Source of the DNA: a virus | Length of the DNA: 28,679 nucleotides | Direction: 5' to 3' (one strand) | Virus record (IMG/VR): IMGVR_UViG_3300030450_001163 | Span: 1 to 28,679 of that record | Position numbers and translations under genes: made by a program | Part shown: piece by piece, positions 1 to 28,679 of the stretch | Layout: each line of letters begins with the position of its first letter | Position numbering within the stretch: position 1 is the stretch's first letter | Notes under the pieces: model-generated | Told to the model about the DNA's origin: nothing | Database searches by the model: none | The model's input: only the letters and a program-made list of their open reading frames with translations

Positions 1-77
1 CAACAGCTTATATTAAGAACAACAGATAAAGTCTATTTAGACTATAATCCTTCAGACCCCTATAGTTGGATATATGA
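1..77. repeat. Left copy of 77-bp terminal direct repeat (circular closure)
   Basis: Bases 1-77 are identical to 28603-28679. The terminase reading frame continues without a break across the join, so this is the overlap of a circular contig. A length of exactly 77 matches a commonly used de Bruijn k-mer size and therefore looks like an assembly overlap, not a biological terminal repeat (inference). Confidence 0.95.
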
Positions 78-762
78 GAAAGTATTAACAAGAGATGATT
101 GTACATTTATCAAATCAACATATAAAGCAAATCCATTCTTAGATAAAGATACAATAGCAGAAATAGAAAGACTAAAAGACATAGACCCTGACTATTGGCG
201 TGTTTATGGAATGGGTGAAATAGGTTCTATACAAACAATGATATTTAGAAACTTTGACTTAGTAGATGAAGTGCAAGGAAAGCTACTTGGATTTGGATTA
301 GATTTCGGCTTTACTAATTCACCAACAGCATTAGTAGCAGTATATCAATCAGATGATAATTTATACATCAAAGAAATGCTTTATGAAAAGAGATTGACTA
401 ACATGGACTTAGCTAACAAACTAAAAGAATTTAGAATAGATAGGCAATCAGAAATAGTTGGAGATTCAGCAGAGCCTAAATCCATAGAAGAAATATATAG
501 ACAAGGATTTAATATCAAACCTGCTAAGAAAGGCGCAGGAATACATTTAGGCATAGATATAATGAGAAGATATAAGTTGCATATTACTAAAGACAGTTTA
601 AATGCAATCAAAGAATTTAGAGGTTATAAATGGGCAACAGACAAGAATGGCGATGTTCTTAATACACCTGTTAAAGTTAACGACCATTTAATTGATGCAA
701 CAAGATATCTATGTTTAAATAAGCTAAGTATTAACCATAGTGGGAAATACTATATATTGTAG
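1..762 (+). CDS. terL: Terminase large subunit, C-terminal part (continues from 28207-28679)
   Basis: ATP-driven DNA packaging motor and headful or cos nuclease. This segment is open from base 1 in frame 1 and is the direct continuation of the ATPase half at the window's right end; the joined protein is about 385 residues. It carries the RNase H-like nuclease domain: an acidic GLDFGFTNSPTALV motif near base 295, a second acidic motif IVGDSAEPKSI, and a terminal DHLIDATRY motif supplying the third acidic position. An internal ATG at 211 would remove the linker from the ATPase domain and is not the true start. The next gene follows after 35 bases containing a promoter-like motif. Confidence 0.93.
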   Translation, partial: QQLILRTTDKVYLDYNPSDPYSWIYEKVLTRDDCTFIKSTYKANPFLDKDTIAEIERLKDIDPDYWRVYGMGEIGSIQTMIFRNFDLVDEVQGKLLGFGLDFGFTNSPTALVAVYQSDDNLYIKEMLYEKRLTNMDLANKLKEFRIDRQSEIVGDSAEPKSIEEIYRQGFNIKPAKKGAGIHLGIDIMRRYKLHITKDSLNAIKEFRGYKWATDKNGDVLNTPVKVNDHLIDATRYLCLNKLSINHSGKYYIL

Positions 763-795
763 AAAAAACAAATTATGAACTTTTATATTTATTAG
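757..795 (+). promoter_or_regulatory. Promoter-like motif before the tail genes
   Basis: TATATTTATTAG lies at 784-795, two bases before the ATG at 798. A TTG at 757-759 could be the -33 element, though its spacing of 24 is slightly long. The box resembles the flavobacterial -7 element TAnnTTTG except for the final base. The same 11-12-mer precedes the genes at 9260, 10296 and 27153. Confidence 0.5.
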
Positions 796-797
796 TA

Positions 798-1379
798 ATG
801 AAAGAGGTTAAATTGACAATACCTGATAAGTGGTCTGATATAACAATAGGCACTTATCAAAAATATGTGAAAATACAGAATGGCAAGGGAAGTGAGAAAA
901 ATAAGATTGTAAAGAGCTTGGCTTTATTATGCGGCACAAGTCCATTTATAGTAAAGAAAATGGCTTACAAAGATTTATTAGAGATAATGTCTATCATTAA
1001 AACAATGATTGATACTGAGCCTGACAAAGAAGAGTTTAGAAAGGTATTTAAATTTAAAGATGAAGAATATGGATTCTGTCCTAATCTTAGTAACATTAGC
1101 ACAGGAGAATATATAGATTTAGAAAACTATTGCAAAGAACCTATAGAGAACTTGCATATTATTATGTCAATACTTTATAGAAAGATAAATTTTTCTAGGG
1201 GAGAGAGATATAGTATAGAAGATTATAACCCTGATGAATTTAAAGAAGAACTATTTAAGGATTGTCCAATGGATATAGCACTTAACTGTCTAGGTTTTTT
1301 TTTGACTTTAGGAAGCGAATTGGCGAAGATTTCGCACAACTATTTACAAGCTCTGCAAACCAAACAACAGAAGGCGTAA
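798..1379 (+). CDS. Tail assembly chaperone (gpG-like, zero-frame product)
   Basis: A 193-residue protein, the first gene after the terminase. By position and by its link to a -1 frame extension it is the tail assembly chaperone that coats the tape measure before tail tube polymerisation, like lambda gpG. I do not recognise a specific family from its sequence alone. A run of nine T (1295-1303) near its 3' end allows a -1 shift that replaces the last 24 residues with a 79-residue tail ending at 1543. The role comes mainly from architecture: short overlapping second ORF, slippery run, and neighbouring tail genes. It starts two bases after the TATATTTATTAG motif, suggesting a leaderless or very short-leader mRNA. 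Confidence 0.7.
   Translation: MKEVKLTIPDKWSDITIGTYQKYVKIQNGKGSEKNKIVKSLALLCGTSPFIVKKMAYKDLLEIMSIIKTMIDTEPDKEEFRKVFKFKDEEYGFCPNLSNISTGEYIDLENYCKEPIENLHIIMSILYRKINFSRGERYSIEDYNPDEFKEELFKDCPMDIALNCLGFFLTLGSELAKISHNYLQALQTKQQKA
1295..1304 (+). other. Predicted -1 programmed ribosomal frameshift site
   Basis: Zero-frame codons are GGT TTT TTT TTG ACT. The heptamer T TTT TTG (1298-1304) fits the X XXY YYZ slippery rule, and T TTT TTT (1295-1301) also would. The -1 frame has a stop (TAA at 1283-1285) just before this site and is then open to 1543, so the shift window is only about 95 bases and contains this run. The fusion would be about 248 residues. Confidence 0.72.
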
Positions 1380-1381
1380 GT

Positions 1382-1543
1382 ATGCAATCTAAATGGGGGT
1401 GGTATAACATCCTTTATTCTTTATCTAATAGTATTCTAGACATAGAAAAAATAACAAGATTACCAATCTTAGAAGTACTTACATATTTAGCATTTACTCA
1501 AGATTATAACAATAAACAAAGAAGCAATTATGATAACTTTTAG
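1382..1543 (+). CDS. T-like extension of tail chaperone (made by -1 frameshift)
   Basis: A 53-codon frame in the -1 register of the chaperone. From the first ATG it encodes 53 residues, but the frame is open back to 1286, so it most likely is read as a G-T type fusion from the upstream gene and not independently. The KWGWYNILYSLS segment followed by a helix with LPILEVLTYLAFTQD resembles the C-terminal part of gpGT-type chaperones, where an aromatic Trp/Tyr patch precedes a helix ending in Leu-Ala/Thr. It overlaps the start of the next gene by 14 bases. Confidence 0.65.
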   Translation: MQSKWGWYNILYSLSNSILDIEKITRLPILEVLTYLAFTQDYNNKQRSNYDNF

Positions 1544-2036
1544 AAATGCAGTAGGATTTTTGGAAAAAATCGCTGACAAGCATTATATGATAAACAGCTT
1601 TCATTGTGGTTTTATGGATGAAGTTGATATTAACAAACTAGGTGCAACAGATTATGTTATTCTATATGCCGAGCCGGGAACTGCAACAATAGACAAGGGT
1701 GTAATGACTTATAATTTTACAGTCTATGTTTTAGATATGATTAATAATGAAGATTCAGTATTCCAAGCAAATGCGGTGAGTGAACCAATTTTGGAAAAAG
1801 AGGGAAGAACAGACGCATTAAATGAAAACTTGCAAATCCTACAAGATGTTATAAATGAATTTCATCAGAACTTATATTCTACAAGTTGGGTTGATGATGA
1901 AGTAGTTTTAGACTTGCCTATTAATTGTGAACCATTCACAGCTAGATTTGATAATCTTTTAACAGGTTGGTCAGCATCAATAAGTATGCAAGTAAATAAC
2001 ACCAACAATCTGTGCATTGTACCAATTGATAGCTAA
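1530..2036 (+). CDS. Putative tail terminator / neck protein
   Basis: 168 residues with an alternating beta and helix pattern (MITFRNAVGFLEKIADKH at the start, then beta strands). I do not recognise a firm family. Its size and its position between the chaperone and a gp10-like neck protein fit a tail terminator or head-tail joining protein. It starts inside the frameshift extension and its TAA stop shares one base with the next ATG (TAATG), so the cluster is translationally coupled. Confidence 0.5.
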   Translation: MITFRNAVGFLEKIADKHYMINSFHCGFMDEVDINKLGATDYVILYAEPGTATIDKGVMTYNFTVYVLDMINNEDSVFQANAVSEPILEKEGRTDALNENLQILQDVINEFHQNLYSTSWVDDEVVLDLPINCEPFTARFDNLLTGWSASISMQVNNTNNLCIVPIDS

Positions 2037-2614
2037 TGGAACTAAAAAACACAATACAAGCGATGCAGAAACTCGGTGGCAATGTTGTCAAAGAGGGTAG
2101 AAGTGTTCTTAGAAAGGATAAAAAAGCAAATGGAACACTATACAATGACTTTGACTATTTAGTTACAGCAGGAAAAAATAGTGTAACATTAGAATTTGAA
2201 TTTGGTGGTGCTGAAGATTATTGGGCGTTTGTAGATGAAGGTGTAAAAGGTGCAGGTGGTTTTAAGGGTAGTGGTAGAATGAGAGGACAAGGAAGTCCTT
2301 TTAGATTTGGTAGTGGTAAGTCTAAAGGCAAATGGCCACAGTTTACAAGTGCAATACAAAAGTGGATTAAAAAAAAAGGAATAAAAGGTAGAGTAGATAG
2401 TAAATGGAAAAGTGCAGGAAATAAAGGGGGACAATTTATAACTAATAAAAGTTTAGGGTTCTTAATACAAAGAGCAATATATCAAAGAGGTTTAACAAGG
2501 ACTCAGTTCTTTAGCAAACCTTTTGAACAACAATTAAAAAAACAAACAGATGCTATTGTAGAAGCATTTGGAGATGATTTAGAAAAACAATTAGAAACAG
2601 TAATAGGAAAATAA
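2036..2614 (+). CDS. HK97 gp10-like neck / tail completion protein
   Basis: 192 residues, basic and glycine-rich in the middle. An N-terminal helix is followed by beta strands (VTLEFEFGGAEDYWAFVDEG) in which the AFVDEG segment corresponds to the conserved YWxxVEFG-type motif of HK97 gp10-like proteins. The C-terminal helix contains FFSKPFEQQLKKQ, also typical of that family. This family sits at the head-tail interface. Start is fixed by the TAATG overlap with the preceding gene, and only one base separates it from the next. Confidence 0.6.
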   Translation: MELKNTIQAMQKLGGNVVKEGRSVLRKDKKANGTLYNDFDYLVTAGKNSVTLEFEFGGAEDYWAFVDEGVKGAGGFKGSGRMRGQGSPFRFGSGKSKGKWPQFTSAIQKWIKKKGIKGRVDSKWKSAGNKGGQFITNKSLGFLIQRAIYQRGLTRTQFFSKPFEQQLKKQTDAIVEAFGDDLEKQLETVIGK

Positions 2615-2615
2615 T

Positions 2616-4073
2616 ATGGCATTATCATTCGTACAAACACCCGTTAACACAACATCAAAAGTTCCAGTCATTACCAATTGGACGCCCATTATTGGATATA
2701 TGCTTTATCAAGATGATATTAGTGGATTATCTTATTTTAAGTTAATTTTAGAAATTAGATTAGATGATGCTTCAGGAACATTATTAGCAAAACTAAAACA
2801 AAGAAGAAACGGTTATAGTGCAGATATTACAGCAAGTCCTCAAAGAGCAAGAGCATATTTTGACCTAAGAGATGTTGTTAACTCTCAATTAATAGATACT
2901 GTATTTGACCAAAATGCTACAGGGCAGCCTTTTAACACAATACATAAAGTTGGTGTTAATACTGCTGCAAAACCATTTAGTGTAAATGGGGATAGTGTAA
3001 CAGGACAAACACAAATACTAAAAATATATGTAAAAGGATATCAACAATCTAGCTCTAGTATTTTTGGTGTTCCTGCTGAAGATACAAGTGGAGCTGTTAA
3101 TAATACACTATATTATTTACAGGCTTCTTTACCATTATTAACAGCAAGAAGTGTTAGTACGGCTTATGTTCAGTCAGATGCATTTAATGTTTATAATTGC
3201 TCTAGTGCTACAGATTTATTTTTAAGTGATTTAGAAACTAGCGCAGGAGACTATAATTTAAGTGGATACATTAATTATGTGCAAGACACTGATTATCATA
3301 CAGTAGCCTTTTTAAATGACAATGCTAATTTTGATAGTGATATTGACCATATAGAAATAGCATATTACAATTCTGCAGGTTCGCTAATAAATAGTAAATA
3401 CTATATAGATAATATCTCTGCAAATGGCGGTGAAGCACCTACAGATGGCTCTTTAACTAACGCAGAAAGATTATTATATTTTGGTTGTGGTCCAGGAAAT
3501 TTAGAAGGACAAAGCGATACTTCTAGCGCAAAGCCTTCTAATAATTCTGGTTGGGCTTATTACACAATTAGAGGAACAGGAAACGACACGGGAACTATTG
3601 CATACAAAACGGCAACTTATTATTTTATAAAACAAGATGGTAGCTGTAAAGGCTTTAAAGTGCGTAGATTAGCTTGGCGTAATTCGGTAGGTGGTTATGA
3701 TTATTTTAATTTTAAAATGAAATCAACACAAACTATCAAAGTAGAAAGAAATAACTATAACTCCATGATTGGAACATTTAACAAATCTAGATGGAGATAC
3801 AATAATACTCAAAGAGGAAAAACAACTAGACAAACAACAGCTAGTTTAAGCGAAATACTAAATACTGATTGGATAACAGAACAAGACGCAAACTTATTAG
3901 AAAAGCTAATAATGTCTACAGATGTTTATGTTGTTGAAAATGCAGACACAGAATTTACACAAGGTGTACTTATTACAGACAGCACGTTTGTTAAAAAAAC
4001 AAAAGCAAATGATAATATGATTAAATACACAATAAACATAGAATACGCTAATCCTGTTAATACCAATTCATAA
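2616..4073 (+). CDS. Tail / baseplate structural protein
   Basis: 485 residues, rich in Thr, Ser, Asn and Tyr with a beta-strand pattern throughout and no signal peptide. Two large beta proteins between neck proteins and the tape measure are typical of Bacteroidota siphophages and are likely distal tail or baseplate components. The segment KGFKVRRLAWRNSVGGYDYF is a recognisable feature of this group of phage proteins. Stop and next start overlap (TAATG at 4071-4075). Exact role (Dit-like, hub or fibre base) cannot be fixed from sequence. Confidence 0.6.
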   Translation: MALSFVQTPVNTTSKVPVITNWTPIIGYMLYQDDISGLSYFKLILEIRLDDASGTLLAKLKQRRNGYSADITASPQRARAYFDLRDVVNSQLIDTVFDQNATGQPFNTIHKVGVNTAAKPFSVNGDSVTGQTQILKIYVKGYQQSSSSIFGVPAEDTSGAVNNTLYYLQASLPLLTARSVSTAYVQSDAFNVYNCSSATDLFLSDLETSAGDYNLSGYINYVQDTDYHTVAFLNDNANFDSDIDHIEIAYYNSAGSLINSKYYIDNISANGGEAPTDGSLTNAERLLYFGCGPGNLEGQSDTSSAKPSNNSGWAYYTIRGTGNDTGTIAYKTATYYFIKQDGSCKGFKVRRLAWRNSVGGYDYFNFKMKSTQTIKVERNNYNSMIGTFNKSRWRYNNTQRGKTTRQTTASLSEILNTDWITEQDANLLEKLIMSTDVYVVENADTEFTQGVLITDSTFVKKTKANDNMIKYTINIEYANPVNTNS

Positions 4074-7000
4074 TGAAGATAAGACTCGTTGCATATAGAA
4101 AAGCGACAAGTAGTGCTACCTCAGAGACTACTTATCAATTAGACCTACAAGAAGCTCCTAATATATCTTTAAATTATCAATTTTCAGATATTAAAGACCC
4201 TGCAACAAGAAAGGGGGGTTTTAGTCAAACTTTCAAATTACCTTTTACGGATAATAATAATCAATTTTTTCAAGATTGGTATAATGTAAATTTAGAAACT
4301 TTAGTTTTTACTACTAGAAAGAAATTTGATGCAACACTATTTGTGGGGACTGTACCACAGTTTGAAGGTTCTTTACAATTAAAAGCTGTATATCAAAAAG
4401 CTCAGGTTTATGAAGTAGTGTTAATGTCTACGGCATCAACATTATTCAGCGTAATAGGAGAGCAAAGATTAAAAGATGTTTTTCTAGAAGAGAGCGGTTC
4501 TTATATTGCGAGTTTTAACCACGTCTATGATGAAACTACTTTAGCTAAGTCATGGGGAAATACTTTAACAAATGCAGCAGGAGGTTCTTTATATGATAGC
4601 GATTCTTCAGTATCTAAAATAGTATATCCTCTTTCTGTTACTAGAGATAAATTTTACTATGACCCTAATGATACTAATGGAGTAGTAAGTAATATAAAGC
4701 GCTATCTAAGAATGGACCAATCTTTTGCTAGTGCTTGGAATGCGGGAGGGGGTAATTTAGCTTATAGCTATTCAGTACCTATAACTCAGTTTAGACCTGC
4801 TGTACAAATAAGAGCTATATTAAGACTGCTACTAGGAAGGGCAGGATTTACCTATACATCAACTTTTATTGATTCAGACCCTTTTAATAAAATCTTTATG
4901 ACTACAGCAAATCATATAGAAGTTCCTGTAGTGCCAACTGTAAATGCCAATCCTAGTGGATTTTCAGTAGTGGGAAATTCCTCTCAATGGGGGGCTTATT
5001 ACTTTACATCAGGCGAGTCACAAACCTTTTATGCAACGTATTCTCCTGATATGAATACACCATCAGCTAGCTGTACTGTTCCTAACGACCCTGATTCTAT
5101 ATGGGATTTGACTAATAATACTTTTGAGAAAAAAGATGTTACAATGTATCAATTAAGGCTAAAAACAATTATGAGAGGTTACAATGTTTCCATGCCTACC
5201 CTTGGTAGTCTGGGAATAAGAGTTAGAGCTAAAATGTATCTTGTAATAGATGGGAATGTAGATTATAATCAATCTGTAGATACTATAACCACATACCTGA
5301 GCCAATATGGGGGGGATACTTTTAGTGAGCTCCTTGACTTTACATTCGATATATCAGAAATGCCTGTAGGCGCAAAAGCTCTTATTTCAATAAGGGTTAA
5401 TAGCTTTACCGGATGGGACCAAGACGCTTCATCTTCTCTTATCTTAGGTTACTATACTGATTTAAGTAATGATTATGATTTGGCTTGTGGAAATTCCTAT
5501 TCTAGTGCAAGAATAGATTGGATTGGATATAGCACCACCAACATTTTTAATAAAACTGTAGATTTTCCTTCTTGCATAGACCCTGAAATTACTCAGAAAG
5601 CCTTTTTAAAAGACATAATACAAAGATTTAATTTAGTAGTAGTGCCAGACCCTAATGACCCAAATAATTTACTTATAGAGCCTTATAATGACTTTATTGC
5701 TAGTGGTAACATACAGTATTGGACAGACAAGCTAGATACCTCCAAAGAAGTAGTAGTTAAAGATACTACAGAAATGCAAAAAAAGACAATACACTTAACA
5801 GACCAAGAAGATGAAGATTTATACAACAAATCTATAAGAGAGCGATATCCTGCTGTTAATGTTTATAGTCACCTAAAACAACAAAACTCTACAAATGACT
5901 TTGCAACAGGAGAATTTACAGTTGATACGATATTCTCACCATTTATCAATGGGCAAGTTTTTGCTAGTGAAAATGAAGAGCTAGGAACATTCTTGCCTAA
6001 TATGGCAGTACATTATGAAAGAAGCTATGAAACCAATGATGGAGTTTCAACTATTTCTATTGCTAAAACTAAACCCAAGCTTTTTTATTATCCAGGTTCA
6101 GCAACTACTGTAAAGGATTTAGATGGTGCTACACAGACTTATTATCTACATAATACTGCTAGTGGTACTACAACTGCTTATAGTTTTACTACATATCCTA
6201 AGTGTACCCCTTATGTACTTACTAATTCAAATACTAGCTCTTTAGACTCAACAACAAATTCCCTTCATTGGAACTCTACTCCTCCATTAGTAGGAAACTT
6301 GTCTGTATTTCAATATGGCTATGATTATGGAAATTGGTATAATAACACTTTATACGGTAAGTATTGGAAAAGTTATCTTGATAATATATACAGCCAAGAT
6401 GCTAGAATAATGGAATGTTATCTTAATCTTAATGAGGTAGATATATATAATTTTAGTTTTAAAGACGAAATTTTCATAAAAGATAGTTATTGGAGGTTAT
6501 TAAAAATAGAGAACTATCAGGTTAACGCACAAGCTTCTACAAAAGTTACTTTAATAAAAGTTTTAGATACTTTTGAAACTGCTGAGGATTGTAATTATGT
6601 TCTTGGATTTATTGGAACTTCAAACCTTTTGTCTAATCAGTATTTCATGTGGTGTCCAGATACTGACCCAGGGTGTGAGCCTTTAATAACAGGAACTGGT
6701 TTAGGTATTTATGCAAACCCATCATGCTGTATAAATAATGGAGGAGAGATTGCTTGGCAATATACTGCCTACGCAGATGATGGCCTATATCCTTGTCTGG
6801 CTAATTCAGGCAGCCTACCTGTAAGGCTTAAAAGTATATATACATCACGGTCTATATTACAAACAGGAACAACGAAGACTTTTATTAGTAATATAATAGG
6901 AGGACTCAACAGAGCTTTAGTTAGAGGTGTAGATAACACTAAATATAGTCAAAGGATTCTGCCTGATGTTGGTGATGATATTGTTATAAAATATAAAAAT

Positions 7001-7537
7001 CTTACTCTGGGTGGTGAAGCTAATATAAGAGGTGAATCACATAGAATAGTTCTATCAGGTATGACCACAGGAAATACTACAGGGTATGCCTATCCTGGAG
7101 GTGATAAACAAGCTACTCCATTATTTATGCCTGATGATTCTAATATCATAGTAAGGGTAAAAGGGGTTGGTACTGTAGTAGGAGGAACGAGCACTACATA
7201 TCCTGTTGGAGCATCAGAAGGCGTTGCTTATTATACTGCTTTTATTATTTCTAATGGAACAGCTACTCAGTTAAGTACAGCAGGTGGTGTACAAGAATTT
7301 AACCTTAGAGGAGCTGTATCACAGGCTTGTACTTTATATATTGATATGAATGAAGGAGCATTAAGATTTGGGTTAAACGATAGTCAGACAGATACCATAA
7401 GAACATGGGTTTTAACAGCAGATATAGATGTTAACGAAATACCTAGTTTAAGCCTTCCTTATGATGAAAATTGGGCATTATACCAAAATGGTATATTAAT
7501 AGAATTACAAAACGGAGACTTTTTAATATGGAATTAA
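4073..7537 (+). CDS. Large tail tip / baseplate protein (possible receptor-binding)
   Basis: 1154 residues, the largest protein in the genome. The N-terminal 70 residues (LDLQEAPNISLNYQFSDIKD, then a segment ending in QTFKLPFTDNN) match the opening of tail-tip proteins common in Bacteroidota phages. The middle is beta-rich. The C-terminal third (about residues 800-1154) has clustered cysteines (DTDPGCEPL, NPSCCINNGG) and Gly/Thr-rich strands like a receptor-binding or carbohydrate-binding tip, which is inference. It is adjacent to the tape measure in a tail module. A small gene starts 10 bases before its end. Confidence 0.62.
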   Translation: MKIRLVAYRKATSSATSETTYQLDLQEAPNISLNYQFSDIKDPATRKGGFSQTFKLPFTDNNNQFFQDWYNVNLETLVFTTRKKFDATLFVGTVPQFEGSLQLKAVYQKAQVYEVVLMSTASTLFSVIGEQRLKDVFLEESGSYIASFNHVYDETTLAKSWGNTLTNAAGGSLYDSDSSVSKIVYPLSVTRDKFYYDPNDTNGVVSNIKRYLRMDQSFASAWNAGGGNLAYSYSVPITQFRPAVQIRAILRLLLGRAGFTYTSTFIDSDPFNKIFMTTANHIEVPVVPTVNANPSGFSVVGNSSQWGAYYFTSGESQTFYATYSPDMNTPSASCTVPNDPDSIWDLTNNTFEKKDVTMYQLRLKTIMRGYNVSMPTLGSLGIRVRAKMYLVIDGNVDYNQSVDTITTYLSQYGGDTFSELLDFTFDISEMPVGAKALISIRVNSFTGWDQDASSSLILGYYTDLSNDYDLACGNSYSSARIDWIGYSTTNIFNKTVDFPSCIDPEITQKAFLKDIIQRFNLVVVPDPNDPNNLLIEPYNDFIASGNIQYWTDKLDTSKEVVVKDTTEMQKKTIHLTDQEDEDLYNKSIRERYPAVNVYSHLKQQNSTNDFATGEFTVDTIFSPFINGQVFASENEELGTFLPNMAVHYERSYETNDGVSTISIAKTKPKLFYYPGSATTVKDLDGATQTYYLHNTASGTTTAYSFTTYPKCTPYVLTNSNTSSLDSTTNSLHWNSTPPLVGNLSVFQYGYDYGNWYNNTLYGKYWKSYLDNIYSQDARIMECYLNLNEVDIYNFSFKDEIFIKDSYWRLLKIENYQVNAQASTKVTLIKVLDTFETAEDCNYVLGFIGTSNLLSNQYFMWCPDTDPGCEPLITGTGLGIYANPSCCINNGGEIAWQYTAYADDGLYPCLANSGSLPVRLKSIYTSRSILQTGTTKTFISNIIGGLNRALVRGVDNTKYSQRILPDVGDDIVIKYKNLTLGGEANIRGESHRIVLSGMTTGNTTGYAYPGGDKQATPLFMPDDSNIIVRVKGVGTVVGGTSTTYPVGASEGVAYYTAFIISNGTATQLSTAGGVQEFNLRGAVSQACTLYIDMNEGALRFGLNDSQTDTIRTWVLTADIDVNEIPSLSLPYDENWALYQNGILIELQNGDFLIWN

Positions 7538-7701
7538 AGAAATATATAGAATCAACAACAAAGATAATTATGCCTTCTATTGACCACTTACAGTTAGTAG
7601 AGTATAAGAATAAAGAATTGGACTTTGCTTATGGTATGGAACAATACCACACAAGTTTTAAAAGAATGATTAAGCAATTAATAAGAATAATTTTTAGATA
7701 G
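7528..7701 (+). CDS. Small protein of unknown function before the tape measure
   Basis: 57 residues beginning MELKKYIESTTKIIMPSIDH, with a basic C-terminus rich in Ile, Lys and Arg. I chose the ATG at 7528, which overlaps the previous stop by 10 bases; an earlier in-frame ATG at 7471 would lie deep inside the preceding gene. Ends five bases before the tape measure. No recognisable domain. Confidence 0.5.
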   Translation: MELKKYIESTTKIIMPSIDHLQLVEYKNKELDFAYGMEQYHTSFKRMIKQLIRIIFR

Positions 7702-7706
7702 ATAAT

Positions 7707-9227
7707 ATGTCACAAAAGAAAACAATAATAATAGATGTAGATGCTAAAGATGGTATCAAGCAAGTAGACAACCTAAAAAAAGGAGTTGAAGGAGTAGATA
7801 CTTCTTCTAAAGGAGCAAAAACAGGTTTAGGAGGAATGACAGGAATGACAAAAAAACTAGGTGTTGCATTTAAAGCGCTTGGCATTGGTCTTATTGTAGC
7901 TGCTTTTATGAAGCTAAAAGATATATTTAGTGGTAATATAGAAACAGCTAGAGCTTTTGAAAGAGTGACATCACAGCTTAGTGCTGCCTTTGATGTTATA
8001 AGAGATAGGGCTGAGGATTTTATTAAATCACTAATAAAATTAAAAAATCCACTTAAAGCATTTAAAGAGGCATTTACAGGTACAACAGCAGAAATAAAAG
8101 AAGAAACTAAAGCAATGGGCGATTTAACAACGCAGTTGCAAAAAGTAAGAGATGAAGAGAGAGATATGCTGTTAATTAGAGCAAAAGCTAACAAGATTAT
8201 AGCAGAATCTAGGCTATTAGCAGAAGATGATACCAAGTCAATGGAAGAAAGATTAGCGGCATTAAAAGCAGCAGTAGCAGAAGAAAAAAGAGTAGCAGAT
8301 ATGGAGGTTGCTACACAAAAAAAGAAGGTTGATACACTACAGGCGGTGATTGATTTAGGAAAATCAAGCGAGGAAGACATTGCAGAATTAGCGGCTGAAA
8401 GAGCAAGATTGATTGAACTTCAAACAGCATCAGTATTAAAACAAAAAAGAGTAGCTGCTGAAATAGGCACATTTACAAATCAAATTGCTAAAAAAGAAGA
8501 AAAAATTGAAACAGATAGATTAGCAAGAATAGAATTAAATAATGCAGCTAAAGAGTTAGGACTTCAAATTACTGAAGAGATGACTAATAAAGAAGTAGAT
8601 GCTTTAATTAAAAAGAAAGAGAAAGAATTAGAAGTTGAACAAAAAGCAGCAGAGAAGCTCAAAATATTTAATGAAAAAGAAGCAGAAAAACTAAAAAAAC
8701 AAAAGGAGAAAGAAGCTGCTGCTGATTTGAAGATTCAAAAAGCTAAAATAGCTGCTCGAAAAGCTGCCGAAATACAGGGCGCAAAAATGCTTTTAGGAAC
8801 ATTAGGAAAATTAGCTGGAGAGGGAACTGCCGCGGCTAAAGCAACGGCTGTAGCACAAATTTTAATTAATTCTGCACAAGGTGTATCAGCAGCTATAAAA
8901 GCAGGAGCAGGTATTCCTTTTCCTGGAAATTTAGCTGCAATCGCAACAGGTGTAAGTACCGTTCTAGGGGGAATAGCTAGTGCAAAAGCTGTATTAAGTA
9001 AAGTAGAAGGACCAGACGAAGGGATTGATGATGATGTTTCAGACGTTAATGTCGATAGTACAAGTATAGCACAATCGGGCTTAACAGGACAGATACCTCA
9101 ATTTGAAGGAATCTTTGGAACACCAGGACAAACAGGACAACAACCTGTTCAGGCTTTTGTAGTAGAAAATGATATTAGTAATGCACAAGCATTGCAAAGC
9201 GAATTAGAAATACAAGCAACTTTGTAA
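7707..9227 (+). CDS. Tape measure protein (short)
   Basis: 506 residues, Ala/Lys/Glu-rich. An N-terminal amphipathic part contains a hydrophobic helix (about residues 51-70, LGVAFKALGIGLIVAAFMKL). A long coiled coil spans about 125-350. The C-terminal hydrophobic Gly/Ala segment (about 365-435) may insert in the membrane during DNA ejection. This is the classical tape measure pattern. At about 1.5 angstrom per residue it predicts a tail of roughly 75 nm. Alanine and glutamate codons dominate, which produces a long spurious open frame on the other strand. Confidence 0.82.
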   Translation: MSQKKTIIIDVDAKDGIKQVDNLKKGVEGVDTSSKGAKTGLGGMTGMTKKLGVAFKALGIGLIVAAFMKLKDIFSGNIETARAFERVTSQLSAAFDVIRDRAEDFIKSLIKLKNPLKAFKEAFTGTTAEIKEETKAMGDLTTQLQKVRDEERDMLLIRAKANKIIAESRLLAEDDTKSMEERLAALKAAVAEEKRVADMEVATQKKKVDTLQAVIDLGKSSEEDIAELAAERARLIELQTASVLKQKRVAAEIGTFTNQIAKKEEKIETDRLARIELNNAAKELGLQITEEMTNKEVDALIKKKEKELEVEQKAAEKLKIFNEKEAEKLKKQKEKEAAADLKIQKAKIAARKAAEIQGAKMLLGTLGKLAGEGTAAAKATAVAQILINSAQGVSAAIKAGAGIPFPGNLAAIATGVSTVLGGIASAKAVLSKVEGPDEGIDDDVSDVNVDSTSIAQSGLTGQIPQFEGIFGTPGQTGQQPVQAFVVENDISNAQALQSELEIQATL

Positions 9228-9255
9228 ACAAAAAAACGAACTTTATATTTATTAG
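9222..9255 (+). promoter_or_regulatory. Predicted promoter for protease gene
   Basis: TTG at 9222-9224 (part of TTTG) and TATATTTATTAG at 9244-9255 are separated by 19 bases, fitting the flavobacterial TTG-N17-23-TAnnTTTG pattern except for the last base. The ATG at 9260 lies four bases after the motif, implying a leaderless or very short-leader transcript. Confidence 0.6.
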
Positions 9256-9259
9256 TGTT

Positions 9260-10255
9260 ATGGCAAAAAAGAAAAAACTTATAGAATTAATTATAGACGA
9301 AACAGCAGATATGTTTGGAGTTGATGCAATAAGCATTGTTAAGTTCCCTGCAATCGAAGAAAACTTTGTCTTTTTTAATAATGACTTTTTATCACTTGCA
9401 AAAGTAGATGAAGAAAAAAAGCAACTCGTTGGTGCAATACTTATCCCCGATAAGAAAATCCCAAGACTCGACAAGGAAACTAACGAGGAGTATGAAGTAT
9501 TCTTTACTAAAGAAACTATTAAACAAGCACAGAAGCTGTTTATGAACAGTCTAAACAACAATAATCACACCTTTGAACATAAAGAGCCAATTCAAGGCTT
9601 AACTGTCGTAGAATCGTGGATTAAAGAAGACAAGAAATATGACAAATCCAATATGTACGGCTTTAAAAACCTACCAATAGGAACTTGGTTTGTACAAGTA
9701 AGTGCGGAGAACAATCCTGAGATTTGGGAATCTATTAAGAATAAAGAAGTTAGAGGATTTAGTATCGAGGGTTATTTTACAGATAAACTAATAGAAGCAT
9801 CTAAGGAAGTAGATATATTAGATGAAGTTTGTGAAGATTGTCCTGATGAAGTGTTAATGGGTAAAATTAAAAATCTAATCTTAGATAACGAATTAAATCC
9901 TGTTGGTGCTTTAGATGGTGAGCCATTATTTAGAACTAAAGAAGAAGCTGAAATATATGCAGAGATGTTTAAAGGATGCTCAGGTTCTCATGCTCATACT
10001 GTTGATGGTGTTAAATTATATATGCCTTGTGTTGACCATGCTAGTGCTGTTGTAAGGGAAGAGTATGGAAAAGGAGGAAAAAGAAAATACAAGAAAAAAT
10101 ACAAAATACTAGAACACGTTGCTTTTGCTAAAAGAAAGGCAATGTTAAAGTATTCTTGGGATGATTGTATGCGTGACCAAATGAAAGAATATGGCAATAA
10201 AGAAACAGCTGCTAAAGTCTGTGCAGCTATCAAAAATAAGACAGTAAAACGATAA
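9260..10255 (+). CDS. XkdF-like prohead protease
   Basis: 331 residues. Residues about 55-173 match the XkdF-like serine protease family of head maturation proteases: LVGAILIPDKKIPR, a candidate catalytic His at about 107 (HTFEHKEP), VESWIKED, LPIGTWFVQV, and a candidate Ser at about 168 in RGFSIEGYF. The C-terminus (SWDDCMRDQMKEYGNKETAA onward) is a short Cys-containing helix pair often appended to phage proteins, also preceded by a Cys/His-rich stretch (CSGSHAHTVDG). It lies directly upstream of scaffold and capsid, the expected place for a maturation protease. Confidence 0.82.
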   Translation: MAKKKKLIELIIDETADMFGVDAISIVKFPAIEENFVFFNNDFLSLAKVDEEKKQLVGAILIPDKKIPRLDKETNEEYEVFFTKETIKQAQKLFMNSLNNNNHTFEHKEPIQGLTVVESWIKEDKKYDKSNMYGFKNLPIGTWFVQVSAENNPEIWESIKNKEVRGFSIEGYFTDKLIEASKEVDILDEVCEDCPDEVLMGKIKNLILDNELNPVGALDGEPLFRTKEEAEIYAEMFKGCSGSHAHTVDGVKLYMPCVDHASAVVREEYGKGGKRKYKKKYKILEHVAFAKRKAMLKYSWDDCMRDQMKEYGNKETAAKVCAAIKNKTVKR

Positions 10256-10279
10256 AGAAGTAAACACTTTTAACCCTTT

Positions 10280-10290
10280 TATATTTATTA
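10280..10290 (+). promoter_or_regulatory. Promoter-like motif before scaffold
   Basis: TATATTTATTA at 10280-10290, with the ATG at 10296. It shares CTTTTATATTTATTA context with the site at 784. No convincing TTG element at the usual distance upstream, so support is only from the repeated motif. Confidence 0.45.
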
Positions 10291-10295
10291 ATGTT

Positions 10296-11006
10296 ATGGG
10301 AACTATAGAAAAAATTTTAAATCTCTTGAAAATGAAAAATGAACCTAAATCTTATAGCGTAAAATTCTACGCTGAAATGAAATTAGATGATGGTCGTGTT
10401 GTTGCTACAGAAGATGAGCAATTCATGATTGGGTCTAAGGTCTTCGCTGTTGGTGACGATGGTGAAGCAGAAGCATTGGCAGCGGGAAGCTATACAATGG
10501 AAAACGGAAATAAAATGACAATTGGTGAAAACTCTGAAATCCTAGACTTAGGTGAAGAAAAAGAAGCTGAAGATGTTGAGGCATCTGAAGAAGAACTTTC
10601 TGAAGAAGTAGCTGAGGAGTCTAAAGAAGAAGAATTAGCTGAAGAATCAGAAGCAGAAGAAACTGATTGGGCTAAAACTTTTGAAGAAATGAAAGATAGA
10701 GTTGCTGAATTAGAAAAAGCAGTCTTTGGTGAAAAAGCTGAAGAAGAAACTGAAGCTTTATCTAAAGAAGTTACTGAAGAAAACAAAGAAGATTCTGAAG
10801 ATGACAAGACAGAAATGTCTAATGAAGTTATAGGGGAACTTATGACACAAATCGAAGAATTAAAAAGTAAAATAGTTGAATTAAGCAACGAACCTGCTAC
10901 GGAAGGTATTTCATACAATCCTGAAGGTTCTAACTTTAGCTCAACTGTTGACTTAGCAAAACTGTCACCTATGGAGAGGACAGCATATTACATTAATAAC
11001 AAATAA
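10296..11006 (+). CDS. Scaffolding protein
   Basis: 236 residues, extremely acidic between about 80 and 175 (Glu-rich repeats such as EEKEAEDVEASEEELSEEV), with predicted helix and coiled coil at about 120-140 and 180-200. The compact N-terminus (PKSYSVKFYAEMKLDDGRVV) is beta-rich, and the C-terminus ends in a short helix (LSPMERTAYYINNK), typical of scaffold tails that bind capsid subunits. It sits between protease and major capsid, ten bases before the latter. Acidity, coiled coil and location support the call. Confidence 0.78.
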   Translation: MGTIEKILNLLKMKNEPKSYSVKFYAEMKLDDGRVVATEDEQFMIGSKVFAVGDDGEAEALAAGSYTMENGNKMTIGENSEILDLGEEKEAEDVEASEEELSEEVAEESKEEELAEESEAEETDWAKTFEEMKDRVAELEKAVFGEKAEEETEALSKEVTEENKEDSEDDKTEMSNEVIGELMTQIEELKSKIVELSNEPATEGISYNPEGSNFSSTVDLAKLSPMERTAYYINNK

Positions 11007-11016
11007 ATTTAAAAAA

Positions 11017-12003
11017 ATGGCGAATAAAATTCAATTATCAAAAAGACGTGAATTTGACATTACTGTAAATGGTGATACATATGCAGGTGTTCACGCAATG
11101 CCTTATGTGACTGCTGCCTTGAGAAGTCCTGACACAGTTGCTAAAGGTTATGTTAGAATCTTAGATGGTCTAACAAAAAGTGCAGTAATTAACAATATAG
11201 CTTGTGCTAATCCTATTGTTGCTGCTGCTTGTTCTTTCTCTAGTGGAAATGACACATCAACAAGTGAGCAAGTTCTTACTTTGACTGATTTAAAAGTAAA
11301 TGAGGAAATCTGCCGAGGCACAATCTTCCCTACTTGGATGGGACAAGGAATGGACAGAAATGGTGACTTACCACAGTCTTTCTCTGACTTCTTATTACAA
11401 GTAGTTGCAGGAAAAGCTGCTGCTCAATTAGAAATAGGTATCTGGCAAGGTTCTTCTCCTTTTGGAGTTGGTTTCTTATCTGATGATGGAACTCAAGATG
11501 AGGCAGGTGCAGACGCTTCAGCTTGTAAAGATTTCACAGAAGTAGATTTTGCTGACGCTTTAGCTGCTTCAGACATCCTTACTGATATGGCTTCAGTATA
11601 TAATGCTGCTGCATCTGATATTTCAGGAATACTTACTAAGCCTGGTGTTGGTTTCTACATGAACAACAAAACTTACGGATTCTACATTCAAGCTCTAGCT
11701 TCTGCAGGTTCTAATCAAGGACAAATTTCAGGATTAGGTTTTGATGCAAAAGCTGACACTGCTACTTACTTCGGATACCCAATTTACAGATGCCCCGGGA
11801 TGTTCAACGATACCATACTTTTCACTTACCCTGAAAACTTAGTGTTCGGAACTAACCTTGCAACGGACTGGACTGAAGCGAGATTAATCCCGACTTATGA
11901 ATATGACGGTTCAGATAACGTAAGAGTTGTTATGAACTTTGCGATAGGAGTACAGACTGCTGTTGCGACAGATGGTGTTTACGGTTCAACTGTTTGGACT
12001 TAA
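11017..12003 (+). CDS. Major capsid protein (HK97-fold expected)
   Basis: 328 residues. Position after protease and scaffold, length, and a following strong terminator identify it as the capsid shell subunit. The sequence has the balanced alpha/beta composition of HK97-like capsid proteins, with an N-terminal arm, a central helical stretch (LLQVVAGKAAAQLEIGIWQG) and a C-terminal strand-rich part. The leader TTTAAAAAAATG is A-rich without Shine-Dalgarno, as expected for Bacteroidota. Its codons use more C-ending Phe, Tyr and Asn codons (TTC, TAC, AAC) than neighbours, consistent with high expression. Confidence 0.85.
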   Translation: MANKIQLSKRREFDITVNGDTYAGVHAMPYVTAALRSPDTVAKGYVRILDGLTKSAVINNIACANPIVAAACSFSSGNDTSTSEQVLTLTDLKVNEEICRGTIFPTWMGQGMDRNGDLPQSFSDFLLQVVAGKAAAQLEIGIWQGSSPFGVGFLSDDGTQDEAGADASACKDFTEVDFADALAASDILTDMASVYNAAASDISGILTKPGVGFYMNNKTYGFYIQALASAGSNQGQISGLGFDAKADTATYFGYPIYRCPGMFNDTILFTYPENLVFGTNLATDWTEARLIPTYEYDGSDNVRVVMNFAIGVQTAVATDGVYGSTVWT

Positions 12004-12017
12004 TAGATACTTTAAAT

Positions 12018-12044
12018 GGGGAGTTGTAATAGACTCCCCTTTTA
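12018..12044 (+). terminator. Intrinsic terminator after major capsid gene
   Basis: Perfect 7-bp stem GGGGAGT (12018-12024) / ACTCCCC (12033-12039), 8-base loop, then TTTTA. It begins 15 bases after the capsid stop codon. Confidence 0.88.
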
Positions 12045-12069
12045 TTAACCTTATAATAAATTAATAATT

Positions 12070-12663
12070 ATGGCTTGTAATATTACAAGAGGACGTTTAA
12101 TTGACTGCAAAGATAGCATAGGTGGGTTGAAAGCCATTTATATTGCTAAGTCATACAGCAATAATATTTCTGCTGTAGCTACTATTAATACTACTGAAAT
12201 GACAACAGCAGGTTTTGCTACTTGGTCTTGTTGTGGAGGTACTGTTGAAGTATTTAAATATGACTTAGTTCAGAATTTATCTAGTATGACTGTAAACATA
12301 AATTCAGACAATGCTAATGGAACAACATTTTTTGAACAGACATTATCTGTTACTCTACAAAAAATTGACCACGATATGACTAACGAGCTGAGGTTAATGG
12401 CTTACAGTCGTTCACAGATATTTGTACAAGATTCTATGGATAATGTATTCTTATTAGGTATTGATGGTGGATGCCATGTAACAGGAGGTACTGTTGTTAC
12501 AGGAACTGCTAAAGGAGATATGAATGGGTACACTATTGAATGGGGAGCACAAGAAAAGAACGCTTTAATACAGCTTCCTGCTAGTGCAGGTGCTGCAACA
12601 GCTAAGTTTCCATTTGATGGGTTAACTGATGAAGCTAACTTAACAATTACTGTAGGAACTTAA
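12070..12663 (+). CDS. Probable major tail tube protein
   Basis: 197 residues with a beta-rich pattern and a conserved-looking start (MACNITRGRLIDCKDSIGGL) that I associate with Bacteroidota phage structural proteins. Size fits a tail tube subunit. It has its own terminator on both sides, immediately after the capsid gene, indicating a separately and strongly expressed virion protein. No other gene here is a better tube candidate. The specific assignment is inference; a head decoration protein is the alternative. Confidence 0.5.
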   Translation: MACNITRGRLIDCKDSIGGLKAIYIAKSYSNNISAVATINTTEMTTAGFATWSCCGGTVEVFKYDLVQNLSSMTVNINSDNANGTTFFEQTLSVTLQKIDHDMTNELRLMAYSRSQIFVQDSMDNVFLLGIDGGCHVTGGTVVTGTAKGDMNGYTIEWGAQEKNALIQLPASAGAATAKFPFDGLTDEANLTITVGT

Positions 12664-12685
12664 TCGTTACTCTATAAACAAAGAA

Positions 12686-12712
12686 AGAAGGGGTTTTATT
12701 ACCCCTTTTTTT
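12686..12712 (+). terminator. Intrinsic terminator after probable tail tube gene
   Basis: Stem AAGGGGT (12688-12694) / ACCCCTT (12701-12707), extendable outward by a G-U and A-U pairs, 6-base loop TTTATT, followed by a T run reaching 12712. It starts about 25 bases after the stop codon. Confidence 0.9.
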
Positions 12713-12748
12713 GTACACTTAAAAACAATAATGTTATATTTATATTTA
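12711..12748 (+). promoter_or_regulatory. Predicted promoter before the portal operon
   Basis: TTG at 12711-12713 and TATATTTA at 12735-12742 with 21 bases between, or a second overlapping TATATTTA at 12741-12748. It lies between a terminator and the first gene of the next cluster at 12761, so a promoter is needed here. Confidence 0.55.
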
Positions 12749-12760
12749 TAGTAAACTACT

Positions 12761-12937
12761 ATGGCTTGGAAATTAAAAAAAGAATGGGAAGGTAAAAGCA
12801 TTGACACGATAAATATACCGTTAGATGACTTATCACAACCACAGATAAAGTCTTTAAATGAAAGCGTTAGAAATTCTTTATTTATAGAAGATAAACCTAA
12901 AAAGAAAAAGAAAGATGATTCAACTTACAAGGGGTAG
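12761..12937 (+). CDS. Small lysine-rich protein of unknown function
   Basis: 58 residues beginning MAWKLKKEWEGKSIDTINIP and ending in a Lys-rich tail (KPKKKKKDDSTYKG). It is the first gene after a terminator and promoter-like motif, 12 or 18 bases from the motif depending on which copy is used, and overlaps the next gene by 23 bases. No family recognised. The length and opening (a short beta-like N-terminus followed by a helix) suit a small virion or connector accessory protein, but this is a guess. Confidence 0.6.
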   Translation: MAWKLKKEWEGKSIDTINIPLDDLSQPQIKSLNESVRNSLFIEDKPKKKKKDDSTYKG

Positions 12938-13409
12938 CGACGCTTCCACGTCTTATGCTAATTATTTTTATTTGGATATATACGATGCTTATAAAAATAA
13001 AAATTATATAGCTTACAGACCTGTTATAACTCTTACGAGTCAAGAAACAGGAAACTTTGTTAATATGCTGCCAATGTCAGGGGCATCATATTTTAATACT
13101 ACTAATAAAGAGAGGTATGTAAAAATGACTATAACACTAGACACAGCACAATCATTAGGTGTTGGCTTTGTCAATTTAGGAACAATAGATATGCCTTTCG
13201 GATTTTATGATGTAACAATAAGAGAAAATAAGTTGGCTAGTTTGCCTAGTAGTCAGGCAGACGTAAATGCTCTCAACATTGTTTATCAAGGTCTTGCTTA
13301 TGTATTTGATAATGAATTTACGCGTCAAGTTCCCGCAGTTGAATACACAGAATACACAGATAATGATACTGACAAAAACAATGTATATATAACCAACACA
13401 TATACTTAA
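12915..13409 (+). CDS. Putative virion structural protein
   Basis: 164 residues, beta-rich (YFYLDIYDAYKNKNYIAYRP, VKMTITLDTAQ) with a Glu/Asp/Thr-rich C-terminus. Encoded between tail-tube candidate and portal. No specific family recognised; the fold pattern suggests a small beta-sandwich such as a minor tail or decoration protein. Confidence 0.5.
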   Translation: MIQLTRGSDASTSYANYFYLDIYDAYKNKNYIAYRPVITLTSQETGNFVNMLPMSGASYFNTTNKERYVKMTITLDTAQSLGVGFVNLGTIDMPFGFYDVTIRENKLASLPSSQADVNALNIVYQGLAYVFDNEFTRQVPAVEYTEYTDNDTDKNNVYITNTYT

Positions 13410-13414
13410 TAATT

Positions 13415-15307
13415 ATGAATTTAGATTTAATAAAATTATCACATTATAATATCCCTCATTTAGTAGAAGACTCTAAAAATGATTGGGTTTCTTTCGGTAA
13501 AGACAACCTTTATCCAAATTATTTGCTTGACCTATTCTTAGGAAGTGCTATAAATGGTGCTTTAGTTAAGTCAATAGGAGCAATGATTTATGGTGAAGGA
13601 TTGGCTGCCACTAATGTTGATGATAACATAGATACTAAAGAGTCGTATCTGCGACTAACAGAACTATTACACAATTCTGATGATGATGTATTAAAAGACC
13701 TAGCACTAGATTTAAAGCTATTTGGAGGTTGTTATGTAAATGTCATATGGAGTCGTGACCGCAGTAAAATAGCTAAAATGATACACGTACCTGCTCAATA
13801 TATCCGTTCAGGTAAAATGGTAGATGGTGAAATAGATACTTATTACTATTCAGCAGATTGGTCTAAAGCCAAAAAAGGTGAATATAGACCAAGACCTTAT
13901 AGAGCATTCTCCGTAGAAGACAGAAGCAGTGCAAGTCAAATCCTAATGATTCGAGATAAGAACCCTGCTTTATTCTACGGATTTGCTCCTGATTACATCG
14001 CCGCTACTGATTGGATTCAAATGGAATTAGAAATAGCACAATTTCATTTAGCTAATATTACAAGTGGTATGACACCTAGTATGCACGTTGGGTTCTCTAA
14101 CGGTGTACCTACTGAAGAAGAAAGAAGAACAATAGAAAGACAGCTTAATGCCAAGTTTGCAGGAACAGGAAATGCAGGTAAAATCTTAATCACATTTAAT
14201 GATGGTAAAGAAACAACGCCTACAATAGAGCCTATCCAAATGAATGATGCACAAAATGCTTGGGTAGAAATGTCTAAGCAGTCCGTAAATCAAATACTTG
14301 CAGGACATAGAGTAACATCACCGATATTATTTGGAATTAGAAGTGAGGGCGGTGGACTAGGAAATAACGCTGACGAATTACGTGATGCATACAGCTTATT
14401 TAATAATACAGTTATCATTCCCTTCCAGAACACGCTTTTAAAGGGCTTAGAGAAGATATTTCAAGTTAATGATATAAACCTTGATTTGTACTTTAAGTCG
14501 CTTAAACCTGCGGATTTCATTGATTTAGAAGTTACTAAGACTCAGAGTGAAGAAGACCAAGAAAAAGAAGGAGTGTCAAAAGAAGACATAAATACTGAGG
14601 AATTGGTGGAAATGAAAGCAATAGATGTTGAAGATGATGATGTATGTTTGGACTATTTTGATGATATAGGAATTACACTAGATGATGATGAGTGGTTTGA
14701 AGCACACCAAGAAGAATTAGATGAGTTTGAAATAGATAGCAGATACCATGAGTTTGCTTATGCTCCTGCAGGAACACCAAATGTAGCTGATAGTTCTAGT
14801 GATATTGGAATGTTTAGAGTTTTATATAGATATTCTCAAACACTATCTATAAGCAAAACAACAGGAAAAGTTACAAGCAGAAAGTTTTGCGAAAAGATGG
14901 TTGCTAAATCTAAGCAAGGCACATTGTATAGAATGGAAGATTTAAAGAAAGCATCACAAAAAGCAGTTAATAAAGGGTTCGGACCGAATGGTTCAAATAC
15001 CTATAATATTGCACTGTACAAGGGCGGTGCTAACTGTAAGCATAAATGGGTTCGAGTGTTCTATTTTAGAAGGCAAGTTCCTAAAGGACAGACTTTTGTT
15101 GATGTTGATGGCAAAGAATACAAAGAGTTTGAATACCTACCTAATGGAACATTAAATAATTTTAGACTTGTTTCACAGCAATTTGCGAATGGTAAAATGC
15201 CAATGCCTGATGATGCAGAAATGAGAAAAACAACTTGGAAACTACCAAATCATGGATTTTTAAAACCAAGAGTAGAAAAAGAACGTAGCAGGTCAACACC
15301 TGTATAA
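13415..15307 (+). CDS. Portal protein with C-terminal Cys/His domain
   Basis: 630 residues. The first ~375 form a phage portal: WVSFGKDNLYPNYLLDL, repeated helices such as VLKDLALDLKLFGGCYVNVI, and the segment GHRVTSPILFGI, then a stem-helix region. The portal is the dodecameric ring through which DNA enters and leaves the head. An acidic linker (about 375-445) leads to a separate domain (about 463-560) with TSRKFCEKM and YKGGANCKHKWVRVFYF, whose Cys 492, Cys 541 and His 543 could bind metal. That domain is an extra relative to ordinary portals of 400-500 residues. Unusually, the gene lies downstream of the capsid gene. Confidence 0.83.
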   Translation: MNLDLIKLSHYNIPHLVEDSKNDWVSFGKDNLYPNYLLDLFLGSAINGALVKSIGAMIYGEGLAATNVDDNIDTKESYLRLTELLHNSDDDVLKDLALDLKLFGGCYVNVIWSRDRSKIAKMIHVPAQYIRSGKMVDGEIDTYYYSADWSKAKKGEYRPRPYRAFSVEDRSSASQILMIRDKNPALFYGFAPDYIAATDWIQMELEIAQFHLANITSGMTPSMHVGFSNGVPTEEERRTIERQLNAKFAGTGNAGKILITFNDGKETTPTIEPIQMNDAQNAWVEMSKQSVNQILAGHRVTSPILFGIRSEGGGLGNNADELRDAYSLFNNTVIIPFQNTLLKGLEKIFQVNDINLDLYFKSLKPADFIDLEVTKTQSEEDQEKEGVSKEDINTEELVEMKAIDVEDDDVCLDYFDDIGITLDDDEWFEAHQEELDEFEIDSRYHEFAYAPAGTPNVADSSSDIGMFRVLYRYSQTLSISKTTGKVTSRKFCEKMVAKSKQGTLYRMEDLKKASQKAVNKGFGPNGSNTYNIALYKGGANCKHKWVRVFYFRRQVPKGQTFVDVDGKEYKEFEYLPNGTLNNFRLVSQQFANGKMPMPDDAEMRKTTWKLPNHGFLKPRVEKERSRSTPV

Positions 15308-15321
15308 AATAAAATAACGAT

Positions 15322-15903
15322 ATGGCGATACAACACACATTATACATTTCAGCGACAAGGCTCAAAAAAGATTCTGCTATCGGTGGCTCGGTGGAGGATA
15401 ATTTAATAATGCCTTATATCTTGTTAGCTCAAGACATGAATATATTACCAATACTAGGGACTGATTTAGATGCTAAATTAAAAGCAGACATTCAGGCAGG
15501 AAGTTTAGCAGGTGCTTATAAAACACTTGTAGAAGATTACATACAGCCTGCTCTCGTACAATTTAGTTTTGTTTCACTCGTTCCCTATTTAAGGCTAAGA
15601 TTTGTTAATAACGCAGTAGTAGTTATGGGTGCAACAGAACAGTCTTCTAGTGCTACCTATGATGATTTAAAGCCATTAATGGATACGGCTACCGATGCCG
15701 CAGAGTTTTATAGACAACGAGCAATAGATTACTTGAGAAATAACTCAAGCTCATTTACAGAATATACTAGTAACACAGGTGCTGATTTAGACCCTACGAC
15801 AGCCAATTATTTTGGTGGGATACAATTAGAGCCTACAGCTACTAGAAGTAATAGATTAACAGGGTTTTTACAAGGAGCAGATATTACAGTTTATGGATGT
15901 TAA
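15322..15903 (+). CDS. Putative head-tail connector (DUF6712-like)
   Basis: 193 residues, mostly helical. The opening (YISATRLKKDSAIGGSVEDN) and the segment DMNILPILGTDLDAKL resemble a connector family found next to portals in Bacteroidota phages. Head completion proteins of this kind plug or extend the portal ring. Its position right after the portal supports this. The family name is from memory and moderate in certainty. Confidence 0.6.
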   Translation: MAIQHTLYISATRLKKDSAIGGSVEDNLIMPYILLAQDMNILPILGTDLDAKLKADIQAGSLAGAYKTLVEDYIQPALVQFSFVSLVPYLRLRFVNNAVVVMGATEQSSSATYDDLKPLMDTATDAAEFYRQRAIDYLRNNSSSFTEYTSNTGADLDPTTANYFGGIQLEPTATRSNRLTGFLQGADITVYGC

Positions 15904-16012
15904 GAAGCACAGAAAATATCCTAGTAGCCTAGAGAACTTTAAAAAGTTAAAAAATTACATTAAAAAATTAACTAAAAACAATAAAAATGGCAGGACAAAA
16001 ACTAACGGATAA
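15893..16012 (+). CDS. Possible small basic protein
   Basis: 39 codons encoding MDVKKHRKYPSSLENFKKLK and a Lys/Asn-rich tail. It overlaps the connector gene's end by 11 bases and the next gene's start by 26. Overlap geometry and a plausible helix-forming sequence favour a real gene, but the A-rich codons could also arise by chance. Confidence 0.38.
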   Translation: MDVKKHRKYPSSLENFKKLKNYIKKLTKNNKNGRTKTNG

Positions 16013-16523
16013 AACGGCATTAGAGCAACAAACAGGCTCTGGTGATTTATTTATGGTTGTAGATGTCAATGACACGACAGGGTCAGCGGCAGGAACGAGT
16101 AAAAAAATAGACTCAAAATATATTATTCAAACAGATAAAATATCTGTATCTAATGCAGAGGTTTTAGATTTAGATACAAATGAAAAAACATTAGTTGGAG
16201 CATTGAGTGGCTATATGATAACTCCGCTAACTGTTACCATATTATGTACTTATGCTGCATCTACAGAAAATCAAAGAAAGAAGTTATATTTTGGTTTTGA
16301 TGATGGAGATGATGATGTACATTGGTCTAATGTATCTAATATGATGGACGGACGGACTACAGATGTTACTTATCATCTTGGAGCAGGAGAAAGCTCCAAA
16401 GAGGGGTCTTGTACTATTTCAACAATAAATAAACCTTTTATTTGTTGGGCTGAATCTACTGGATTTGCAGGTGGATGGTCTATGGATGTTTATGTTACTT
16501 ATGCTTACACTAAAGTATTATGA
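15987..16523 (+). CDS. Fibre-like or minor virion protein
   Basis: 178 residues. The N-terminus (MAGQKLTDKTALEQQTGSGD, then LFMVVDVNDTTGSAAGTSKK) is a motif seen at the start of many flavobacterial phage tail or fibre proteins, with a beta-rich Tyr/Trp-containing C-terminal half (FICWAESTGFAGGWSMDVYV). The likely role is a spike or fibre subunit binding the host surface. The stop overlaps the next start as ATGA (16520-16523). Confidence 0.55.
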   Translation: MAGQKLTDKTALEQQTGSGDLFMVVDVNDTTGSAAGTSKKIDSKYIIQTDKISVSNAEVLDLDTNEKTLVGALSGYMITPLTVTILCTYAASTENQRKKLYFGFDDGDDDVHWSNVSNMMDGRTTDVTYHLGAGESSKEGSCTISTINKPFICWAESTGFAGGWSMDVYVTYAYTKVL

Positions 16524-17539
16524 TAAAGTATATATTTTTATTATTACCCTTTTTAACACTTGGACAAATAGATTTCTTCAAGTATTCTACTATTTACACA
16601 TCTATGAATGTAAATACAAGCATGGTAGAAAATCAAGACTATATTTCTATTGACAAAGGCTATGAAGATGTAACACAAGTAAATCCGTATGATTATAACT
16701 TAACGATTGGCATAAGAAAAATAGCCAGAATGGATTATGAAAAAAAGCTTACAACTTGGTATTACGGTACTGAAAAATCTGTTAGTGATAATGTTACTAT
16801 TGGTAATAGCGTTGGTTTTGAGTATTTATTTAACTACTCATTTATTCGTAATCGTGGTGACTCGTTTGTGGAACAGAATTATTGGTTAAGATATTTAGGT
16901 AAGAGATTTGTGGTAAAAGCACAATATACTGATATGCAAAGAGTGGACCTTAGATATAACTCAGCAGATGCTAGATTAAGATGGACAAGAGGTAATTTTG
17001 ACTTTACTTTAGGTGGTGTATTTAGAGTACACGACCCCTATGGAATTACACCTATTGATGATTTCTGGGTAGCAGGAGAACAGTCATTCCCACAATTAGC
17101 AGAACAGTTTGGCTATTCTAGTCAATTTGTAAATGGTCAATGGCATTGGTTTAAAAACGAAGAATTACTAGCAACATCAAATGATGAGTTCTACAAGCAT
17201 TATTTTGGTGAAGCAATAGCCGATTTTAACGCTAGAGAATTAGAAGCTTTAGGTATGCAAAAACAACTTAGTCTAGTTATTGGTTTAGCATATTATAAAT
17301 ATACCCCTAAATATTGGGCTCACCTTTGGGCTAATCTAATGCCTTATCATCGTGGTTTAGATGATTTCTCTTATGAATACGGAGAAAGTGGCTTAGAACG
17401 CTTAGAATGGGATTCTGGAGCTATTTTAGGACTGAGAGTAACCAATCATTTAGGATTGTTTGTAGAAGGCACACATTTAAAGTATTGGGAAAAGCCTGTA
17501 TATGAGTGCAAATTTGGGTTTAATTATTTAATATTTTAG
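16520..17539 (+). CDS. Exported outer-membrane beta-barrel-like protein
   Basis: 339 residues. MIKYIFLLLPFLTLGQ is a short signal peptide with probable cleavage before Gln, as in Flavobacteriia. The mature part has many alternating aromatic and charged strands (RWTRGNFDFTLGGVFRVHDP, LWANLMPYHRG) and ends in YECKFGFNYLIF, with the terminal Phe that is the classic BAM recognition signature of outer membrane barrels. No catalytic motif is visible. Translationally coupled to the fibre-like gene before it and two bases before the secreted gene after it. It might change the host surface during infection, for example by blocking superinfection, or be a virion protein; neither is proven. Confidence 0.62.
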   Translation: MIKYIFLLLPFLTLGQIDFFKYSTIYTSMNVNTSMVENQDYISIDKGYEDVTQVNPYDYNLTIGIRKIARMDYEKKLTTWYYGTEKSVSDNVTIGNSVGFEYLFNYSFIRNRGDSFVEQNYWLRYLGKRFVVKAQYTDMQRVDLRYNSADARLRWTRGNFDFTLGGVFRVHDPYGITPIDDFWVAGEQSFPQLAEQFGYSSQFVNGQWHWFKNEELLATSNDEFYKHYFGEAIADFNARELEALGMQKQLSLVIGLAYYKYTPKYWAHLWANLMPYHRGLDDFSYEYGESGLERLEWDSGAILGLRVTNHLGLFVEGTHLKYWEKPVYECKFGFNYLIF

Positions 17540-17541
17540 TT

Positions 17542-18321
17542 ATGAAAAAAGTATTGTTTGTATTGTTTGCTTTTATAGGTTCATTTTCTTTTTCACAAGA
17601 ATATGATTTTGAACAATTATGTATAGCTTGTGCTGAGTCAGGTGGTTTCTATTGTGGTGATGACCCTAATAATTGGACTCAATACTCTCCTGAAGGTTGC
17701 GTTCAAGCATCTTGGATTAATGATGGATGGGTTGACTGTGTTGATAGTAGTGATGAGGGAGAGGGTGTTGTTCCTACTGCTTTATCAGAGTGCGCTCCAC
17801 CTCCTCCTCAATGTGACACTATATATGTAGATGTTCCTGTAGTAGAGTATGTATATCAAATAGATACCTTAGAAGTGCCATTTTATATATACGAAACTTT
17901 AATACAATTAGATACAATAATACAAACAGAATATATTACACAAATAGTTGTGGACACAGTTGAGATAGAAACACTTGTGCCAGAATATATATATATAACA
18001 GATACGGTAACAGTTTATGAAGACATTTTAGATACTCTATATGTTGATGTGGTTGAGTATGTTGATAGCTTAATATACGACACAATAGTTGAAATAGAAT
18101 ACGTAGAGTTTTTTGTTACTGATACAGTTTTAGAATATGTTGAAATAATAGAAACAGAATATGTAGACTGCGAAAGTGGTTTGCCTTGTACAAGTGGAGT
18201 TAGAGAAATACTAAACAATTCTAAAGAAAATAATAAAATGTATAGCCTTTTAGGTTATGAGATTAAAAGACCTGAAGGGGTGTATATTCAGAATGGTAAA
18301 ATTAAATATAAATTAAATTAA
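17542..18321 (+). CDS. Secreted LDLa-like protein with T9SS-like C-terminal domain
   Basis: 259 residues. A signal peptide (MKKVLFVLFAFIGSFSFSQ) precedes a cysteine-rich module (about residues 27-84) that fits the LDL-receptor class A pattern: FYCGD, GCVQASWINDGWVDC, then DSSDEGE, where the acidic residues bind calcium in that family. A proline hinge (CAPPPPQC) leads to about 115 residues of repeated Asp-Thr-Val/Ile and Tyr-Val-Glu strands, a likely fibrous stalk. The last 30 residues (MYSLLGYEIKRPEGVYIQNG, ending KIKYKLN) resemble a type A C-terminal sorting domain of the Bacteroidota type IX secretion system. So the protein could be exported and anchored on the host cell. Its partner is the barrel-like protein before it. 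Confidence 0.66.
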   Translation: MKKVLFVLFAFIGSFSFSQEYDFEQLCIACAESGGFYCGDDPNNWTQYSPEGCVQASWINDGWVDCVDSSDEGEGVVPTALSECAPPPPQCDTIYVDVPVVEYVYQIDTLEVPFYIYETLIQLDTIIQTEYITQIVVDTVEIETLVPEYIYITDTVTVYEDILDTLYVDVVEYVDSLIYDTIVEIEYVEFFVTDTVLEYVEIIETEYVDCESGLPCTSGVREILNNSKENNKMYSLLGYEIKRPEGVYIQNGKIKYKLN

Positions 18322-18327
18322 TAAATT

Positions 18328-18510
18328 ATGGATATTTTAAAGAAAATTGTAAATAGTAAAAAGTTCTGGTATGCCTTTGGTATGTTTATTTTTATAAACT
18401 GCTCTAGTGCATTTGGAATTTCAGAAGGTGAAATGGCTAACCTTATTTGGGTTGGTATTGCACTTATTGTTGCTCAAGGAGTTGCTGACCGTAAATCTTG
18501 TAGCAAATGA
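18328..18510 (+). CDS. Small two-TM protein, possible holin
   Basis: 60 residues with two hydrophobic segments (about 13-30 and 37-50) and a charged, Lys-rich C-terminus (VADRKSCSK). Small two-span proteins directly upstream of lysis genes are commonly holins. It overlaps the next gene's start as ATGA (18507-18510). No defined holin family could be named. Confidence 0.5.
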   Translation: MDILKKIVNSKKFWYAFGMFIFINCSSAFGISEGEMANLIWVGIALIVAQGVADRKSCSK

Positions 18511-18785
18511 AATTAAGCGAGAAGTCTGAACTCACCCTTGACTTAAAGACGATAGGAATTATTGTTGGCATGGTTATTTCTGTGTCTAGTACTTATTTTA
18601 CATTGAAAGGACAAATTGATGAAAATAAAAAGGCATTAGAAAAAGGGAATTGGGTTAGTGCTACCGAGTATAATCTAAAGGATGAACTTGTTAGGACTAC
18701 CATTATGGGCAATAGTAAAAAGCTAGATGCGATTGAAGATAAGCTAAATACTATTGATGAAAGGCTTTACAACTTAAACAAATAG
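18507..18785 (+). CDS. Membrane-anchored coiled-coil protein (lysis accessory)
   Basis: 92 residues: N-terminal transmembrane helix (about 14-33, KTIGIIVGMVISVSSTYFTL) followed by a soluble coiled coil (about 36-92, GQIDENKKALEKGN and SKKLDAIEDKLNTIDERLYN). The topology resembles XhlA-type or spanin-type lysis proteins. It sits in the lysis region and overlaps the preceding holin-like gene. Confidence 0.5.
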   Translation: MKLSEKSELTLDLKTIGIIVGMVISVSSTYFTLKGQIDENKKALEKGNWVSATEYNLKDELVRTTIMGNSKKLDAIEDKLNTIDERLYNLNK

Positions 18786-18787
18786 AT

Positions 18788-19123
18788 ATGAATCATATTC
18801 CATATATAGTAACTGGGTTGTTCTTTTTTTGTATTGGCTCTTGTGTTGGTCAAGTGTCAGTAGTTCATTTTAATAGTGAATGGAACTCTGAAAATAGCTT
18901 TGATGTTTCTGTTTTAAAAGATTGTGAAAAGGCAGATATTATTATCTGCACTAATCCAGAAGAACAAGAAAAACACAAGATTAAATCTGTACCTACTGTT
19001 ATTGTGTTTGATAACAAAATAGAGGTTGCTAGATTTGAAGCAAATATAATGATGCAATTAGAAGCAACATTTAAAGATATACAAGAAAAGATTGACAAAA
19101 TATATTTAGCTAAATTCGAATGA
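18788..19123 (+). CDS. Membrane-tethered thioredoxin-fold protein lacking CxxC
   Basis: 111 residues. An N-terminal membrane segment (about 5-20) is followed by a thioredoxin-like pattern: VVHFNSEWNSENS, ADIIICTNPEEQ, KHKIKSVPTVIVFDNK. The SVPT motif contains the cis-proline (Pro 69) characteristic of the fold. At the position where thioredoxins have WCxxC this protein has WNSEN, so it cannot carry out dithiol exchange. It overlaps the endolysin gene by four bases. In a lysis cluster it might bind a partner protein, but its function is unknown. Confidence 0.6.
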   Translation: MNHIPYIVTGLFFFCIGSCVGQVSVVHFNSEWNSENSFDVSVLKDCEKADIIICTNPEEQEKHKIKSVPTVIVFDNKIEVARFEANIMMQLEATFKDIQEKIDKIYLAKFE

Positions 19124-19614
19124 AATTATCAAGGTCATTTACACTACAGGAGCTAACAAGGTCAGATACCGCATTACGCTTAAATATGGATAATACCCCC
19201 ACAAAAGAGGGCATCATAAAATTACGACTTCTAGCCGCTAATCTTTTACAACCACTCAGGAATGTAGTTGGTCCTATTAGAATTACAAGCGGCTATAGAA
19301 GTCCTGCTCTTTCACAAGCTATAGGCTCTTCATCTAACTCTCAACATTGTAGATATGAAGCAGTAGATTGTCAGTATGTTTTTAGAAAGACTATGAACAA
19401 TCTTAAAATATATAATGCTCTAATTGATTTAGACTTAGACTTTGACCAATGCATATTAGAGTTCGGAACAAGTACTCACAATTTAGATGGCAAACCTGCT
19501 TGGATTCATCTTAGTTGGAAAGTAAGTGATAATAGAAGAGAAGTTCTTGTAGCTTATAAAGACGAAAATAATAGAACAAAATATAGACCACCAATTAAAT
19601 ATAAATCCTTATGA
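19120..19614 (+). CDS. Peptidase M15 endolysin
   Basis: 164 residues. Zinc peptidase of the D-Ala-D-Ala carboxypeptidase type that cleaves peptidoglycan cross-links during lysis. Motifs in order: RITSGYRSP (about 54-62), the zinc motif SQHCRYEAVDC (His 76, Asp 83), a possible catalytic Glu at 114 (ILEFG), and WIHLSW (third zinc ligand His 130). These match the M15 metallopeptidase signature. No signal peptide or transmembrane segment, so it depends on a holin. Overlaps both neighbours by four bases. Confidence 0.88.
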   Translation: MKLSRSFTLQELTRSDTALRLNMDNTPTKEGIIKLRLLAANLLQPLRNVVGPIRITSGYRSPALSQAIGSSSNSQHCRYEAVDCQYVFRKTMNNLKIYNALIDLDLDFDQCILEFGTSTHNLDGKPAWIHLSWKVSDNRREVLVAYKDENNRTKYRPPIKYKSL

Positions 19615-19991
19615 AATTTTTATCTAAACTATTTGGAAATATGTCGCTCGATGTTAATAAAATCGTGGATAACTTACATACTAGCGCTGAAGAAAAAGCT
19701 GATATGCGCCGTAAATTTGAACAGATATTTTTAGAAGCACAAGCACACGCTGAGGAACAGATTACTAGAAGATGGGAAGCAGACGCTAAAGCAGGTTGGT
19801 TACCTGCAAACATACGACCTTTAACACTAGCATTTCTAGTAGTGTCAACGGTTCTACTAATCTTTATTGAAGGAGGATTAATTGAGTTTGAAGTTAAAGA
19901 AAATTGGATAGACCTACTACAGTTAGTATTGATAACGGTGATTGGAGCCTACTTTGGTGGGAGGAGTATTGAAAAAGTTAGAAACAAATAA
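19611..19991 (+). CDS. 3-TM holin-like protein (GTA holin family)
   Basis: 126 residues: an acidic/charged coiled region (about 15-60) followed by hydrophobic helices (about 70-86 and 102-117) with the motif ADAKAGWLPANIRPLTLAFL, a hallmark of 3-TM holins found in gene transfer agents and Rhizobiales phages and also in Bacteroidota phages. It ends in GGRSIEKVRNK. It permeabilises the inner membrane so the M15 enzyme can act. Its TAA stop shares bases with the likely start (ATA) of the next gene. Confidence 0.78.
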   Translation: MKFLSKLFGNMSLDVNKIVDNLHTSAEEKADMRRKFEQIFLEAQAHAEEQITRRWEADAKAGWLPANIRPLTLAFLVVSTVLLIFIEGGLIEFEVKENWIDLLQLVLITVIGAYFGGRSIEKVRNK

Positions 19992-20725
19992 AACAATTAA
20001 AGGAATATAGGCTTAGAGTTACAAAGTCAGAACATGACTTAATAAAAGACTTACGCCAATCCGAAGGCAACGGCTTAAATAACGTTCTAGTTATTGGAGA
20101 TTTACACGAGCCATTTTCACTTGATAATTACTTAGAATTTTGTATTTCCAAATATGATGAATTTGATTGCACAGAAGTTGTGTTTATTGGGGACGTTATA
20201 GATAACCATTACGCAAGTTACCACGAAACATCAGCAGATGGTATGGGTGGTGCTGATGAATTAGAATATGCAATACAAAGAATAGCACGTTGGTATAAAG
20301 CATTTCCTAAAGCAACAGTAATTATAGGTAATCATGACCGCATGGTGATGCGTAAGGCTCAAACATCAGCTATACCTAGCAAGTGGATTAAAAGCTACAA
20401 AGAAGTCTTAGAAGTGCCTGGTTGGGAATTTGTTGAAAGATATGTCAAAGATGGTGTTCAATACATACATGGGGAAGGCGGGACGGCAAGAACTAAGTGT
20501 CGTGCAGACATGATGAATACCGTTCAAGGCCATCTACACACACAAGCTTATTGTGAGCATTATGTCGGTCAAAATTTTAGAGTATTTGGAATGCAAGTTT
20601 CTTGCGGAATAAATTTTTCTGAATACAGCTTTGCATATGCTAAAGCAGGAAAAAAACCCGCTATTGGGTGTGCGGTCGTTTTGAATAACGGAAAATTACC
20701 CGTAAATTTATTAATGAAGTTATGA
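19988..20725 (+). CDS. Calcineurin-like metallophosphoesterase with non-ATG (ATA) start
   Basis: 245 residues if started at ATA 19988. All metal-binding motifs are present only with this upstream extension: GDLHEPF (37-43), GDVID (68-72), GNHD (114-117) and GHLH (181-184). They indicate a two-metal phosphodiesterase or phosphatase; the substrate is unknown. The frame is open from 19982 but contains no ATG, GTG or TTG before a GTG at 20180, which lies after the first motif and cannot be the start. ATA at 19988 with the previous TAA forms ATAA, the same 4-base overlap as ATGA used elsewhere here. A homologous N-terminus would read MKQLKEYRLRV. Confidence 0.78.
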   Translation: MKQLKEYRLRVTKSEHDLIKDLRQSEGNGLNNVLVIGDLHEPFSLDNYLEFCISKYDEFDCTEVVFIGDVIDNHYASYHETSADGMGGADELEYAIQRIARWYKAFPKATVIIGNHDRMVMRKAQTSAIPSKWIKSYKEVLEVPGWEFVERYVKDGVQYIHGEGGTARTKCRADMMNTVQGHLHTQAYCEHYVGQNFRVFGMQVSCGINFSEYSFAYAKAGKKPAIGCAVVLNNGKLPVNLLMKL

Positions 20726-20853
20726 ATATATACGAGGAAAAGTTTAAACTTGGAGCATATTATACTTATGACAAGAACAACAAAAAGGTTTATGATATAA
20801 AAAGTATGCGAGAAGATTTTAAACTATTAGTAAATAAATTAAAGAAAAAATAG
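20722..20853 (+). CDS. Small basic protein of unknown function
   Basis: 43 residues (MNIYEEKFKLGAYYTYDKNN and a Lys-rich helical end). Its ATG overlaps the phosphoesterase stop as ATGA, the arrangement used by many genes here, which makes it likely real. The TAG stop is the first triplet of the palindrome that follows. Confidence 0.6.
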   Translation: MNIYEEKFKLGAYYTYDKNNKKVYDIKSMREDFKLLVNKLKKK

Positions 20854-20931
20854 TAGATAGGCATATATGAGGTTGTTTTAAATAGATTCTCTCTACAACC
20901 GAATGTGTTCGACATATATGCCTGTCTATTA
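20851..20931 (+). other. Structured palindrome in a convergent gap (terminator or RNA element)
   Basis: A 19-base stem pairs 20851-20869 with 20913-20931; 17 pairs are Watson-Crick and two are G-U when read as + strand RNA. The 43-base interior contains a second stem GGTTGT (20871-20876) / ACAACC (20895-20900) and a third hairpin CGAA-TGTG-TTCG (20900-20911, sharing C20900 with the second), so a branched, three-way-junction-like fold is possible. It fills the 79-base gap between convergent gene ends. On the - strand it is followed by a T run (complement of 20845-20850), which suits a leftward intrinsic terminator. Confidence 0.62.
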
Positions 20932-20932
20932 T

Positions 20933-21166
20933 CTATGCGATTAGTCTATAACGAACTACTTGCGTAAATTTCCTGTCCCCATTATCGTGAAGCCATCTTG
21001 TTGGAACTTCTACATAATCATTAACTATATTATAGCCATCTTTTCGCAAAGCAAATATAGTTGCTGATAATCTTGTGTTACCTAAATCTCTGATTGCTTC
21101 TAGACTTGTTATACTACCATAAGTTGATAAATAGCCTACTAATCTTGTATAATGTGTTTCTCTCAT
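20933..21166 (-). CDS. Winged-helix / HTH DNA-binding protein
   Basis: 77 residues. A helix-turn-helix (SLEAIRDLGNTRLSATIFAL) is followed by a wing-like strand pair (YNIVNDYVEVPTRW, RYRLIA). This layout is the compact phage wHTH domain found in small regulators of Bacteroidota and Gram-positive phages. It is the last gene of a five-gene leftward operon and overlaps the preceding gene by four bases. It could regulate the early region or the divergent promoter. Confidence 0.68.
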   Translation of the reverse strand: MRETHYTRLVGYLSTYGSITSLEAIRDLGNTRLSATIFALRKDGYNIVNDYVEVPTRWLHDNGDRKFTQVVRYRLIA

Positions 21167-21345
21167 AATTCTTTAATATATTTAATTGTTTGCTTTTTAA
21201 TGTGTTTAATATCTAACCATTCCAATAGTTCAAAAGCATTTAAAACTATTGTAAAGTCTTCTCCATGTTCATCTTTACCTACTAGATAAACCTCATTATC
21301 TGAACAAGCAAAGGTATTTATGTCGTGTATTCTTTTAGTTTTCAT
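21163..21345 (-). CDS. Small protein of unknown function in leftward operon
   Basis: 60 residues (MKTKRIHDINTFACSDNEVY, VLNAFELLEWLDIKHIKKQT). Short beta-hairpin followed by helix pattern. Overlaps both neighbours by four bases, so it is translationally coupled. No recognised family. Confidence 0.62.
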   Translation of the reverse strand: MKTKRIHDINTFACSDNEVYLVGKDEHGEDFTIVLNAFELLEWLDIKHIKKQTIKYIKEL

Positions 21346-21638
21346 ATTAATTCCATTTCTGATAATAATTCTTCGCCGTATATATATACTAGCATATTAA
21401 CTGTTTCTTCTGCATTTGTGTAGCTTTTACATTCTCCAAAGTGAAAGTATTCATAACCCCTAATAGTATCTAATGCTTCAAAAACTGATATTTCGTGCTT
21501 ATCTAACCACTCTTGAGCTTGGTAATATCCGATTATATAATAATCTTCATTAAATAGATGATAATGTAATTCATCTGAATAATCATTTTTATTATCATTT
21601 ATATACTCTGTTAATTCTTCTTTTATACTTGTTTTCAT
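21342..21638 (-). CDS. Small acidic protein of unknown function in leftward operon
   Basis: 98 residues, rich in Glu, Asp and Tyr. The N-terminal region reads MKTSIKEELTEYINDNKNDY; a helix near residues 36-60 (IGYYQAQEWLDKHEISVFEA) follows, then an acidic C-terminus. Starts five bases after the zinc-ribbon gene's stop. The strong negative charge would suit a DNA-mimic or host-protein binder, but that is speculation. Confidence 0.6.
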   Translation of the reverse strand: MKTSIKEELTEYINDNKNDYSDELHYHLFNEDYYIIGYYQAQEWLDKHEISVFEALDTIRGYEYFHFGECKSYTNAEETVNMLVYIYGEELLSEMELI

Positions 21639-21643
21639 ATTTA

Positions 21644-21769
21644 TTAATCTTTATCGTCATAAAATGTTTCTGAACAATATCCTCTCCAACAACTATCTGA
21701 GCAGAAACCGTTATTTAAATGTTTATCATCATCGCCACAAAAGCGACATTTTTCAATATATTCTTCCAT
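21644..21769 (-). CDS. Tiny cysteine-rich zinc-ribbon-like protein
   Basis: 41 residues beginning MEEYIEKCRFCGDDDKHLNN, with CRFCG, CSDSC and a further CS near the end (Cys 8, 11, 23, 27, 32). Cys pairs spaced CxxC and CxxxC suggest a small zinc-binding fold. Its start shares one base with the preceding stop (TAATG on the - strand) and it lies between two operon genes, so it is probably translated. It is too short for most gene finders. Confidence 0.58.
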   Translation of the reverse strand: MEEYIEKCRFCGDDDKHLNNGFCSDSCWRGYCSETFYDDKD

Positions 21770-22029
21770 TATAGTGTATGTTTAGTTATAAATTCATTAT
21801 TAGACATCTGTTCTTTTAAAGAACTAAGTATTTTAATAGAGTCTTTTTTCTCTTTGATAGTATTTTGATAAAATCTAACTTCTTCTGTATTAGAAGCTCC
21901 ATTTAATTTGTCTTTATATAGACTAATCATTTCTTTTTGATTTTCTATATCTTTTTCAGTTAGTGTCATTAGTCTTGCTAATTGATTAACATTACATTTT
22001 ATATTTTTATAAATAATTGGATTTTTCAT
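21769..22029 (-). CDS. First gene of leftward operon, coiled-coil protein
   Basis: 86 residues with heptad-like helices (LARLMTLTEKDIENQKEMIS, YQNTIKEKKDSIKILSSLKE). It begins with ATG at 22029-22027, 42 bases downstream of a predicted promoter. No family recognised; a small helical adaptor is plausible. Confidence 0.6.
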   Translation of the reverse strand: MKNPIIYKNIKCNVNQLARLMTLTEKDIENQKEMISLYKDKLNGASNTEEVRFYQNTIKEKKDSIKILSSLKEQMSNNEFITKHTL

Positions 22030-22070
22030 TTTTCTATATTTTAATTAATACTTTTTATTGTTTATTAGAA

Positions 22071-22103
22071 CAAATATATAAAGAAAATTTAATATACTAG
22101 CAA
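22071..22103 (-). promoter_or_regulatory. Predicted leftward promoter
   Basis: Reading the - strand, TTG (22103-22101) is followed after 22 bases by TATATTTG (22078-22071), an exact match to the flavobacterial TAnnTTTG -7 element with allowed spacing. It precedes the gene at 22029 and faces the rightward promoter. Confidence 0.7.
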
Positions 22104-22136
22104 TAAATAGAAAAAAATGTTTATAAGTTATTAACA

Positions 22137-22167
22137 TTGTGACTGTTAATAAGTATCAATATATTTT
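22137..22167 (+). promoter_or_regulatory. Predicted rightward promoter
   Basis: TTG (22137-22139), 20 bases, then TATATTTT (22160-22167), a one-base mismatch to TAnnTTTG. Another TATATTTA at 22191-22198 lies nearer the ATG but lacks a TTG at proper distance. The 194-base gap 22030-22223 contains both promoters and no gene. Confidence 0.5.
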
Positions 22168-22223
22168 TATTATGTATTAAAAATTATTATTATATTTATA
22201 TAATTAATTATAAAAAATTATAT

Positions 22224-22433
22224 ATGAATTCAAGAATGATGAGAAGGCAGGTTATTAGAATAGCTATGTCTGTAAAAGAGATGAATAAGATGGATATTGC
22301 GAAAGCTTTATCCTGGTCTTATCCAACTACTTTGAAAAAAATAAATAACCCAAGCAAACTAAGTGTAGATGATGCTGAAAGGCTTTGTGAGCTTATTGAC
22401 TTGGATATTGTTAAATTTATAAAACCCTTTTAA
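22224..22433 (+). CDS. Cro/CI-like helix-turn-helix regulator
   Basis: 69 residues, a single HTH domain: DIAKALSWSYPTTLKKINNP (about 24-43) with a following helix (LSVDDAERLCELIDL). The first rightward gene opposite the leftward operon, a typical early-switch location, but no integrase was found, so a lysogenic switch cannot be concluded. Its C-terminus ends in PF. Confidence 0.7.
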   Translation: MNSRMMRRQVIRIAMSVKEMNKMDIAKALSWSYPTTLKKINNPSKLSVDDAERLCELIDLDIVKFIKPF

Positions 22434-22435
22434 TT

Positions 22436-22852
22436 ATGCAAAAAAATAGTAGAGTAACAAGAGTAACAGGAAATGGAACTTGGGAAGGCAAGTTTGGACT
22501 TATGTACAAATTTGAAATAGAAATGGAAAATGGAGATGTTGGTGAAAACCTATCTAAAACCGATGAGTGTCGTTTTAAAGAAGGACAACAAACAGACTAT
22601 GAGTTTATTGATGGTCAGTTTCCTAAGATAAAACCAATTAATACATTTGCTCCTAGTGGGGGTGGTGGTTTTAAAAAGAATGAACAAGTCCAAGAATATA
22701 TAATAAAACAAAGTTCCTTAAAGTGTGCTACAGACTTTTGTATTGCTAAAGGAACAACTAATACTGAAGATGTTTTAGCAGTAGCAGAAATTTTTACTGA
22801 TTGGGTGTTAGAAGGTAAAAAAGCATTACCTTTTGAAAAAGCACCATTTTAA
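22436..22852 (+). CDS. OB-fold-like single-stranded DNA binding protein candidate
   Basis: 138 residues. Residues 1-67 show five short strands (VTRVTGNGTWEGKFGLMYKF, QQTDYEFIDGQFPKIKPIN) as in small OB-fold proteins; a glycine linker (74-79) leads to helices at about 83-128 and a C-terminus reading LPFEKAPF. It lies directly before the replication initiator and after the HTH gene. Ending in PF is reminiscent of SSB tails that bind replisome proteins, but the residues before it are not strongly acidic. Function is inference from position and pattern. Confidence 0.55.
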   Translation: MQKNSRVTRVTGNGTWEGKFGLMYKFEIEMENGDVGENLSKTDECRFKEGQQTDYEFIDGQFPKIKPINTFAPSGGGGFKKNEQVQEYIIKQSSLKCATDFCIAKGTTNTEDVLAVAEIFTDWVLEGKKALPFEKAPF

Positions 22853-22860
22853 TTAATCCT

Positions 22861-22927
22861 GATAGTGCCCGTGTTGTTAGTTATTTTATATGTTTTACTT
22901 TTTCTATATATTAGCACGGGCATTATC
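22861..22927. repeat. 13-bp inverted repeat with AT-rich 41-base loop (possible origin or operator)
   Basis: GATAGTGCCCGTG (22861-22873) pairs with CACGGGCATTATC (22915-22927); 12 Watson-Crick pairs plus one G-U in + strand RNA. The loop (22874-22914) is T-rich and contains TATATATTAG, similar to the repeated promoter motif. It fills the 91-base gap before the replication initiator gene. A terminator is unlikely because no T run follows. Confidence 0.75.
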
Positions 22928-22943
22928 TTAAACTGAACACACT

Positions 22944-23693
22944 ATGAAAAAAACTTATTTCAACCATGACAGTACAGCTAGAAACGACTATCGTATTATT
23001 AAGATGAGAGCAAAATTAGGTATGGAAGCCTATGGTATATTTTGGTCTGTACTAGAAATGTTATTTACTGAGGAAAACAAATTATGTATAGAAGACTATG
23101 ACACATTAGCTTTTGGCTTACAATGTGATGCAAAGGTTTTAAAGCAGGTAATAGAAGATTTTGATTTATTTGTAGTAGAGGATAAGTGTTTTTATTCTAG
23201 GAGGTTAAATAACCACATACAGGAAATAAATAATAAAAGTAATAAAGCTAAAGAAAATGCTTCTAAAAGGTGGAATAATGCAAACGCAATGCCATCGCAT
23301 AGCGACCGCAATGCTAGTATAGTAGATAAGAGTAAAATAAATAAGAGTAAATTAAATAAAAGAATTGAGGATTTTAAAAAATCCATTCACTCAATAAGTG
23401 ATATAAGTGATGAAGATAAAAACGATTTCTTTATGTATTGGACTGAAATGAATAAATCAGGAACTAAGTTTAGAGCCGAGATGCAGAAAACCTTCGATGT
23501 AAGTAGAAGATTAAAGAGGTGGGCTAATAATGGCTTTAATAAGCAAAAGAGCCGTTTCCCTGACCATTATGATAGTTTACTTATGAAAAGACTAGATGTT
23601 TCTGCACAGAAAGAATATGAACAACACCTTAAAAATATTGGATATGTAACAGAATATAATCCAAACGCAGGTGCTAAATGGGTAAAGAAATGA
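22944..23693 (+). CDS. Lin1244/Lin1753-like replication initiator
   Basis: 249 residues. The first ~95 residues match the Lin1244/Lin1753-type N-terminal domain (DUF4373): YFNHDSTARNDYRIIKMR, LGMEAYGIFWSVLEMLFTEE, YSRRLNNHI. This domain is found in DnaD-like replisome organisers of Bacteroidota and Firmicutes phages. The C-terminal helical region (about 135-249) includes FFMYWTEMNKSG. It is the only likely replication organiser; helicase loading or origin binding is the expected role. It is preceded by an inverted repeat that could be its binding site. Stop overlaps the next start as ATGA. Confidence 0.76.
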   Translation: MKKTYFNHDSTARNDYRIIKMRAKLGMEAYGIFWSVLEMLFTEENKLCIEDYDTLAFGLQCDAKVLKQVIEDFDLFVVEDKCFYSRRLNNHIQEINNKSNKAKENASKRWNNANAMPSHSDRNASIVDKSKINKSKLNKRIEDFKKSIHSISDISDEDKNDFFMYWTEMNKSGTKFRAEMQKTFDVSRRLKRWANNGFNKQKSRFPDHYDSLLMKRLDVSAQKEYEQHLKNIGYVTEYNPNAGAKWVKK

Positions 23694-24028
23694 AAGAATA
23701 TCAATTACAAAAAGCAGTATGTAAATACCTAGAGTTACAAAACGTTTTATACTGTGGCTCTATGGGGGGACAATATCAAGTACATATGAGTCAAAGAATA
23801 AAAGCTAAAAAGAGTGGATATAAAAAAGGATTCCCTGATTTATTTATCTATGAACCAAGAGGAGAATATCATGGATTAGCTATAGAATTAAAGACAGGAT
23901 ACAATAAAGCAAGTAAGCCACAAATACATTGGCAAAAGGAATTAACCAAGAGAAATTACAAATCCTGTATCTGCACAGGAATAGATGAGGCATTAGAAGC
24001 TATTAATCAATACTTAAAAATAAAATAA
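23690..24028 (+). CDS. VRR-NUC domain nuclease
   Basis: 112 residues with the chosen ATG at 23690 (overlapping the previous stop as ATGA; an in-frame ATG at 23678 would add four residues). The PD-(D/E)xK-type VRR-NUC core is visible: GFPDLFIY (Asp 50), LAIELKTG (Glu 66, Lys 68), and PQIHWQKEL (Gln 78). These stand-alone nucleases cut branched or flap DNA and are common in phage replication modules. It lies between the initiator and the methyltransferase gene. Confidence 0.87.
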   Translation: MKEYQLQKAVCKYLELQNVLYCGSMGGQYQVHMSQRIKAKKSGYKKGFPDLFIYEPRGEYHGLAIELKTGYNKASKPQIHWQKELTKRNYKSCICTGIDEALEAINQYLKIK

Positions 24029-24029
24029 A

Positions 24030-24620
24030 ATGAAAATACTTAATTTATATGCAGGAATTGGTGGCAATAGAAAATTATGGGGTGATGAACACGAAATAAC
24101 AGCAGTAGAACATGACAAGCAAATTGCAAACACTTATAAAGGATATTTTCCTAATGATACAGTTGTTGTGGCAGATGCACACCAATATCTATTAGACCAC
24201 TATAAAGAATATGATTTTATTTGGTCATCACCACCTTGTCCAACACATAGCGACATCAGGAGATGTGGGGTTCATGCTGGAAGATACGAAGCGTTATATC
24301 CTAAGATGGACTTATATCAAGAAATAATACTATTAAAACATTTTGCTAAATTAGAAACTAAATGGATTATTGAAAACGTAAGACCCTATTACAAACCATT
24401 AATTCAACCTGACCACAAACTACACAGGCATTTTTATTGGTCTAATTTTAATATAAGTAATTTTGAAGTTACGAATAAAAGAAAACACAATAACATTGTT
24501 GGTAGCCATACGGTTTATGGGTTTAATATAAAAGACACTAAAATAAAAAACAAAAGAAAGGTTTTAAGAAATATGGTAGACCCTGAACTTGGTTTACACA
24601 TTTTAAATTGTTCTTTATGA
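24030..24620 (+). CDS. Compact C5-cytosine DNA methyltransferase
   Basis: 196 residues. SAM-binding motif I LNLYAGIGGNRKLW (4-17), catalytic motif IV SSPPCPTHS with Cys 70, motif VI IIENVRP (Glu 115), and a motif X-like C-terminus NMVDPELG. It transfers a methyl group from S-adenosylmethionine to cytosine. It is much shorter than typical Dcm enzymes (350-450 residues), and the target recognition segment between motifs VIII and IX is very short. No restriction nuclease partner is next to it, so it is probably an orphan phage enzyme against host restriction. Confidence 0.88.
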   Translation: MKILNLYAGIGGNRKLWGDEHEITAVEHDKQIANTYKGYFPNDTVVVADAHQYLLDHYKEYDFIWSSPPCPTHSDIRRCGVHAGRYEALYPKMDLYQEIILLKHFAKLETKWIIENVRPYYKPLIQPDHKLHRHFYWSNFNISNFEVTNKRKHNNIVGSHTVYGFNIKDTKIKNKRKVLRNMVDPELGLHILNCSL

Positions 24621-24898
24621 AAATTAAACCAACATTTTTTAATACTAGAAGGGATAGGCTACATTGGAATTATATAGATACTAACAGTAAGTTGTTTACA
24701 ATTTTGTTTGATAGCGGAGCAGAGATGTCTTTTATTTTACGAGATTTGAAAAAAAATGATAATATAGAAAATTATATTTATAAGAAACTACATAAAAGAT
24801 TTTCAAATATAATAGAAATAGAAATATCAAAATTAAGTAGTGTAGAATATAATTTATTAAAGCAATTAAATATACCCTCAGTAATAAAAGTATGTTGA
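24617..24898 (+). CDS. Protein of unknown function after methyltransferase
   Basis: 93 residues from ATG 24617, which overlaps the previous TGA as ATGA; an upstream in-frame ATG at 24608 would add three residues. Beta/alpha pattern with DTNSKLFTILFDSGAEMSFI near the start. No recognised family. Its end overlaps the start of the sigma-like gene. Confidence 0.6.
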   Translation: MKIKPTFFNTRRDRLHWNYIDTNSKLFTILFDSGAEMSFILRDLKKNDNIENYIYKKLHKRFSNIIEIEISKLSSVEYNLLKQLNIPSVIKVC

Positions 24899-25398
24899 AC
24901 AAATACCTGGTTGATAATTATGACAAGTTAAAAGACATGGCTCATAATATCGCAGGTGTTACAGGAAAAGATGATTTATTAAGCTTTGTGATTGAAGAAC
25001 TATATAAGTGCGACCAAGAAAGATTAAGTGAAATAATAGAAAAAAAACAATTAACATTTTATATAGTTAGAGTAATGCTTAACCAATATCATTCAAAGAC
25101 TAGCAGATATTATTATAAGTATAGAAAATATTATGAATATCATGTTACAGGAATTATAGAGGCTATATCGCCCGACAACATAGAATCAACTACTGAACAA
25201 AAAGAATTAGTAGAAGAAAGGTTAGATTGGGTAGAGAAAAAACTAAAAGACTTATATTGGTTCGATGCTGAATGTTTTAGAATATATTATAGAGAATCAC
25301 ACTCTTTAAATTCTATGGCAAAAGCTACTAAGATTTCAAGAGCCACTATATATAAAGCAATTACTAACGTCAAAAAGTATTTAATAAATGAGCAATAA
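24892..25398 (+). CDS. Sigma-factor-like HTH protein
   Basis: 168 residues. DDLLSFVIEELYK (27-39) resembles the D-L-x-x-E core of sigma region 2, and the C-terminal SLNSMAKATKISRATIYKAI (138-157) is a region 4-like helix-turn-helix. A Tyr/Lys-rich linker (YYYKYRKYYEYH) joins them. This two-part arrangement is that of ECF-type sigma factors, though similarity is weak. If active it could redirect host RNA polymerase to phage promoters such as the TATATTTATTAG motif sites. Confidence 0.55.
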   Translation: MLNKYLVDNYDKLKDMAHNIAGVTGKDDLLSFVIEELYKCDQERLSEIIEKKQLTFYIVRVMLNQYHSKTSRYYYKYRKYYEYHVTGIIEAISPDNIESTTEQKELVEERLDWVEKKLKDLYWFDAECFRIYYRESHSLNSMAKATKISRATIYKAITNVKKYLINEQ

Positions 25399-25477
25399 CG
25401 AAGACATTATAGCCAATATAATTGTTGGTATAACTATATTAACAGTATTAACATTTTTTATTTTTGCAATAACATGA
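25388..25477 (+). CDS. Tiny single-TM protein
   Basis: 29 residues with one hydrophobic helix (IVGITILTVLTFFIFAI). Overlaps the sigma-like gene by 11 bases and the next gene's ATG as ATGA (25474-25477), so it fits the coupled operon. Function unknown. Confidence 0.5.
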   Translation: MSNNEDIIANIIVGITILTVLTFFIFAIT

Positions 25478-25716
25478 AAAAAACTAGAGTAATAAGAGCA
25501 TTAAAAAACTGCAACACAAATGATTTTAAGCCTGATAGCGTTTTATCTTTTAAAGACGAAAAGGGCAAAGAGTATTTCTTAGCAGAACAACCACATTATA
25601 TGAACATAATTACAAACTCTATTAATGTGATATTAAAAAGAACATTTGATATAATTGATGATGTTAAATTAAAAGACAAAATAATAAAAGGTTTAAATGA
25701 TGACAAAGCAAAGTAA
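25474..25716 (+). CDS. Protein of unknown function
   Basis: 80 residues; N-terminal basic stretch MKKTRVIRALKNCN, then a beta pair (SVLSFKDEKGKEYFLAEQPH) and C-terminal amphipathic helix. No recognised family. Confidence 0.6.
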   Translation: MKKTRVIRALKNCNTNDFKPDSVLSFKDEKGKEYFLAEQPHYMNIITNSINVILKRTFDIIDDVKLKDKIIKGLNDDKAK

Positions 25717-26059
25717 AGGATTGGGCGATTCTGTCGAGAAGGTATTAAAGGCTACAGGCATTGATAAAGTTGCTAAAAAAATATTAGGAGATGACTGTGG
25801 GTGTGAGGAGCGTAAAGAAGCTCTGAATAAGTTATATCCATATAGTAGACAAATGACAGAGGATGAAATTTTAATATATGAAGAAGTAATGAATAGAACT
25901 AAAGGAACACTTACAGGTGCAGACCAAGGTATATTGTTAAAAATATATAATAAAGTATTTAAAACTAACAAGAAACCATCAAGTTGTGGTAGCTGTGTAA
26001 GAGGAACATTGCAAAAGTTAGAAGCAGTTTATAATAATAGTTGTAAGACAAATGGTTAA
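25697..26059 (+). CDS. Cysteine-containing protein of unknown function
   Basis: 120 residues beginning MMTKQSKGLGDSVEKVLKAT. The stretch GDDCGCEERKEALNKLYPYS and a second motif SSCGSCVRGTLQKLEAVY give four cysteines in CxC and CxxC arrangement, which may bind zinc. I associate this pattern with conserved hypothetical proteins of flavobacterial phages. It overlaps the previous gene by 20 bases and is followed by an overlapping tiny basic gene. Confidence 0.62.
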   Translation: MMTKQSKGLGDSVEKVLKATGIDKVAKKILGDDCGCEERKEALNKLYPYSRQMTEDEILIYEEVMNRTKGTLTGADQGILLKIYNKVFKTNKKPSSCGSCVRGTLQKLEAVYNNSCKTNG

Positions 26060-26162
26060 AAGAGCATCATTTATACATAGAGAAAAGAAGCGCAAAAAGC
26101 GTAAAGGGATTCACAGTAAGAACAATAAACCTAGTAAAAAATATAGAGGTCAAGGACGATGA
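26052..26162 (+). CDS. Tiny highly basic protein
   Basis: 36 residues: MVKRASFIHREKKRKKRKGI, then a Lys/Asn/Ser tail ending KYRGQGR. About half of the residues are Lys or Arg, suggesting nucleic-acid or ribosome binding. It overlaps both neighbours (8 and 4 bases), consistent with translational coupling. Confidence 0.55.
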   Translation: MVKRASFIHREKKRKKRKGIHSKNNKPSKKYRGQGR

Positions 26163-26317
26163 AAAAAGAAAGTCAAGTTTTTAGATTCTGTTGCAGTTGT
26201 GCAAGAATAAGTTTAATACAAAAAGGTAAATGCTATTTTTGTAATAGTGACTTTATATATTCATCACCAAAAGATGATTTACACAAAATGCCTAAGAGAG
26301 TTGAAAAAGCATACTAA
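26159..26317 (+). CDS. Tiny zinc-knuckle protein (candidate Com-like regulator)
   Basis: 52 residues beginning MKKESQVFRFCCSCARISLI, with CxxC (Cys 11-14) and a second CxxC (Cys 25-28) in GKCYFCNSDF. It starts by ATGA overlap with the basic gene and ends eight bases before the HNH gene. Small zinc-knuckle proteins of this size near a Mom-like gene recall phage Mu Com, but spacing of the cysteines differs and similarity is only architectural. Confidence 0.55.
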   Translation: MKKESQVFRFCCSCARISLIQKGKCYFCNSDFIYSSPKDDLHKMPKRVEKAY

Positions 26318-26324
26318 AGTATAT

Positions 26325-26615
26325 ATGACATTCTTCGATTATGGAGAAACCGATTTTATTATGTGTGAGTTCTGCCAAAAGGATAGGGCTGTCGACATCC
26401 ACCACTTAGAAGGTAGGGGAATGGGTGGCTCAAACTCTAAAGACTACATTGAGAACTTGGTCGGCTTGTGTCGAGACTGCCATAACAAATGCGAACACGA
26501 TAAGATGGCAAATTTTTATTGCAAAATAAAACACTTGGAAAATGTATGTCATCAGATTTATGCTAAAATAGAATATAAAAAAAGATATGAGAATAGAATT
26601 AATAAAAACAAATAA
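26325..26615 (+). CDS. HNH endonuclease
   Basis: 96 residues from the ATG at 26325; an upstream in-frame ATG at 26247 would overlap the zinc-knuckle gene by 70 bases. Zinc-binding cysteines CEFC (14-17) and CRDC (49-52) flank the HNH core: AVDIHHLEGRG (His 26, His 27), Asn 44, and CRDCH (His 53). HNH nucleases encoded near terminase genes often assist DNA packaging in cos phages. The ParB-like gene starts 29 bases before its end. Confidence 0.85.
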   Translation: MTFFDYGETDFIMCEFCQKDRAVDIHHLEGRGMGGSNSKDYIENLVGLCRDCHNKCEHDKMANFYCKIKHLENVCHQIYAKIEYKKRYENRINKNK

Positions 26616-27174
26616 ATTAAAACCTGCTAAATATAATCCAAGACAGATTACAAAAAAGCAGTATAGTGACTTGAAAAAATCAATAGAAAAATTTGATTTG
26701 GTTGACCCAATTATTGTTAATAAAGATTATACCGTTATAGGTGGTCATCAAAGGCTAAAGATTTGTAAAGAGTTAAAATATAAAGATGTGGATTGTGTAA
26801 TCCTAGATTTAACCAAAGAACAAGAAAGAGAACTTAATATCAGACTTAACAAATCAGGTGGGGAGTTTGATATGGATATACTAGCTAACGAGTTTGATAT
26901 GGAAGAATTAAAAGAATGGGGGTTTAAAGATATTGAGTTTGGTTTAAACATAGATAAACTAGATGATACTTTTAGTTTAGACGATAGCGACAAAAAACCT
27001 ATACAAAACATTACGTTTGTCTTAGCAGATAAGCAAGTTGATTATATTAAAAACAAATTAAATGACATTAAAAAAACACAAGAATTTAACTATATTGAAA
27101 CATTTGGAAATGAAAACAGTAATGGAAATGCGTTATATTTATTAGTATCACAATGGGGAGAGCAAAAGAAATAA
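26587..27174 (+). CDS. ParB/Srx-like N-terminal domain protein
   Basis: 195 residues. Residues 1-95 form a ParB/sulfiredoxin fold: MRIELIKTNKLKPAKYNPR, the motif VIGGHQRLKI (GGHQR), then DVDCVILDLT, and the helical segment EQERELNIRLNKSGGEFDMD. In many phages this domain is fused to an adenine methyltransferase; here it is followed by a separate Mom-like gene that overlaps its end. It may guide or regulate DNA modification (inference). An internal promoter motif lies in its last 40 bases. Confidence 0.8.
   Translation: MRIELIKTNKLKPAKYNPRQITKKQYSDLKKSIEKFDLVDPIIVNKDYTVIGGHQRLKICKELKYKDVDCVILDLTKEQERELNIRLNKSGGEFDMDILANEFDMEELKEWGFKDIEFGLNIDKLDDTFSLDDSDKKPIQNITFVLADKQVDYIKNKLNDIKKTQEFNYIETFGNENSNGNALYLLVSQWGEQKK
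27134..27145 (+). promoter_or_regulatory. Internal promoter-like motif before mom
   Basis: TATATTTATTAG is identical to the motif at 784 and 9244. It lies within the ParB-like coding sequence, seven bases before the Mom ATG at 27153. There is no TTG at ideal spacing (TTTG at 27103-27106 is 27 bases away), so the call rests on the repeated motif. Confidence 0.5.
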
Positions 27175-27785
27175 TTTTAAAAGTAATACCATCAGATGCT
27201 GCAAATGAATTTGTAAAAAAACATCATTATTCAGGAAAGTTTTGTATGAATAGTCAGTTGCATTTCGGGTGTTTTCTAGACAAAAAATTAGGTGGTGTAA
27301 TGTCATACGGTTGCCCTATTGATAAAAGAAAAGTAATAGGAATTGTAAAGGGAACAAAGTGGAATGAGTTTTTAGAATTAAACAGAATGGCTTTTAGTGA
27401 CTTGTTACCAAAGTATTCAGAAAGCAGATGTATAGCAATTAGTGTGAAATTATTAAAAAAAAATGCACCTCATATTAAATGGATTTTAAGTTTTGCAGAT
27501 GGAACACAATGTGGAGACGGAACAATCTATAGGGCTAGTGGATTTAAATTAATTGGAATAAAAAAAAATACAACAATATATAAACTGCAGAGTGGAGAAA
27601 CACTAGCAAAGCACGGAACAAGTAAAAGAGATTTTACAAATTCTGAAAGATTAAAGGGTTATCAATTAAAGTATATATATTTTATAGACAAAACAAAAGA
27701 AAAAGATTTAACTGTTCCTGTAATGCCTTTTTCTAAAATTAAAGAAATGGGAGCAGGAATGTATAAGGGAAAAATGCGAGTATAG
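27153..27785 (+). CDS. mom: Mom-like adenine modification enzyme
   Basis: 210 residues. Resembles the GNAT-type Mom family, which in phage Mu converts adenine to a carbamoylmethyl-type derivative that protects DNA from restriction. Visible conserved segments: HHYSGK (24-29), CFLDKKLGGVMSYG, ELNRMAF (75-81), SFADG (113-117) and GTIYRASGF (123-131). Its start overlaps the ParB-like gene by 22 bases, and a promoter-like motif lies just before it. Its last 10 bases overlap the 5' end of the tRNA-like gene. This is probably the phage's main DNA-masking activity along with the cytosine methyltransferase. Confidence 0.82.
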   Translation: MGRAKEIILKVIPSDAANEFVKKHHYSGKFCMNSQLHFGCFLDKKLGGVMSYGCPIDKRKVIGIVKGTKWNEFLELNRMAFSDLLPKYSESRCIAISVKLLKKNAPHIKWILSFADGTQCGDGTIYRASGFKLIGIKKNTTIYKLQSGETLAKHGTSKRDFTNSERLKGYQLKYIYFIDKTKEKDLTVPVMPFSKIKEMGAGMYKGKMRV

Positions 27786-27847
27786 CTTAATAGGTTAAAG
27801 CGTTATACTACCAGTATAAAGATGGGGTTCGATTCCACCTACTCGCT
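27776..27847 (+). tRNA. tRNA-Gly-like gene, anticodon ACC, imperfect T arm
   Basis: 72 bases. Acceptor GCGAGTA (27776-27782) pairs perfectly with TACTCGC (27840-27846), discriminator T. D stem GCTT/AAGC, D loop AATAGGTTA. Anticodon stem TTATA/TATAA is perfect, with loop CTACCAG giving anticodon ACC, which would read GGT (Gly). The T loop TTCGATT is canonical, but the T stem TGGGG/CCACC has two mismatches and the variable loop is short. Discriminator U and C35-C36 agree with bacterial tRNA-Gly identity. CCA is not encoded. The 5' end overlaps the Mom stop codon. It may be a degenerate or unusual tRNA. Confidence 0.72.
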
Positions 27848-27866
27848 CAAATAATAAAATAAAACT

Positions 27867-28226
27867 ATGAACAAAAGTAGACACATTAAAAAAGAAACTT
27901 TATTAAAGGCGTTAGAAAAGAGTTTAGGGGTTGTAACAATAGCTTGTAAAAAAGCTGACATTCCTAGAAGCACATATTACAAATGGCTTAAAGATGATGA
28001 GGAATTTAGACAGCAAGTTCAAGAGATTGAGAATGTTGCATTAGACTTTGCAGAAAGCCAATTACACCAACAGATTCAAGATAACTCAACAGCAGCTACT
28101 ATATTCTTTTTAAAGACTAAAGGCAAGACTAGGGGATATACTGAGAAGTCTGAGTTAGATATAACGACTGATGGTAAGTCTATAACTGACATAAATATAA
28201 AAGTAATTGACACAGGTAACGATTGA
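27867..28226 (+). CDS. terS: Terminase small subunit
   Basis: 119 residues. An N-terminal HTH (ALEKSLGVVTIACKKADIPR, then STYYKWLKDDEEF) recognises packaging initiation sequence, followed by a coiled-coil oligomerisation helix (about 48-90) and a flexible C-terminus. Position immediately before the large terminase supports the call. The large subunit's likely TTG start overlaps its last codons. Confidence 0.85.
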   Translation: MNKSRHIKKETLLKALEKSLGVVTIACKKADIPRSTYYKWLKDDEEFRQQVQEIENVALDFAESQLHQQIQDNSTAATIFFLKTKGKTRGYTEKSELDITTDGKSITDINIKVIDTGND

Positions 28227-28679
28227 TACTACAAATGTCTTTCACAAGGCGTATAAGTCTAGCACACGAATTACTTGTCTTCAGGGGGGGACACGTTCTT
28301 CAAAGACTTATTCGCTTTGTCAATTATTTATAGTAAAAGCATTAAGAGAAACAGGCAAAGTATTTACTATATGTAGGAAAACATTACCTGCTCTTAAAGG
28401 TACAGCTTATCGTGATGTGTTAGAATTGCTAAAAGAATTAGGTTTATATTCAGAAGAATACCACAACAAATCAGAATTATCTTACACATTGAATGGCAAT
28501 CTAATTGAGTTCATTAGTGTTGACCAACCACAAAAGATTAGAGGACGTAAGCGTAACTACTTATGGCTCAATGAAGCTAATGAGTTTACTTATGAAGATT
28601 ATCAACAGCTTATATTAAGAACAACAGATAAAGTCTATTTAGACTATAATCCTTCAGACCCCTATAGTTGGATATATGA
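28207..28679 (+). CDS. terL: Terminase large subunit, N-terminal part (continues at base 1)
   Basis: ATPase half of the packaging motor, in frame with base 1 across the circular join. The Walker A motif GGTRSSKT lies at 28285-28308, and the Walker B LWLNEANE at 28561-28584. There is no ATG in this frame; TTG at 28207, just after an in-frame TAA, gives a start MTQVTIDTTNVFHKAYK that fits the family. ATT at 28222 is an alternative. The gene overlaps terS by 20 bases. The sequence ends inside the gene because the circle was cut here. Confidence 0.9.
   Translation, partial: MTQVTIDTTNVFHKAYKSSTRITCLQGGTRSSKTYSLCQLFIVKALRETGKVFTICRKTLPALKGTAYRDVLELLKELGLYSEEYHNKSELSYTLNGNLIEFISVDQPQKIRGRKRNYLWLNEANEFTYEDYQQLILRTTDKVYLDYNPSDPYSWIY
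28603..28679. repeat. Right copy of 77-bp terminal direct repeat
   Basis: Identical to bases 1-77; see the left copy. Trimming one copy gives a 28,602-bp circular genome. Confidence 0.95.

Follow-up and report, generated by a model that had tools for sequence, protein, structure and literature searches.

Candidate transcriptional slippage on a conserved T-run in a tail assembly chaperone-like gene pair of Bacteroidota-associated phages

Among tailed phages, the gpG:gpGT ratio is a textbook example of ribosomal frameshifting. A 28.7-kb virus record (IMG/VR IMGVR_UViG_3300030450_001163, positions 1–28,679, analyzed whole and called the window here) contains a gene in which a run of nine Ts is followed by an open -1 frame. 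The locus raises two questions: whether the two frames are joined at this run and, if so, whether the ribosome or RNA polymerase slips. The window is probably a complete phage genome, circularly assembled or terminally redundant, since its large terminase gene is split over the two ends (28207–28677 and 1–762) and QQLILRTTDKVYLDYNPSDPYSWIY is present at both.

The T-run and its reading frames

A preliminary description of the window proposed that a tail assembly chaperone gene is extended by a -1 frameshift at a slippery heptamer within the run. The features of the locus are as follows.

798–1379, plus strand: zero-frame ORF, G-like protein of 193 aa, PHROG 32199 (unknown function); omega of 0.07 upstream of the run
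1295–1303, plus strand: nine-T run, putative slippage site, codons GGT TTT TTT TTG
1298–1304, plus strand: in-phase heptamer T TTT TTG, the slippery site of the preliminary description
1295–1301, plus strand: second in-phase heptamer, T TTT TTT, whose codons are the homologues of those forming the conserved T TTT TTN core in other clades
1303–1305, plus strand: TGA in the +1 frame at the run end
1304–1543, plus strand: -1-frame extension, predicted T-like domain with a WGWY motif by alignment, stop included; omega in the window's clade of 0.23 in the overlap and 0.06 beyond the zero-frame stop
1382–1384, plus strand: ATG in the -1 frame of the extension, a possible extra start in the window's subclade only

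The zero-frame codons at the run are GGT at 1293, TTT, TTT and then TTG at 1302. The zero-frame stop lies at 1377–1379, with ATG 1382 directly 3′ of it. The -1 frame has a stop at 1283–1285 and is then open from 1286 up to TAG at 1541–1543, giving a predicted fusion of 169 + 79 = 248 residues. Recomputation from the sequence returned the same closed and open stretches and the same fusion length as the preliminary description, whose coordinates for the site and the frames were all correct. Its heptamer T TTT TTG is a valid slippery site in phase with the zero-frame codons, but the second in-phase heptamer at 1295–1301 had been overlooked. Among tail genes, T TTT TTG has a precedent in E/E′ of phage P2.

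Homologues were gathered from IMG/VR and one genome collection, named phages and two Bacteroidota MAG contigs found by single-protein search, a Winogradskyella bin (L385) and a Bacteroidetes bin (L386). They reach down to about 25% identity, and the gene was placed in all 387 sequences, window included, by a profile of the G-like protein. Some contigs are counted more than once in the 387, and the clusters (82 at 80% identity, 41 at 60%) are the better count.

Translation of the -1 frame

Wherever a locus has sufficient flank, the -1 frame continues open into a conserved domain carrying WGWY or a close variant. Stop codons that would separate the run from the extension in the -1 frame, named by the preliminary description as evidence against a fusion, were found in none of the relatives. 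Omega was computed for 28 non-overlapping pairs of the window's own clade over the stretch from the run to the zero-frame stop. In this overlap the zero frame gave 0.44 and the +1 frame 2.1, and these values, together with the 0.23 of the -1 frame, support the proposed -1 fusion at the T-run. In other clades (85 pairs), omega of the -1 frame was 0.25 across the greater part of the overlap. The zero-frame tail of these clades, which can reach about 260 nt beyond the run, is only weakly constrained (omega of 0.68), so the precise C-terminus of the short product may be of little importance in them. Comparative sequence analysis demonstrates coding in two frames with a conserved -1 relation, and indicates translation of the -1 frame upstream of the candidate start at 1382. 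The predicted products begin with the same N-terminus and diverge at a frame shift close to where the first ORF ends, as in a G/GT-type pair.

It might be argued that the extension is a separate gene of 53 aa, read from ATG 1382 by re-initiation after the zero-frame stop and without any shift. This ATG immediately follows the stop and hardly varies within the window's own clade, and the annotation of the Nonlabens phages lists the extension as a gene of its own. However, the stretch 5′ of the ATG is already coding in the -1 frame, and residues encoded there are common to distant clades. The ATG is missing even within the clade, being replaced by TTA in L070, L080, L155 and L156. Across the clusters, the -1 frame lacks ATG, GTG and TTG between the run and WGWY in 59/78, and the zero frame passes WGWY in 63/78, so that the motif is nested inside the first ORF. 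Independent initiation is thus not the general mechanism. The independent start at 1382, which the preliminary description had also named as evidence against a fusion, is ruled out in that general sense, and an extension made from such a start only is highly improbable.

Run length and the slipping machine

By itself, a nine-T run is ordinary in the AT-rich window, where four were seen on both strands against 5.2 expected. Chance was ruled out by conservation. A run of at least nine Ts lies at the homologous place in 387/387 loci (9 Ts in 313, 10 in 68, 11 in 6 and fewer than 9 in none), against six other plus-strand runs of at least nine Ts in 388 kb of cluster representatives. Phase variation at the DNA level and a pseudogene were likewise ruled out, since the runs of 10 or 11 Ts preserve the -1 relation via flanking changes and no locus among the relatives has both frames fused.

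Programmed -1 ribosomal frameshifting, the mechanism implied by the preliminary description, has to be weighed first. Modeled on the tail genes of lambda and P2, it would involve slippage on T TTT TTN by a P-site tRNA-Phe together with an A-site tRNA-Phe or tRNA-Leu, the long run being a by-product of Phe, Leu and Tyr codons in overlapping frames. Ribosomal frameshifting is the usual mechanism for tail chaperones (PMC5009743), and in E. coli the majority of X_XXZ_ZZN heptamers are prone to shifting when stimulated (PMC4066793). In all 387 loci an in-phase T TTT TTN heptamer, of the form X XXY YYZ, is present at the same codons. Such a core, in phase and at a fixed place, is exactly what ribosomal frameshifting conserves, and it casts doubt on slippage by RNA polymerase. 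However, the heptamer requires only 6–7 Ts; if it were the sole need, runs of 6–8 Ts would be expected, yet none occur and the floor is nine in every phase.

With an invariant Phe codon as reference, start positions of -5, -3, -2 and -1 and end positions from 4 to 9 were recorded for the run. The two ends shift jointly, from [-5,4] to [-1,9], and the length never falls below nine, a run of at least nine being kept in all three codon phases. When the ends were shuffled among the 82 clusters (10,000 shuffles), a mean of 22 and a minimum of 14 runs were shorter than nine, whereas the observed number was 0. On the tree, at least four codon-phase changes and seven run-length changes were counted, none of the latter to fewer than nine, and sister lineages have exchanged a 5′ extension (L303) for a 3′ extension (L181, L202).

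The commonest form of the site, NTT TTT TTT TAY/TGG, permits a doubly silent T-to-C change at the last base of the heptamer, which leaves T TTT TTC in place and drops the run to 7. This change was possible in 51/51 clusters and found in 0, with P between 1e-5 (all Phe codons) and 0.011 (Phe after TTT). At 60% clustering it was absent from 28/28 clusters (P of 6.5e-4 to 0.048). In lineages with the run extended 5′, the last base of the heptamer is G, A or C in 8/9 clusters. The lack of a change that would retain the heptamer speaks against ribosomal frameshifting.

A stimulator is frequent at ribosomal frameshift sites but not obligatory. In pseudoknot-free folding, downstream structure was not enriched in the 60 nt from 5 nt after the run (mean z of -0.07 over 82 clusters), and the window's own z-score after the run was also near zero. 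A pseudoknot-free downstream stem-loop stimulator was ruled out on these values. An upstream Shine-Dalgarno stimulator was ruled out as well, such a signal before the run being no more frequent than in the control (0.18 vs 0.16). With no enriched structure, and with a run of at least nine rather than just the heptamer as the conserved quantity, ribosomal slippage on the heptamer is the less supported part of the preliminary description, and is regarded here as possible though doubtful.

Transcriptional realignment uses T-runs over 8 and A-runs over 7 (PMC3711429), and a 9A or 9T run conserved in length among homologues is a mark of purposeful slippage (PMC1088944). At the present locus, the T-run exceeds 8 in 387/387 loci, and its length is conserved irrespective of codon phase, as seen from the three phases, the co-sliding ends and the doubly silent change. 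The length floor, the phase independence and the missing stimulators fit transcriptional slippage better than ribosomal frameshifting. From this comparison, RNA polymerase slippage on the T-run (U9 to U10) is fairly likely to be the source of the shift.

The RNA:DNA hybrid is 8–9 bp long, and E. coli RNA polymerase favors T runs, with insertion of about 5% at T7 and 10% at T8 (PMC6260861). The nine-T run would thus span about the whole hybrid, and the weak rU:dA hybrid could re-pair out of register, so that some transcripts would gain one extra U. Translated normally, these U10 transcripts would give the fusion and the U9 transcripts the G-like protein. One gene would in this way yield two proteins, the G-like protein of 798–1379 and a G-T-like fusion with a conserved helical domain. 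Transcripts slipped the other way (one U fewer, or two extra) would end at the +1-frame stop, which was found at most 8 nt past the run in 80/81 readable clusters; its nearness is partly a by-product of doubly coded TTTAGG. Known frameshift yields include 6–7% in one test (PMC3711429) and a ratio of about 1:30 in lambda (PMC5009743), and the slippage yield is expected to lie within the range of known tail-chaperone frameshifts or somewhat above it.

Several further points weigh against RNA polymerase as the slipping machine. The clusters are non-independent, with about four phase changes certain, and two-frame protein constraint by itself favors T-rich codons. In addition, E. coli RNA polymerase slips at T7–T8, so a sharp floor of nine is strictly unneeded. 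Three plus-strand A9 runs lie within other predicted genes of the window (2369–2377, 27455–27463 and 27560–27568); such slips may thus be tolerated.

Both machines might also act together, with RNA polymerase slippage setting most of the ratio, the ribosome slipping on the same U run too, and a possible 53-aa T-only product added in the window's clade. The same run carries both signals and the ATG is conserved in that clade, but a dual mechanism is less simple and is considered improbable.

Chaperone role and comparison with known systems

The neighborhood of the gene pair includes the following genes.

1530–2036, plus strand: conserved downstream neighbor of 168 aa, function unknown; the homologue in the Bacteroidetes MAG contig matches PHROG 30964
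2036–2614, plus strand: neighbor, PHROG 29822; the Nonlabens homologue weakly matches neck/tail-completion and HK97-gp10-like families
7707–9227, plus strand: tape measure protein, assigned via the Nonlabens homologue gp50 (phrog_9483, E of 5.6e-12)

The gene order is TerL, the G/T pair, the 168-aa gene, the HK97-gp10/neck-like gene, two larger genes and the tape measure gene. It is the same in the Bacteroidetes MAG contig and largely also in Nonlabens phage P12024L. The pair thus lies in a tail module upstream of the tape measure gene and on the same strand. It is not adjacent to that gene, which casts some doubt on a chaperone role, although adjacency is taken here as typical and not as defining.

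The G-like and T-like parts match PHROG 32199 and 38404, two families without an assigned function. Neither part is covered by a Pfam, NCBIfam or annotated PHROG family, and no curated chaperone match was found. The AlphaFold2 model of the G-like part had a pLDDT of 84.8 and that of the T-domain 59. The best BFVD matches of the G-like model are uncharacterized phage proteins, and one weak match is annotated as a tail assembly chaperone (E of 0.023, TM of 0.44). A PDB fold search with the G-like model gave nothing at E <0.001 and VIA-align Z of at most 2.8, and a PDB sequence search for a named chaperone family gave nothing significant. The tail assembly chaperone label came from the preliminary description; it agrees with the architecture, the synteny and the link to the tape measure gene, whereas homology amounts to the one weak structural match. 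From architecture and synteny with the tape measure gene, the pair is likely a G/GT-like tail assembly chaperone. By analogy, the locus probably works like lambda gpG/gpGT. We infer three points: that RNA polymerase is what slips, in what ratio the products are made, and that the pair acts as a tail chaperone.

Lambda gpG/gpGT, P2 E/E′ and HK97 gp13/14 likewise pair a short protein with a -1-frame extension on a shared N-terminus, in a late-gene context with the tape measure gene on the same strand. They have no detectable sequence homology to the present pair, which follows the large terminase gene and lies several genes upstream of the tape measure gene instead of adjoining it. Moreover, lambda-type genes use a 7-base site with optional stimulators, in contrast to the long T-run with a length floor found here.

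In Shigella mxiE (Tn, n over 8), a T-run within the gene also joins two frames by transcriptional slippage, and the extra U that would give access to the -1 frame here resembles that case; mxiE is a host regulator gene, whereas here slippage is proposed for a phage tail-type gene by comparison only. The A9 run of Thermus thermophilus dnaX and the 9A/9T runs of IS elements share with this locus a length-conserved homopolymer and a stop near the run in a shifted frame. Slippage in dnaX shortens the product, while here one frame would lengthen it and the other truncate it.

The direct homologues are gp40–gp41 of Nonlabens phages P12024L and P12024S (L082/L083), with T9 at the same place, a -1-frame WGWY/WSWY extension and a gene order similar to the window's. 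They differ in that identity is 27% and the T-run is offset by one base relative to the codons. In these phages gp40 and gp41 are annotated as two separate hypothetical proteins, and the published annotation misses the fusion.

Two further observations concern related phages. Window positions 12070–12663 match two places in Nonlabens P12024L (2149–2589 and 5959–6408), which suggests, from the match pattern, a duplicated virion protein. Flavobacterium phage 6H (L387) encodes a weak structural relative, gp10 (minus strand, 10352–10927), with T TTT TTC near its end. There it is the +1 frame and not the -1 frame that remains open, over about 43 codons, so shifting in Duneviridae may be of another kind.

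There is precedent for each of the components: G/GT frameshifts, T TTT TTG sites and transcriptional slippage. In the open-licence literature, no description was found of transcriptional slippage or slippage-type sites in tail chaperone genes, of tail-chaperone frameshifts in Flavobacteria, or of this locus in Bacteroidota phages. For annotation, the extension can be corrected from a separate hypothetical gene, as listed in the Nonlabens phages, or from an unrecognized one, and pipelines seeking a heptamer plus structure may overlook such sites. With its 387 natural variants, the locus supplies ready material for testing how slippage depends on run length and codon phase.

On balance, and by a little, the evidence favors the view that a large group of Bacteroidota-associated tailed phages sets its tail-chaperone ratio by RNA polymerase slippage on a run of at least nine Ts and not by a ribosomal frameshift. 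If so, the same locus would allow a direct comparison of both mechanisms, and the selected trait would be the product ratio and not the machine that makes it.

Follow-up and report, generated by a model that had tools for sequence, protein, structure and literature searches.

Can a marine phage use the export machinery of its host to place a protein of its own on the surface of the infected cell? This question is raised by an open reading frame at positions 17542..18321 (+ strand) of the window, by which we mean the whole stretch of DNA that was analysed, one complete IMG/VR virus record that is 28,679 bases long. A sequence-only reading had described its product as an exported protein that joins a signal peptide, an LDLa-like module, a repeated stalk and a tail resembling a sorting domain of the type IX secretion system (T9SS), and had considered such a phage gene new biology. 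Inspection of the reading frame showed that the ORF is intact and real, begins with ATG and encodes 259 aa, and every element described was present. The gene directly upstream, which encodes an obligate partner, had been overlooked.

The Phage and the Protein Family

The window carries the gene set of a tailed phage, with recognisable genes for portal and tail proteins, an M15 endolysin and a holin. By portal protein, the nearest isolated phages were the Nonlabens phages P12024S/L (31% identity), which suggests that the host of the window phage is flavobacterial. The INPHARED search did not find the LDLa-headed gene in the Nonlabens phages P12024S/L, and no relative of the 259-aa protein was detected among INPHARED phages at E<=1. 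Homologues were found at 60 loci in marine viral contigs of IMG/VR, and these fetched loci, together with the neighbours of the partner gene, gave a wider set of 106 distinct LDLa-headed proteins. The parts follow each other as signal peptide, head, stalk, neck and tail throughout the family (58 aligned proteins; 60 loci), and because the 60 loci keep this identical order, a chance origin of the layout is unlikely. Across the family alignment C27, C30, C38, C53, C66, C84, C91, C210, C216 and D61/D65/D71/E72 were invariant or nearly so, as was the block N60-D61-G62-W63-x-D65-C66-x-D68-x-x-D71-E72 in the 58 aligned proteins.

The claimed signal peptide was recognised by inspection at residues 1-18 (17542..17595, + strand). 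The cleavage region reads MKKVLFVLFAFIGSFSFS|Q, and the mature protein probably starts at Q19; the signal peptide was conserved and Q19 invariant in 58/58 proteins.

Family sequence comparison also confirmed the repeated stalk (17812..18168, + strand), which consists of imperfect DT/EY repeats at about residues 91-209 of the window protein. Its length varied from 17 to 185 residues in the 104 proteins that could be parsed out of 106, and the 10,235 stalk residues of these 104 homologues contained no Lys or Arg at all, with Asp and Glu together making up 24.5%. As a monomer, the stalk was modelled by AF2 with low confidence. A stalk free of Lys and Arg is striking for AT-rich phages, in which AAA codons are common, and possibly serves protease resistance or calcium binding. 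The longer-stalk members L006, L018, L019, L022 and L048 (305-314 aa in total) look like products of an internal duplication of the DT/EY unit.

An LDLa-Like Head with Rearranged Cysteines

The head lies between C27 and C84 (17620..17793, + strand). Against the Pfam model PF00057 the window protein scored 16.3 bits (E=0.012), which is below the cut-off of 24.1, and 36 of the 42 family members matched this model weakly, with a best E of 4e-4. The best PDB matches of the family profile were all LDLa modules, namely those of LRP1, VLDLR and LRP2. The predicted structure was confident in this part (AF2, about 86-91 across residues 21-80), and its Foldseek matches were nearly all LDLa-containing structures, each of them individually non-significant (E>0.3).

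LDLa modules are ligand-binding, and four acidic residues bind calcium in them. The four corresponding residues of the phage head, D61, D65, D71 and E72, were kept in 106/106 proteins, and the calcium-site pattern W/Y-x-x-D-G-x-x-D-C-x-D-x-x-D-E is common to the head and to LDLa domains. In canonical LDLa modules the six cysteines are paired C1-C3, C2-C5 and C4-C6. Like the modules of LDLR, LRP1 and VLDLR, the phage head has cysteines at positions C1, C2, C3, C5 and C6; unlike them, it has N in place of C4, an additional N-terminal cysteine (C27) and a GDDP.NWT.YSP insertion between C2 and C3. Its six cysteines are invariant, and because member L271 does without the seventh, C91, we regard these six as the core of the head. 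The exchange of C4 for the N-terminal C27 suggests that C27 would pair with C84.

Two cellular proteins were related to the head. A Neomarinimicrobiota homologue (L063 9218-11344), which combines lamin-tail domains with several LDLa repeats, one of them of the phage type, contains the phage-type block GGFYCGDD.SNWT..SP.GCV together with a normal LDLa C4, and scored 27.3 bits, above the PF00057 cut-off. More LDLa-type repeats follow this bridging block, one of which also exceeds the Pfam cut-off. This homologue appears to link the phage head to the curated LDLa family, and we believe that it is the strongest argument for LDLa identity. A secreted Crocinitomicaceae protein of 1138 aa (L062 9956-13372) carries two copies of the head in the phage layout, with C4 lost and the N-terminal cysteine gained. 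It also contains PKD and Kazal domains as well as a sorting domain of PF18962, and the genome that encodes it has 54 TIGR04183 matches. It is possible that this two-module protein represents the cellular source of the phage head. Taken with the bacterial bridge, the family profile and the fold searches support the LDLa assignment made earlier, in the form of a genuine but cysteine-rearranged variant whose calcium site would be intact.

A Tail Similar to a Short Form of the T9SS Signal

The head and stalk are followed by a two-cysteine neck (CxxGxPC) and a short C-terminal tail with the motif YxLxGxxIxxPxGxYIxxGKxKYK (18169..18318, + strand); the tail itself has about 41 residues, at approximately residues 217-259. 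It had been proposed to be a T9SS sorting domain, and here the outcome was divided. The tail matched none of the curated sorting-domain models (TIGR04183 and PF18962, in searches of Pfam, NCBIfam and PHROGs), and the type B T9SS models did not match it either. Likeness in position and motif was supported by profile comparisons. When the best 30 matches listed per profile were taken from 199 Flavobacteriales genomes, 20/30 matches of the tail profile lay at the C-termini of proteins with a signal peptide (or cut at the N-terminus), whereas the reversed profile gave 1/30 (Fisher p=2.3e-7, an optimistic value, since signal peptides were called by a simple heuristic and matches from the same family are not independent). 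Eight of ten checked cellular C-termini that the tail profile matched exceeded the TIGR04183 cut-off. HHalign aligned the tail with T9SS domains at a score of 19.2 over nine columns only, and none of 200 column shuffles reached this score (mean 9.2).

Studies have shown that type A T9SS domains have about 100 residues and seven strands (PMC12618676). The phage tail is like these domains (TIGR04183/PF18962) in standing at the C-terminus of a signal-peptide protein and in the YDLxGxxI...GxYI motif. It differs from them in its length of about 41 aa, against 70-100 aa, which is too short for a full Ig-like domain, in lacking the PNP-containing first strands and in having no match to the curated models. 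By position and motif, the tail therefore resembles a shortened lookalike of a T9SS signal. We infer that export of the 259-aa protein by the T9SS is likely.

The nearest matches to the whole tail were short exported proteins with endings like SGIEE...KMYDLLGRELKEAP..QLYIQNGKK, and in six genomes checked such short cellular tails occurred in essentially one protein per genome. At the DNA level, the pattern GxYIx[ND]GK was matched only 12 times in 299 Flavobacteriales genomes, and a single match stood close to the C-terminus of a clear T9SS-like protein; in these genomes, therefore, the short form does not serve as a common general tag. Five small exported flavobacterial proteins (L094, L095, L110, L117 and L118; open frames of 171-216 aa) also end in a short T9SS-like tail that the curated models miss.

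An Obligate Partner with a Predicted Barrel

The gene directly upstream (16520..17539, + strand) encodes a protein with a signal peptide, a predicted 12-stranded outer-membrane beta-barrel and a final F. The structure model, whose mean pLDDT was 77.5, contained about 12 long strands, and 20/20 Foldseek matches in the PDB at E<=0.001 were outer-membrane barrels. At the sequence level the barrel had no credible match to a Pfam family, a PDB sequence or a phage record: 33 members gave no noteworthy Pfam match, a comparison with 50,697 deposited phage records gave no convincing one, and a search of 399 Flavobacteriales genomes, run without a positive control, gave no relatives. Within these searches the barrel gene appears to be phage-only. 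It is encoded in at least 586 stretches of IMG/VR, and because the deposited phage records hold no convincing match, we consider it frequent in nature yet absent from model systems.

Among these stretches (at least 586), 80 loci were kept for counting. Three of them lack the LDLa-headed gene and stop at a contig edge just past the barrel, so the LDLa-headed gene directly follows the barrel gene in 77/77 testable loci. Only 12/60 loci have the portal of the window, although some of the 60 are short, and the pair is thus carried by phages with differing backbones. A surface-protein gene beside the gene of an outer-membrane partner is also the arrangement of type B T9SS cargo and its cognate PorP/SprF shuttle (PMC12618676); the phage barrel, however, shows no PorP/SprF homology and the phage tail no match to type B models. 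The identity of the barrel as a PorP/SprF shuttle was rejected for want of PF11751 homology: the HHalign alignment was confined to the N-terminal signal-peptide region and had a probability of 22%.

Proposed Surface Display by a Two-Gene Unit

Given the two signal peptides, the outer-membrane barrel and the surface-type architecture, this locus is best read as one for surface display on the infected cell. Our tentative view is that the LDLa-headed protein supplies the cell-surface component of a unit of two genes, by which marine Bacteroidota phages alter the surface of the infected cell. Both proteins carry signal peptides and would be late products, like those of the fibre and lysis genes. 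The mature LDLa-headed protein would pass the outer membrane, for which the host T9SS, using the tail, is the most likely route, and would stay associated with its cognate barrel, while the stalk, as a variable spacer, would hold the calcium-site head away from the cell. In this way the unit probably remodels the surface of the infected cell; most likely a receptor is masked or occupied, and progeny and rival phages would fail to adsorb to the doomed cell or its debris. The late position by fibre and lysis genes and the retention in different backbones point to a benefit in the course of infection, and receptor masking or superinfection exclusion is the function we prefer. Against T9SS surface display stand the absence of a match between the tail and any curated T9SS model, its length of about half that of a type A domain, the rarity of the short tail form in the cells examined and a barrel that is not detectably a shuttle of the PorP/SprF family.

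Phage-encoded envelope proteins that block receptors are known: T5 Llp and the lambdoid Lc porin are made by the phage, reside in the outer membrane of the infected cell or lysogen and have demonstrated exclusion, whereas for the LDLa/barrel pair exclusion is proposed from sequence. To our knowledge, neither has homology to the pair.

Phage-encoded T9SS cargo has also been reported. A Cryophage encodes T9SS cargo (PMC7468147), and an ORF of a crAss-like phage encodes a BACON T9SS protein (PMC6949934), so the principle is not new and that part of the earlier novelty claim falls. These are, like the present protein with its T9SS-like tail, phage-encoded proteins that bear T9SS sorting signals; their sorting domains, however, are recognised ones, on endoglucanase, glycoside hydrolase, PA14 or BACON proteins, and they are not known to have an obligate barrel partner. 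A search of the open-access literature found nothing on LDLa in marine phages, and the obligate pair of a barrel and an LDLa-tipped protein appears to be undescribed; it is this conserved pair that appears new. With somewhat greater reserve, we speculated that many marine Bacteroidota phages possess a dedicated two-component display system, in which a phage-only barrel acts as shuttle or anchor for a T9SS-like, LDLa-tipped cargo and which is kept while the structural genes differ. The pair points to a widespread and uncharacterised route by which these phages rebuild the outer surface of the host with a module of animal-receptor type, for which they apparently draw on the type IX export of the host itself. 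The pair makes the control of re-adsorption and superinfection by these phages a testable question.

Other Explanations and Neighbouring Genes

The pairing in 77/77 testable loci and the failure of the tail in curated T9SS models would also be expected if the barrel itself, and not the T9SS, exported or anchored the LDLa-headed protein, with the tail as a barrel-docking domain, as in dedicated substrate-barrel pairs. FapF is a dedicated exporter of another protein, and it was among the fold matches of the barrel, at the level of general barrel similarity only. We regard this route as rather unlikely, since the tail motif is specifically common to T9SS C-termini and the barrel has no sequence homology to any known exporter.

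Whether or not the T9SS is used, the main functional rival to receptor masking is breakdown of the outer membrane at lysis, which the position beside the lysis genes fits equally well. The pair lies on the same strand between the fibre/portal genes and the endolysin/holin genes. A fibre-like gene (15987..16523, + strand; fibre by inspection only) stands directly before the barrel in portal-sharing phages and is outside the conserved pair, and profile matches placed the M15 endolysin and holin genes downstream (19120..19991, + strand); they are also near the pair in close relatives. Two further genes, usually downstream of the LDLa-headed gene, co-travel with it: one for a small membrane protein that combines a single TM segment with a coiled coil (18507..18785, + strand; 51/60 loci) and one for an exported thioredoxin-like protein without CxxC (18788..19123, + strand; 52/60 loci). 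With the barrel and the surface protein they could form a complex for outer-membrane disruption or egress. We consider this unlikely: membrane disruption has no evident need of a surface-type head on a stalk whose length varies so widely, and no spanin-type feature is known in the pair.

It is improbable that the protein is an adhesin whose calcium-binding head attaches the infected cell, or its debris, to particles or to other cells. The ligand-binding nature of LDLa modules, the stalk length polymorphism, similar to that of adhesin spacers, and the presence of the head in the large Crocinitomicaceae protein agree with it, but the retention across different phage backbones points to a benefit within the infection. 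The place among late genes, beside fibre-like genes in several loci, would suit a protein of the virion, for example a fibre or decoration; this reading is very improbable and was set aside, as the sequence-only reading had anticipated, because the signal peptide of the 259-aa protein is conserved, its head is cysteine-rich and its outer-membrane partner also bears a signal peptide, so that the protein is probably not part of the particle.

In the thioredoxin-like neighbour, the CxxC is replaced, in many homologues by W-N-x-x-N, and this protein possibly has a chaperone-like role.
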